A DNA stretch of 37,897 nucleotides. Origin: Halorubrum saccharovorum DSM 1137. Lineage in GTDB: Archaea > Halobacteriota > Halobacteria > Halobacteriales > Haloferacaceae. Each line of letters starts with the position of its first letter. Within the stretch, counting starts at the first letter, position 1. Below the pieces are notes generated by a model, which ran no database searches, was not told the origin of the DNA, and was given only the letters and a program-made list of their open reading frames with translations. Below are positions 1-37,897 of this stretch, one piece after another. The translations under genes were made by a program, and so were the position numbers. The DNA is taken from contig NZ_AOJE01000060.1 in assembly GCF_000337915.1 (NCBI RefSeq), positions 124,251 to 162,147 on the forward strand, given 5' to 3'.

Positions 1-111
1 CCTCCCCAGCCTCGTCGCTCGGTCGGGGCTCCCGGCGGTCGCCCGCTCCCTCGCGACTCCCTCGCGCGTGCTCCTCGCGCCCTGCGGGCGCTCGGAGGCA
101 CGCGCCACCGC
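1..111 (-). repeat. Dispersed structured repeat, copy A (partial, runs off the window)
   Basis: Read on the minus strand, this begins GCGGTGGCGCGTGCC and ends GACGAGGCTGGGGAGG at base 1, so the rest of the element lies to the left of the window. It contains a stem-loop at 66-103: GCGTGC pairs with GCACGC outside and GCGCCC with GGGCGC inside, with GA opposite GA between the helices. It matches copy C (35783-36147) and copy B (16261-16522) almost base for base in the conserved islands, and differs in the spacer between the GTCGC and GCGAC arms. I see no convincing coding potential here. Function is unknown. Confidence 0.85.
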
Positions 112-178
112 AGGCGTTCCTGAATGACCGATTCCGTGGCGCTCGTCGCGCCCGATACCCTTCGAACCGTTGCTAAAC

Positions 179-185
179 CCTTATG
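179..185 (+). promoter_or_regulatory. TATA box for the phosphoribosyltransferase gene
   Basis: CCTTATG lies about 30 nt before the ATG at 212. This is the spacing expected for a leaderless haloarchaeal transcript. It supports the start at 212 rather than an in-frame upstream codon at 170, which would lie before the box. Confidence 0.5.
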
Positions 186-211
186 AGCGCGCGGGTGGGA
201 GAAGCGGTCGT

Positions 212-907
212 ATGAGCGACCTCCCGGACGACTTCGACTGCACCCTCACCAACTGGGAGTACATCTACGGGCTCTGCCGCAACGTGTCGAACGCGGTGAA
301 ACGCGCCGACTTCGAGCCGGACGTGGTCGTCGCGCTGGCCCGCGGCGGCTGGTTCGCGGGGCGGTGTATCTGCGACTTCCTCGGGCTCAACGACCTCACG
401 AGCCTGAAGATGGAACATTACGTCGGCGCCGCCGAGAAGAGCGACGAGCCCCGGATCCGGTACCCGATGCCGGAGGGGAGCGTCGAGGGGAAGAACGTCC
501 TGATCATCGACGACATCGCGGACACCGGCGGCTCGATCCGCCGCGCCGAGGAGTACGTCGAGGACCGCGACGCCGGCGAGGTCCGGACCGCGACGCTCCA
601 ACTGCTCGGCACCTCCGAGTTCCAGCCCGACTTCGTCGGCGAGCGGCTCGAACAGTGGACGTGGGTCGTCTACCCGTGGAACTTCCTGGAGGACATGATC
701 GATCTCACCGAGGGCGCGATGGAGCGAGCCGACCAGGCCGTCTTTGACCGCGAGGACGTTCGGCACTACCTCGAGGAGTTCCACAGCATCGGCCGCATCG
801 AGATGGAGGTCGCCCAGCCCGGCCGCCTCGACGAGGTGCTCGACGAGATGGTCCGACGCGACGTGGCCGACCTCGCCGACGAGGACGCCTGGACGCTCGC
901 CGAGTAG
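212..907 (+). CDS. Phosphoribosyltransferase (haloarchaeal HGPRTase-like family)
   Basis: This 231-residue protein has the type I phosphoribosyltransferase fold. The PRPP-binding signature is clear at residues 96-108 (VLIIDDIADTGGS, with the acidic pair D100-D101 and the TGG loop). An upstream ALARGGW segment (about 41-47) fits the PPi-loop. The family transfers ribose-5-phosphate from PRPP to a purine base, or does so in nucleotide salvage; the base specificity cannot be read from the sequence. The start at 212 is chosen because a TATA-like box lies about 30 nt upstream. The next gene, an HD-domain nucleotide hydrolase, begins 9 nt after the stop, so the two probably form a small nucleotide-metabolism operon. 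Confidence 0.85.
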   Translation: MSDLPDDFDCTLTNWEYIYGLCRNVSNAVKRADFEPDVVVALARGGWFAGRCICDFLGLNDLTSLKMEHYVGAAEKSDEPRIRYPMPEGSVEGKNVLIIDDIADTGGSIRRAEEYVEDRDAGEVRTATLQLLGTSEFQPDFVGERLEQWTWVVYPWNFLEDMIDLTEGAMERADQAVFDREDVRHYLEEFHSIGRIEMEVAQPGRLDEVLDEMVRRDVADLADEDAWTLAE

Positions 908-916
908 CGGCTCACG

Positions 917-1558
917 ATGGTCGGAGACGAACCGGAGTCGGACGCGGAACACGCCCTCGACGCCCTCCTCGACGCCTACGCCCTCAAAGACGAGCAGCGC
1001 ACGGGCTGGCAGCTCCGCGGCGTCGACGCCCCCGAGTCGGTGGCCGCGCACGCGTGGGGCGTCGCGTACCTCGTCCTCGCGCTCGGCGACCGGTTCCGAG
1101 GGGACCTGCCCGGCGTCGACCTCGATCGCGCGCTTCGGCTCGCGGTCGTCCACGACGTGGCGGAGGCCGAGACCGGCGACGTCGCGACGCGCGCCGACTC
1201 GACGGCGGACGCGGCGGACCCGGACGCCAAGGAGGCCGCCGAGCGCGAGGCGATGGCGGACCTCGCCGGAGCGCTCCCGGAGCGCGTCCGCGACGCGTGG
1301 GAGGCGTACGAGGCCCGCGAGTCGCCGGAGGCGATACTCGTCAAGGAGTGCGACCTCCTCGACGTCTGTCTCCAGGCGGTGATCTACGAGCGCGGCGACC
1401 GGTACGACGCCGCCGCCGGCGACCCGGACGCGTTCCGCGAGTACGACGACCTCGACGAGTTCTTCGCGACGACCGGGCCCCGCTTGCGGACCGAGACCGG
1501 TCGGGCGATGTTCGATCGACTCCGCGAACGGTACCGGGCGGCTCGGGACGGCAGGTAG
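917..1558 (+). CDS. HD-domain phosphohydrolase of the YfbR/HDDC2 type
   Basis: This 213-residue protein carries the metal-binding pattern of the HD superfamily: H45 in SVAAHAWGVA, H79-D80 in VVHDVAEAETGD with E83, E85 and D88 nearby, and D146 in VKECDLLD. This arrangement is characteristic of the YfbR/HDDC2 group, whose studied members are 5'-deoxynucleotidases that dephosphorylate dNMPs. The neighbouring phosphoribosyltransferase, ending 9 nt upstream, fits a nucleotide salvage or clean-up role. No signal peptide or membrane segment is visible, so it should be cytoplasmic. The exact substrate is inference. Confidence 0.8.
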   Translation: MVGDEPESDAEHALDALLDAYALKDEQRTGWQLRGVDAPESVAAHAWGVAYLVLALGDRFRGDLPGVDLDRALRLAVVHDVAEAETGDVATRADSTADAADPDAKEAAEREAMADLAGALPERVRDAWEAYEARESPEAILVKECDLLDVCLQAVIYERGDRYDAAAGDPDAFREYDDLDEFFATTGPRLRTETGRAMFDRLRERYRAARDGR

Positions 1559-1701
1559 TCGAGCCGATCTCCGCAGGCATTCGACGAACGTCGAACCTCA
1601 AAAACGACGACTGTAGGTCCTCTCCCGCCCGATCAGCGCAGAGAGATAGCAAGAACGTTAACGGCCGAGTCCGTTTCGGGGAGTGAGAGCTTTCACCACG
1701 C

Positions 1702-3183
1702 ATGTCCGAGAACACTGATCTGATCATCGTCGGCGGGGGAATTAGCGGGGCGTCGCTGTTGTACACGGTCGCGAAGTTCACCGACATCGACGACGTGACG
1801 CTGATCGAGAAGGAGCGGGAGATCGCCGCGATCAACTCCCACCGGACGAACAACTCCCAGACGCTGCACTTCGGCGACATCGAGACGAACTACACTCTCG
1901 AGAAGGCCGAGGAAGTCAAGGAGGGCGCCGAGCTGCTCGCGGGCTATCTCGAGGGGACGGATCCGGACCGGGAGATGCACAGCAAGCGCAGCAAGATGGT
2001 GCTCGGCGTCGGCGACGAGGAGGTCGCCAAGCTGGAGGAGCGTTACCGCGAGAACGGGTTCGGCGACCTCTTCCCGAAACTGCGCGAGATCGGCCGCGAG
2101 GAGATCGAGGAGCTGGAGCCGAAGGTCGTCGAGGGCCGCGACCCGTCCACGGAGCTCAAGGCGCTCCAGACGCCCGACGGCTACGTCGTCGACTACGGCG
2201 CGGTCGCGAAGTCGTTCGTCGACGCCGCCCGCGAGGAGGAGGGCGTCGGCGTCCACCTCGGCACCGCGGTCGAGAACGTCGACGAGGGCCGCGACGGGTT
2301 CACGGTCGAGACCGACGACGGCGACTTCGCGGCCGACGCGGTCGTCGTCGCCGCCGGCTCCCACAGCCTCCAGTTCGCCAAGGAGATGGGATACGGCGAG
2401 CACATGTCTCTGCTGCCGGTCGCAGGGAGCTTCTTCCTCGCCGACGACCTGCTGAACGGGAAGGTGTACACGCTCCAGATGAAGAAACTCCCGTTCGCCG
2501 CGGTCCACGGCGACGCCGACGTGCACGACGACGGGGTCACCCGGTTCGGCCCCACCGCGAAGCTCGTCCCGACGCTCGAACGCGGCCGGTTCTCCACCGC
2601 GAGCGACTTCGCCGACGTGTTCGGCTTCTCGCCCGCGTCGGTCCTGAGCTACGCCAACATCCTCTCGGACCGCATCCTGTTCCCGTACGTGGTCCGGAAC
2701 CTCGTGTACGACCTCCCCGAGGTCGGTAAGCGCGCGTTCCTTCCGAACGTCCAGAAGGTCGTCCCCACCGTCGACGTCGACGACATCGAGCGCGCGAAGG
2801 GGTACGGCGGCGTGCGTCCGCAGATCGTCGACACGAAGAACAAGGAGCTCGACATGGGCGAAGCGAAGATCACCGGCGACGGAATTCTGTTCAACATCAC
2901 GCCCTCGCCGGGCGCGTCGACCGCGCTGAAGAACGCGATGACCGACGTGCAGACCGTCCTCGACTTCTTCGACGAGGACCACGAGTTCGACGAGGAGGCC
3001 TTCCGCGAGGCGACGATCGCGAACTTCCCGCGGGTCGACGGTGGCGCGGAGACGGACGCTGACGAAGACGACGACGCCGGGGTCGAAGACGACACAGAGG
3101 CCGAAGACGACACCGGGGCCGAAGACGACGACGCCGAGGACGACGACTCCGACGACCGCGTCCCCGCCAAAGCCGACGACTGA
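1702..3183 (+). CDS. mqo: Malate:quinone oxidoreductase-type FAD enzyme with acidic C-terminal tail
   Basis: This 493-residue FAD protein begins with a dinucleotide-binding motif (IIVGGGISGASLL, residues 8-20). It continues with segments I recognise from the campylobacter/helicobacter-type malate:quinone oxidoreductases: NNSQTLHFGDIETNYT near 50-65, a PVAGSFF segment near 240, LPFAAVHGD near 263, and a late GYGGVRPQ and TPSPGAS pair. Such enzymes oxidise malate to oxaloacetate at the membrane and reduce quinone. The last 45 or so residues are a low-complexity Asp/Glu tail (EDDDAGVEDDTEAEDD and similar) encoded by near-repetitive DNA. The tail merges with non-coding tandem repeats just past the stop. 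It is absent from the family core and probably dispensable (inference). Confidence 0.82.
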   Translation: MSENTDLIIVGGGISGASLLYTVAKFTDIDDVTLIEKEREIAAINSHRTNNSQTLHFGDIETNYTLEKAEEVKEGAELLAGYLEGTDPDREMHSKRSKMVLGVGDEEVAKLEERYRENGFGDLFPKLREIGREEIEELEPKVVEGRDPSTELKALQTPDGYVVDYGAVAKSFVDAAREEEGVGVHLGTAVENVDEGRDGFTVETDDGDFAADAVVVAAGSHSLQFAKEMGYGEHMSLLPVAGSFFLADDLLNGKVYTLQMKKLPFAAVHGDADVHDDGVTRFGPTAKLVPTLERGRFSTASDFADVFGFSPASVLSYANILSDRILFPYVVRNLVYDLPEVGKRAFLPNVQKVVPTVDVDDIERAKGYGGVRPQIVDTKNKELDMGEAKITGDGILFNITPSPGASTALKNAMTDVQTVLDFFDEDHEFDEEAFREATIANFPRVDGGAETDADEDDDAGVEDDTEAEDDTGAEDDDAEDDDSDDRVPAKADD

Positions 3184-3320
3184 CGCGACTGACGCGACAG
3201 AGGCGACTGACGCGACTGACGCGACAGAGGCGACTGACGCGACTGACGACGGATCGGGACGACGGATCGGGACGACGGATCGGGACGACGGATCGGGACG
3301 ACGGATCGGGACGACGACTG
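3178..3320. repeat. Compound tandem repeat (9-bp then 13-bp units)
   Basis: From the mqo stop codon onward the DNA is built of 9-bp units, GCGACTGAC and the variant GCGACAGAG, arranged in a 27-bp higher-order pattern. It then switches to five copies of a 13-bp unit, GACGACGGATCGG, whose GGATCGG cores start at 3251, 3264, 3277, 3290 and 3303. The tract lies between convergent genes. It looks like slippage-prone satellite DNA continuous with the repetitive acidic tail of mqo. Confidence 0.9.
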
Positions 3321-3343
3321 GACCCGTCGGTCCGACCCCCGTT

Positions 3344-3790
3344 TCACCGGGTTTCGACGCGGTTCGCGGCTCGCCGTCCGAGCGCCCCGAGCCCGTAGCT
3401 CCCCGCGACAAGCACGACCGCTATCGGCGTCCAGAGCGCCGGCGCTCCGTGTCCGTAGAACGACAGCACGAACGCCACGGGGGCCGCTTGCCGCGTCGAG
3501 ATCAGCCACGTGTAGACCGCCAGCGGTCCGTACACCGGTCCGAACACCAGCGCCGCACTGGCCAGCAACCCGCCGCCGCCGTACGCCATGCCGATCGCGA
3601 GCAGGACGCCGAGCAGGACGAAGAGCCACAGGAGCGCCTCGGGTATCACGTCGAAGGCGACCTGTGACACGAGCGCGATCAGTCCGGTCGCGGCGAACAG
3701 CCCCGCCCCTGCCGCGGCTCCCAGTCGTCTCGGTGCCGATCGCGTTCCGAGGACCGCCCGCCGGACGGTCGCTTTCGCGTCGAGATTCAT
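3344..3790 (-). CDS. Small integral membrane protein, unknown function
   Basis: This 148-residue protein has about four predicted hydrophobic helices: GLFAATGLIALVSQVAF, LLWLFVLLGVLLAIGMAY, an ALVFGPVYGPLAVYTWL segment, and a last one ending in AVVLVAGSYGLGALG. A basic N-terminus (KATVRRAVLGTRSAPRR) would stay in the cytoplasm. I do not recognise a family or catalytic motif. The start at 3790 is preferred over a codon at 3850, because a TATA-like ATTTATC sits at about 3840-3848 and overlaps the upstream option; this would give a short leader of about 25 nt. It is convergent with mqo across the tandem repeat. Confidence 0.7.
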   Translation of the reverse strand: MNLDAKATVRRAVLGTRSAPRRLGAAAGAGLFAATGLIALVSQVAFDVIPEALLWLFVLLGVLLAIGMAYGGGGLLASAALVFGPVYGPLAVYTWLISTRQAAPVAFVLSFYGHGAPALWTPIAVVLVAGSYGLGALGRRAANRVETR

Positions 3791-3888
3791 GTGTCCGTTC
3801 GGGGAAGTCCCCGCCTCCGACGTGGTACGCCTCCGTCGGCGATAAATCATGGGCGCGATGGTGCGGTCAACCGGCGTCGCCGTCCGGA

Positions 3889-5322
3889 CTACGTCTCCGA
3901 CGCGACGCCGACCTCCCGCTCGAACGCCTCTCGGAGCACCCGGATCGCCCGCCGCTTCGTCCCGTCGGGGACGAACACGAAGGGGATCGGCACGTCGAAC
4001 GCGCGGTCGCCGTACAGCCCCCAGTCACCGACGGAGCGCGTCGTCCCGCCGTACGCGATGGGGATGTCCTCCAGCTCGTCGGGGTCGTAGGCGGGCACGT
4101 ACGACCGGTCGATCCACACCTCGTGGACCGGCACGTCGAGGGCGTCGGCGAGGAGCCGCTCCAGCCGGTCGTCGCTCTCGGTGAGCCACGCCGTGAACTC
4201 GTCGAGCGCGGGGGCGCGTCCCTCGTCACCGTCGCGGTCACCGGCCACGTCGCTGCCGATCCGGTCCGCCAGCGCGATCCGGTGTTTCCAGCAGGTGGCC
4301 GGGAAGCGCCGCCCGCGGAAGCGGTCGTACATCGACGCGAGCGTCGAGTCGGGGTTCTCGCGGGCGGCGGCTTTGAGGCGTTCGAGCACGGCGTTGTCGT
4401 CGAGCTCGCGGTCGAGGATTCCGTCCACCGTCACGGGGCTCTCGCCCGTTTCGGTCGCGTACTCGCCGAGCATCGCCTGCAGGAGCCGGTTGGCGTACAC
4501 CGACTTGTGGTGCTGGGTGACCCACATGTACAGCGCGATCCGCCCTTCGAGGTAGTTGCCGATGGTCGACAGCGCCTTCTCCGAGAGCGCCAGCCCCTCC
4601 TCCGGGTGGGCGGTGTAGGCGTCGACCATGCGCTCGACGTCGAAACTCAACACGCCCGCGCCGGTCATCTCGTTGTCCCGGGTGATGTAGTCGAGTCGGT
4701 CCACGTCGATGGGGGAGTGGAGCAGCTGCGCGCCGACCCCGTACTGCCACGGCTCGCCGCGCTCGTACGCGAGGCTGTAGCCGAGCACGTACGCGCACAC
4801 CTCGAAGGGGTCCACGTCGAACGCGCGGAGCGCGTCGCCGTACTCCTCGACGATTATCACGCAGCCGAGCAGCTCGTGCGGATTCGCCGAACGGAGCGGG
4901 GCGCCGCCGACGCCGGCCCGATCGAAGGCGTCAACCAGGCCGGTCTCCGCGACGCGCTCCCGGAGGACGCCCTCGTCGAGGAGCCCCTCTGAGAGGTGCG
5001 AGAAGGGCGGGTGCCCCACGTCGTGGAGCAGACAGGCGCACTCGAGCGTGCGTTGGATCTCCTCCAGCTCGTCGGTCGTCGCGTCCCGCGCGAAGTACGA
5101 CTGCCGGCGGAGGTTCTCGAAGACGGTCCGGCCGAGATGGTAGACGCCGAGCGAGTGCTCGAACCGGGTGTGGTTCGCGCCCGGGTACACGAGGTGCGTC
5201 GCCGAGAGCTGGCGGACGTACCGCAGCCGCTGGAACGGTCGAGTGTCGACGACGCCCTCGACGAGCGCGTCCGGCAGCTCGACGTAGCCGTGGACGGGGT
5301 CTTTGATCTGGGTGGTGGGCAT
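3889..5322 (-). CDS. HD-domain phosphohydrolase (dNTPase-like, COG1078 type)
   Basis: This 477-residue protein opens with the KDPVHGYVEL segment typical of the archaeal/bacterial SAMHD1-like HD hydrolases. HTRFEHSLGV supplies H51 and H56, and LLHDVGHPPFSH supplies H100, D101 and H104. A conserved SPIDVDRLDYITRD segment follows near residues 205-220. Members act on dNTPs or related phosphoesters; the substrate here is unknown. The start at 5322 is chosen because homologues begin near TTQIKDPVHGY; an alternative start lies six codons upstream. It is transcribed divergently from the small membrane peptide at 5459. Confidence 0.85.
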   Translation of the reverse strand: MPTTQIKDPVHGYVELPDALVEGVVDTRPFQRLRYVRQLSATHLVYPGANHTRFEHSLGVYHLGRTVFENLRRQSYFARDATTDELEEIQRTLECACLLHDVGHPPFSHLSEGLLDEGVLRERVAETGLVDAFDRAGVGGAPLRSANPHELLGCVIIVEEYGDALRAFDVDPFEVCAYVLGYSLAYERGEPWQYGVGAQLLHSPIDVDRLDYITRDNEMTGAGVLSFDVERMVDAYTAHPEEGLALSEKALSTIGNYLEGRIALYMWVTQHHKSVYANRLLQAMLGEYATETGESPVTVDGILDRELDDNAVLERLKAAARENPDSTLASMYDRFRGRRFPATCWKHRIALADRIGSDVAGDRDGDEGRAPALDEFTAWLTESDDRLERLLADALDVPVHEVWIDRSYVPAYDPDELEDIPIAYGGTTRSVGDWGLYGDRAFDVPIPFVFVPDGTKRRAIRVLREAFEREVGVASET

Positions 5323-5424
5323 CGCTCGTGGACACGACACCGCCCCGCGACCTGCCTCTTTCGGTCCACCTCCGGCCGCCGGGTCCGTTCGAATTCCGCT
5401 TCCTCCCGGAACGTCCCGATTCCG

Positions 5425-5443
5425 TCCTTATAAGTAGCGAGCG
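5425..5443 (+). promoter_or_regulatory. TATA box with shared downstream motif, copy 1
   Basis: TCCTTATAAGTAGCGAGCG is identical over 19 bases to 6633-6651. The TTATAAG core (5428-5434) lies about 28 nt before the ATG at 5459, so the transcript should be leaderless. The AGCGAGCG extension past the TATA box is not part of the usual haloarchaeal TATA consensus. Confidence 0.75.
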
Positions 5444-5458
5444 CGGCGATCCTCACGC

Positions 5459-5599
5459 ATGGTATCGGACGCCGCGGACGAACCCGGTTCCCCGCTCGTC
5501 GACCGGTGGACCGCACTCGACCGGGGCTGGCAGGCGCTCGCGCTCGGGCTGGGAGTCGTCGCCGTCCACGCCGCGGCACAGGCCGCGGGCGTCTTCTGA
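5459..5599 (+). CDS. Small single-helix membrane peptide coupled to the YeiH-type transporter
   Basis: This 46-residue reading frame starts with ATG at 5459 and ends with a TGA that shares one base with the ATG of the transporter (TGATG). A strong TTATAAG box lies about 28 nt upstream, and there is no other start for the transporter transcript. The peptide has an acidic N-terminus (VSDAADEPGSPLVDRW) and one hydrophobic segment (ALALGLGVVAVHAAAQAAG). It could be a small accessory subunit or a leader that couples translation. I do not recognise a family. It is short enough to be missed by gene callers. Confidence 0.65.
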   Translation: MVSDAADEPGSPLVDRWTALDRGWQALALGLGVVAVHAAAQAAGVF

Positions 5600-6594
5600 T
5601 GAGCGCCGTCGCCGCCGCACGGCCCTACCTCCCCGGCCTCGGGCTGCTGGCCGTCGGCGCGCTCCTCTCGCACCTCGTCGCCGGCGCGGTCGACGGGCTC
5701 CAGCCCCTCGTCGTCGCCGTCGCGATCGGCGCGCTCGTCGGCAACACGGTCGGGACGCCCGACGCGGCGGAGCCGGGGGTCGGCGTCGACAAGCTGTTCT
5801 TGGAGACGGGGATCGTCCTGCTGGGCGCGGCGGTCGTCGTCGAGGAGTTCCTCGCCGCGGGACCGACCGTGCTCGGTCTCGTCGTCGCGACGGTCGCCGG
5901 CGGGCTCCTGCTGGCGGAGGGGATCGCCCGGGGTCTGTTCCGGCTCGACGGGACGACGCCCTCGCTGCTGGCCGCGGGCGCGAGCGTCTGCGGGGTCTCT
6001 GCGGTCGTCGCGATCGGACGCGTGCTCGACTCGCGCGGGTCGGCGATCACGTTCGCGGCGGCGACCGTCCTCCTGTTCGACGCCGTCACGCTCGTCGCGT
6101 TCCCGGTCGCCGGCGAGTGGCTCGGGCTCACCGGTCGGCAGTTCGGCGTCTGGGCCGGCGTGAGCATGTTCTCGACCGGCCCCGTCGCGGCCGCGGGGTT
6201 CGCGCACTCCCCGGAGGCGGGCCAGTGGGCGACCGTGACGAAGCTCGCGCGCAACTCCCTGCTGGGCGGCGTCGCGGTCGCCTACTCGCTCGCGTACACC
6301 GCCCGGTCGGCGACCGACCCCGGCGTGCGCCGGCTGTGGGCGGAGTTCCCGAAGTTCCTGCTCGGCTTCCTCGCGGTCGCCGCGGTCGCGAACAGCGGGC
6401 TCCTCTCGCCGGCCGCGCTGGCGTCGATCGGGCGCGTCTCGGACGCGCTGTTCACGCTGGCGTTCGTCGGTCTCGGGCTCTCGATTCGGCTCCGGGAGAT
6501 GCGCGAGGTCGGCGGCGCCGCTGTCGGCGCGGTCCTCGTCCATCTGCTCGTCGTGAGCGCGCTCGCGCTGGCGGCGGTGCGGTGGCTGCTGTGA
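5599..6594 (+). CDS. YeiH/UPF0324-family membrane transporter (putative sulfate exporter)
   Basis: This 331-residue protein is almost entirely hydrophobic, with about ten transmembrane helices. Family features seen are an early GNTVGTP loop, ETGIVLLGAAVV, the ASVCGVSAVVAIG segment near the middle, and TKLARNSLLGG in the second half, all typical of the Cons_hypoth698 (YeiH) family. These proteins are annotated as putative sulfate exporters on limited evidence; substrate is unproven. The start at 5599 overlaps the stop of the upstream 46-residue peptide, so translation is probably coupled. Longer in-frame starts upstream encode arginine-rich non-membrane sequence and are rejected. Confidence 0.8.
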   Translation: MSAVAAARPYLPGLGLLAVGALLSHLVAGAVDGLQPLVVAVAIGALVGNTVGTPDAAEPGVGVDKLFLETGIVLLGAAVVVEEFLAAGPTVLGLVVATVAGGLLLAEGIARGLFRLDGTTPSLLAAGASVCGVSAVVAIGRVLDSRGSAITFAAATVLLFDAVTLVAFPVAGEWLGLTGRQFGVWAGVSMFSTGPVAAAGFAHSPEAGQWATVTKLARNSLLGGVAVAYSLAYTARSATDPGVRRLWAEFPKFLLGFLAVAAVANSGLLSPAALASIGRVSDALFTLAFVGLGLSIRLREMREVGGAAVGAVLVHLLVVSALALAAVRWLL

Positions 6595-6632
6595 GCGAGG
6601 CGCGACAGCCGCGTGCCGCCGACCGCGTTCAC

Positions 6633-6651
6633 TCCTTATAAGTAGCGAGCG
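6633..6651 (+). promoter_or_regulatory. TATA box with shared downstream motif, copy 2
   Basis: This 19-base block is identical to 5425-5443. The TTATAAG core (6636-6642) is 24-30 nt before the mtnP ATG at 6666, which fits a leaderless transcript. Confidence 0.75.
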
Positions 6652-6665
6652 GGCGCACTCCGGGT

Positions 6666-7532
6666 ATGAGCACCATCGGTTTCATCGGCGGCAGCGGCAT
6701 CTACGAGGCGCTCCCCCTCAACGACGTTCGCGAGGTCGAGTACGACACGCCCTACGGCGAGCCCAGCGACGCGATCACGATCGGCGAGTTCGCCGACACC
6801 GGGACGGAGGTCGCGTTCCTCCCGCGTCACGGCTCCGAGCACGGCGTCTCGCCCACCGACCTCCCGTACCGCGCGAACATGTACGCGCTGAAGCAGGCGG
6901 GCGTCACCCACGTCTTCGCCTCGAACGCGGTCGGCAGTCTGAAGGAGGATCTGGAGCCCGGCACGCTCGTCGTCCCCGACCAGATCTACGACCGGACGAA
7001 GCACCGCGACCTCTCCTTCTACGGCGACGGCGTCGTCGTCCACCAGCCGTTCGCGGACCCCTATAGCCTCGAACTGGTCGACCATCTCACCGAGGCCGCC
7101 GAATCCGCTTCACCCGCGGACACGAACGTCGTCAAGGGCGGCACCTACGTCTGCATCGAGGGACCGCAGTACTCGACGCGCGCCGAGTCGGAGTTCTACA
7201 AGAGCCAGGGGTGGGATCTGGTCGGCATGACCGCGATCCCGGAGGCGAAACTCGCCCGCGAGGCCGAGATCGCGTACGCGACGATCGCCGGCGTCACCGA
7301 CTACGACGTCTGGAAGGAAGACAGCGAGGTGACGCTCGAAGAGGTGCTGGAGAACGCCGAGCGGAACCAGAAAGCGATCAAGGCCGCCGTCGAAGAGGCC
7401 GTCCGGTCGCTCCCCGACGATCTGGAGTGCGAGGCGCACACCTCGCTCGAAGGCACCGTCAACACGCCGACCGAGGCGATCCCGGAAGAGACGAAAGAGC
7501 GCGTCGAGCCGCTGCTGGGCGACTACCTGTAA
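6666..7532 (+). CDS. mtnP: S-methyl-5'-thioadenosine phosphorylase
   Basis: This 288-residue protein belongs to the PNP/MTAP phosphorylase family, which cleaves methylthioadenosine to adenine and methylthioribose-1-phosphate in methionine salvage. The N-terminal IGFIGGSGIYEAL motif is the phosphate-binding start of the family. FLPRHGSEHGVSPTDLPYRAN and the later GGTYVCIEGPQYSTRAES and WDLVGMTAIPEAKLARE segments are family hallmarks. TDYDVW (about 220-225) is the base-recognition region; the Asp residues favour an amino-purine substrate, though thioinosine activity cannot be excluded. A leaderless TATA box sits at 6636-6642. It is convergent with scpA. Confidence 0.92.
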   Translation: MSTIGFIGGSGIYEALPLNDVREVEYDTPYGEPSDAITIGEFADTGTEVAFLPRHGSEHGVSPTDLPYRANMYALKQAGVTHVFASNAVGSLKEDLEPGTLVVPDQIYDRTKHRDLSFYGDGVVVHQPFADPYSLELVDHLTEAAESASPADTNVVKGGTYVCIEGPQYSTRAESEFYKSQGWDLVGMTAIPEAKLAREAEIAYATIAGVTDYDVWKEDSEVTLEEVLENAERNQKAIKAAVEEAVRSLPDDLECEAHTSLEGTVNTPTEAIPEETKERVEPLLGDYL

Positions 7533-7565
7533 GCGGTTCTGCCCTCGACCCGCGTACGGACCGGA

Positions 7566-8576
7566 TCAGTCCGCGATCGCTTCCGACTCCCCGGTCATCG
7601 CCGACGGGTCCTTCACCCACAGGTCGCCGAACAGGTCGTCCTGCTGGAGCCGGACCGAGCCGCGGTGGGCCATGAACAGCAGCGCGAGGTACGTCATGAA
7701 GGGGCGGCCGCCGGCGGTCTCGATCTCACCGAACAGCACCTCCGTGCGCCCGCGGTCGAAGTGGGTCCGGAGGGCGTTGTCGATCTCCACGATCACCTCC
7801 TCGATGTCCTCGTCGTGGGTGCGGTCGGTCGCCTCGCCGGCGGTCGGCTCCCCGTCCTGTCGGAACTCGTCGCCCGCGTGATAGTCGAGCGTCTGCGTGC
7901 CGCGGGCGTGGCCGTGCGGCGACTCGGAGGTGTCGTACTCGCGCGAGTCCTTCCACCACGAGCCGCGCTCGGCCTCGCGAAGCTCCCGAACCAGTTCGTC
8001 GAGGGTCTCGGGAGATCCCCGGGTGTTCTTCCGGTCGAGCCGGCGGTCCATCTCGGCCTCCAGCTCGTCGATCGGGTCGAAGTCGCCGTCGGCGGGGTCG
8101 GGCGCGCCGCCCTCCATCGCGACCTCCCACGGCTCCGGCTCGGGCTCCTCGTCCTCGTCGTCGTCCGCCAGCATCCCGTCGCTTTTCATCCGGAGCAGGA
8201 CGCTGGCGTAGAAGAGGGCGCGCCCGGTCGTCCGGAGGTCCGTCTCGTCGAGCTTCTCTAAGAACGCGTCGGTCACCTGCACGATGTCGATGTCCCACGG
8301 CTCGATCTCGCCCTCCTCGGCGAGCTGGACGAGGAGCTCGACGGGCTCGACCTCGTCGTCGTCGGTCTCGTCCGGGGGCGAGACGTCGGTCACGCCCGGA
8401 TCGGAGTCGCCGGTTACGTCCGGTTCGGACTCGTCGGTCGAACCGTCGTCCGGGGAGCCGCCGGTCGAATCGGGGTCGCCGTCCGGGGAGTCGTCGGCGA
8501 ACGGGTCCGCGCCGTCGCGCTCGCTCGTCAGGTCCAGGTCTGGCACGCCGCCCGCCGACTCCGGCGGCTCAGTCAT
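7566..8576 (-). CDS. scpA: Segregation and condensation protein A (kleisin)
   Basis: This 336-residue protein is the kleisin subunit that bridges the two Smc heads. The first 85 or so residues are an Asp/Ser/Pro-rich acidic extension that is probably disordered. The family core starts at EPVELLVQLAEEGEIEPWDIDIVQVTDAFLEKL and TTGRALFYASVLLRMKS. A C-terminal winged-helix region (FGEIETAGGRPFMTYLALLFMAHRGSVRLQQDDLFGDLWV) should bind the Smc cap. Its ATG overlaps the end of smc by 8 nt (8569-8576), so the two are translationally coupled. No ScpB gene is visible in the window. Confidence 0.88.
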   Translation of the reverse strand: MTEPPESAGGVPDLDLTSERDGADPFADDSPDGDPDSTGGSPDDGSTDESEPDVTGDSDPGVTDVSPPDETDDDEVEPVELLVQLAEEGEIEPWDIDIVQVTDAFLEKLDETDLRTTGRALFYASVLLRMKSDGMLADDDEDEEPEPEPWEVAMEGGAPDPADGDFDPIDELEAEMDRRLDRKNTRGSPETLDELVRELREAERGSWWKDSREYDTSESPHGHARGTQTLDYHAGDEFRQDGEPTAGEATDRTHDEDIEEVIVEIDNALRTHFDRGRTEVLFGEIETAGGRPFMTYLALLFMAHRGSVRLQQDDLFGDLWVKDPSAMTGESEAIAD

Positions 8577-11500
8577 CCGCGGTCACCTCCTCGTCGCCGT
8601 CGTCGCCGAACTGCATCCCCGTCACGGCGGAGAGGTTGTCACCCTGCATCGTGACGCCGATGGCGCGGTCGGAGCGCTCCAGCAGCGCCGAGCGGTGCCC
8701 GACGACGACGAACTGCGCGTCCTCGGCCAGCTCCTCGATCATCTCGCCGACGCGCTCGGCGTTGACCGCGTCGAGGAACGCGTCGATCTCGTCGAGCGCG
8801 TAGAACGGCGCGGGGTTGTGCCGCTGGATCGCGAAGATGAAGGAGAGCGCGGTCAGCGACTTCTCCCCGCCGCTCATCGCGTCGAGCCGCTGGACCGGCT
8901 TGTCGGCGGGCTGGGCCTTCATCGTCAGTCCCTCCTCGAAGGGGTCCTCGGGGTTCTCCAAGAGGAGTTCGCCGCTACCCGCCGAGAGCCGCGCGAATAT
9001 CTCCTCGAAGTGGTCGTTGATCGACTCGAACGTCTCCATGAACGTCCGCTTCTTCTCGGCCTCGTACCCCTCGATGCGCTCCTCGATCGCGTCGCGCTCC
9101 TCGACGAGCACGTCTCGGCGCTCCTGGAGCGTGTCCAGCGCCTCCTCGACCTCGTCGTACTCGTCGATCGCGAGCATGTTGACGGGTTCTAACGCCTCCA
9201 TCTCGGCTTCGAGCTCCTCGATCCGCGACTCCACCTCGTCGAGGTCCGGGATCTCCGAGGCGTCGTACTCACCGACCTGCGACTCCAGCTCGTCGATCTC
9301 CCACGCCAGCCGGTCCTGCCGGTCGGTGAGATCCTCCAGGTCGGACTCCGCCTCCGAGACGAGCGAGCGCTGCTCGTCGCGCTCGCGGGTCGCCTCGGTG
9401 ATCTCCTCGCGGAGGTCCTCGCGGTCAGCCTTCAGCTCCGTCAGCTCCTCTTCGAGCTCCGCGATCGCCTCCTTCTTCTCCGCCAGCGTCTCCTCTTTCT
9501 CCTCGATCGCGGCCTCGTGGTCGGCGATCGCTTCCTCGGCCTCGGCCTTCCGGTTCTGCGCCGTCTCGACGGTGTCGTGGAGGTCGTCGACCGCCTCCTC
9601 GGCGTACCCCTTCTCCAGTTCGAGCTCGTTGCGCCGCCCGTCGAGCGAGCTCATCCGGTCTTCGAGGTCCGAGATCTCGCCGCGGATCTCGTCGGCGCGC
9701 TCCGACAGCTCCGGGATCTTCGAGTCCGCGAGCTCCGCCTCGATGTCGTCGATCTCGGCGTCGAGCTCGTCGATCTCCGCGTTCAGCCCGTCGATCTCCT
9801 CGTCGAGCTCGCTCATCTCCGCGTCGACCGACTCGCGTTCCGCCTCCAGCTCTTCGAGCTCGGCCTCTAGCTCCTCGATGCGGTCCTCGGCGTCCGCCAA
9901 CTCGCTTTCGGCGCGCTCCACGTCGGCCTCCAGCGACCGGACGCGCTCGGCGGCGTCGGCCTTCCGCTCTCGCGCGTCGTCGATGTCGCCTTCGAGGTCG
10001 TCGATCTCGGACTGCAGCGTCTGCCGCTCGTCCTCCAAGTCCGAGATTTCGGTCGCGAGCCGTTCGAGCTTCCCGCCGCCGGACTTCGTGAACGCGTACC
10101 GGGAGCCGCCGCCGGAGCCGCCGGTCATCGCGCCGGACTTCTCGACGAGGTCGCCGTCGAGCGTCACCATCCGGTAGTCGCCCATCAGGTCGCGGGCGGT
10201 CGCCATGTCCTCGACGACCAGCGTGGAGCCGAGCACGTACGAGAAGATCGACTCGTACTCGGTGTCGTAGTCGACGAGGTTGCGCGCGAAGTCCACCACG
10301 CCCGGCACAGATGGCTTGCGCGGGAGCCCCCGGTTGTCCATCTCGGTGATGGGAAGGAACGTCGCCCGGCCCGCGTTGCGCCGCTTGAGGTAGTCGATGC
10401 AGGTCGACCCCACGCCGTCGTCGTCGACGACGACGTTCGCGAGCCGACCGCCCGCGGCCGTCTCGCACGCCTCGGCGTACTCGGCCTCGACGGAGCCGAG
10501 TTCGCCGACCGCGCCGTGGACGCCGTCGATCCCGCCGTTCTTCACCTCGGTCACCGCGCGCGGCCACGAGGCGTCGCCGCGCTGGTCGGCGGCCGCCTCC
10601 AGCTTCGCGTACTCGTTCTGCTTCTCGCGGAGGTCCTCCTCGATCGCCTCCAGCCGCTCGCTCGTCTCGGCCTTGTCGGCGAACAGGTCGGCGACCGCGT
10701 CCTCGATCGTCTCCTCGTTCTTCTCGGCCTTGTCGAGCTCGCTCTTCAGCTCGGAGACTCGCGCTTTGTGCTCGGGGATCGACTCCCGTGCCTCCTCCAG
10801 GTCCGCCCGCGCCTCGCTCACCGCGTTCGAGCGCCGGCGGGCCTCGTCGAGCAGGCGGTCCTTCTCGCGCTGCAGCTCGTTTTTCTCCTCGCGCAGCGAC
10901 TCGATCGACTCCTTCTTCTCCGAGAGCTCCGCTTTCAGCTCGTCGAACTCGGTGTCGGCGCCCTCGATCTCGGCCTCAACGTCGGCGAGCTCGGACCGCT
11001 TCGTGGCGATCTCCGATTTCACGGAGGCCTTCTCGACTTTCACCTCGCGGATCTCCTCGTCGAGCTCCTCGATCGTCTCCTCCTTGCGGTCGATCTGGAC
11101 GAACGCGTCGCGGCGCTCGGTCTCGGCCTCCTCGGCGCGCTCCTCGGCGGCCTCTATCTTGTCCTCCAGCCGGGAGATCTCGCCTTTCACCTCCTCGATC
11201 TCCGAGCGGATCTCGATCTGCTCGTCCTCGCCTTTGGTCTCGATCTCGTGGTTGAGGTCGGCTAAGTCCTCCTCCAGCCGCGTGAGCTTCCCCTGTCTGG
11301 CGTCCAGTTCGGCGCGGAGCTCTTCGAGTTCGGCCTCGGCGTCGTCGATGTCGTCTTCGACGCCTGCGAGCGTCTCGCGCTTCTCCTCGAGCTCGGAGGC
11401 CTTGAGGAAGCCGCGGTACTCCTCCAGCTCGTCGCGGAACTGTTGGTACTGGAGGGCGGTCTCGCGCTCGTCGGCCAGCTGATCGAGCCGGTCCCGCTTC

Positions 11501-12150
11501 TCACCGATCCGGAGATCGGCCTCCTCGATCCGGTCCTCGACGGTCTCTAACTCCTCGTAGGCGGCCTCCTTCTTCTCGTCGAACTCGGCGACGCCCGCGA
11601 TCTCGTCGATGATCCCCCGGCGCTGGTAGGGGGTCATGTTGATGATCTCGGTCACGTCGCCCTGCATCACGACGTTATACCCCTCCGGGGTGACGCCGGC
11701 TGCCGCGAGCAGGTCCTGCACGTCGGAGAGGTTCACCGAGCGCCCGTTGAGGTAGTAGTACGAGTAGTAGTTGTCCTCGGTCTCCTTGACGCGCCGCTTG
11801 ATCGTGATCTCGGAGACGTCGCCGACGTTCTCCGTGCCGGCGGCGGAGACGACCTGCGAGCGGTCGAGGGTGCCGTCCTCGTTGGACAGTACCACGGTCA
11901 CCGAGGCCTCGTTCGGGCCGTCGGAGCCCTCGCCGCCGTCGTGACCGGGGTTGTAGATCAGGTCCGTGAGCTTCTTCGCCCGGATCCCGCGGGTGCGAGC
12001 CAGCCCGAGCGCGAAGAGGACCCCGTCGATGATGTTCGACTTCCCGGAGCCGTTCGGCCCGGTGACGACCGTGAAGTCGTCGTAAAAAGGGATCCTCGTC
12101 GTCCGTCCGAAGCTCTTGAACCCGTCTAAGACCACTTCTGTGATGTGCAT
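8569..12150 (-). CDS. smc: Chromosome segregation ATPase Smc
   Basis: This 1193-residue protein has the full SMC layout. Walker A is at residues 31-39 (GPNGSGKSN). A long coiled coil follows (about 165-510), then a hinge at about 515-650 with the SGAMTGGSGGGSR segment at its end. A second coiled coil runs to about 1010. The C-terminal head has the ABC signature MSGGEKSLTAL and the Walker B FYALDEIDAFLD. Smc entraps and extrudes DNA loops together with kleisin. It lies 23 nt after an acidic coiled-coil gene and overlaps scpA by 8 nt, so the three form one operon. Length is normal for the family. Confidence 0.96.
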   Translation of the reverse strand: MHITEVVLDGFKSFGRTTRIPFYDDFTVVTGPNGSGKSNIIDGVLFALGLARTRGIRAKKLTDLIYNPGHDGGEGSDGPNEASVTVVLSNEDGTLDRSQVVSAAGTENVGDVSEITIKRRVKETEDNYYSYYYLNGRSVNLSDVQDLLAAAGVTPEGYNVVMQGDVTEIINMTPYQRRGIIDEIAGVAEFDEKKEAAYEELETVEDRIEEADLRIGEKRDRLDQLADERETALQYQQFRDELEEYRGFLKASELEEKRETLAGVEDDIDDAEAELEELRAELDARQGKLTRLEEDLADLNHEIETKGEDEQIEIRSEIEEVKGEISRLEDKIEAAEERAEEAETERRDAFVQIDRKEETIEELDEEIREVKVEKASVKSEIATKRSELADVEAEIEGADTEFDELKAELSEKKESIESLREEKNELQREKDRLLDEARRRSNAVSEARADLEEARESIPEHKARVSELKSELDKAEKNEETIEDAVADLFADKAETSERLEAIEEDLREKQNEYAKLEAAADQRGDASWPRAVTEVKNGGIDGVHGAVGELGSVEAEYAEACETAAGGRLANVVVDDDGVGSTCIDYLKRRNAGRATFLPITEMDNRGLPRKPSVPGVVDFARNLVDYDTEYESIFSYVLGSTLVVEDMATARDLMGDYRMVTLDGDLVEKSGAMTGGSGGGSRYAFTKSGGGKLERLATEISDLEDERQTLQSEIDDLEGDIDDARERKADAAERVRSLEADVERAESELADAEDRIEELEAELEELEAERESVDAEMSELDEEIDGLNAEIDELDAEIDDIEAELADSKIPELSERADEIRGEISDLEDRMSSLDGRRNELELEKGYAEEAVDDLHDTVETAQNRKAEAEEAIADHEAAIEEKEETLAEKKEAIAELEEELTELKADREDLREEITEATRERDEQRSLVSEAESDLEDLTDRQDRLAWEIDELESQVGEYDASEIPDLDEVESRIEELEAEMEALEPVNMLAIDEYDEVEEALDTLQERRDVLVEERDAIEERIEGYEAEKKRTFMETFESINDHFEEIFARLSAGSGELLLENPEDPFEEGLTMKAQPADKPVQRLDAMSGGEKSLTALSFIFAIQRHNPAPFYALDEIDAFLDAVNAERVGEMIEELAEDAQFVVVGHRSALLERSDRAIGVTMQGDNLSAVTGMQFGDDGDEEVTADD

Positions 12151-12173
12151 GTGCGCGGAGGGTGGACGGCGGG

Positions 12174-12620
12174 TTACGCGACGATGATGTCGCTGTCGGA
12201 CTCCTCGTCGTCGCTCTCCGCGTCCGACCCCTCGGACGCGGCGGCCTCGGCGTCGGGCGTCGTCGCCTCCTGATCGGGAACGATCACGTCGTCGCCCTCG
12301 GAGGCGCCCGAGTCGCCGTCGGCCGCGGATCCGTCGTCAGTTCGCTCGACGACCTCGACGTGGTCGTCGGAGTGCGTCCGGCGCTCGCCGCCGGTCGGCT
12401 CGGGCTCCTCGGCGGTCGCGTCCGTCGACTCGTCCTGCACCGTCTCTGCCGACTCCGTCGACTCGGACTCCTCGGCGGCTTCGGCCGCGACGGACACCTC
12501 CTGGGCGTCTTCCACTTGTCGGACGCGCTCTTTCATCTCGACGAGCTCCTCGGTGAGCCCGTTGACCGCCGCCTGTAGCTCCGCGACCTGTCGTTCGAGG
12601 TCCTCAACGCGGTTACTCAT
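12174..12620 (-). CDS. Acidic coiled-coil protein heading the smc-scpA operon
   Basis: This 148-residue protein has a leucine-heptad coiled coil at residues 3-40 (VEDLERQVAELQAAVNGL, then EELVEMKERVRQVED). A long Glu/Asp/Ser/Ala-rich tail follows that is probably disordered and ends SDIIVA. I do not recognise a characterised family. The start at 12620 is chosen over a GTG at 12629 because ATTTATAC (12647-12654) is about 30 nt upstream, giving a leaderless message. The stop is 23 nt before smc. Position and coiled-coil character suggest an Smc-associated or nucleoid-associated partner, which is inference only. Confidence 0.75.
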   Translation of the reverse strand: MSNRVEDLERQVAELQAAVNGLTEELVEMKERVRQVEDAQEVSVAAEAAEESESTESAETVQDESTDATAEEPEPTGGERRTHSDDHVEVVERTDDGSAADGDSGASEGDDVIVPDQEATTPDAEAAASEGSDAESDDEESDSDIIVA

Positions 12621-12646
12621 TATACACACGTATGCCCACGCGGGCC

Positions 12647-12654
12647 GTATAAAT
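12647..12654 (-). promoter_or_regulatory. TATA box of the coiled-coil-smc-scpA operon
   Basis: ATTTATAC on the minus strand lies about 30 nt before the ATG at 12620. No other promoter-like sequence is evident between this gene and scpA, so it probably drives all three genes. Confidence 0.65.
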
Positions 12655-12707
12655 CTGCGTCAGACATGTGTGTCCACGTCACACACTTTCTGAACGGCGC
12701 CGAAGAC

Positions 12708-12733
12708 ACACGTTTCAGTGGGGTGAAACGTGT
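12708..12733. promoter_or_regulatory. Perfect inverted repeat between the smc operon and cdrL
   Basis: ACACGTTTCA (12708-12717) and TGAAACGTGT (12724-12733) are exact reverse complements separated by six bases. The repeat lies about 60 nt upstream of cdrL and about 50 nt upstream of the smc operon TATA box. A weaker pair, TGTGTG and CACACA, is centred near 12677. The position suits a regulator acting on both divergent promoters. Confidence 0.55.
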
Positions 12734-12792
12734 CTGTCGTTCGTCGGACACGAGGAGAAGATACTTGTAGTGCGGGTTGATACCGGTTCGAC

Positions 12793-13404
12793 ATGAGCAA
12801 GATCACCTTCCGGGCCGACGACGACCTCGTCGAGCGGCTGGAAGCGTGTGACGCCTCCAAGAGCGAGGTGATGCGGGAGGCCCTCCGGACCCACCTCGAC
12901 GGCGCGGTCGGCGGCGGCACGGACGGCGACGGGTCGAGCGCGTCGGACGCGACCGTCGACGCCGCGCTGGCCGATCGGATCGACGACCTCATCGCCGATC
13001 GGCTCGATGCCGCGTTGGACGAGCGGCTCGGCGAGCGACCGGCGCCTTCGCCGTCCCCCCACGCGGCGTATACGCCCGGAAACGCCGGCGATATCAACGT
13101 AAACGTCACTCTCGACGCCCCCGGTGCCGACGAGGAGGACGCGAGTGTAACGCGTGAGACGACGGCGGACGACGATTCGCAGACGCGTAAGACGCCCGCG
13201 GATCCGGACGTGCAAACGCGGGAAAACGTCTGCGGCGGATGTGGTGAAAACGTCCCGTCTGATCACGTATACTGCCCGAATTGTGGCGAGAAGCAGTCCC
13301 ACCGTGCGTTCTGTGAGTGCGGCGACGAGCTCCGGACTGACTGGGCGTTCTGTCCCGGTTGCGGTCGTCGAACCCCCGCTGCCGACGTATTGAAAGACCG
13401 CTAA
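12793..13404 (+). CDS. cdrL: CdrL, long ribbon-helix-helix cell-division regulator with zinc ribbons
   Basis: This 203-residue protein begins with a ribbon-helix-helix DNA-binding domain (residues 2-37; KITFRADDDLVERLEA then KSEVMREALRTHLD). A low-complexity linker follows, then two zinc ribbons at the C-terminus: CGGC...CPNC and CEC...CPGC (about 150-195). In haloarchaea a gene of this type (CdrL) lies upstream of cdrS-ftsZ2 and its product has been reported to bind that promoter. The order here, 218 nt before cdrS, matches. A TATA-like ATACTTG (about 12761) is 27 nt before the ATG. The GTAAGAC motif also occurs inside this gene at 13187-13193. Confidence 0.82.
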   Translation: MSKITFRADDDLVERLEACDASKSEVMREALRTHLDGAVGGGTDGDGSSASDATVDAALADRIDDLIADRLDAALDERLGERPAPSPSPHAAYTPGNAGDINVNVTLDAPGADEEDASVTRETTADDDSQTRKTPADPDVQTRENVCGGCGENVPSDHVYCPNCGEKQSHRAFCECGDELRTDWAFCPGCGRRTPAADVLKDR

Positions 13405-13454
13405 CTGCTCTCTGAGTGCACGTATACGCCCAAATTCGGGCGTTTTCGAGATGT

Positions 13455-13608
13455 GTCTTACACCCTCCGGTAGTTTTATATTGGTAGCCTCGGTGACTTC
13501 AACTGCGTAAGACGGTCGTCTTACAGTGGCCGTCCGAGCCGGGGTGACCCTCCGTCGTCGGGCGATTCGTCGTTGTAAGACGCGCGCGTTGCGTGTTCGC
13601 CGTCTTAC
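13455..13608. promoter_or_regulatory. Cluster of GTAAGAC/GTCTTAC sites before cdrS-ftsZ2
   Basis: The heptamer GTAAGAC or its complement GTCTTAC occurs at 13455-13461, 13507-13513, 13518-13524, 13575-13581 and 13602-13608. The pair at 13507-13524 is a tight inverted repeat with a 4-bp spacer. The first and third pairs flank and follow a TATA box at 13474-13482. These are strong operator candidates for a ribbon-helix-helix regulator (CdrL or CdrS). Confidence 0.7.
13474..13482 (+). promoter_or_regulatory. TATA box of the cdrS-ftsZ2 operon
   Basis: TTTTATATT is the best TATA match in this gap but lies about 145 nt before the cdrS start. If it is used, the message has a leader of about 120 nt carrying the three later GTAAGAC/GTCTTAC sites. 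Confidence 0.6.
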
Positions 13609-13621
13609 CGGGGGAATACCA

Positions 13622-13801
13622 ATGGAGCGTGTGACACTACGAATCCCGAAACAGCAGATCGACGAGGTCGAACAGATGGTCGAGACGGGCGAGTTCCCGA
13701 ACCGGAGCGAGGCGATCCGGTCGGCCGTCCGCGACATGTTGAACGAACAGGACGGCGAGCGCGACGAGCGCGGCCGCAGCCGCAACTGGGCGAAGGTGTA
13801 A
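13622..13801 (+). CDS. cdrS: CdrS, short ribbon-helix-helix cell-division regulator
   Basis: This 59-residue protein is a single ribbon-helix-helix domain: strand MERVTLRIP, helix [13 protein letters not shown], then [16 protein letters not shown], with a short charged tail. CdrS is known in Halobacterium and Haloferax as a transcription regulator of cell division encoded directly before ftsZ2. Here ftsZ2 begins 4 nt after its stop, so they are one operon. The start at 13622 is chosen because the family begins at MERVTLRIP; the in-frame sequence upstream is arginine-rich and covers the operator sites. Confidence 0.9.
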
Positions 13802-13805
13802 ACTG

Positions 13806-15026
13806 ATGCAGGATCTCGTTCAGGACGCCCTCGACAACGCGGAAGCGGAGAAGCGCGACATGGACTCCGTCGACATGGACGACGACGAGTTCGGGGACCC
13901 CCGAATCGTCATTGTCGGTGCCGGCGGCGCCGGCAACAACACGGTCAACCGGCTGTACAACATCGGCGTCGACGGCGCCGACACCGTCGCGATCAACACG
14001 GACAAACAGCACCTCAAGATGGTCGAGGCCGACACCAAGATCCTCGTGGGCAAGTCGCTCACGCAGGGGCTCGGCGCCGGCGGCGACCCCAAGATGGGCG
14101 AGCGCGCCACGGAGATGGCCCAGGGGACGATCAAAGAGGTGCTCGGCGACGCCGACCTCGTCTTCGTCACCGCCGGGATGGGCGGCGGCACCGGCACCGG
14201 TGCAGCGCCGGTCGTCTCGAAGATCGCGAAAGAGCAGGGCGCCATCGTGGTCGGGATGGTCTCGACTCCGTTCAACGTCGAGCGCGCCCGTACGGTGAAA
14301 GCCGAGGAAGGGTTAGAGAGCCTCCGTAACGAGGCCGACTCGATCATCGTCCTCGACAATAACCGACTGCTCGACTACGTCCCGAACCTGCCGATCGGGA
14401 AGGCGTTCTCCGTGATGGACCAGATCATCGCGGAGACGGTGAAGGGGATCTCCGAGACGATCACCCAGCCGAGCCTCATCAACCTGGACTACGCCGACAT
14501 GTCCACCATCATGAACCAGGGCGGCGTCGCGGTGATGCTCGTCGGCGAGACCCAGGACAAGAACAAGACCCAGGAAGTGGTCAACGACGCGATGAACCAC
14601 CCGCTCTTGGACGTCGACTACCGCGGTGCCTCCGGGGGGCTCGTCCACATCACGGGCGGTCCGGACCTCACGCTCAAAGAGGCCGAGGGCATCGCGAACA
14701 ACATCACCGAGCGGCTGGAGGCGAGCGCCAACGTGATCTGGGGCGCCCGCATCCAGGACGAGTACAAGGGGAAGGTCCGCGTCATGGCGATCATGACGGG
14801 CGTCCAGAGCGCGCAGGTGCTCGGCCCCTCCACCCAGAAGCAGGCCGATAAGTCCCGCGCCGCGGTAGACGCCGATGACCTCGGCGACTCGCGCTCGCGG
14901 GCGGCCGAGACGAACGGCACCGCCGGCAACGCGGCGGTCTCGGGCGGCACCGACCAGGACGCGTGGGAGTCCGACGGCGGCAGCGAGCCGACCGAAAAGA
15001 ACAACGGGCTCGACGTCATCCGCTAA
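13806..15026 (+). CDS. ftsZ2: Cell division protein FtsZ2
   Basis: This 406-residue tubulin homologue has an acidic N-terminal extension (1-30), the nucleotide-binding segment [17 protein letters not shown] (34-50), and the GTP-binding signature GGGTGTG at 126-132. [17 protein letters not shown] is the T7 synergy-loop region, where the catalytic Asp residues lie. A disordered tail of about 50 residues ends in a conserved-looking GLDVIR. FtsZ2 assembles at mid-cell and is needed for constriction in haloarchaea. Linkage to cdrS upstream and ncsA downstream identifies it as FtsZ2 rather than FtsZ1. Confidence 0.95.
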
Positions 15027-15088
15027 CGCCGGGTCCGTCCGGATTCGGTGTCGTCAGCCTCGACACCGTCGCATCGATCTGCTGACCG

Positions 15089-15105
15089 CGGCTTTTCCGT
15101 TTACT
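15089..15105. terminator. Candidate T-rich terminator between ftsZ2 and ncsA
   Basis: The stretch GCTTTTCCGTTTACT is the only T-rich tract in the 103-bp gap between these convergent genes, and archaeal transcription commonly ends at T-runs on the coding strand. It suits ftsZ2 (+ strand). The call rests on composition alone. Confidence 0.35.
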
Positions 15106-15129
15106 CTCTCTGAACTCCAGTCTGCCGAG

Positions 15130-16110
15130 CTACGCGGCTTCGATCGAGTCGAGCAGCCGGCACTTCCGACAGACGTCTCGGCTCGTCTTCGATCCACAGC
15201 GTTCGCACTCGCCGAGGTCGGGCGAGTCGGCGGCGGCGTCGCCGCCTTCGCGGTACGTCTCGGCCGCGAGCGCGGACAGCTCCTCGTAGCCGGCCATGAT
15301 CGAGTGGCGTGCCCCGGGGTGGTTCTCCTCTAACTCGTGGATCGTCGACTGGATCTCGCCGCGGTACGCCTCCGAGGAGTGGGGGCACTCCGCCATGTGG
15401 GTCGGGAGATCGCGGACGTGACAGTATAAGGCGATCTCCTTTTCCGGCACGTCCCGCAGCGGCTTGGCCCGCGGGACGAACGCGTCGGTCCCCTCGCGCT
15501 CGTCGAACGGGCCGAGCGAGGCGTCGAAGTGTTTCGCCACCTGTCGCACGTCGCCCTCCAGGAAGTTCATCATCGCGGTCTGGGCCTCGTCGTCGAGGTT
15601 GTGGCCGGTGAGCAGCTTGTCGGCGTCGAACTCGGCGGCGTACTTTTCGAGGAGGTCCCGCCGGAACACGCCGCAGTACGCGCAGGCCGCCATGTTCTCC
15701 GGGTCGCTCTCGACTACATCGTCCATCCGCACGTCGAACTCCTCAGCGTAGGAGACGACCTCGTGGCGGAGCGAGAGGTCCTCGGCGAGTTCGATCGTGG
15801 CGTCGATGCTCTCGTCGCGGTACCCCTCGATCCCCTCGTGGATCGTCAGTGCGAGCATCTCGACGCGCGGGTCCTTGCCGAACACGTCGTCGAGGATCTG
15901 CGTTAGCGCGACGCTGTCTTTCCCGCCCGAGAGGCCGATCACCCAGCGGTCGGGGTCGTCCGGCGTCGCGTCCGGATCGAGCAAGGTGTCCTCGCGGACG
16001 CGGCGTTTCACGCGCTTCTCGACCGACCGGCGGAGGTGCTCGCCACAGAGGTGCGCCCCGGAGTAGGCGGCGTGGTGGATCGCGTCGTCTCCGCACCTGT
16101 CACACTCCAT
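15130..16110 (-). CDS. ncsA: tRNA 2-thiolation protein NcsA
   Basis: This 326-residue protein is of the Ncs6/TtuA/NcsA family that thiolates U34 of tRNAs. It has an N-terminal zinc site (C3, C6, H/C near 20-22), the N-type ATP pyrophosphatase loop SGGKDS at 61-66, catalytic-site cysteines C143 and C146 (CAYC) and C242 (AECPHSSEAYR), and a C-terminal zinc ribbon (CERCG...CRKC, about 304-320). In Haloferax volcanii ncsA lies next to ftsZ2, and NcsA works with the ubiquitin-like SAMP2. It ends 103 nt from ftsZ2 in convergent orientation. Length is normal. Confidence 0.92.
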   Translation of the reverse strand: MECDRCGDDAIHHAAYSGAHLCGEHLRRSVEKRVKRRVREDTLLDPDATPDDPDRWVIGLSGGKDSVALTQILDDVFGKDPRVEMLALTIHEGIEGYRDESIDATIELAEDLSLRHEVVSYAEEFDVRMDDVVESDPENMAACAYCGVFRRDLLEKYAAEFDADKLLTGHNLDDEAQTAMMNFLEGDVRQVAKHFDASLGPFDEREGTDAFVPRAKPLRDVPEKEIALYCHVRDLPTHMAECPHSSEAYRGEIQSTIHELEENHPGARHSIMAGYEELSALAAETYREGGDAAADSPDLGECERCGSKTSRDVCRKCRLLDSIEAA

Positions 16111-16260
16111 CGGTGTCGGGTTGCGGACGCGCGGGGATACCCGTTTCGGGCCGTGACGAGGACGTACCCGTATGAATGAATCCGTCCGTTCTGAGCGCGA
16201 CCGTCGTCGAAGCCTCGGCCGCTCGGCAGTACGTGATCGTCATCTCGGCGATGACGACCT

Positions 16261-16375
16261 TCAAAGCCCCAGTCGCGACGACTCGCGTGGCTCGCCGCGC
16301 TCCTCAGTCGCTCGTTTCACTCGCTCCCTGCGGTGCTTGCGTCGCCAAGCGTCGTCCTCGCGACTGCCCCTTTGA
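16261..16375 (-). repeat. 3' module of copy B with terminal inverted repeat
   Basis: In element orientation the ends are TCAAAG-GGG-CAGTCGCG (16375-16359) and CGCGACTG-GGG-CTTTGA (16277-16261). The outer 6 and inner 8 bases pair perfectly, around opposed GGG runs. Copy C has the same outer CAAAG/CTTTG and the same GGG runs, but a different inner stem that is again self-complementary. Confidence 0.85.
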
Positions 16376-16475
16376 GTCCCACCCGACCGCACCGCCCCGC
16401 ACCTCACTCCTCCCCAGCCTCGCCGCTCGCTCGGGGCTCCCTCCGGTCGCCCACGTCGCTCGCGGCGTCCCTCGC

Positions 16476-16514
16476 GCGTGCTCCTCGCGGCCTGTCGGCC
16501 GCTCGGAGGCACGC
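16476..16514 (-). other. Stem-loop 1 of copy B
   Basis: The outer helix is GCGTGC/GCACGC and a three-pair TCC/GGA helix follows. GA lies opposite GA, and then comes the inner helix GCGGCC/GGCCGC closed by a four-base loop. Copies A (66-103) and C (35791-35828) have GCGCCC/GGGCGC in the inner helix, so two base pairs have changed on both sides. Confidence 0.85.
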
Positions 16515-16614
16515 GCCACTGCAGTCGATTACGTAGGCACTCGATCCAGACAACCCCAGGCGCGTTGTCGCCGGTTCCGACACGGGTTTGACCCGGGCGA
16601 GGTCACCCGTTGAC

Positions 16615-17133
16615 GTGACCGACTCCCCGTCCGGCGTCGACCGCGACCCCGATCCGCGTCCCCTCCGCGAGGACCCGCCGGCGGAGAGCCTCCGCACCCG
16701 GCTGTGGCGCCACGGGTTCAACCTCCTGCCCGCCTACCGCGGCACCGGCGCTCGGGTGGACCACATCGGCGCCGACTGGCGGTACGTCCGGATCCGCGTC
16801 CCGTTCAACTGGCGGACGCGCAACGCGGTCGGCGCGATCTTCGGCGGGAGCCTCTACGGCGCGATCGACCCCGTCTACATGACCATGCTTCGCCGGACGC
16901 TCGGCGACGGGTTCACCGTCTGGGACAAGTCGGCCGCGATTGAGTTCCTCGAACCCGGCCGGGACACGCTGTACGCGGAGTTCTCGCTCGCGGACGACGA
17001 GATCGAGGCTCTCCGCGCGGAGCTGGACCCGGGCGAGTCCACCGACCGGCGGTACCTCGTCTCGCTGGTCGACGACGGCGGGACGGTCCACGCGGCCTGC
17101 GAGAAGACGCTGTACGTCCGTCGGGACGAGTGA
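16615..17133 (+). CDS. DUF4442 hotdog-fold protein (thioesterase-like)
   Basis: This protein of about 172 residues resembles DUF4442, a hotdog-fold family related to PaaI acyl-CoA thioesterases. Typical segments are RIRVPFNWRTRNAVGAIFGGSLYGAIDPVYMTMLRR in the middle, DKSAAIEFLEPGR, and the final CEKTLYVRR strand. The family is thought to act on acyl thioesters, but no substrate is established. The start is uncertain: GTG at 16615 is preferred, and a TTG at 16588 is possible. Repeat copy B ends about 90 nt upstream. The response regulator at 17171 is convergent. Confidence 0.75.
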   Translation: MTDSPSGVDRDPDPRPLREDPPAESLRTRLWRHGFNLLPAYRGTGARVDHIGADWRYVRIRVPFNWRTRNAVGAIFGGSLYGAIDPVYMTMLRRTLGDGFTVWDKSAAIEFLEPGRDTLYAEFSLADDEIEALRAELDPGESTDRRYLVSLVDDGGTVHAACEKTLYVRRDE

Positions 17134-17170
17134 GGGCCGGAGGCTCGCGGGAGCCCCGGTGACGACCGAC

Positions 17171-17962
17171 TCAGTCGCCCGCATGCGCTCCCGCCGCGAC
17201 CTCCTCGAACTCCGAGACGGAGATGACGAGCCGGTCGTCGCTCGTCGTCGTCACCATCTTCGACTCCGCGAAGGTGGACCCGTCGGCGCGGAGCCCGGTG
17301 CTCGTTCCGGTCCACCGCTCGCCCTCCATGACCGCCGGGATGATGTGGGTGCGGATGTGCTCGACCTCCTCCGTCGGGTGGAGGCGCTGCCAGCGCTCCC
17401 CGACGAGCTCGTCCGGGTCGTACCCGTACAGCTCGCCGTACTCCTCGCCGACGAACTCGAACGTGCCGTCCGGCGCCACGGTGCAGACCCCGTCGAGCGC
17501 CACCTCGCCAGCCGGCTCGCGGGACGGGTCGCCCGCCGATTCGGGCCCGGAGTCCGACTCGAAGCGCCCGCCGACGCCCTCGACCGCGTGCTCCACCCGC
17601 CGCAACAGCGCGGTGTACCCGTCGGCGCCGCCCCGTTTCGTGACGTAGTCGCTGACGCCCGCGCGGACCATCTCGGCCGCGATTGCGTCCGGTTCCGTCG
17701 CGGAGAACAGGAGGAACGGGAGGTCGGGGTGGCTCTCCCTGGCCTCGGAGAGTAGCTCAACGCCCGTCCGGCCGGGCATGTCGTAGTCGCTGATCACGCA
17801 GTCGAACGGCTCGCGCTCGATCCGGTCGAGCGCGGTCGCCGGGTCCGTCTCGACTGCGGTCTCGCAGTCGATCTCGTCGTCGCGTTCGAGGTACGCCGCG
17901 ACGAGTTCGGCCAGGCCCGGCTCGTCGTCGACGCAGAGCACTCGCAGCGGTGCGTCCGTCAT
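17171..17962 (-). CDS. Response regulator receiver with C-terminal PAS domain
   Basis: This 263-residue protein has an N-terminal receiver domain (1-125) with the acidic pocket D12-D13, phosphoacceptor D59 in VISDYDMPG, and the conserved Lys in SDYVTKRGG. A low-complexity linker leads to a PAS domain (about 155-255; CTVAPDGTFEFVGEEYGELYGYDPDELVGE). There is no histidine kinase or DNA-binding output domain. Receiver-PAS proteins of this kind are common in haloarchaea and probably act through protein contacts in phosphorelays (inference). No kinase gene is adjacent. Confidence 0.85.
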   Translation of the reverse strand: MTDAPLRVLCVDDEPGLAELVAAYLERDDEIDCETAVETDPATALDRIEREPFDCVISDYDMPGRTGVELLSEARESHPDLPFLLFSATEPDAIAAEMVRAGVSDYVTKRGGADGYTALLRRVEHAVEGVGGRFESDSGPESAGDPSREPAGEVALDGVCTVAPDGTFEFVGEEYGELYGYDPDELVGERWQRLHPTEEVEHIRTHIIPAVMEGERWTGTSTGLRADGSTFAESKMVTTTSDDRLVISVSEFEEVAAGAHAGD

Positions 17963-18036
17963 ACCGGCTCTCGGGGTCTCCCGTCTAAACCGTTTCCCTC
18001 CCGATGCTCAGAACTGATAGCGATACTACCGGCCGG

Positions 18037-18987
18037 TCACGCCGTCGCGCCCGCGACGAGGCTCTCCTCGACGGTCTCCACGAACCGGTCCGGGTGCTCG
18101 ACGTGCGGGAGCAGCTTGGCGCGGTCGAAGACGACGAGGCGGGCGCCGGACGCGTCGGCGAGTTCGCGCCCGTCGGACAGCGGGCTCACCTCGGCCTCCC
18201 GGCCCCAGACGATCGTCGGGGCGGCGTCCATCTCCGCGAGAGCGCCCGCGAGGTCGAGGTCGCTGTTGAGATACCCGGAGATGAACGAGGCGGGCGCGAA
18301 CCGCGCGTTCTCGACGTGGCTCGTCCGCCACTCGTAGTCGGTCCACTCGTCGCTCGGGTTCGTCGGGTCGTCGTAGCCGTGGTCGGCGTTGAAATACCGG
18401 ATCGACGGCTTCGAAGCGATGCCGTTGAACAGCGCGTCGCCGACGAGCGGCGCCCGGATGAGTTCTCGGAGCCACGACTTCGGCGGGCTCGGCCCGGCGA
18501 CGGTCGTCGGACAGACGCCGACGAACCCTCGGATCTCGACGCCGTCAGTCGTCGATCCGTCGACCGCCGCGGCCGCGTACGCCGCCGAGAGCGACGAGGC
18601 GACGACGGCGGGCCGATCGAAGTCGGCGAGGAAGTCGCGGACGAAGTCCTCGTACAGCGCCGCGGAGTAGCGCAGCGGCGGGCGGTCGGACCGCCCGAAC
18701 CCCGGCAGGTCGGGGGCGACGACGTGGTGTTCCGCGGCCAGGTCGGCGAACACCTCGCGCCACTCGCCCGCGGAGCCGGCGGCGTTGACGCCGTGGAGGC
18801 ACACGAGATCGGGGTCGGCGGGGTCGCCGGCCTCGGTGTAGGCCACGTCCATTCCGCGCCAGCGGAACGTGCCGTCGTCGCCGTCGAGCGGCGACTCTAA
18901 CTCCCCTTCGTACCGGAGCCCGGTGTTGAGGGCGGCGATCCCGCCGACGCCGAGGAGGGCGGTCCCGGCGACCTTGGTGAGCTTCAT
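18037..18987 (-). CDS. Alpha/beta-hydrolase fold protein
   Basis: This 316-residue protein has a hydrophobic N-terminal segment (KVAGTALLGVGGIAALNTGL) that may be a membrane anchor. It is followed by an alpha/beta-hydrolase core with the oxyanion region LVCLHGVNAAGSAGEW and VVAPDLPGFGRSDRPP. The nucleophile elbow reads VASSLSAAYA, so the usual G-x-S-x-G is degenerate. The catalytic His should be in LLPHVEHPDRF near the end. Substrate is unknown. GTATAAG at 19012-19018 is about 28 nt before the ATG, indicating a leaderless transcript. Confidence 0.8.
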   Translation of the reverse strand: MKLTKVAGTALLGVGGIAALNTGLRYEGELESPLDGDDGTFRWRGMDVAYTEAGDPADPDLVCLHGVNAAGSAGEWREVFADLAAEHHVVAPDLPGFGRSDRPPLRYSAALYEDFVRDFLADFDRPAVVASSLSAAYAAAAVDGSTTDGVEIRGFVGVCPTTVAGPSPPKSWLRELIRAPLVGDALFNGIASKPSIRYFNADHGYDDPTNPSDEWTDYEWRTSHVENARFAPASFISGYLNSDLDLAGALAEMDAAPTIVWGREAEVSPLSDGRELADASGARLVVFDRAKLLPHVEHPDRFVETVEESLVAGATA

Positions 18988-19011
18988 GGAAACCTGTTGG
19001 TCCGCTGGCGA

Positions 19012-19018
19012 CTTATAC
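19012..19018 (-). promoter_or_regulatory. TATA box of the alpha/beta-hydrolase gene
   Basis: GTATAAG on the minus strand is centred about 28 nt before the ATG at 18987. Confidence 0.65.
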
Positions 19019-19047
19019 CTCGTGGGCTCGCGGGCACGCCGTTGCCC

Positions 19048-20214
19048 TCACGTCGCGTCGCGGTCGGCACGTCCCGCGTCGGACTCGACGCACTCCGCGA
19101 TCGGATCGACGATCTCCGCGGCGAGGCTGTACGGGTCCGTCTCCCGCCGCCTGACCGAGTCGGCGAGCGCGTCGATCCCGCCCCGACGTTCGATCTCCGC
19201 GGCCGCGAGCGCGCCCACGTCCGAGCGGACCAGCGTTCGGATCTCCTCGGCGTAGCGCCGGCGCTTCGTCGACTCGATCGCGCCCGACTCGCGGAGGTGG
19301 GTCGCGTGCGCGTCGAACGTCTCGATCAGCTCCGCGACGCCTTCGCCGGTGTTCGCGACGGTCCGGAGCACTTCGGGGGTCCACTCCGGCGCCTCGTCCC
19401 CGCCGTCGGCTTCGTCTCCACCGTCCCCGTCCCCGCCGTCGGCTTCGTCTCCACCGTCCCCGTCCCCCTGTCCCGCTCCGTCGTCCGGGTGGTTCGGGAC
19501 CTCGAACCCGTGGTGTCCCCCGTCGAGCCCCTTCGTCGGGCTCTCGCGCCGGTGGACCATCTCCTCTAACTCGGCGAGGGTGCGCTCCGCGCCGTCCATG
19601 TCCGCCTTGTTGACGACGAACACGTCGCCGATCTCCAGGATGCCGGCCTTCAGCGTCTGCACGTCGTCGCCGGAGCCGGGCTGGACGAGCACCGCGACGG
19701 TGTCGGCGGTGCGGACCACGTCGACCTCGTTCTGGCCGGCGCCGACCGTCTCGATGATGATCGCGTCCTTCCCGAAGGCGTCGAGCGCCTTCACGGCGTC
19801 CGCGGTCGCCATCGAGAGCCCGCCGAGCTGGCCCCGCGCGCTCATCGACCGGAAGAACACGTCCATGTCGCCGACGTTCGACGACATCCGGATCCGGTCG
19901 CCGAGCACCGCGCCGCCGGTGTACGGCGAGGAGGGGTCGACGGCGACGACGCCGACGGTGTCGCCGCGGTCGCGGTAGGCCGCGGCGAGCTTGTCGACGA
20001 GCGTCGACTTCCCGGCGCCGGGCGCCCCGGTGATCCCGATCACGTCGGCGTCGCCGGTGTGCTCGTGGAGCGCGGCGACGATCCCGCGGTAGCCGCTCGA
20101 CCGGTTCTCGATGCGGGTGATGACGCGCGCGAGCGCCCGATGGCTCCCGGCGAGGAGGTCCTCGACGAGCTCGGCGTCTCCGTCGCCGAGCGCGGTTGCG
20201 TCCGTCCCGCCCAT
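19048..20214 (-). CDS. meaB: Methylmalonyl-CoA mutase-associated GTPase MeaB
   Basis: This 388-residue G3E GTPase has a P-loop at 63-71 (GAPGAGKST), VVAVDPSSPYTGGAVLGDRIRM, the IIETVGAGQNEVDV switch and a VNKAD specificity motif. MeaB chaperones adenosylcobalamin loading and protects methylmalonyl-CoA mutase. The small B12-binding mutase subunit lies directly upstream: its TAG abuts this ATG with no gap. An acidic, glycine-rich insert (about 245-275) contains a duplicated GDGGDEADG unit encoded by a 33-bp direct repeat. The insert sits after the GTPase core and is probably a solvent-exposed loop. Confidence 0.92.
   Translation of the reverse strand: MGGTDATALGDGDAELVEDLLAGSHRALARVITRIENRSSGYRGIVAALHEHTGDADVIGITGAPGAGKSTLVDKLAAAYRDRGDTVGVVAVDPSSPYTGGAVLGDRIRMSSNVGDMDVFFRSMSARGQLGGLSMATADAVKALDAFGKDAIIIETVGAGQNEVDVVRTADTVAVLVQPGSGDDVQTLKAGILEIGDVFVVNKADMDGAERTLAELEEMVHRRESPTKGLDGGHHGFEVPNHPDDGAGQGDGDGGDEADGGDGDGGDEADGGDEAPEWTPEVLRTVANTGEGVAELIETFDAHATHLRESGAIESTKRRRYAEEIRTLVRSDVGALAAAEIERRGGIDALADSVRRRETDPYSLAAEIVDPIAECVESDAGRADRDAT
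19398..19468. repeat. 33-bp tandem duplication inside meaB
   Basis: Two consecutive copies of a 33-bp unit begin at about 19402 and 19435. Each encodes 11 residues of the acidic insert, so the frame is preserved. This looks like a recent in-frame expansion. Confidence 0.85.
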
Positions 20215-20634
20215 CTACGCTCGCTCCGGGACGTTGTTCCGGATGAACTCGATCGTCTCCTCCATCGGCGTTCCGGGGCCGAACACCTCGGCGACGCCCA
20301 GCCCCTTGAGGTCCGCCTCGTCGTCGTCGGGGATGATCCCGCCGACCAACACGAGGGTGTCCTCGAACGCGTCGTACTCTTTGAGCCCCTCGATCACCTT
20401 CGGGACGAGCGTGTTGTGCGCCCCGGAGAGGATGGAGATGCCCAGCACGTCGACGTCCTCTTGGACCGCCGCCTGCACGATCTCCTCTGGCGCGCGGTGA
20501 AGCCCGGAGTAGACGACCTCGAACCCGGCGTCTCGGAACGCCCGCGCGATCACGTGTGCTCCCCGGTCGTGACCGTCAAGACCGACCTTGGCGACCAGAC
20601 AGCGGATGGCTCGCGTCTCCTGTTCGGCGCTCAT
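20215..20634 (-). CDS. Methylmalonyl-CoA mutase B12-binding subunit
   Basis: This 139-residue protein is a stand-alone cobalamin-binding domain. The signature DGHDRG is at residues 20-25, with H22 as the lower cobalt ligand. DVLGISILSGAHNTL (SxL motif) and LVLVGGIIPDDD with a final GPGT motif complete the fold. It pairs with a large catalytic mutase subunit, not in this window, to interconvert methylmalonyl-CoA and succinyl-CoA. It is immediately followed by meaB. A TATA-like TTAGAATC (about 20663-20670) lies about 32 nt before the start. Confidence 0.92.
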   Translation of the reverse strand: MSAEQETRAIRCLVAKVGLDGHDRGAHVIARAFRDAGFEVVYSGLHRAPEEIVQAAVQEDVDVLGISILSGAHNTLVPKVIEGLKEYDAFEDTLVLVGGIIPDDDEADLKGLGVAEVFGPGTPMEETIEFIRNNVPERA

Positions 20635-20726
20635 ACCCGACTCTCGGTCGCGTGACCGCTTGATTCTAACGGACGTTCAGGACGGTTCGGGCCGCGTCGG
20701 GGTGAAACGCCGACGTCCTTCCGCGA

Positions 20727-20747
20727 CCGACGCGTTGAACGCGTCGG
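20727..20747. promoter_or_regulatory. Perfect 10-bp inverted repeat over the VOC gene promoter
   Basis: CCGACGCGTT (20727-20736) and AACGCGTCGG (20738-20747) are exact reverse complements separated by one base. The repeat is centred 28 nt before the ATG at 20765, where a TATA box is expected, so a bound repressor would block the promoter. It also lies within the 130-bp divergent gap shared with the mutase subunit gene. Confidence 0.6.
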
Positions 20748-20764
20748 CGACGGTACTGACGCAC

Positions 20765-21706
20765 ATGGACACCGACGCCTCGCCCGACGGTCCCGACGAC
20801 CGGCTTCCCGCCGAAACGCAGATCGGTCGCGCCGCGCTCCGGGTCGCCGACCTCGACGAGACGGCCGCGTTCTACCGCGACGTGGTGGGTCTCGCCGTGC
20901 TCGACCGCGACGCCGACCGAGCGATCCTCGGCGTCGACGGGACCGCCCTGCTCGTCTTGGAGCGCGACCCCGACCGCCCGGAGCGGGGCCGAACCGACGC
21001 CGGCCTCTTTCACACCGCGTTCCGGGTCCCCTCCCGGGCCGCGCTCGGCGAGGCGCTGGCGCGCGTGCGTGACCGGTGGCGGCTCGACGGCGCCTCCGAC
21101 CACCTCGTCAGCGAGGCGCTGTACCTCGACGACCCCGAGGGCAACGGCGTGGAGATCTACCGCGACCGCCCCCGCGAGGAGTGGCCGGTCGACGACGACG
21201 GGACGGTCCGGATGGCGACCGAGCCGCTCGACGTTCAGGGCGTCGCCGGGGCGACGGGTGACTCGGACCGCGTCGACGCGGCGGGTGATTCGGGCCCCGC
21301 TGACCGCGCGCCGTCCGGCACCGACGTGGGCCACGTGCACCTCGAAGTCACCTCGCTGTCGGCGTTCGAGGCCGTCTACGTCGACGGCCTCGGATTCGAG
21401 GTCGGGATGACCGGACCGGACGTCCGGTTCGTCGCGGCCGGCGGCTACCACCACCACCTCGGCGCGAACACGTGGCAGGGGCGGACGACGCCGGCCGCGG
21501 GGCGCGGACTCGCGTGGTTCGAAGTCGAGGTTCCCCATTCGGCCGCGCTGGACGCCGTGCGACAGCGGCTCGACGCGGCCGCGGCCGAGGGCGACACCGA
21601 TTTCGCCGTCGACGAGCGGGAAGAGGGGATCGCGGTCACCGACGCCGACGGTATCGAAGTACGCGTCCGGACGTCCGGTTCGTCGCGGCCGGCGATCCCG
21701 GAGTGA
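20765..21706 (+). CDS. Double-domain VOC (glyoxalase/dioxygenase superfamily) protein
   Basis: This 313-residue protein contains two vicinal-oxygen-chelate modules, about 20-145 and 180-300, joined by an acidic linker. Likely metal ligands are the His in GLFHTAFRV, the Glu in GNGVEIYRD, the His in VGHVHLEV and the Glu in ADGIEVRVR. The layout resembles the CatE/YwbC-type ring-cleavage dioxygenase-like proteins rather than single-domain methylmalonyl-CoA epimerase. The last 12 or so residues come from a DNA segment repeated from inside the gene in another frame (see 21667-21694), so the native C-terminus may be altered. The substrate is unknown. Confidence 0.8.
   Translation: MDTDASPDGPDDRLPAETQIGRAALRVADLDETAAFYRDVVGLAVLDRDADRAILGVDGTALLVLERDPDRPERGRTDAGLFHTAFRVPSRAALGEALARVRDRWRLDGASDHLVSEALYLDDPEGNGVEIYRDRPREEWPVDDDGTVRMATEPLDVQGVAGATGDSDRVDAAGDSGPADRAPSGTDVGHVHLEVTSLSAFEAVYVDGLGFEVGMTGPDVRFVAAGGYHHHLGANTWQGRTTPAAGRGLAWFEVEVPHSAALDAVRQRLDAAAAEGDTDFAVDEREEGIAVTDADGIEVRVRTSGSSRPAIPE
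21416..21443 (+). repeat. 28-nt direct repeat, internal copy
   Basis: This segment, starting CCGGACGTCC and ending GCCGGCG, is identical to 21667-21694 at the 3' end of the same gene. Here it encodes the conserved GPDVRFVAAG stretch of the second VOC module. Confidence 0.9.
21667..21694 (+). repeat. 28-nt direct repeat, terminal copy
   Basis: This is an exact duplicate of 21416-21443, read here in another frame to give the tail SGSSRPA. A second short duplication (GCGGCCGGCGATCCCGGAG) follows at about 21685-21726 and spans the stop codon. Confidence 0.9.
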
Positions 21707-21810
21707 GCGGCCGGCGATCCCGGAGCGCGTCCCCGCCGAGCGGGGTCGACGCGACGCTTTCCCGACGCTCACAATTTCGAACGCTCCGTATGTTGTCTGT
21801 CTAAACCCGG

Positions 21811-21848
21811 GTTAATAATATATATCATGAAAATACATTAGCTAATTG
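21811..21848 (+). promoter_or_regulatory. AT-rich promoter region of the HhH protein gene
   Basis: The stretch TTAATAATATATATCATGA and the following AAATACATTAGCTAATTG is the most AT-rich part of the window. It holds several possible TATA boxes 33-69 nt before the ATG at 21881. Such composition in this genome suggests either a strong promoter or acquired DNA. Confidence 0.6.
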
Positions 21849-21880
21849 TCCTGTTGAATGCAGGACGAAGGGTGCCAGCA

Positions 21881-24163
21881 ATGTCCACAAACGACCCGCC
21901 CGAACTAGAGAAGATCCCTGGAATCGGCCCCAAGCGAGCGAAGGCGCTCCGCGTTGCCGGCTACGAGACGCTCGACGACCTGGAGGGGGCCACGGAGGAA
22001 GACCTCCGGGACGTCGCGATGTTCGACGACATCCTCGCTCGCGACATCAAAGCGACGGTCAGTCCGGACGTCGACGACCGTGTTGCGGTGAAACAGCCCA
22101 ACGCCGTCACGCCGGACGACTGGCAGGTGACCGAGCGGCAACTGACCCACATCCGGACGCTGGCCGACGACGTGCCGCTGGATCTGGAGGGCTCGACGGC
22201 GCTCGACGTTCGCGACCAGTTGGAGTTCGCGATCGACCCCGACCTACTGGGCTTCCGGCAGGTCTGCGGGCGCGTCGTCACCTACGATCCGGAAACCGAC
22301 GAGTACCATCCCGTTCCGAACGCGACCGTTCACGTCGAGGACACCGACTGCTCGTTCCTCTCTCATTTCCCGTCTGGCCTCGGCTACGGCTGGTTCTTCC
22401 CGTTCGACTGCACGCGGGAGACGGTCGCGACGACGACGACCAACGAGTGCGGAGAGTTCTGCGTCCACGTCCCCCTCTGGGACATCGACCGCGTCCTCGA
22501 CTTCCGCCGAGAACGCGTCTGCCTCCCCGAGATCGTCCGACCTCGGCTCCGAGACGTGCTGGAACGTCCCGAGGTGTTCCCGGATCCGGTGATCCCGCCG
22601 GAGCCGCGACCCAACCCCTTCCCCCGGCCGCAGCCCCGCCCCGACCCCCGGCCCGAGCGGCTGTTCGATCCCGGCGTGTTCGAGCGCACGGCCGACCTCG
22701 TCGGCGAAGACATCGCGTTGCGGCTCGGCGCGGGCTCAGAACGCGGTGAGTTCGGTGAGTTCGAATCCGAGACCGCGGCGCTGCTCGATCGGCCGGCGTT
22801 CCCCGACCCGCCCGATCCGCCGCTGCCGGAGGGGTTCATGCGTCCGGACCCCGACGAACGGCTCGAACTGCTCGGGGACGAGATTCCGGTCGACCGCGAG
22901 GTTCTCGCCGCGATCGACCCCGACCGACACATCGGTCCGTTCCTCCGGTGTCGCGACGTGTTCGTGCCGGAGTGGCGGACGTTCGCCGACGTGCCAGACA
23001 TCACCTTCCGCGTCACGCAGGACGTCGACGGCGACGGGGCGCGGGAGACGATCTACTCCGAGGGGTTCTTCGACGTCCGGTGGAACGAGAGCGGCTCTCT
23101 GAACGTCGATCTCGTTGCCGACGACGACGCCAACTCGATCCCGACCTGCGACGGGCTCACGCCCGAGAACGTCGAGTGCGAGACGCCGTCGATCGAGTCC
23201 ATCGGCCTGATGCCGACCCAGAGCCCGGTCTACGACGACGGCTCCGGCTACGCTCGGCGGATCAACCGACCGAAACCGCCGGGCCCGTCCGCCGGTCGTC
23301 TCGACGGCACCGCCCCGTTCGCCGGAACGCTGCAGCTGCACGGCTGTCACCGCTTCGAGGAGGCGTCGTACTACCGGGTGCTGTACTCCTACGAGGGCGG
23401 CGCCGAGCAACCGTTCACCGGCCACGAGTGGTACGTGCCCGCGATCGGCCGCGATCCGGTTCACGTCCAGCCGACCGGGACCGACGGCTGGTACCCGATC
23501 CTCGACGTGCCGTACCTGGAGTCGTACTACGGCGAGCAGCTCAACGACAACCCGCTGCTGTTCCCGTTCTGGGTGCTGAACTGGAACACGCGCGGCTACC
23601 GGGACGGCACCTACGAGGTGCGGCTCCAGCTCGGTGACTCGAACATGGACCCGCTGTCGACGGCTTCGCCCGCCTCGACGATCACGGTCGACAACCGGCG
23701 ACCGAACCTCGAGATCACCGGTCTCTCCTGGGGACTGTCGTCGGAACCGCCCGAGGAGTGGAACGACATCACCGAGTCGTGTCCGCAGATTAAGCGACCG
23801 GCCGGGAAAAAAATCGGTATCCGCGTGACGTTCAGAGCGTGGGGCGAACACTTCCGAAGCGTGCGGGCGTCGGCGCACGGCTGCGGCCGGAATCCGCCGG
23901 TGACTCAGCCGGCGTCTAGCGGCGGTCCGCCGAACCGGTACTCGTACTGGCACCAGTCGGTCGGCGATCGGAACCACGACCGAACGGTCGTGTTCGAGGT
24001 GCCGGCGGACTACCAGCCGGGCGCCTACCGGATCAAACTGCGGGCGGTCAGCCGCGCCTTCAACCCCGCCGGCGGCGGCCGCGGTCCGTCCGCGAACTGG
24101 GAGTACGACACCGACTATATCGAATCCCACCTCAACCGCCAGATCAGCATCACGAACGCGTAG
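21881..24163 (+). CDS. Large unrecognised protein: helix-hairpin-helix plus beta-rich domains
   Basis: This 760-residue protein starts with a helix-hairpin-helix segment (ELEKIPGIGPKRAKAL, then a second hairpin, about 7-50). It continues with a region resembling a transthyretin or carboxypeptidase-regulatory beta domain (about 120-205): VCGRVVTYDP, PVPNATVHVEDTDC, and TTTTNECGEFCVHVPLWDIDRVLDFRRERVC split over two stretches. A proline-arginine linker (PRPNPFPRPQPRPDPRP) follows near 240. The C-terminal half looks like beta-sandwich modules with several cysteines. No signal peptide is visible. I recall similar VPLWDIDRVL-type segments in bacterial proteins of unknown function. It stands alone between unrelated genes, so context gives no role. 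Confidence 0.7.
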   Translation: MSTNDPPELEKIPGIGPKRAKALRVAGYETLDDLEGATEEDLRDVAMFDDILARDIKATVSPDVDDRVAVKQPNAVTPDDWQVTERQLTHIRTLADDVPLDLEGSTALDVRDQLEFAIDPDLLGFRQVCGRVVTYDPETDEYHPVPNATVHVEDTDCSFLSHFPSGLGYGWFFPFDCTRETVATTTTNECGEFCVHVPLWDIDRVLDFRRERVCLPEIVRPRLRDVLERPEVFPDPVIPPEPRPNPFPRPQPRPDPRPERLFDPGVFERTADLVGEDIALRLGAGSERGEFGEFESETAALLDRPAFPDPPDPPLPEGFMRPDPDERLELLGDEIPVDREVLAAIDPDRHIGPFLRCRDVFVPEWRTFADVPDITFRVTQDVDGDGARETIYSEGFFDVRWNESGSLNVDLVADDDANSIPTCDGLTPENVECETPSIESIGLMPTQSPVYDDGSGYARRINRPKPPGPSAGRLDGTAPFAGTLQLHGCHRFEEASYYRVLYSYEGGAEQPFTGHEWYVPAIGRDPVHVQPTGTDGWYPILDVPYLESYYGEQLNDNPLLFPFWVLNWNTRGYRDGTYEVRLQLGDSNMDPLSTASPASTITVDNRRPNLEITGLSWGLSSEPPEEWNDITESCPQIKRPAGKKIGIRVTFRAWGEHFRSVRASAHGCGRNPPVTQPASSGGPPNRYSYWHQSVGDRNHDRTVVFEVPADYQPGAYRIKLRAVSRAFNPAGGGRGPSANWEYDTDYIESHLNRQISITNA

Positions 24164-24191
24164 CGTCTCGGTACGTCTCCCGTCTCGGACG

Positions 24192-24220
24192 CTCGGCCGA
24201 GCCGCCCCGACTCGGCCGAC
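24192..24220. terminator. Candidate hairpin between convergent genes
   Basis: CTCGGCCGAG (24192-24201) and CTCGGCCGAC (24211-24220) can pair over eight bases and are followed by a short GACTTTCTC run. The 104-bp gap separates the convergent HhH protein and phosphatase genes. A terminator role is a guess from position. Confidence 0.3.
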
Positions 24221-24267
24221 GACCGGGACGACTTTCTCGGCGGTTCCCTCTCGGAGCGGCGACCCGC

Positions 24268-24690
24268 TTACCGCTCGCCGGCGTCCTCACCGAACCGCTC
24301 GTCGAAGACGGCGATCACGCGCCGCTCGATCTCGTCGCGGATATCGCGGACCTCCTCGATCGGGCGCTCGCCCGGGTCCTCCAGGTCCCAGTCGTCGGTG
24401 TCGACGCCCTCCAACTCCAGCGTCGAACAGCCCATCGTGGCGACGAAGTCGGACGCGGCGAGCGTCTCGTCGTCGATCTCGCGGGGAGTTCGCCCGTTCA
24501 CGTCGAGCCCGACCTCCGCGAGCGCCTCGACGACCACGTCGTGAACGCTGTCGGCGGGCATCGTGCCGCCCGTCACGATCTCGACGCGGTCGCCGAGGCC
24601 GCGTCGGTCGCGTTCGCGCTCCGCGAAGGCGGTCGCCATCTGGCTGCGCCCGGCGTTGCGGACGCACATGAACGTGAGGGTCGTCCCCAT
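24268..24690 (-). CDS. Low-molecular-weight phosphatase / arsenate reductase-like protein
   Basis: This 140-residue protein has the CX5R loop CVRNAGRS at residues 9-16 (C9, R15), followed by helix SQMATAFAERE. The TGGTMPADSVHDVVVEAL segment and the later VATMGCSTLELEG are typical of the ArsC/LMW-PTP fold. It could reduce arsenate or remove phosphate from protein tyrosine. The ATG shares one base with the phoU stop (TGATG), so it is the last gene of the phosphate operon. Arsenate enters cells through Pst transporters, which would make an arsenate reductase useful here (inference). Confidence 0.8.
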   Translation of the reverse strand: MGTTLTFMCVRNAGRSQMATAFAERERDRRGLGDRVEIVTGGTMPADSVHDVVVEALAEVGLDVNGRTPREIDDETLAASDFVATMGCSTLELEGVDTDDWDLEDPGERPIEEVRDIRDEIERRVIAVFDERFGEDAGER

Positions 24691-25397
24691 CAGTAGATCA
24701 GCTCGTCGTCGTTCTCGACCATGTACAGGGTGCGCGCCGCCACGTTGACCGCGTGGTCGGCGACGCGTTCGAGGTCGCGAACCGCGAGCAACGCGCGAGA
24801 GACCTCGTCGAGCGAGGCCTCCAGCGCCTCCGCGTCGGCGTCGTCGCCGGTCTCGCCGGTCGACGACTCGTTGCGGGCGCGGTCGGCCTCCAACAGCTCG
24901 CGGACCACGGCCTCGCTCGCGCGCCGGCACCGCTCGTCGAACTCGTCGTCGCGAGCCGCGATCTCGCGGCAGGCCTCGGCGTCGCCCGCCTCGTAGGCCG
25001 CGACCGCGTCGGCGACCATCTCGCCGGCGTCCTGGCCCAGATCGCGGAACTCCACGGCCGGGTGGACGCCCCCGTCGGGGCCGCCGTAGCCCGCGAGGTT
25101 GGTCGCCAGGTCGGCGACGCGTTCGAGGTCGGTGATCACCTTGAACGAGGCGGCCACTAACCGGAGGTCGCCCGCGACGGGCTGTTGGAGTGCGAGCAGC
25201 TCAGTGCAGTCCTCCTCCAAGCCGAGGTACGTCTCGTTCACCTCGTAGTCGCCCTCGATGACCTCTTCGGCGAGCTCGTCGTCGCCGGTCGCGGCCGCCT
25301 CGATCGCCGTGTCGTACCGCTCGCCGACGAGTTCGCCCATCGCGACCACGTCGGCCCGGAGCTCGTCGAGCCGCTCCTGATAGTTCTCGCGCGGCAT
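24690..25397 (-). CDS. phoU: Phosphate uptake regulator PhoU
   Basis: This 235-residue protein has two PhoU three-helix repeats. The first contains the family E/D-rich motif EVIEGDYEVNETYLGLEEDC and VITDLERVADLATNLA; the second contains IAARDDEFDERCRR and LLAVRDLERVADHAVNVA. A short acidic insert (about 172-190) separates the last helices. PhoU binds metal and modulates Pst transport and phosphate signalling. Its ATG directly abuts the pstB stop codon. Confidence 0.92.
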   Translation of the reverse strand: MPRENYQERLDELRADVVAMGELVGERYDTAIEAAATGDDELAEEVIEGDYEVNETYLGLEEDCTELLALQQPVAGDLRLVAASFKVITDLERVADLATNLAGYGGPDGGVHPAVEFRDLGQDAGEMVADAVAAYEAGDAEACREIAARDDEFDERCRRASEAVVRELLEADRARNESSTGETGDDADAEALEASLDEVSRALLAVRDLERVADHAVNVAARTLYMVENDDELIY

Positions 25398-26228
25398 CTA
25401 TCCGAACTTCCCCGTGATGTAGTCCTCGACGCGCTGTTCCTCGGGATCCTCGAAGATCTTCGTCGTGTCGTCGTACTCGACGAGTCGGCCGCCGGTGAGG
25501 AACACCGCGGTCCGGTCGGAGATGCGGGCCGCCTGCTGCATGTTGTGAGTGACGATGATAACCGTGTACTCCTCGGCGAGGTCGTCGATGAGGTCCTCGA
25601 TCTTCGAGGCCGCGACGGGGTCGAGCGCCGATGTCGGCTCGTCCATCAGGATGACCTCCGGGTCGGGCGCGATCGCCCGAGCGATACAGAGGCGCTGCTG
25701 TTGCCCGCCGGACAGGTCGAGCCCCGAGGAGTCGAGCTGGTCTTTCACCTCGTCCCACAGCGCGGCCCCCTTCAGCGACTTCTCGACGCGCTCGTCGACG
25801 TCGCCGTCGTACCCCTGTATCTTCAGGCCGTAGGCGACGTTGTCGCGGATCGACTTCGGGAACGGGTTCGGCTTCTGGAACACCATCCCGATCTTCCGCC
25901 GAAGGGCGACCGGGTCCACGTCGGAGTCGTACACGTTCTTGCCGCCGAACTCCACGTCGCCCTCGACGCGGCACACCTCGATCATGTCGTTCATCCGGTT
26001 GATACACCGGAGGAACGTCGACTTGCCGCAACCCGAGGGACCGATCAGCGCGGTCACCCGTTTTTCGGGAATCTCCATCGACACGTCGTCGATCGCCTGT
26101 TCGTCTCCGTAGAAGACGTTCAGGTCGCGCGCGGCGACCGCCGTCCGATCGGTCGTCGCGGTCTGTTCGTTCGATCCGGTCTCTACGTCCGTCGTGATGA
26201 GCGAGTCGCTCGATTCTGTGTTACTCAT
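25398..26228 (-). CDS. pstB: Phosphate ABC transporter ATP-binding protein PstB
   Basis: This 276-residue ATPase has Walker A at 63-71 (GPSGCGKST), the Q-loop [20 protein letters not shown] typical of PstB, signature [14 protein letters not shown], and Walker [15 protein letters not shown] 30-residue Thr/Ser/Glu-rich N-terminal extension precedes the domain, as in other haloarchaeal copies. It powers phosphate import through PstC-PstA. The start at 26228 is two bases after the pstA stop. A much longer in-frame extension upstream is rejected because it overlaps pstA. Confidence 0.95.
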
Positions 26229-26230
26229 GG

Positions 26231-27997
26231 TTAGTTCCCCCGCTCCGCGCGGTTCCGCAGCAGTATCGCCGTCCCGTTCATGCCGATGAGGATGATCAAC
26301 AGGGTGATCACGCCGGCCGCGACGACCCCGTACCGGAACTCCGCCTGCGGGAAGTTCGCCCACGCGTAGATCTGCATCGGCATCGCGCTGAATCGGCTGA
26401 AGAGGCTGTCCGGCGCGCTGAACACGGTCGTCGCCGCGCCGATCATGAGGAGCGGCGCGGTCTCGCCGATCGCCCGCCCGAGCGCGAGGATCGTTCCGGT
26501 CAGGATGCCGGGGAACGCCTCGGGGAGCACAACGTTCTTCGTCGTCTGCCACCGGGTCGCGCCCATCGCGTCCGACCCGCGACGCAGGTCGTCCGGGACC
26601 GACCTGATCGCCTCCTGCGCGGAGATGATCGTGATCGGGAGGATGAGCAGCGACAGCGTCAGCGAGGCCGTCACCGCGGTCCCGAGCCCGAACCCGAGCA
26701 GGTTCGCGAACAGCCCGAGCCCGAGCAGCCCGTACACGACCGACGGGATGGCGGCGAGGTTCGCGATGTTGACCTGCAGCAGCCGCGTCAGCGACCCGAG
26801 GACACCGCTCTCGGGCATGTACTCCTCTAAGAAGACGGAGGTCCCGACGCCGAGCACGAACGACAGCACCGCGACCAGCGCGATGATGATCACCGAGCCG
26901 ACGATCGCCGGGTACAGTCCGGCTTCGATCGCAGTGCTCGACGGCGACTCCGTGACGTATCCAGCGTCGAGCCACGGGTCGGGCGCGGGAACGCCCCACG
27001 CCTCGACGACGAGCGCGCCGACGAGCGCGCCGCCGACGAGGAGGACCGGCAGCGCCAGGCCGACCACGCCGTCACCCTCGTCGATCGCGCGGTGAACGTA
27101 GACCGCCGTCGGCACGCCGACCGTGACGAGGACGATCAGCGCGGTGGGACCGGGGACGCCGAAACCGCCGGCGAGGAACCCGCCGGCGACCGCGACTGCG
27201 AGCGGCACTCCCCCGGCGGCGACCGCGGCGGCCCGGCTGCCGCGGTCGGCCACGACGCGCCAGCCGGCGATCGCGATCGGGACCGCGAGCGTCCAGGCGT
27301 AGATGATGAGATCCGACGGGTACGTGGTGACGACTCCTCGGAGGACCACCGCGACGACGACGCCGACGAGTCCGACGGGGATCGCCGCGGCCACCGCTCG
27401 CGGCGCCGAGCGCCGAGCGCCGTACGCGTACAGCGCGACGGCCGGAACGACGCCAAGCGTGTACGCGAGGAACCACACCAGCGGGTCGAACACCAGGAAC
27501 AGCGTCCCGACGGCGAGCCCGAGCGCGGCCCCGCCGACGAGCCGGCCCATCAGTCCGAAGCCGACGGCGCCGACCCGGCCGCGGCTCCCGACGTACGCGA
27601 GGTACGCCGTCACCGGCGTCGCGACGACGAAGAGGTACGCGAGCTGCCAGGAGAGCCGCGGGATCTGCGCGACGAACGCCTCGATCGCGGTGAAAAGCGC
27701 CGCGACGGCGACGAGCCCGCCGCCGAGGGCGCCGAGGGCCCGTCGGGTCACCGTCGGATCGTTCGCGCTGTACAGGCAGAACGCGAGGAACGGGACGACG
27801 AGGGTGAGGAAGTACGTCAGCAGCCACTCCGGGCTGGCGTTCGCCAGGTCGAAGGCGTCTATCGTGACGTACACGAGGAGCACGCCGAGCGCGACGAGCC
27901 CGGCCACGCTCGCGCCGAGGGAGAGGTACTCGAAGACAACCCCCCGAAGCCGGCTCACCTCGCCGAACCCGCCCGCGTTCGCGTTGTCCGTCGCCAT
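26231..27997 (-). CDS. pstA: Phosphate ABC transporter permease PstA with large N-terminal membrane extension
   Basis: This 588-residue permease is about twice the length of bacterial PstA (near 290). The C-terminal half (about 350-588) is the standard permease, including the EAA-type loop [29 protein letters not shown] and the ending [22 protein letters not shown]. The N-terminal half adds about eight to nine hydrophobic helices with short loops, resembling no transporter domain I can name. Its ATG overlaps the pstC stop by one base (TGATG). Long PstA proteins occur in other haloarchaea, so this is probably a lineage feature. Confidence 0.9.
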
Positions 27998-28971
27998 CAG
28001 TACTCCTCCCGGTACCGCTGTGCGATGATATCACTGATCACGTTCATTACGAGGGTCACCACGAACAGCGTGAGGCCGAGCGCGAACATCGAGTCGTACG
28101 GGATCGACCCGCCGGTGAGGTCGCCGCCGGCGATCTGCACCATCGCGACGGTGATCGTCATCCCGGACTGCAGGAGCACGTCGGCGGGATTGACGAACGG
28201 GATCCCGAAGGCGACCTCCTGCACCGCCGGCATCCGCGCCTGCGCGCCCATCGCGACGACGACGATCATCGTCTCGCCGATGGCGCGAGAGATCGCGAGG
28301 ATGTACGATGAGGCGATCCCCGAGATGGAGGCCGGGACCACGATCCCGGTCGACACCTCGAACTTCGTCGCGCCGAGCCCGTAGCCGGCCTGGCGCAGGT
28401 CGTCCGGAACCGCGCTCATCGCGTCCTCGGAGATGGACGACACCATCGGGATCGTCATGATACCGACCATGATCGACGCCGAGAGCGCGTTGAACGTGCT
28501 CATCTCCGGGAACAGCGTCGCCTTCAGCGCCGGCGTGATGTACACCAGCGCGAAGTAGCCGTACACGACCGTCGGGATGCCGGCGAGGATCTCCAAGAGC
28601 GGCTTCAGTATCGAGCGCGCGTTCGGCGTCGCGTATTCGCTGAGATAGATCGCGGTCAGCGTTCCCACCGGGAGCGCGATGAACGCCGCCGTGACCGTCA
28701 CGACGAGCGTCCCGATCAGCAGGGGGATGATGCCGAACGCCTGCCCGCCGCCGGCCGGATTCGGGCTCCAGTTGGTGCCGGTCAGGAACTCGGCTATCGG
28801 TATCTCTTGGAAAAACACCACCGCGTCCGACAGCAGCGTCACGAAGATCGCTACCGTCGTGAGTAGGGTGATCGCCGCACACGCGGCGAAGAGGCCACCG
28901 TAGGTTCCCTCCTTCAGTCGTCTGAGCCCGCTCCGACGCTGGAGATCGGGACTCTCGGTACTATCTGTCAC
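27997..28971 (-). CDS. pstC: Phosphate ABC transporter permease PstC
   Basis: This 324-residue permease has about six helices and the EAA loop AVPDDLRQAGYGLGATKFEVSTGIVVPAS. Other family segments are PLLEILAGIPTVVYGYFAL and ISRAIGETMIVVVAMGAQ. The start is a GTG at 28971; no in-frame ATG precedes the conserved region. It follows pstS after a 55-nt gap and is coupled to pstA by an ATGA-type overlap. It forms the membrane channel with PstA. Confidence 0.93.
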   Translation of the reverse strand: MTDSTESPDLQRRSGLRRLKEGTYGGLFAACAAITLLTTVAIFVTLLSDAVVFFQEIPIAEFLTGTNWSPNPAGGGQAFGIIPLLIGTLVVTVTAAFIALPVGTLTAIYLSEYATPNARSILKPLLEILAGIPTVVYGYFALVYITPALKATLFPEMSTFNALSASIMVGIMTIPMVSSISEDAMSAVPDDLRQAGYGLGATKFEVSTGIVVPASISGIASSYILAISRAIGETMIVVVAMGAQARMPAVQEVAFGIPFVNPADVLLQSGMTITVAMVQIAGGDLTGGSIPYDSMFALGLTLFVVTLVMNVISDIIAQRYREEY

Positions 28972-29026
28972 AACCGGTCGGGTATCGAACGCTGTCGTAA
29001 ATCAATACACCGGTTCATAGCGGACG

Positions 29027-30016
29027 TTACTCCTGCGCCCGCTCGATGGCGTCTTCGAGGATCTCCATCTGCTCCTCCTGGGTCTCCTCGGTCGCGGGCA
29101 CGTACCCCACGTCGCCGGCGACGAGGTCCTCGTTCGTCGTCTGCTCGACGAAGTAGCGGGCGAACTCGGCGACGTGTTCCTTGCCGAGCGACTCGATCGA
29201 GGGGTAGGTGAACAGCGGCCGTGAGAGGGGCGTGTACTCGCCGCTGGACGCCGTTTCGAGGCTCGGCTCTACCGGTCCGTCGCCGGCGTCGATCCCGAGC
29301 GCCTTGAGCTGGTCGGGGTTCTGGTAGTAGTACGCGAAGCCGAAGTAGCCGATCGCGTACTCGCTGCCCGAGACGCCCTGCGCGATCGAGTTGTCCTGCT
29401 CGGTCGCCTGGTAGTCGCTGGTGTGGCCGCGCTCCTCTAAGATCGCCTCGATGAAGTAGTCGTACGTCCCGGAGGTGTCGGCGGCGCCGAACCGGTTGAT
29501 CTCCTCGTTCGGGAACTCGTCGCGGACCTCGTCCCAGGTCTCGACGGCGTCCTCCTCCCAGATCGTCGCCAGCTCCTCGACGGTGAGGTGGTCGATCCAG
29601 TCGGCCTCGGGGTTGACGACGATCGTGAGCGCGTCCGTCGCCGCGATGAGCTCGACGTACTCGACGCCGTTCTCCGCGCAGCGCTCCTCCTCCGCGGGCT
29701 GGATCGGCCGGCTCGCGTTGTTGAAGTCGGTGTCGCCGACGCAGAAGTAGTTGGAGAACCCGCCGCCCGAGCCGGTAGGGCTGATGTCGATAGAGACCTG
29801 GTCGTGGTCCGCGGCGAAGTCCTCCGCGATCGCGCTCATCAGCGGGAAGACGGTCGAGGAGCCGGCGATGTTGATCGAGCCGGAAAGGCCGTCGCCGCCG
29901 CCGTCCCCCGAGCTCTGCGTACAGCCCGCGAGCGCCAGCGCGCCGGCACCGCCGAGCGCCGAAAGTGCTTTCCGCCGCGTGATCCCCTCGGTATCCGCGT
30001 CGTGGCTTGATGCCAT
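29027..30016 (-). CDS. pstS: Phosphate-binding lipoprotein PstS
   Basis: This protein of about 329 residues has a Tat-type signal with twin Arg (TRRKALSALGGAGALALAGC) that ends in a lipobox Cys, so it should be exported folded and lipid-anchored. Ligand-binding segments are INIAGSSTVFPL, SPTGSGGGFSN and GAADTSGTYDYF. It captures phosphate for PstCAB. The start at 30016 (ATG) is preferred over the adjacent GTG at 30019. CTACTTAACC at 30039-30048 lies about 28 nt upstream, so the transcript is probably leaderless. Confidence 0.94.
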   Translation of the reverse strand: MASSHDADTEGITRRKALSALGGAGALALAGCTQSSGDGGGDGLSGSINIAGSSTVFPLMSAIAEDFAADHDQVSIDISPTGSGGGFSNYFCVGDTDFNNASRPIQPAEEERCAENGVEYVELIAATDALTIVVNPEADWIDHLTVEELATIWEEDAVETWDEVRDEFPNEEINRFGAADTSGTYDYFIEAILEERGHTSDYQATEQDNSIAQGVSGSEYAIGYFGFAYYYQNPDQLKALGIDAGDGPVEPSLETASSGEYTPLSRPLFTYPSIESLGKEHVAEFARYFVEQTTNEDLVAGDVGYVPATEETQEEQMEILEDAIERAQE

Positions 30017-30038
30017 CACCTGACCGTGGGTGTGTTCC

Positions 30039-30048
30039 GGTTAAGTAG
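30039..30048 (-). promoter_or_regulatory. TATA box of the pst operon
   Basis: CTACTTAACC on the minus strand is centred about 28 nt before pstS. It is likely the main promoter of the six-gene phosphate operon. Confidence 0.6.
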
Positions 30049-30091
30049 TATGCTATGAGCGGTACAAGCGACCCAGTACCGCTCCCCGGTG

Positions 30092-30108
30092 CTATATATT
30101 CTATATAG
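30092..30108. promoter_or_regulatory. AT-rich palindrome in the pstS divergent gap
   Basis: CTATATA and TATATAG are exact reverse complements around TTC. The site is about 80 nt upstream of pstS and about 90 nt before the divergent small gene. It is AT-rich against a GC-rich background and is a candidate operator or a second promoter. Confidence 0.5.
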
Positions 30109-30161
30109 ATCGGTCGGAAACCCCGATCCCCGCCGTCGTCGCCCGTCCGGCGGTTCGACCG

Positions 30162-30171
30162 TATTTTTAAG
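30162..30171 (+). promoter_or_regulatory. TATA box of the 102-residue protein gene
   Basis: TATTTTTAAG is centred about 29 nt before the ATG at 30196. This fits a leaderless message. Confidence 0.65.
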
Positions 30172-30195
30172 ACCCTCCGTGCGAAGACCCGGACG

Positions 30196-30504
30196 ATGGC
30201 CCCACCGACGACCGGGGACTCGATCACGCTCTCGCTGTCGCACGAGGAGGCGTGGGTCGCCCACGCCGCGCTCCTCGACGCGGGCGAGGCCGCCGTCGAC
30301 GCCGGTGACGACGCCCCCGAACAGTGCCGACCGATCCGTCGCATCGAGCGCGGCCGCCCGCTCGCGCCCCGCGACGCCGTCCTCCTCCGCGACGCCCTGG
30401 TCGATTACCTCGGCGACGCGCCCGTGCGCGACCGGGCGCCGGGGCGGGCGCTGCTGGGTCGGATCGACGACGCGGTCGAGTCGCGGTCGCCGTCGTCTCC
30501 CTGA
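30196..30504 (+). CDS. Small haloarchaeal protein, unknown function
   Basis: This 102-residue acidic protein is predicted mostly helical, with the segments LSHEEAWVAHAALLDAGEAAV and LAPRDAVLLRDALVDYLGD. I do not recognise a characterised family and see no membrane segment, Cys or catalytic motif. A good TATA box supports expression. It is divergent from pstS and convergent with the HdrD-like gene, 19 nt away. A link to phosphate regulation is possible from position only. Confidence 0.7.
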   Translation: MAPPTTGDSITLSLSHEEAWVAHAALLDAGEAAVDAGDDAPEQCRPIRRIERGRPLAPRDAVLLRDALVDYLGDAPVRDRAPGRALLGRIDDAVESRSPSSP

Positions 30505-30523
30505 GACGCGGGCCGCGGCGCGA

Positions 30524-32746
30524 CTACGGGACCGTCCCGACCGATTCCGCCTCTCCCGTCCCCGCTTCCACCGCCTCGATCAGGAGTTCGGCGACGTCGA
30601 CGATCTCCACGTCCTCCTCGAAGTCCCCCGTCTTCCGCCCGTCCTCGAACATCGTCGTGCACATCGGGCAGGCGACGACGAACTTCTCGATCGCCGACCC
30701 CGCGTCGGTGTCCTCGACAGCCTCGCGGAGGCGCTCTTCGCTCGGCTTCACGTCCTCGTCGTGTTCGGTCCACAGCCCGCCGCCGCCCCCGCCACAGCAG
30801 AACGAGTCCTCGCGCGAGCGCGGCATCTCGTAGAGGTCGGCGCCGGTCGCGGAGATTAGCTCGCGGGGCGCCTCGTACTCGTCGTTGTACCGGCCGAGGT
30901 GACACGGGTCGTGGTAAGTGACGGTGTAGTCGAGCTCGTCGCCGGAGAGGTTCAGCCGTCCGTCCGCCACCAGCTCCTCGACCACCTGCGTCCAGTGGAA
31001 CACGTCGATCTCCCCCTCCGGGTTCCACGGCTCCTCGCGGTCGAACGGCATCATCGGGTCGTCGGCGAACTCCGCGAAGTCGACCTCGGGGTACTCGTTT
31101 TCGATCGTGTTGTACGAGTGCGGGTCCGTACAGACGATCGAGTCGAACTCGCAGTCGGCGAACGTCTCGACGTGGTGACCGGCAAGTTCGAGGTAGAGGA
31201 ACTCCTCGCCGATCCGGCGGATGTCGTTGCCGTCGGTCTTCTCGTCGTCGAAGAGAATCCCGAACGACACGTCGGCCTCGTCGAACAGCCGGGCCAGTGC
31301 CCGCGCGACCTTCCTGTTCCGGTCGTCGAAGCTCGGGTAGTCGCCGACGTACCAGAGGTACTCCACCTCGCGCTCGCGGGCGTCCGCGACCTCGATGTCG
31401 TCGAGGTTGTCCGCCCAGTCGCCGCGCGCCGACTGCGACTCGCCGAAGGCGTTCCCCTTCTGCATCACGTCCTGGAACACGTCTTGGAGGTTCGAGTCGA
31501 CCGCCCCCTCGTCGACGAGCTGGCGGTTCATCTTGGTGAACGACGTGAGGTGTTCGATGTCGACGGGGCAGGCGTCCATGCAGGCCATACACGACATACA
31601 GGACTCCATCGACTCGCTCGCGATGACGCCTCCCTCGTCGGCGACGATGGGGACCGTCCCGCCGTCGTTGACGGCGCCGGAGTCGGTCACGCCGCCGTCC
31701 GTCGCGACCGACCTCCCGCCGCCTGCGCCCGCGACCGCGTCGTCGCTCACGGACTCGCGGTACGCCTTCAGGTCGAGGATTACGTCCCGCGGGTCGAGGT
31801 TCCGTCCCACCGTGTCGGCGGGGCAGGCGTCGGTACAGCGCCCGCACTTCGTGCAGGCGTCGCCGTCCAGCAGCTCCTTCCAGGTGAAGTCCTCCAACGA
31901 CTCGGCGTTGGTGTGATCGAGGTCGGCGGGGATGTTCGGGAGCCGGGCGCCCGCCTTCTCGTCGCGGGCGACGACGTTCGCGAACGAGGAGATCATGTGG
32001 AACGGCTTCGCGTACGGGATCCACGCGATGAAGGCGAACGCGAGCAGCGAGTGGCTCCACCAGACGACGCCGTAGATCGCCTCGGCACCGCCGGCCGTCA
32101 GCCCGCCCCACCGGAACCCCGCGGCCATCGCCATGCCGATGAAGCTCACCGTCTCGTCGGCCCGCGCGGGCTGGCCGACGATGCCGAGCGCCTGCACGAC
32201 GAAGCCGCCGACGCCGAGGAGGAAGAGCGTCCAGACGAACGCGTCGTCCTCCAGCGAGGTGTGTTTCCCCCACAGCCGCCCGTCGCGCTCGCGGTACCGG
32301 CGGTACATCGCCATGCCGACGCCGACGACGAACAGCAGGCCGAACGCGTCGACGACGAACTGGTAGGCTAAGTAGAACTCGCCCACCCAGAACGACTCGC
32401 CCGCGATCGGGCGGTACACGTCGATGTCGAACCCGAGGATGGTCGTCGCGACGAGCAGCGTGAGGAAGCCCCACAGCACGAACGTGTGCATCACGCCGGC
32501 GTACAGGTCGCGGTCGAACTGGTTCTCGTTCGAGAGCACCGTCTTGGTCGCCGCGACCGTCCGGGCGGGGAGGTCGGACAGCCGGTCGCGCGGGTCCTCG
32601 CTCCCGCGGGCGTACGCCGCGAACCGGGCGTACACCCCGTAGAGGAACACGAGGATCGCGACCGCGGCGAGCCAGTAGAACGCGGCCTTCCCGACCGGAC
32701 CGATCGTCCAGAACGTCTCCCGGGTGGCCGCCTGCAAGGGGATCAT
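30524..32746 (-). CDS. Membrane HdrD-like Fe-S oxidoreductase with cytochrome b-type N-terminus
   Basis: This 740-residue protein fuses a NarI/HdrE-like membrane domain of about six helices (20-280) to two [4Fe-4S] ferredoxin motifs and two CCG domains. The first motif is CTKCGRCTDACP (about 307) and the second is CMSCMACMDACP (about 385). The CCG segments are HDPCHLGRYN with FCCGGGGGG, and ACPMCTTMF. Such proteins pass electrons between a soluble donor, often ETF in fatty acid oxidation, and the quinone pool. A Gly/Asp-rich insert of about 45 residues separates the two ferredoxin motifs. TTTTAA (32772-32777) is about 28 nt upstream. Confidence 0.85.
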   Translation of the reverse strand: MIPLQAATRETFWTIGPVGKAAFYWLAAVAILVFLYGVYARFAAYARGSEDPRDRLSDLPARTVAATKTVLSNENQFDRDLYAGVMHTFVLWGFLTLLVATTILGFDIDVYRPIAGESFWVGEFYLAYQFVVDAFGLLFVVGVGMAMYRRYRERDGRLWGKHTSLEDDAFVWTLFLLGVGGFVVQALGIVGQPARADETVSFIGMAMAAGFRWGGLTAGGAEAIYGVVWWSHSLLAFAFIAWIPYAKPFHMISSFANVVARDEKAGARLPNIPADLDHTNAESLEDFTWKELLDGDACTKCGRCTDACPADTVGRNLDPRDVILDLKAYRESVSDDAVAGAGGGRSVATDGGVTDSGAVNDGGTVPIVADEGGVIASESMESCMSCMACMDACPVDIEHLTSFTKMNRQLVDEGAVDSNLQDVFQDVMQKGNAFGESQSARGDWADNLDDIEVADAREREVEYLWYVGDYPSFDDRNRKVARALARLFDEADVSFGILFDDEKTDGNDIRRIGEEFLYLELAGHHVETFADCEFDSIVCTDPHSYNTIENEYPEVDFAEFADDPMMPFDREEPWNPEGEIDVFHWTQVVEELVADGRLNLSGDELDYTVTYHDPCHLGRYNDEYEAPRELISATGADLYEMPRSREDSFCCGGGGGGLWTEHDEDVKPSEERLREAVEDTDAGSAIEKFVVACPMCTTMFEDGRKTGDFEEDVEIVDVAELLIEAVEAGTGEAESVGTVP

Positions 32747-32846
32747 GATCGATCAGGCGGATACGGTCGGGTTAAAACTTGCCACAACGCTGGGCGTGTC
32801 GCCCGGCGTTTCCGGACGGTTACGCGGTGTCCCCCCGTCCCGGTGG

Positions 32847-33563
32847 CTACACGATGGTCATCGCGACCGCCGCCGCCAACAGCCCCGCGCCGACCGCGAG
32901 CGCCGGGTAGTCCGCGGGGCCGAACGCCAACCGCGGGAGCGTCGGGTTCCACGCGAAACACCGGGCGTTCAGCGCGGTCCCCAACCGGTCGGCGCGCCCG
33001 AACGCCCGATTGATGCCCGCGACGGCGACGAGGCGCATGCGCTCGCGGACGGGAAGCGTACCGCCGCCGCGCGATCGGACCGCCTCGCGGGCCGTCAACA
33101 GGTCCCGCTTTAGGAGGGGGAGGAACCGGAACACGAGCGCGACGCCGGTGCCGAGGAACTGTCCGGGCTTGCCCGGCACCGCGCGCTGGACCGCCGCTCG
33201 CGAGTCCCGGACCGGCGTCGACCTGACGTAACCTGCGGCGACGACGAGAATGAGGAGGACGCGGTAGCTCGCGAGCCCCGTGGTCGCGGCGCGCTCGACT
33301 CGGAACCACGGCGCGCCGAGCGTCGCGCCGGCGACGAGGGGGGCGACGAGGAGCACCGGGAACGCGGCCCGGTAGGTCCACAGGTCGCGGGGGCCGCCGC
33401 CGGCGAGCCACAGGCAGGCGACGGCCAGGAAGGTGAGCGCGGCGAGCCCGCGAGGCGTCGTGTACGCGTACGCGGCCGCCGCGAACCCGACCTGCACGAG
33501 GAGCTTCGACCGGGGGTCGAGCCGGTGGGCGAGCGAGTCGCCGGGGACGTACGAGAGGGTCAC
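32847..33563 (-). CDS. bioN: ECF transporter T component BioN
   Basis: This 238-residue protein is the energy-coupling transmembrane subunit (CbiQ/EcfT family). It has four to five hydrophobic helices and the coupling-helix region RDLLTAREAVRSRGGG and LGTALNARCF, corresponding to the two Ala-Arg-Gly-type motifs. It connects the ATPase to the substrate-binding BioY. The start is a GTG at 33563 that overlaps the ATPase stop (GTGA). A longer in-frame extension upstream is rejected because it overlaps bioM entirely. Confidence 0.85.
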   Translation of the reverse strand: MTLSYVPGDSLAHRLDPRSKLLVQVGFAAAAYAYTTPRGLAALTFLAVACLWLAGGGPRDLWTYRAAFPVLLVAPLVAGATLGAPWFRVERAATTGLASYRVLLILVVAAGYVRSTPVRDSRAAVQRAVPGKPGQFLGTGVALVFRFLPLLKRDLLTAREAVRSRGGGTLPVRERMRLVAVAGINRAFGRADRLGTALNARCFAWNPTLPRLAFGPADYPALAVGAGLLAAAVAMTIV

Positions 33564-34354
33564 GGATCGTCGGTCTCGCCGGCGGCGGGGGCGTCCGCGG
33601 GTCGATCGTCGAACGCGGCCGGCACCCGCACGTCCAGCTCCGGTAGCTCCTCGGCCGCCTCCCGCGGCGCGGCGTCGACGGCGACCCGTCCCGCCGACAG
33701 CCCCACCACCCGGTCCGCGAGCCCGAGCACGTCGCGGAGGTCGTGGGTGACGACGATCACGCTCGTCCCGGCCGCGCGGAGCGCCCGAAGCCGGTCGAGC
33801 ACCGACCGCCGAGCCGGCTCGTCGAGCCCGGTGAACGGCTCGTCCAAGACGAGGTGGTCGGGCTCCATCGCGAGCGCCCCCGCGATCGCGACGCGCTCGC
33901 GCTCGCCCCCGGAGAGGCTCGCGATCCGCTCGTCCTCGCGCCCGGCCATGTTCACCGCCGCGAGCGCGTCGGCGACCCGTCGGTCGATCTCGGCGTGAGA
34001 GCACCCGAGGTTCTCCGGGCCGAACGCCACGTCGGCGCCGACGGTGGCGGCGACCAGCTGGTCGCGGGGGTCCTGAAACACCATCCCGACCGCCGAGCGC
34101 GCGGCGACGAGATCGTCGCTCACGGGGGCCCCGTTCACCGAGACCGTCCCGGCGTCGGGCTCGACGAGCCCGTTGAACGTCCTGACGAGCGTCGTCTTCC
34201 CGGAGCCGTTCGCGCCGGCGACGATCAGGAACTCGCCGTCGGGGACCGAGAGGGTCACGTCGTCGACGGCGACGAGGCCGCCACCGTCGTCCGCGTCGCT
34301 CCCGCCGCTCCCGGGTCGGCCGTACCGACAGGTGACGCCGGTGGCGTCGATCAC
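33560..34354 (-). CDS. bioM: ECF transporter ATPase BioM
   Basis: This 264-residue ATPase has Walker A at 47-55 (GANGSGKTT), the Q-loop VFQDPRDQLVAATVGADVAFGPENLG typical of EcfA proteins, signature LSGGERERVAIAGAL, and Walker B HLVLDEPFTGLD. A short Gly/Asp-rich insert (14-26) sits near the N-terminus. It provides ATP hydrolysis for biotin uptake. It starts 30 nt after bioY and overlaps bioN by four bases. Confidence 0.88.
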   Translation of the reverse strand: MIDATGVTCRYGRPGSGGSDADDGGGLVAVDDVTLSVPDGEFLIVAGANGSGKTTLVRTFNGLVEPDAGTVSVNGAPVSDDLVAARSAVGMVFQDPRDQLVAATVGADVAFGPENLGCSHAEIDRRVADALAAVNMAGREDERIASLSGGERERVAIAGALAMEPDHLVLDEPFTGLDEPARRSVLDRLRALRAAGTSVIVVTHDLRDVLGLADRVVGLSAGRVAVDAAPREAAEELPELDVRVPAAFDDRPADAPAAGETDDP

Positions 34355-34384
34355 GGTCTCGCCTCGTGCGCGTTCACGACGGCC

Positions 34385-34966
34385 TCACGCGGCCGCGACC
34401 GCGTCGGACCGCACGATGCCGACCGCGGCGGCGACCTTCAGCGCCTCCGCGGGGAGGAACGCGACCGCGCCGACGGTCACCGCCTCGACGGGACCGAGCG
34501 AGAGGACGTACGCAAGCCCGGCGACGCCGAGCGCGTAGATGACGACGGTTCCGAGGACCATCGCCCCGACGAGCGTCGGGACGCCGACCGTATCGAGGTC
34601 GCGGAGGCTCGCGCCGCGGTGGACGACCGCGCCGACGACCGCCGCGGCCAGCGGGTACGACCAGAGGTAGCCCGCGGACTGGCCGACGAGCGATCCCACG
34701 CCGGCGGAGCCGCCCTCGAACACCGGCGCGCCGACCGCGCCGGCCACGAGATAGAGGACGAGCGACGCGCCCCCCCACACCGGGCCGAGGTAGATCCCGG
34801 CGAGGAACACGCCGAGCACCTGCAGCGTCACCGAGACGGGCGAGACGGGATTCGGGAACGTCACGTACGCGAACGCGCCGACGAGCGCGGCGAACAGCGC
34901 CGCGCGGGCGAGGTTCGTCGCGGCCTCGTCGCCGACGAGATCCACCGACTCCGTGCTGGTTGCCAT
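34385..34966 (-). CDS. bioY: Biotin transporter substrate-binding protein BioY
   Basis: This 193-residue membrane protein has about six helices. Family segments are PNPVSPVSVTLQVLGVFLAG, the GPVWGGASLVLYLVAGAVGAPVF stretch split over two helices, and GGSAGVGSLVGQSAGYLWSYP. BioY binds biotin and docks on the BioM-BioN module. Start 34966 is preferred over earlier in-frame Met codons. The nearest TATA-like sequence, GTTTACG (about 34984-34990), is slightly close, so the start has some uncertainty. Confidence 0.9.
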   Translation of the reverse strand: MATSTESVDLVGDEAATNLARAALFAALVGAFAYVTFPNPVSPVSVTLQVLGVFLAGIYLGPVWGGASLVLYLVAGAVGAPVFEGGSAGVGSLVGQSAGYLWSYPLAAAVVGAVVHRGASLRDLDTVGVPTLVGAMVLGTVVIYALGVAGLAYVLSLGPVEAVTVGAVAFLPAEALKVAAAVGIVRSDAVAAA

Positions 34967-35119
34967 GTCTCCGACACCATCGTAAACCGACTTGAAAGTA
35001 CTGGTTGACGACACAGTCGGTCTCCGGTTCTCTCCGGAAGCCCTCCCCACTCTATCCCGCCGGAGGCCGCCTAGACCGTACGCGAGGCTTATTTACCGCC
35101 GGCGCGTATCCCCCCGTCC

Positions 35120-35776
35120 ATGGACGAGAAGACCTCCGATCTCCGCGACATCTTCGTCGAGACCACCGGGTCCGAGACGGTCACCGAGCGGCAGGCGGAG
35201 TCGCGCGGGACGCTCACCGACCGCGACGAGGCGGCGGTCGACGAGCGGGTCCGAGAGCTCGTCGCCGCGATGCGCGAGCGGTACGACTTCTCGACCGACC
35301 TCGACGACGCGACGTACGCTCGGATCGCCCGCGCGCGCTTCGAGGAAGACGACGACGAGGCGATCGCGTCCGCGCTCGTCGAGGAGCGCGAGGAGGGTGG
35401 AAATGGAGAGGAAACCCCGCCCGTCGTCGACCCCGCGGCCGTCCGCGACGCCCGGCTCGACCTCCACCTCGTCCGCGAGGTCGACCGCGACGTCGACGAC
35501 GCCTCGTTCGAGTACGACGACCTGAAGCAGCTGACCGCGGAGGGGCGCTCGATCCCCGAGTGCGCCGACGCCCTCGACGCCGACCCCGACGTCGTCGCGA
35601 AGCACGCCCGCGTCGCCCGTGTGGACCTGACTTCCACCCGCGCGAACGACCGGTTCCGCGACGAGTTCCGCGACCTCCTCACCGACGCCGAGATCGAGGG
35701 CTCGCACGCCGAGACCGCCCGCGACGACGGGCTCGAAGAGGCGACCGAAGACATGGAGACGGACGTCTCTTTATAA
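35120..35776 (+). CDS. Haloarchaeal conserved protein, possibly 'conditioned medium-induced protein 4'
   Basis: This 218-residue acidic, charged and mostly helical protein starts MDEKTSDLRDIFVETTGSE. I recall a haloarchaeal family named conditioned medium-induced protein 4 with a similar start; that name comes from growth-dependent expression, not a known activity. The middle (SFEYDDLKQLTAEGRSIPECADALDADPDVVAKHARVAR) reads like a helix-turn-helix. TTATTTACC (35089-35097) is about 27 nt upstream, giving a leaderless message. The stop codon is inside the TTATAAGCGA that precedes repeat copy C. Confidence 0.7.
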   Translation: MDEKTSDLRDIFVETTGSETVTERQAESRGTLTDRDEAAVDERVRELVAAMRERYDFSTDLDDATYARIARARFEEDDDEAIASALVEEREEGGNGEETPPVVDPAAVRDARLDLHLVREVDRDVDDASFEYDDLKQLTAEGRSIPECADALDADPDVVAKHARVARVDLTSTRANDRFRDEFRDLLTDAEIEGSHAETARDDGLEEATEDMETDVSL

Positions 35777-35780
35777 GCGA
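35771..35780 (+). promoter_or_regulatory. TTATAAGCGA before repeat copy C
   Basis: TTTATAAG is an excellent haloarchaeal TATA match pointing into the repeat. The same 10 bases recur at 36180-36189 beyond the element. It may be a promoter or one side of a target-site duplication. Confidence 0.55.
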
Positions 35781-35790
35781 TTGCGGTGGC

Positions 35791-35828
35791 GCGTGCCGCC
35801 GAGCGCCCGCAGGGCGCGAGGTGCACGC
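35791..35828 (+). other. Stem-loop 1 of copy C
   Basis: The outer helix is GCGTGC/GCACGC, followed by GCC against GGT, which allows one G-U pair. GA lies opposite GA, and the inner helix GCGCCC/GGGCGC closes a three-base loop. The same shape occurs in copies A and B with compensated differences. Confidence 0.85.
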
Positions 35829-35985
35829 GCGAGGGAGTCGCTGGCGCCGCCGGCGCCAGCGACGAGGCTGGGGAGGCGTGAGGCTGCGGTCCCGCGAGCG
35901 GAGCGAGCGGGAGCACGGAAGTCGCAGCGCTGAGCGCAGCGAGGCGGTCGTCTTCCGGCGGTTGCTGTGCGGAATGGGTGGGGCT

Positions 35986-36147
35986 CAAAGGGGCAGCCGC
36001 GTCGACGAAGCACGACGACGTAAGCCGCGTGGCGCGTAGCGCCACGGGCAGCCGGCGGCAAAGCCGCCGGCGACACCGAAAGGAGCGAGTGAAACGAGCG
36101 ACTGAGGAGCGCAACGAGTCGCGCGAGTCGACGCAGCTGGGGCTTTG
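35986..36147 (+). repeat. 3' module of copy C with terminal inverted repeat
   Basis: The left arm is CAAAG-GGG-CAGCCGCGTCGAC (35986-36006) and the right arm GTCGACGCAGCTG-GGG-CTTTG (36127-36147). The outer five pairs and 12 of 13 inner pairs form, around opposed GGG runs. The inner arm sequence differs from copy B, yet pairs just as well. Inside are two extra hairpins and the 31-base block (36082-36112) shared with copy B. Confidence 0.85.
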
Positions 36148-36179
36148 GCGGTGTTCACCGTCGACCCTCCGTCGACTGC

Positions 36180-36189
36180 TTATAAGCGA
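36180..36189 (+). promoter_or_regulatory. TTATAAGCGA after repeat copy C (orphan TATA box)
   Basis: This repeats 35771-35780 exactly and continues GCGG, like the AGCGAGCG extension seen at the two promoters at 5425 and 6633. No gene on the plus strand follows before the convergent SRP54 gene. It may therefore mark an unannotated transcript or the far side of an insertion. Confidence 0.45.
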
Positions 36190-36270
36190 GCGGTTGGGGC
36201 GTTAGAAGCGTCCCTCGTTGATCCGCCGTCAGTAACGCCCGTTGATAAGTAACCACCCGCGATCGACGCT

Positions 36271-37665
36271 TCAGAACGGCCCCTTCCCGCCGCCCATCAT
36301 GTCGCCGAGGCCGCCGCCGTCGCCGCCGCCCATCTTCTTCATCATGCGCTGCATGTCGCCTTCGCCCATCCCCTGGAACTGGCTGATCGTCTGCTCCATC
36401 ATCGAGTGCTGTTCGAGCAGCTGCTGGACCGTCTCCTCGTCGGTGCCGGAGCCGCGCGCGATCCGCTCCGTGCGCGACTGGCCGACGACGCGGGGGTTCT
36501 CCAGCTCCTCCTCGGTCATCGAGTCCATGATGCGCTCGAAGCGGCGCATCCGGTCTTGGGTCACGTCCATCGCGTCGTCCGGGAGCTGGTCCATCATCCC
36601 GCCGCCCATGCCGGGGATCATGTCCATCACCTGATCTAAGGGGCCCATCCGGTTCATCGCGTCCATCTGCTTTTTCATGTCCTTCAGGGTGAACTCGCCC
36701 TGCAGCATGTCCTCGGGGTCCCAGTCCTCGTCCTCCTCCTGGGCCTCCTCCATGGCGCGCTCGACGCGCTCGGAGAGCTGCTTGAGGTCGCCCATCCCGA
36801 GCAGCCGGGAGATGAACCCGGAGGGCTCGAACCGCTCGATGTCCTGGACCGTCTCGCCGGTCCCGAGGAACGCGATGGAGGAGTCGGTCTCGTTGACCGC
36901 CGTCAGCGCGCCACCGCCCTTCGCGGTCCCGTCGAGCTTGGTGATCATCACGCCCTCGATGCCGATCGACTCCTCGAACTGGCGGGCCTGATCCTTCGCG
37001 CCCTGCCCGATCGCGGCGTCTAACACGAGGAGCGAGCGGTCGGGGTCGACCGCCTGCTCGATCTCCTCGATCTCCGCGATGAGGTCGTCTTCGAGCGCGT
37101 GGCGACCGGCCGTGTCAACGATGTGCACGTCGGCGTCTTCGGTCTCCTCGAGGCCCGTCCGCGCGATGTCGACCGGATCGTCGTTGTCGGGGTTCCCGTA
37201 GAAGTCGACCTCAGCGCGCTCGCACATCTCCTTGGCCTGGTCGTACGCGCCGGGCCGGAAGGTGTCCGTCTGGATGACGGCGGGGCGGAGCCCCTTCTTC
37301 GAGAACCACCAGGCCATCTTGGCCGCGGAGGTGGTCTTCCCGGACCCCTGCAGGCCGGCCAGCAGGATCGTCTGGTTCTCCAGGGGAAGCTCCGTGGAGT
37401 CGCCGACCAGATCGACCATCTCCTCGTAGACGATCTTGAGAACGTGGTCCTTCGCGGTCGTACCGCCCGGCGGCTCCTCTTCGAGGGCGCGAGTCTTGAT
37501 CGAGTCCGACAGCTCCATCACGAGGGAGACGTCGACGTCGGCGGAGAGGAGCGAGCGCTGGATCTCTTTGACGATCTCCTCGACGTCGCTCTCGGAGAGT
37601 CGGGACTTCCCCTGGAGCTTGTCGAGGCTGCTCCGGAGGGACGTACCGAGGTCGTCGAGTACCAT
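36271..37665 (-). CDS. srp54: Signal recognition particle GTPase SRP54
   Basis: This 464-residue protein has the N, G and M domains of SRP54. The P-loop is at 104-111 (GLQGSGKTT), followed by the DTAGR motif and [13 protein letters not shown]. The M domain (about 300-464) is Met-rich, with segments such as [23 protein letters not shown] and a Gly/Met C-terminus ending GGGKGPF. It binds signal sequences and 7S RNA and docks on FtsY to deliver proteins to the membrane. The start at 37665 is chosen because homologues begin MVLDDLG and CTTTAC (37691-37696) lies about 29 nt upstream. A longer in-frame start at 37764 is rejected. Confidence 0.96.
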
Positions 37666-37690
37666 TTGCCGGAGATAGGCGGTCGACGCG

Positions 37691-37696
37691 GTAAAG
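37691..37696 (-). promoter_or_regulatory. TATA box of srp54
   Basis: CTTTAC on the minus strand is centred about 29 nt before the ATG at 37665. Confidence 0.55.
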
Positions 37697-37782
37697 CTTT
37701 GTTCGTCGCCGGGCGCGGAGTACGACGTGATCGGAAACCGTGGATCGGCGGTGAAGGTCTCCAACGGCCCGCCGTGAGGCCC

Positions 37783-37897
37783 ACCCCACCCGCAACCGCA
37801 GCCTCAGACCTCCCCAGCCTCGTCGGTCGCCCTCCGCGTTGCTCCGGGCGACCGACTCCAGCGAGGGACCAGAGGTCCCTCTGGCAGCCGGCGCTAC
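37783..37897 (-). repeat. Dispersed structured repeat, copy D (5' module, diverged, runs off the window)
   Basis: On the minus strand it carries the island GACGAGGCTGGGGAGG followed by CTGAGGCTGCGG, as in copy C. Its stem-loop 2 has perfect 11-bp arms, GTCGGTCGCCC (37822-37832) and GGGCGACCGAC (37846-37856), of a sequence unrelated to that of copy C. An additional perfect hairpin, GAGGGACC/GGTCCCTC, is at 37863-37881. The 3' module is missing; the copy breaks off near the srp54 promoter. Confidence 0.75.

Follow-up and report, generated by a model that had tools for sequence, protein, structure and literature searches.

The heptamer GTAAGAC that recurs in front of the cell-division operon cdrS-ftsZ2 of Halorubrum saccharovorum DSM 1137 probably acts in two layers, with the same copies serving on the DNA, where the regulator CdrL is their predicted binder, and again in the leader RNA of the operon. 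The window analysed is a stretch of 37,897 nt (contig NZ_AOJE01000060.1 of assembly GCF_000337915.1, positions 124,251-162,147, forward strand), for which the original prediction had proposed five heptamers between positions 13455 and 13608. All five were found at these places, as was the tight inverted pair at 13507-13524, which reads GTAAGAC-GGTC-GTCTTAC. The list of five omitted a conserved sixth copy, located at 13187-13193 within cdrL. The genes and sites are as follows.

12793-13404, plus strand: cdrL, encoding a probable ribbon-helix-helix (RHH) N-terminus, a linker and a double zinc ribbon.
13187-13193, plus strand: site 0, GTAAGAC in the cdrL linker, within codons CGT AAG ACG (Arg-Lys-Thr).
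13455-13461, minus strand: site 1, preceding the TATA box, at a distance of 52 bp from site 2; exact in 123 and with one mismatch in 47 of 174 distinct upstream stretches.
13475-13482, plus strand: TATA-like box TTTATATT, starting 32 bp before site 2.
13507-13513, plus strand, and 13518-13524, minus strand: sites 2 and 3, the pair GTAAGAC-N4-GTCTTAC, located where transcription presumably starts; they also form the 5' arms of the predicted RNA helices P1 and P2.
13575-13581, plus strand: site 4, a leader heptamer that pairs with site 3 as the 3' arm of P2; 113 of 174 stretches have it exact.
13602-13608, minus strand: site 5, which pairs with site 2 as the 3' arm of P1 and lies 14 nt ahead of the cdrS start codon; 171 of 174 stretches have it exact.
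13610-13617, plus strand: GGGGGAAT, conserved between P1 and the cdrS start codon in alignments of relatives.
13622-13801, plus strand: cdrS, RHH_1 at 36.6 bits (Pfam).
13806-15026, plus strand: ftsZ2, Tubulin at 152.3 bits and FtsZ_C at 122.5 bits.

The gene names given earlier were borne out, as Pfam domains match all three. CdrL scored 38 bits for CdrL_M (cut-off 27) and 30.8 bits for DZR (cut-off 27.3), and its nearest named relatives belong to Halorubrum (92% identity). The evidence for an RHH fold in CdrL is fair, not full: Pfam RHH_1 reached 20.4 bits, just below its cut-off of 20.5, an N-terminal profile matched the CopG-family chain 6xrw with an E value of 0.0019, and the structure model, weak overall (mean pLDDT 65.7), has the two helices in place. 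The N-terminus MSKITFRA is identical in 36 of 36 relatives. Also without variation in all 36 relatives are the eight cysteines of the double zinc ribbon (window 13231-13404, the end of cdrL), a hint that CdrL may respond to a metal, to redox state or to a partner. Approximately 60 bp upstream of cdrL, at 12708-12733, lies an inverted repeat ACACGTTTCA-N6-TGAAACGTGT that is not of the GTAAGAC type and is a possible operator of cdrL itself. Regarding cdrS, the gene is present in 52 of 52 genomes of the genus sample, and an in-frame N-terminal extension from a GTG at 13526 was rejected, from reading only, because the leader lengths of relatives differ by non-multiples of three.

Within the window GTAAGAC occurs six times against 1.76 expected (sd 1.22), a count reached in none of 100 dinucleotide shuffles. 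The whole genome (3.42 Mb) contains 55 copies, 19 forward and 36 reverse, compared with 43 and 44 for the reversed-word control; the word is thus, if anything, scarce genome-wide, yet five of its 55 copies fall within 154 bp. Shuffles and genome count together rule out a chance cluster. Elsewhere in the genome, exact heptamers form a close pair only once, as GTCTTAC-TCAG-GTAAGAC (L250:1041-1058, contig C51); this pair has the opposite orientation order and sits near an HNH-like open frame; it may be due to chance or be a site on a mobile element.

Conservation in relatives, the check proposed with the original prediction, was looked for in 174 upstream stretches and in 292 Halobacteria genomes, and it proved strong. 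GTAAGAC-N4-GTCTTAC was found in 233 of the 292 genomes, once in 232 of them and twice in one (G261), and the reversed control of this 4-bp-spacer pair gave no match in the same 292. In 53 of the other 59 genomes the pair is present with another spacer (2-12 bp allowed) and adjoins cdrS matches, so that 286 of 292 carry it with some spacer. Among the last six, G251 has neither a CdrS nor a CdrL match, and in G060, G161, G206, G063 and G303 CdrL is present and the letters of the pair are changed. In a phylum sample the pair (2-6 bp spacer) was detected in 41 of 43 Halobacteria versus 3 of 203 other genomes, 15 of which match the reversed control (counted from the table). The phylogenetic range of the pair is that of CdrL, which has been described as absent outside Halobacteria (PMC7439475, available text).

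The cdrS-upstream stretches came from 30 genus loci, 80 named haloarchaeal contigs and further class members; 216 of these 220 loci had a cdrS match, and they yielded 174 distinct 160-nt stretches. Many of the 220 were gathered by similarity or by the pattern itself (in one set 80 of 223 were kept), and for this reason counts over the 174 lean toward presence of the pair, the whole-genome counts (292 Halobacteria and the phylum sample) being the unbiased figures. Of the 174 stretches, 168 carry the tight pair without a mismatch, 4 with a single mismatch and 2 with two. Spacers of 4 bp (117 stretches) and 5 bp (45) prevail, the remaining 12 stretches having 2, 3 or 6 bp; the half-sites thus start 11 bp, 12 bp, or 9, 10 or 13 bp apart, respectively, which is about one helical turn.

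The TATA box begins 32 bp before site 2, the commonest distance, seen in 113 of 159 stretches with a good box, and the usual archaeal TATA-to-start spacing would put the transcription start at about site 2. Sites 2 and 3 would then occupy roughly +1 to +20, where a bound protein suggests repression or gating, and the leader would contain sites 4 and 5. Of the five array heptamers, site 1 alone precedes the core promoter, its distance to site 2 being mostly 52 bp, or about five helical turns. Sites 1-4 share their flanks, with a pyrimidine before and a purine after GTAAGAC; site 5 lacks the pyrimidine flank, a G preceding the heptamer in 158 of 171 cases. We also considered site 1 as half of a second full palindrome; a partner half (two mismatches at most, 9-13 bp away) was detected in 25 of 174 stretches, versus 18 of 174 at a control position 20-24 bp from site 1, these coming in part from genomes with a plus site there. 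In most stretches without such a partner half, site 0 is present. Most haloarchaeal transcripts are leaderless, and the conserved GGGGGAAT just before the cdrS start is unusual for the group. Published figure legends (PMC8406309) mention a strong promoter ahead of cdrS as well as a 5' UTR, and the cdrS mRNA of Haloferax volcanii is reported to be approximately 250 nt long (PMC8406309, available text). Leader and cdrS together would here give about 305 nt, longer than that mRNA, which counts against the model.

The sixth copy, site 0, is held by codon-level constraint. The cdrL gene was found by its first residues in 79 of 80 named loci, and the tripeptide RKT is encoded in 67 of the 79. The exact word GTAAGAC is used in 62 of these 67 genes, whereas the frequencies with which the genes choose their Arg and Lys codons predict approximately 15%, and the Thr codon is ACG or ACA in all 67. 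Where the peptide is changed (SKT, GKT, RMT), GTAAGAC or the variant GTATGAC, also seen at site 1, is still kept. In total, in-frame GTAWGAC occurs in 70 of 79 cdrL genes, and neither the other frames nor the other strand of the 79 contain it. Moreover, a plus-oriented half-site beside site 1 was present in 8 of 9 cdrL genes without the word and in 1 of 69 with it (78 of the 80 loci), although the p-value of this trade-off overstates the case, as few independent lineages are involved (Haladaptatus, Halorussus, Natrialba and Natronococcus). Such a swap between site 0 and the half-site beside site 1 fits a need for one plus-oriented upstream site.

The original prediction had ascribed this promoter to CdrL and CdrS jointly. 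In Halobacterium salinarum, CdrL-FLAG ChIP-seq showed binding only upstream of cdrS-ftsZ2, at the level of a region and not resolved to sequence (PMC7439475, available text), and the array lies upstream of the same genes, in what corresponds to the sole CdrL region reported there. For CdrS, 18 ChIP sites are listed in Hfx. volcanii, none of them at cdrS (PMC8406309, Table 1), and one lies 50 nt upstream of the ftsZ1 start (PMC8406309, available text). We compared 30 ftsZ1 upstream regions, from 59 ftsZ1 matches (two of the 30 having a deduced start codon other than ATG), and found GTCNGAC-N4-GTCNGAC within one mismatch in 28, and GTAAGAC in none. This footprint, derived here from the ftsZ1 comparison and not the published CdrS logo, is likely the CdrS site. 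It lies about 65 bp upstream of ftsZ1 (L220-L249), and its half-sites have the 11-bp pitch of the CdrL-type pair. The heptamers upstream of cdrS do not match it, as they read GTAAGAC and not GTCNGAC. From the letters, then, two RHH proteins seem to share one geometry with different half-sites, and the binder of GTAAGAC is likely CdrL, not CdrS. The likely CdrS motif being a different word, the joint ascription should probably be narrowed to CdrL alone: the CdrL part agrees with the ChIP-seq region (PMC7439475, available text), and the CdrS part is at odds with the ftsZ1 motif.

That the heptamers are autoregulatory sites of CdrS, and not CdrL sites, we hold to be quite improbable. CdrS is an RHH protein encoded by the operon itself, and its likely motif at ftsZ1 shares the 11-bp pitch and has similar half-sites; against this stand the absence of cdrS from the 18 CdrS ChIP sites of Hfx. 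volcanii (PMC8406309, Table 1), the lack of GTAAGAC in all 30 ftsZ1 upstream regions, and a range confined to Halobacteria for the pair, when cdrS-ftsZ2 is described as wider (PMC7439475, available text). As main reader of GTAAGAC, CdrS was rejected on the ftsZ1 comparison.

Between sites 2 and 5 the transcript would fold into a three-way junction, the parts of which are listed here.

13507-13608, plus strand: leader three-way junction, indicated by covariation, sense-strand bias and free fold.
13507-13516 with 13599-13608, plus strand: helix P1.
13518-13530 with 13569-13581, plus strand: helix P2, continued by 13531-13537 with 13558-13564 and 13539-13544 with 13550-13555.
13582-13587 with 13591-13596, plus strand: helix P3.

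This structure was written by hand after RNAalifold (49 leaders) and free folds, and is partly derived from the data on which it is tested. The leader sets of 112, 166 and 111 are stretches chosen for exact heptamers from the 174, and a covariance model aligned distant leaders badly (alignment A4). The window leader, folded freely, brings sites 2 and 5 together as well as sites 3 and 4, with a hairpin between sites 4 and 5 (z -2.61). Among 166 leaders folded in this way, 162 have the 2:5 pairing and 108 have both heptamer pairings; most of the others have a changed site 4.

As the heptamers are complementary anyway, letters outside them were tested for pairing in 111 leaders. The six nucleotides that follow site 3, matched with the six that precede site 4, were paired at 3.96 of 6 positions versus 3.02 after permutation of the partners across genomes (maximum of 500, 3.39); the three that follow site 2, matched with the three that precede site 5, were paired at 2.68 of 3 versus 2.39 (maximum 2.47). 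No signal was detected for the 2:5 flanks at six letters (3.62 versus 3.55 permuted) or for the rival 4:5 flank pairing (0.65 versus 0.66), and two of three control combinations came out slightly above the permutation range at one setting. When one leader per cluster was used (23 clusters), the values were 4.20 versus 3.39 for the 3:4 flanks and 2.45 versus 2.10 for the 2:5 flanks. Local hairpins 2:3 and 4:5 as the main fold were rejected, because flanks do not covary in that way and the free fold prefers 2:5 (162 of 166).

Within 46 Halorubrum-type leaders, 91.0% of the structure cells are paired, compared with 33.7-46.8% for slid versions, and 32 cells are changed on both sides versus 17.7, a number reached by none of 500 shuffles. 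Two of the five covariation measures were unremarkable in these 46 leaders (pairs with both-side changes, 64 of 500 shuffles; pair types, 245 of 500), and outer P2 pairs are often broken, with A3 columns 24-27 unpaired in 11, 16, 24 and 14 leaders. The rival structure of local hairpins showed no covariation. In 65 disjoint sister pairs drawn from 171 leaders, pair-keeping changes on both sides were found in 28 of 2795 structure pairs versus 28 of 13975 control pairs, and changes on one side kept the pair in 52% of cases in sense-strand folds versus 26% in antisense folds. Base-pair covariation is therefore present in the leader, on the sense strand. In a set of 112 leaders, the stretch between sites 3 and 4 has a mean z of -2.1 against shuffles and folds better in the sense than in the antisense direction in 91; that of the window itself folds no better than shuffles (z 0.05). 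In Halonotius (L111), where site 4 reads GTGGGGC, G-U pairs keep the pairing with GUCUUAC complete, within a stem of 15 bp. An Rfam search of the leader returned two matches, both far below the gathering score, which rules out a known Rfam element. A re-analysis of ribosome profiling data from Hbt. salinarum has described the cdrS-ftsZ2 operon as probably under post-transcriptional regulation (PMC8303175, available text).

These results bear on a plain operator array, in which all heptamers would be CdrL sites only and folding of the leader a by-product of inverted sites. Such an array would account for the location of sites 0 and 1 outside the leader, for the same word in both orientations and for a pair found once per genome. 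Nevertheless, we regard it as unlikely, given that letters outside the heptamers covary as RNA pairs (2:5 and 3:4), that G-U pairs are tolerated on the sense strand, that site 5 breaks the flank rule, and that the GTGGGGC replacement of site 4 is explained only by RNA pairing. Far less credible still is a pure RNA element, with the heptamers as mere helix arms of the leader and no protein reading the DNA; flank covariation and the pairing of sites 2 and 5 in nearly all free folds speak for it, but it leaves aside the conserved site 1 upstream of the TATA box and the conserved site 0 in cdrL. In G066, G303, G166 and G241, moreover, sites 4 and 5 are missing by eye reading and the tight pair is kept (with one changed letter in G303); that sites 2 and 3 remain where 4 and 5 are lost argues against pure RNA, as does the published CdrL ChIP peak on the region (PMC7439475, available text).

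The two-layer model is preferred since leader RNA does not explain sites 0 and 1, and DNA binding explains neither flank covariation nor the wobble-pairing site 4. What stands of the operator array proposed originally is its conservation, together with site 1 upstream of the TATA box and site 0; the reading falls short in that a covarying leader RNA uses sites 2-5 as helix arms as well. A plain array of five operators is too simple, because site 5 breaks the DNA consensus and site 4 can be replaced by wobble-pairing letters. On the simplest account, sites 0-3 would be DNA sites, with CdrL as their most likely reader; sites 4 and 5 would chiefly be the RNA partners of sites 3 and 2, and this role would be why site 5 is frozen despite its misfit DNA flank.

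In the DNA layer, CdrL, a probable RHH protein, would read the half-site Y-GTAAGAC-R, with sites 2 and 3, one helical turn apart, covering the transcription start, site 1 just upstream of the TATA box and site 0 approximately 320 bp upstream, within cdrL. CdrL placed on the start site and flanking the core promoter would most simply repress or gate cdrS-ftsZ2, and a DNA loop might let site 0 act as the plus-oriented partner that is absent at site 1. In the RNA layer, a transcript starting at about site 2 would fold into the three-way junction (2:5, 3:4), ending just before the conserved GGGGGAAU and the start codon, and would protect the 5' end or tune translation initiation. The data themselves show conservation, spacing, the constraint on site 0 at codon level and base-pair covariation in the leader; CdrL as the binder, the start site, repression, looping and the role of the RNA fold we infer. 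Whether a single set of heptamers has been selected twice, as CdrL half-sites in DNA, including a copy forced into cdrL, and as arms of a three-way-junction leader from about the first transcribed nucleotide, seems to us evenly balanced.

Operators of RHH repressors such as MetJ, NikR and CopG consist of short half-sites, often in pairs or arrays, read by a two-stranded ribbon. Unlike these, a half-site here lies within the coding sequence of the regulator, and the same letters serve again in RNA helices. Other mRNA leaders regulate in cis through their structure, being riboswitch-like or protein-binding, and the cdrS leader resembles them in its conserved, covarying fold between promoter and start codon of the regulated operon; it differs in matching no Rfam family, and in its host group, in which such leaders have been called untypical, a start-site study of Hfx. 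volcanii having found long leaders scarce and structured-leader control not typical (PMC4983044, available text). CdrL control of cdrS-ftsZ2 in Hbt. salinarum (Darnell et al. 2020, PMC7439475, available text) concerns the same genes in the same order. That article, in whose main text the words "motif" and "leader" do not occur, describes in its available text no binding word, cdrL site or leader structure; it reports that a cdrL deletion strain gathered second-site mutations. The CdrS regulon of Hfx. volcanii (Liao et al. 2021, PMC8406309, available text) likewise involves a symmetric site of an RHH protein of the same operon. Compared with the heptamers upstream of cdrS, the CdrS-type half-site at ftsZ1 is GTCNGAC instead of GTAAGAC, and lies upstream of the TATA box only. 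No CdrL operator sequence or structured cdrS leader was found in the open-access papers searched. CdrL as a regulator and cdrS-ftsZ2 as its target are already known; as far as we have seen, neither the operator word nor the copy within cdrL nor the second use of operator letters in RNA helices has been described before.

Until now CdrL has had one ChIP region and no operator word (PMC7439475, available text). A class-wide putative operator, an intragenic site and a probable leader RNA would turn its control of division into a problem of mutating and measuring in Haloferax and Halobacterium. The leader RNA is of note in a group said to lack structured-leader control (PMC4983044, available text), and would be a clear case of letters of a DNA site reused as RNA structure. 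If the two-layer model is true, initiation and post-transcriptional control of an archaeal division operon would be written in the same letters.

Follow-up and report, generated by a model that had tools for sequence, protein, structure and literature searches.

The stem-loop at positions 16476-16514 of the window, the stretch of 37,897 nucleotides analyzed here (C60:124251-162147 of the source genome G000, 3.42 Mb in 72 contigs), is the 5' hairpin (P1) of an oriented, folded, non-coding intergenic element. This element has a fold that is specific to one strand, two-sided changes in its helices, a conserved unpaired core, a spread of many intergenic copies and a long retention at orthologous sites. 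With a probability of about 0.5, we regard it as a dispersed intergenic Halorubrum element whose function is tied to the fold of one strand, presumably as RNA, and whose copies would once have spread as a mobile unit that carries no gene. Our best guess as to its nature is a protein-binding structured RNA that was dispersed as a non-coding mobile unit.

Architecture of the element and its copies in the window

To describe the element as a whole, loci of the source genome and of named genomes were compared. The order of parts is P1, a variable P2, the conserved CGAGGYTGGGGAGG.GTGAGG, an optional P3 and a long P4, and the length ranges over ∼110-520 nt, typically ∼250 nt. P1 often has TTTATAA on its 5' side and then starts with TGC-GGTGGCGCG. 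It is built from an outer helix (GCGCGTGC/GCACGCGC), a bulged C, a helix of three base pairs, a GA/GA step, an inner helix of mostly 6 or 9 bp and a loop of 3-4 nt. The sequence GCGAGGGA links P1 to P2, which varies in sequence among copies and forms a near-perfect hairpin in each. On the 3' side of the core, a low-complexity GTGCGG stretch or the optional P3 is followed by GGTGGGACTCAAAGGGGCAG and P4, after which comes CTGGGGCTTTGGAGGTGTTCACC. P4 spans a median of 91 nt between two G-tract motifs (range 8-270 nt) and has an invariant GGG/GGG internal loop at its base. Conservation is highest in the unpaired, G-rich core, reaching 95% or more at most positions in 139 copies. The G-tracts of the element are TGGGGAGG, AAAGGGG and TGGGGCTT; there are three near-invariant GGGG runs and one less conserved run of GG/GGG, whereas a G-quadruplex requires four stackable runs of three or more G.

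The window contains three copies, and their P1 hairpins lie where the first-pass annotation had located them (A, 66-103; B, 16476-16514; C, 35791-35828). Element B (16262-16520, minus strand), recognized by comparison with other loci of the source genome and by RNA folding, is complete with P1, P2, conserved core and P4 and is flanked by a TtuA-like gene on one side and a DUF4442 gene on the other (Pfam). Its hairpin P1 is present as annotated, with limits that have to be set two pairs wider: it runs from 16474 to 16516 and comprises an 8-bp outer helix, a bulged base at 16508, the 3-bp middle helix TCC/GGA, the 6-bp inner helix GCGGCC/GGCCGC and the loop GACA. The tandem GA/GA step of this P1 is formed by 16503-16504 opposite 16485-16486, again on the minus strand. 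P2 of B (16421-16468, minus strand) is a hairpin with more GA/GA steps, and other hairpins take its place at the orthologous site of other species. The conserved core of B, CGAGGCTGGGGAGGAGTGAGG, occupies 16402-16422 (minus strand), and the long P4 arm at 16262-16374 (minus strand), defined by pair counts and the fold, consists of the helix CAAAG/CTTTG, the internal loop GGG/GGG and an arm CAGTCGCGAGG.../...CGTCGCGACTG.

Element C (35785-36147, plus strand) is likewise complete, with the optional P3 and extra P4 hairpins, and lies between the ORF 35120-35776 and the SRP54 gene. Its P1 (35789-35830, plus strand) has the inner helix GCGCCC/GGGCGC, the middle helix GCC/GGT and the GA/GA step, and is followed on the same strand by P2 (35837-35863, GTCGCTGGCGCC/GGCGCCAGCGAC) and the conserved core (35863-35883, CGAGGCTGGGGAGGCGTGAGG). 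The TATA-like box TTTATAA directly 5' of element C (35770-35776) overlaps the stop codon of the ORF 35120-35776. Element A (1-108, minus strand) is cut by the window start; its P1 lies at ∼64-105, and positions 66-103 read GCGTGC TCC TC GCGCCC TGC GGGCGC TC GGA G GCACGC. The element is oriented from P1 to P4, with A and B inverted relative to C. The GA opposite GA, previously described as constant in all three copies, holds only for the minus strand in the case of A and B, whose plus strand has TC opposite TC, and for the plus strand in the case of C.

A single N flanked by duplicated sequence was observed inside three elements (L042 at C60 ∼124250-124360, L033 and L014), which are assembler joins within repeats. 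Because element A is such a join, the sequence beyond it at the window start is uncertain. On the reverse strand of L040 (G000:C67:53000-56000, just before 443), CTGTCTCTTATACACATCT and then an N stand beside the element and resemble a Nextera adapter at a scaffold join.

RNA folding of element B yielded -133.8 kcal/mol (z -3.89) and showed the proposed hairpins, and a z of -4.38 was obtained for element C. Energy alone cannot pick the strand, since the complementary strand folds well too (z -3.45), as palindromes should.

Distribution in Halorubrum and genomic setting

The stem region of B has 39 matches in the source genome at E ≤ 1e-3, far above chance. When two mismatches were allowed, the core motif was found at 58 places in this genome and at 17 to 195 in seven others; with up to ∼195 copies, the element is among the more abundant non-coding sequences of Halorubrum chromosomes. 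In a sample of 391 genomes of the class, searched with one mismatch, all 46 Halorubrum genomes contain the core motif (13-194 per genome). It also occurs 110 times in G214, which belongs to a related genus, 5-49 times in five of the eight genomes of genus g17 and at most 13 times in a few other genomes, and is absent from most haloarchaea in the sample. A reversed control pattern produced two matches among the genomes listed. Pattern matches in named genomes are overwhelmingly from Halorubrum, with some from Haloparvum, Halobellus and Halorussus, which together with the results obtained within the genus assigns the window to Halorubrum. The matches to a covariance model of P1 fall almost wholly within the genus. 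In Halorussus, the linker and the core are the same, P1 is a different hairpin that lacks GA/GA, and P4 was not seen. A viral or plasmid origin was ruled out by 0 matches in viral contigs, none in phage records and, in plasmids, one partial and one short match.

The copies are intergenic, 80 of 83 being free of overlap with predicted genes as called by a simple composition heuristic. The median distance to gene ends on the 5' side is ∼60-70 nt, and that to gene starts is at least 120 nt. The four classes of neighbor orientation contain 28, 19, 19 and 17 copies, so that no fixed orientation is apparent, and a 5'UTR switch or a terminator was ruled out because the neighbors stand in any orientation. 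An orientation bias along the chromosome was likewise dismissed: in G175, 91 and 90 copies lie in the two orientations and there is no excess of runs.

The spacing of the copies in G175 is slightly more even than random, with 10 gaps below 2 kb compared to 20 expected and a coefficient of variation below that of 98% of random sets. Such spacing of ∼190 copies in one chromosome, together with their intergenic position, would suit an architectural or boundary element of double-stranded DNA resembling REP/BIME, in which the palindromes serve as cruciforms or protein sites, e.g., for chromatin or supercoiling. We consider this improbable. A cruciform would treat both strands alike, yet GA/GA is present on one strand only and the wobbles are polar, G.T outnumbering A.C by 49:17 in P4 and by 73:23 in P1, i.e., ∼3:1. 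Moreover, G020 has just 17 copies, and a chromosome-wide role is therefore not general.

Selection on the fold and exchange between copies

The proposal that the fold is under selection is borne out by P1. In a strand-specific alignment of 38 distinct, ungapped sequences, 98.6% of 646 pair cells are standard, compared to 84.4% in shuffles and 19-62% in slid structures; in part, the inner-helix pairing and the constant GA follow from the choice of sequences, which were selected by a pattern that demanded GA/GA and few inner mismatches. The same pattern fixed the outer arm on its 5' side only and left the middle helix free. Two-sided changes were counted in 73 cells at 8 of the 17 pairs (shuffles 20.8 ± 3.3, with 0 of 500 reaching 73), and the covariation score of 0.372 compares with 0.115 for shuffles and at most 0.086 for slid structures.

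Covariation above the phylogenetic background, which the first-pass annotation had proposed as a check, was assessed for 98 sequences with our own R-scape-like script. On a MAFFT alignment, the substitutions on tree branches were redistributed over the columns as a phylogeny-aware null, and an APC-corrected G statistic was used. Helix pairs of P1 take the first six ranks among 903 column pairs. Tested against all pairs, their E values are 0.0033, 0.057, 0.26, 0.73, 2.0 and 2.3, one of them below 0.05; with the test confined to the 16 proposed pairs (rescaled), each of the six is below this limit.

P4 provides a second, independent case of a kept fold. Twelve positions of its arms are 86-99% paired with several pair types, e.g., AT 47, GC 36 and CG 31. 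In the base helix CAAAG/CTTTG, A-T is replaced by G-C in 22 of 121 copies and the flanking GGGG tracts are unchanged, an invariance that is partly due to selection of the copies, since the tracts served to find them.

Sites B and C were then traced in relatives by means of their neighboring genes. At site C, which adjoins SRP54, the position of the element is shared by G012, G015, G005 and G003, and the P2 hairpins differ. At site B, 12 of 19 other Halorubrum genomes carry the element; it is not intact in G003, G007 and G014, and is missing in G009, G011, G019 and G020. The middle helix of the 13 readable copies at site B, including that of the window, reads TCC/GGA, TGT/ACA, GAC/GTC, TGC/GCA, CGT/ACG, GCC/GGC or TGT/GCA; across 13 species and seven triplet combinations, 38 of 39 pairs are kept. 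The inner helices are of several kinds, each of them paired, with one mismatch overall. These pairs at site B are the strongest evidence for a fold maintained in place.

Paired changes on both arms had previously been taken as compensatory, but many two-sided changes result from replacement of whole hairpins and not from stepwise compensation. In addition to GCGCCC/GGGCGC and GCGGCC/GGCCGC, the versions GGCCGC/GCGGCC, GCGTCC/GGACGC, GCGGCCGCC/GGCGGCCGC and GCGGTCGCC/GGCGACCGC were found. Since these versions recur at numerous loci and replace one another at a single orthologous site, the inner-stem changes are partly block exchange between copies. At site B whole hairpins have been replaced, and because identical hairpins occur at unrelated loci, recombination between copies probably produced many of the two-sided changes. 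Cleaner evidence for selection on the fold than the inner stem comes from the 3-bp middle helix. Shape is probably what evolution keeps, since the sequence changes and hairpins are swapped, yet both arms stay matched.

Exchange of this kind also bears on a reading without any selection on the fold, in which the arms of a selfish repeat pair mechanically because its palindromic copies undergo template switching or gene conversion with one another. The swapping of whole hairpins as blocks and the identical P2 modules at unrelated loci are as expected from it, and part of the pairing could indeed arise from recombination or template switching within palindromes. As an account of the element, we judge it very unlikely: simple repair of a palindrome would turn GA/GA into pairs, yet these mismatches are kept in 13 of 13 orthologues at site B. 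Furthermore, the most conserved part is the unpaired G-rich core, and the 3-bp middle helix varies within constant surroundings.

The folded molecule and its relation to known systems

The G-U pair of copy C had been put forward as a sign of RNA. This argument fails, because G.T wobbles form in single-stranded DNA as well; from the predominance of G.T over A.C the folding strand can be identified, but not its chemistry. Judged from the sequence, the balance nevertheless leans toward RNA over DNA as the folded molecule, the points in its favor being the long conservation in place and a TATA-like box borne by the element. Of 97 copies, 44 have such a box no more than 30 nt 5' of P1. Its frequency is 22 of 42 with the upstream gene directed toward the element and 12 of 24 with the gene directed away; a role as promoter of the neighboring gene is unsupported, the box being independent of neighbor orientation (p = 1.0 and 0.21 for the 5' and 3' sides, respectively). 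Together, the intergenic copies, their free orientation and the orientation-independent box suggest an autonomous unit. The spacing of the box counts against RNA. It lies ∼14 nt before the start of P1, and the usual archaeal distance from TATA box to start is ∼26 nt, so that the start would lie inside the 5' arm of P1. Near 200 copies per genome are also many for an RNA gene. A further point against RNA comes from the apical loops, which look DNA-like: 79 of 184 triloops are GNA, and tetraloops are GNYA rather than GNRA in a ratio of 20:3. GNA and GNNA loops are known from very stable DNA mini-hairpins (PMC4686876).

The selected molecule might instead be single-stranded DNA. The element would then be a mobile or recombination unit that is not autonomous, and a protein would recognize the fold adopted by its top strand in the course of replication or transfer, a logic comparable to that of IS200/IS605, REP hairpins or attC sites. 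Besides the GNA/GNYA loops, the scattering of copies without preferred orientation to genes, the hairpin modules common to different copies and a DNA energy model, which leaves the main hairpins of the RNA model unchanged, agree with this idea. We nevertheless hold it to be unlikely. A Y1 transposase (PF01797) is absent from G016, a genome with 128 copies, and just one or two were found in the other genomes searched, at 17 or 195 copies alike. No internal transposase-like ORF was noticed in any copy, and the copies have stayed intact at the same sites for long, unlike dead transposon copies.

If the folded molecule is RNA, as we prefer, the element would be transcribed, and its variable hairpins may form a scaffold around a protein-binding or quadruplex-like center made of the invariant G-tracts. 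The copies would formerly have spread as a mobile unit that encodes no gene itself, and hairpins may now be swapped by recombination among them. The RNA would most likely function in a structural or regulatory RNA-protein particle. A quadruplex might form in the potassium-rich cytoplasm; in Haloferax volcanii, G-quadruplexes have been detected within cells (PMC12873603). The invariant G-tracts could exemplify G-rich folding in a potassium-rich archaeal cytoplasm. A more far-reaching proposal, possible but doubtful, is a new haloarchaeal family of abundant structured RNAs or single-stranded DNA folds, with a G-tract or quadruplex core suited to molar potassium, arms that act as swappable cassettes and an architecture kept at each site.

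A search of Rfam 15 gave no family match in the whole window, and at E ≤ 1 four chance-level matches in five loci lay far below the gathering scores. The repeat has no annotation or paper that we found, the literature searched being open-access, where absence is no proof of its being undescribed. A kink-turn, the L7Ae-binding motif with an unpaired 3-nt bulge by tandem G.A, was ruled out, as the three nucleotides beside GA form a covarying helix. The element resembles the REP/BIME sequences of enterobacteria and pseudomonads, which are associated with RAYT, in its many scattered intergenic palindromes, its orientation and its lack of coding capacity. However, REP/BIME are ∼35 nt long and the Halorubrum element is ∼250 nt long with several domains, its copy number is unrelated to the Y1 transposase, and it also occurs between divergent genes. 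A REP mobilized by RAYT was rejected, G016 having 128 copies and no PF01797 match.

The omega RNAs of the HEARO/IscB type and their non-coding derivatives are large multi-hairpin RNAs with many scattered copies, often without an ORF. The element is similar in size, hairpins and scatter but has another conserved core and no Rfam match, and no nuclease ORF was noticed beside its copies, whose flanking genes were classed by orientation only. GOLLD, ROOL and OLE are long, highly structured bacterial RNAs with variable arms, usually present in one or a few copies per genome; the long fold and variable arms are shared, but the element is multi-copy and without an Rfam match. Like MITEs and non-autonomous IS of haloarchaea, it is a short non-coding repeat scattered in haloarchaeal genomes; in contrast to MITEs, no terminal inverted repeats or target duplication were identified in it, and across species its fold persists at orthologous sites. 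The AT-rich repeats between genes of HF1-like haloviruses (PMC7230728) are something different.

With its conserved fold and its hairpins that turn over rapidly at fixed sites, the element offers a natural experiment on the evolution of structured nucleic acids. Tests are feasible, since Halorubrum lacusprofundi has a targeted gene-knockout system (PMC5052560).

Some copies are modified or extended. A unit of ∼57 nt, consisting of the 3' end of the element and TTTATAAGCGA, sometimes occurs in tandem 3' of the element, e.g., in L007, L013 and L014; it is sometimes diverged, and some of these units resemble deletion derivatives of the element. Very large versions (L083 300-1300, L075 and L077) have added double-hairpin modules, e.g., GGTTCGAGAGAGC...CGAACGACAGCGAGC, in P1, P2 or P4, and these extra modules are common to unrelated copies and species. 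P4 of L082 contains an AT-richer insert of ∼100 nt with the inverted ends GAGGAAC...GTTCCTC, possibly another small mobile element. Elsewhere in the window, two short tandem arrays at 3177-3329, with a 9-nt unit (CGACTGACG/CGACAGAGG) and a 13-nt unit (GACGACGGATCGG), lie right after the end of an ORF.

What the first reader, a model, noticed from the sequence alone, without database searches (positions are those of the whole stretch)
35783..36147. Unnamed dispersed non-coding element with conserved islands and variable hairpins
Four copies (1-111, 16261-16522, 35783-36147, about 37783-37897) share islands such as GTGGCGCGTGCC, GAGGCTGGGGAGG, CTCAAAGGGGCAG, a 31-base block and CTGGGGCTTTG. Between the islands they differ in length and sequence, but the differing parts are hairpins in nearly every case. 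Copies sit in divergent, convergent and upstream gaps, so they are not tied to one gene. Four copies in 38 kb imply hundreds per genome if density holds (inference). Possible roles are a MITE-like mobile element without its own transposase, a structured RNA, or a chromosome-organising site. I know no published name.
Basis: partly seen in the sequence, partly recalled or inferred. Interest (0 to 1): 0.82.

Follow-up and report, generated by a model that had tools for sequence, protein, structure and literature searches.

The report
Haloarchaeal hairpin mobile element family
The window carries copies of an apparently undescribed, gene-free repeat found in most haloarchaeal genera; it keeps an intricate folded hairpin shape while its sequence changes, and in two other genera it visibly jumped as a small passenger transposon.

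Summary
Its core (here "B") is a ~135-nt hairpin: GGTGGGACTSAAAGGGGC, a long covarying stem, then GGGGCTTTS. It occurs in 51/52 Halorubrum genomes, 136/170 genomes of the family and 176/212 haloarchaeal genomes sampled (59/68 genera), with 42 hits in this genome. No Rfam match; I found no published description. In Halorubrum, B follows a second structured module ("A") and has a ~57-bp tail, often tandem. Other genera have A-B, B-A-B or head-to-head B-B forms. Covariation is very strong, tandem G.A pairs and a GGG-facing-GGG loop are nearly invariant, and G.T exceeds A.C 67:16, so one strand folds. Copies are intergenic, random in orientation to genes, and present or absent at the same site in close relatives. 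In two genera whole B-B units are MITEs with GG..CTGTT ends and perfect 8-bp target duplications (7/15; none expected), i.e. IS6-type. Halorubrum copies lack those ends and duplications, so their mobility is inferred. IS200/IS605-type mobilisation is unlikely: three heavily loaded genomes have no Y1 transposase. Best reading: a haloarchaea-wide family of non-autonomous mobile elements built on a conserved hairpin. What the hairpin does is unknown.

The parts
35770..35776 (+). TTTATAA box just 5' of the element; includes the stop codon of the upstream gene
   Evidence: sequence; TTATAA peaks at -15..-11 of the A start in 46 of 161 copies; relatives without the element end this gene CTATAG or TTGTGA
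35783..35836 (+). module A, helix P1/P2 (GCGGTGGCGCGTGCC ... GCACGCGCGAGGGA), with a tandem G.A pair
   Evidence: alignment A2 and pair counts
35837..35863 (+). module A, hairpin P3 (variable stem, recurring alleles)
   Evidence: sequence across copies
35863..35883 (+). conserved island CGAGGCTGGGGAGGCGTGAGG
   Evidence: 94-100% conserved at most positions in 85 copies
35888..35961 (+). nested hairpin insertion (GGTCCCGCGAGCG ... GTCTTCCGGCGG), also in other copies
   Evidence: same block in L022, L025, L027, L028, L108
35977..36163 (+). module B: island GGTGGGGCTCAAAGGGGCAG, hairpin P4, CTGGGGCTTTGG; G-rich loop between CAAAG/CTTTG and CAG/CTG
   Evidence: CM R1 87.6 bits; covariation
36018..36075 (+). 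nested double-hairpin insertion inside P4
   Evidence: compare uninterrupted P4 in alignment A1
36137..36192 (+). tail unit CTGGGGCTTTGGCGGTGTTCACCG ... TTATAAGCGAGCG
   Evidence: unit repeated in tandem every ~54-60 bp in other copies; TTATAA at +40..44 in 79 of 206 tails
36193..36255 (+). degenerate second tail unit
   Evidence: sequence
16246..16522 (-). second copy: B at 16246-16383, A at 16400-16522
   Evidence: CM R1 144.2 bits; sequence
1..111 (-). 5' (A) part of a copy continuing beyond the window
   Evidence: rest in L013/L068
37746..37897 (-). copy upstream of srp54 with most of B deleted and a nested double hairpin in A; cut by the window end

Best explanation
A haloarchaea-wide family of non-autonomous, MITE-like mobile elements built around a conserved hairpin module (B) that folds on one specific strand; in Halorubrum it appears as A-B plus a tail. 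SHOWN in two other genera: two B modules lie head to head inside a ~320-378-bp unit with terminal inverted repeats (GGTACTGTTYAGAT..) and 8-bp target duplications, so these units were inserted by transposition of IS6 type, presumably by an IS6-family transposase acting in trans (the enzyme is inferred). SHOWN: the folded shape is conserved across the class. INFERRED: Halorubrum copies spread by a similar passenger mechanism with different ends (TTATAA at fixed positions on both sides), and their stems turn over because copies exchange whole hairpin cassettes by ectopic gene conversion between conserved islands. INFERRED, least certain: the hairpin is kept because a host or element factor recognises the folded strand, as RNA or as single-stranded DNA.
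For: Copy number from one hit to >=63 (the scoring cap) in one genus, 92 in one genome of another genus. Present in most of the class; in a scan of 84,980 species' genomes all listed hits but one are haloarchaeal. Also on haloarchaeal plasmids, almost always intergenic; no phage match. Site upstream of srp54: filled in several species, empty in a 98%-identical relative, with different stems at the same site. 99% identical copies at different loci in G256. TIRs, and perfect 8-bp duplications in 7 of 15 units against 0 when left and right flanks are mismatched. IS6-like ends next to 20/23 and 8/11 modules in G245 and G256, 0 in control windows. IS6 hallmarks (8-bp repeats, GG tips, cTGTt motif, MITEs known) from PMC7986276. 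Covariation and strand asymmetry.
Against: Halorubrum copies show no IS6-like ends (0 of 171) and no target duplication (46 copies share a flank 8-mer against a mean of 37.8 by chance), and no near-identical copies were seen in the own genome, so their mobility is inferred. No IS6 transposase with matching ends was located. Ordinary MITEs do not conserve internal structure across a class, so the element may do more than jump. Species sharing srp54 may exchange that region by recombination, so presence/absence alone does not prove transposition.
Confidence: 0.6

Rival explanations
1. A multi-copy family of functional structured RNAs: the + strand is transcribed and folds into A (P1-P3) and B (P4), with conserved purine-rich loops acting as a protein or ligand site; copies spread by hitchhiking.
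For: Strand-specific pairing: G.T 67 vs A.C 16 in A4, 56 vs 29 in the two sequence-only alignments. Invariant tandem G.A pairs and GGG/GGG loop flanked by compensatory changes. B lies at the same place near an OB-fold (RPA-like) gene on nine plasmids of several haloarchaeal families.
Against: No orientation bias relative to neighbouring genes (64 vs 57); head-to-head pairs only 20-30 bp apart leave no room for two promoters; the TTATAA box of Halorubrum lies only 11-15 nt from the start, too close for a promoter of an intact A; no Rfam match; three Halorubrum genomes have one hit.
Confidence: 0.2
2. A single-stranded-DNA hairpin element of REP/BIME or PATE kind, moved by a Y1 HUH transposase (IS200/IS605 or RAYT).
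For: Strand-specific hairpins, singlets and inverted pairs, intergenic, no ORF; PATEs exist in Haloquadratum (PMC3119063).
Against: Genomes with 92, 47 and >=63 hits have no Y1_Tnp gene; no element flanks such a gene beyond chance; 8-bp duplications in two genera are not a property of IS200/IS605.
Confidence: 0.08
3. A chromosome-organising or protein-binding double-stranded DNA site.
For: Intergenic, both orientations, enriched in convergent gaps (73 against 36 divergent; baseline 170 to 153).
Against: Strand-specific pairing is not needed for a duplex site; copy number varies from one to >=63 within one genus; also found on plasmids.
Confidence: 0.07
4. Hairpins are mutational by-products (template-switch correction of quasi-palindromes plus cassette gene conversion), without selection on the fold.
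For: Whole stems differ between 98%-identical relatives at one site, and the same P3 alleles recur at different sites; one orthologous copy has its G loop replaced by a perfect helix (L123).
Against: Does not explain G.T over A.C asymmetry, nor conservation of non-Watson-Crick G.A pairs and GGG/GGG loops beside covarying pairs.
Confidence: 0.05

Closest known systems
IS6-family MITEs
   Same: In two genera: ends with GG tips and CTGTT motif, 8-bp target duplications, no ORF, ~320-378 bp
   Different: Interior is a pair of conserved, covarying hairpins shared by the whole class; Halorubrum copies lack IS6-like ends and duplications
PATEs (palindrome-associated transposable elements) of Haloquadratum
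   Same: Transposase-free haloarchaeal elements with near-terminal palindromes, heterogeneous sequences, targets of nested repeats
   Different: PATEs share IS605-type ends and make no duplications; here 8-bp duplications occur in two genera and Y1 transposase is absent from loaded genomes
REP/BIME elements with RAYT
   Same: Intergenic hairpins as singlets and inverted pairs, orientation-independent, many copies
   Different: B is about four times longer, with internal tandem G.A and GGG/GGG features; no Y1 (RAYT-type) gene in loaded genomes
HEARO / omega RNAs of IscB and TnpB elements
   Same: Structured non-coding parts of mobile elements, sometimes without an ORF
   Different: No Rfam match; no nuclease gene attached in the copies examined

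Membership tests
IS6-family MITE | 8-bp direct target duplication | tested here: met
   7 of 15 units in G245/G256 perfect, 0 in mismatched control; not found in Halorubrum copies
IS6-family MITE | terminal inverted repeats with GG tip and cTGTt motif | tested here: met
   GGTACTGTTYAGAT in G245/G256, about 10 of 106 modules elsewhere; 0 of 171 Halorubrum-type modules
IS6-family MITE (window copies) | IS6-like ends and 8-bp duplication in Halorubrum | tested here: not met
   the window copies are therefore not filed as IS6 MITEs
IS6-family MITE | an IS6 element with the same ends in the same genome | tested here: inconclusive
   no such element in the stretches held; whole genomes could not be searched further
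PATE / IS200-IS605 | Y1 (TnpA) transposase to act in trans | tested here: not met
   no PF01797 in G245, G282, G004
PATE / IS200-IS605 | ends similar to IS605-type transposon ends | not tested
   ISfinder is not available here
REP/BIME | RAYT gene in the genome, flanked by copies | tested here: not met
Known Rfam RNA family | match at gathering score | tested here: not met

The most novel reading that the evidence does not exclude
Module B is a new class of structured functional nucleic acid of haloarchaea (RNA or strand-specific ssDNA) with tandem sheared G.A pairs and four conserved G-tracts, possibly forming a G-quadruplex in the molar-K+ cytoplasm, that is recognised by an unknown factor and carried by several unrelated kinds of transposable unit.
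Probability: 0.3. Interest if true: 0.88.

Novelty: new variant of a known kind. Interest (0 to 1): 0.72.

Why it matters
A repeat present in most haloarchaeal genera, at tens of copies in many genomes, appears to have gone undescribed, so current annotation misses it. It gives a clear case of a passenger transposable element whose internal fold, not its sequence or ends, is what persists, and so a direct way to ask why: the covariance models can annotate the family, and a target-duplication-bearing subset shows where it has moved. Stem turnover at orthologous sites also makes ectopic gene conversion in polyploid archaea testable.

Tried and rejected
Halorubrum-only distribution: suggested by the exact-pattern search but refuted by covariance models. 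GC-rich low complexity: rejected by taxon specificity and covariation. IS200/IS605 or RAYT: Y1 absent from loaded genomes. TTATAA as promoter: spacing wrong. TTATAA as target duplication in Halorubrum: nothing beyond TTATAA is repeated. Terminator or 3'-UTR element: no orientation bias. An autonomous version with an ORF between two B modules: the widest gap (L275, 840 bp) holds two small membrane-protein-like ORFs, no transposase. Locating the IS6 partner in plasmid stretches: not found. Literature: no paper prints the island or the TIR sequences in this context. Resemblance of GTGGGACTGAAA to haloarchaeal CRISPR repeat ends: noted from memory, no supporting context, dropped.

Full report
OBSERVATION. 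Copy 3 (35783, +) matches 99 stretches of its own genome, and the island CTCAAAGGGGCAG occurs 29 times exactly. Aligned across loci the element resolves into two modules. A is GCGGTGGCGCGYGCC-P1/P2-GCGCGAGGGA-P3-CGAGGCTGGGGAGGYGTGAGG. B is GGTGGGACTCAAAGGGGCAG-P4-CTGGGGCTTTGG. After B comes a tail of about 57 bp that is often tandemly repeated. Module A, the linker and P4 can each carry nested double-hairpin insertions, which account for part of the variable hairpins. Copy 4 has lost most of B and copies 1 and 4 are cut by the window ends.

STRUCTURE. On a sequence-only alignment of 53 B modules the highest mutual-information column pairs are mostly Watson-Crick pairs. The 31-pair structure is 96.9% paired, with 228 double-changed cells against 63.7 in shuffles (0 of 500), and every slid version collapses. 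The P1/P2 helix behaves likewise (104 against 35.3). A class-wide set of 105 matches gives 704 against 190; that alignment was fitted to the model, and part of its loci were chosen by the island pattern. Tandem G.A pairs are 92-100% kept at most sites, and a loop of GGG facing GGG is kept in 95 of 105 while the helix beside it changes between CAAAG/CTTTG, GAAAG/CTTTC, CGAAG/CTTCG and GGAAG/CTTCC. G.T pairs exceed A.C 67 to 16 (p=1e-8), and 56 to 29 in the two sequence-only alignments. A selected duplex or cruciform would be symmetric, so one strand, the one written here as +, is what folds. RNA folding of B gives the same long hairpin with z-scores of -3.1 to -4.3.

DISTRIBUTION. A named scan returned haloarchaea (Halorubrum, Halobaculum, Haloparvum, Haloarcula, Haladaptatus, Natrinema, Halorussus and others) and one Bacteroidales contig. 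Plasmids of 24 haloarchaeal records carry B, almost always outside annotated genes; phage records do not. Rfam has no match.

ARCHITECTURE ELSEWHERE. Other genera show A-B, B-A-B (L208, L216) and head-to-head B-B pairs with a spacer of 20-30 bp, whose outer ends read GGGGCTTTCGAGGTGTTC. On nine plasmids from several families B sits at the same place near a gene for an OB-fold, RPA-like protein, a possible sign of function but equally of shared plasmid ancestry.

MOBILITY. Among 250 distinct copies 9 overlap a called ORF. Tandem-gene gaps show no orientation bias (64 against 57); convergent gaps (73) outnumber divergent ones (36), against 170 to 153 for gene pairs in the same loci (crude gene calls). 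Upstream of srp54 the element is present in several Halorubrum species and absent in a relative whose srp54 end is 98% identical; where present, P2, P3 and P4 differ almost completely although the outer flanks are alike. Direct proof of transposition comes from two other genera. In G256, B-B units 99% identical sit at different loci inside ~377-bp units with ends GGTACTGTTTAGATTAG...CTTATCTAAACACTACT and duplications such as TCGAACCG and TCAGCGAC. In G245 the ends are GGTACTGTTCAG... with duplications CAACGATC, CGTCGCAG, AGCGAGAG and TCGCCGCG. Perfect 8-bp duplications occur in 7 of 15 units and never when flanks are mismatched. Eight-bp repeats, GG tips and a cTGTt motif are the published marks of the IS6 family, which has archaeal clades and known MITEs (PMC7986276). 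Such ends lie next to 20 of 23 (G245), 8 of 11 (G256) and 10 of 106 (other) modules, 0 in control windows for these groups, and next to 0 of 171 Halorubrum-type modules.

WHAT REMAINS OPEN. Halorubrum copies instead show TTATAA at fixed positions on both sides without duplication beyond it. Their tail arrays decay outward, and P3 alleles recur between sites. I infer cassette exchange by ectopic gene conversion. The IS200/IS605 route is disfavoured because genomes with 92, 47 and at least 63 hits have no Y1_Tnp. Why the fold is kept is not known. The one-strand signal allows RNA or single-stranded DNA; the orientation data and head-to-head pairs argue against a cis-acting RNA. The four conserved G-tracts suggest, but do not show, a G-quadruplex.

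VERDICT. A real, class-wide, apparently undescribed family. It works like a passenger transposable element (shown in two genera as IS6-type MITEs, inferred in Halorubrum) and is unusual in conserving an elaborate fold. The window copies themselves fail the two testable IS6 criteria and are not filed there.

Noticed in passing
window 35888-35961 and 36018-36075; L112, L115, L127, L140: Several recurring small double-hairpin blocks (about 50-80 bp, e.g. CCGGCGGC..GCCGCCGGCTGCCAGAGG..CCTCGCTG) are nested inside the element's hairpins; they look like an independent repeat family that targets it, like SMR-A elements in PATEs.
   Followed up: partly
L349-L353, L355-L358 (plasmids of Halobaculum, Haloplanus, DL31, Halomarina, Natribaculum, Haloprofundus, Halorientalis, Halobacterium DL1, Halorarius): A conserved non-coding stretch (CTTTAGCCCGGAA..GGAATGGTCGGTCGCGAGCGACGCGGAGGGCGG) lies between an OB-fold RPA-like gene and the B hairpin on plasmids of several families.
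   Followed up: partly
Halorubrum tails, e.g. L027, L063, L089, L140: Tail units of about 54-60 bp form tandem arrays; units in one array often share private variants, and distal units are more degenerate.
   Followed up: partly
window 35720-35776 and orthologous gaps L111-L127: Where the element is present the upstream gene ends in TTA TAA, with the rare Leu codon TTA and the stop inside the TTATAA box; relatives without the element use CTA TAG or TTG TGA.
   Followed up: no
L123 (G156, srp54 3' gap): One copy has its GGG-facing-GGG loop turned into a perfect CCCC/GGGG helix and P4 shortened, like a template-switch correction.
   Followed up: no
L207, L229 (G271); L379 (G005): B modules also sit inside units with related ends (TGTTTAGTTAGGAG.., TGTTCAGATAAG..), suggesting capture by several IS6-type MITEs.
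   Followed up: partly
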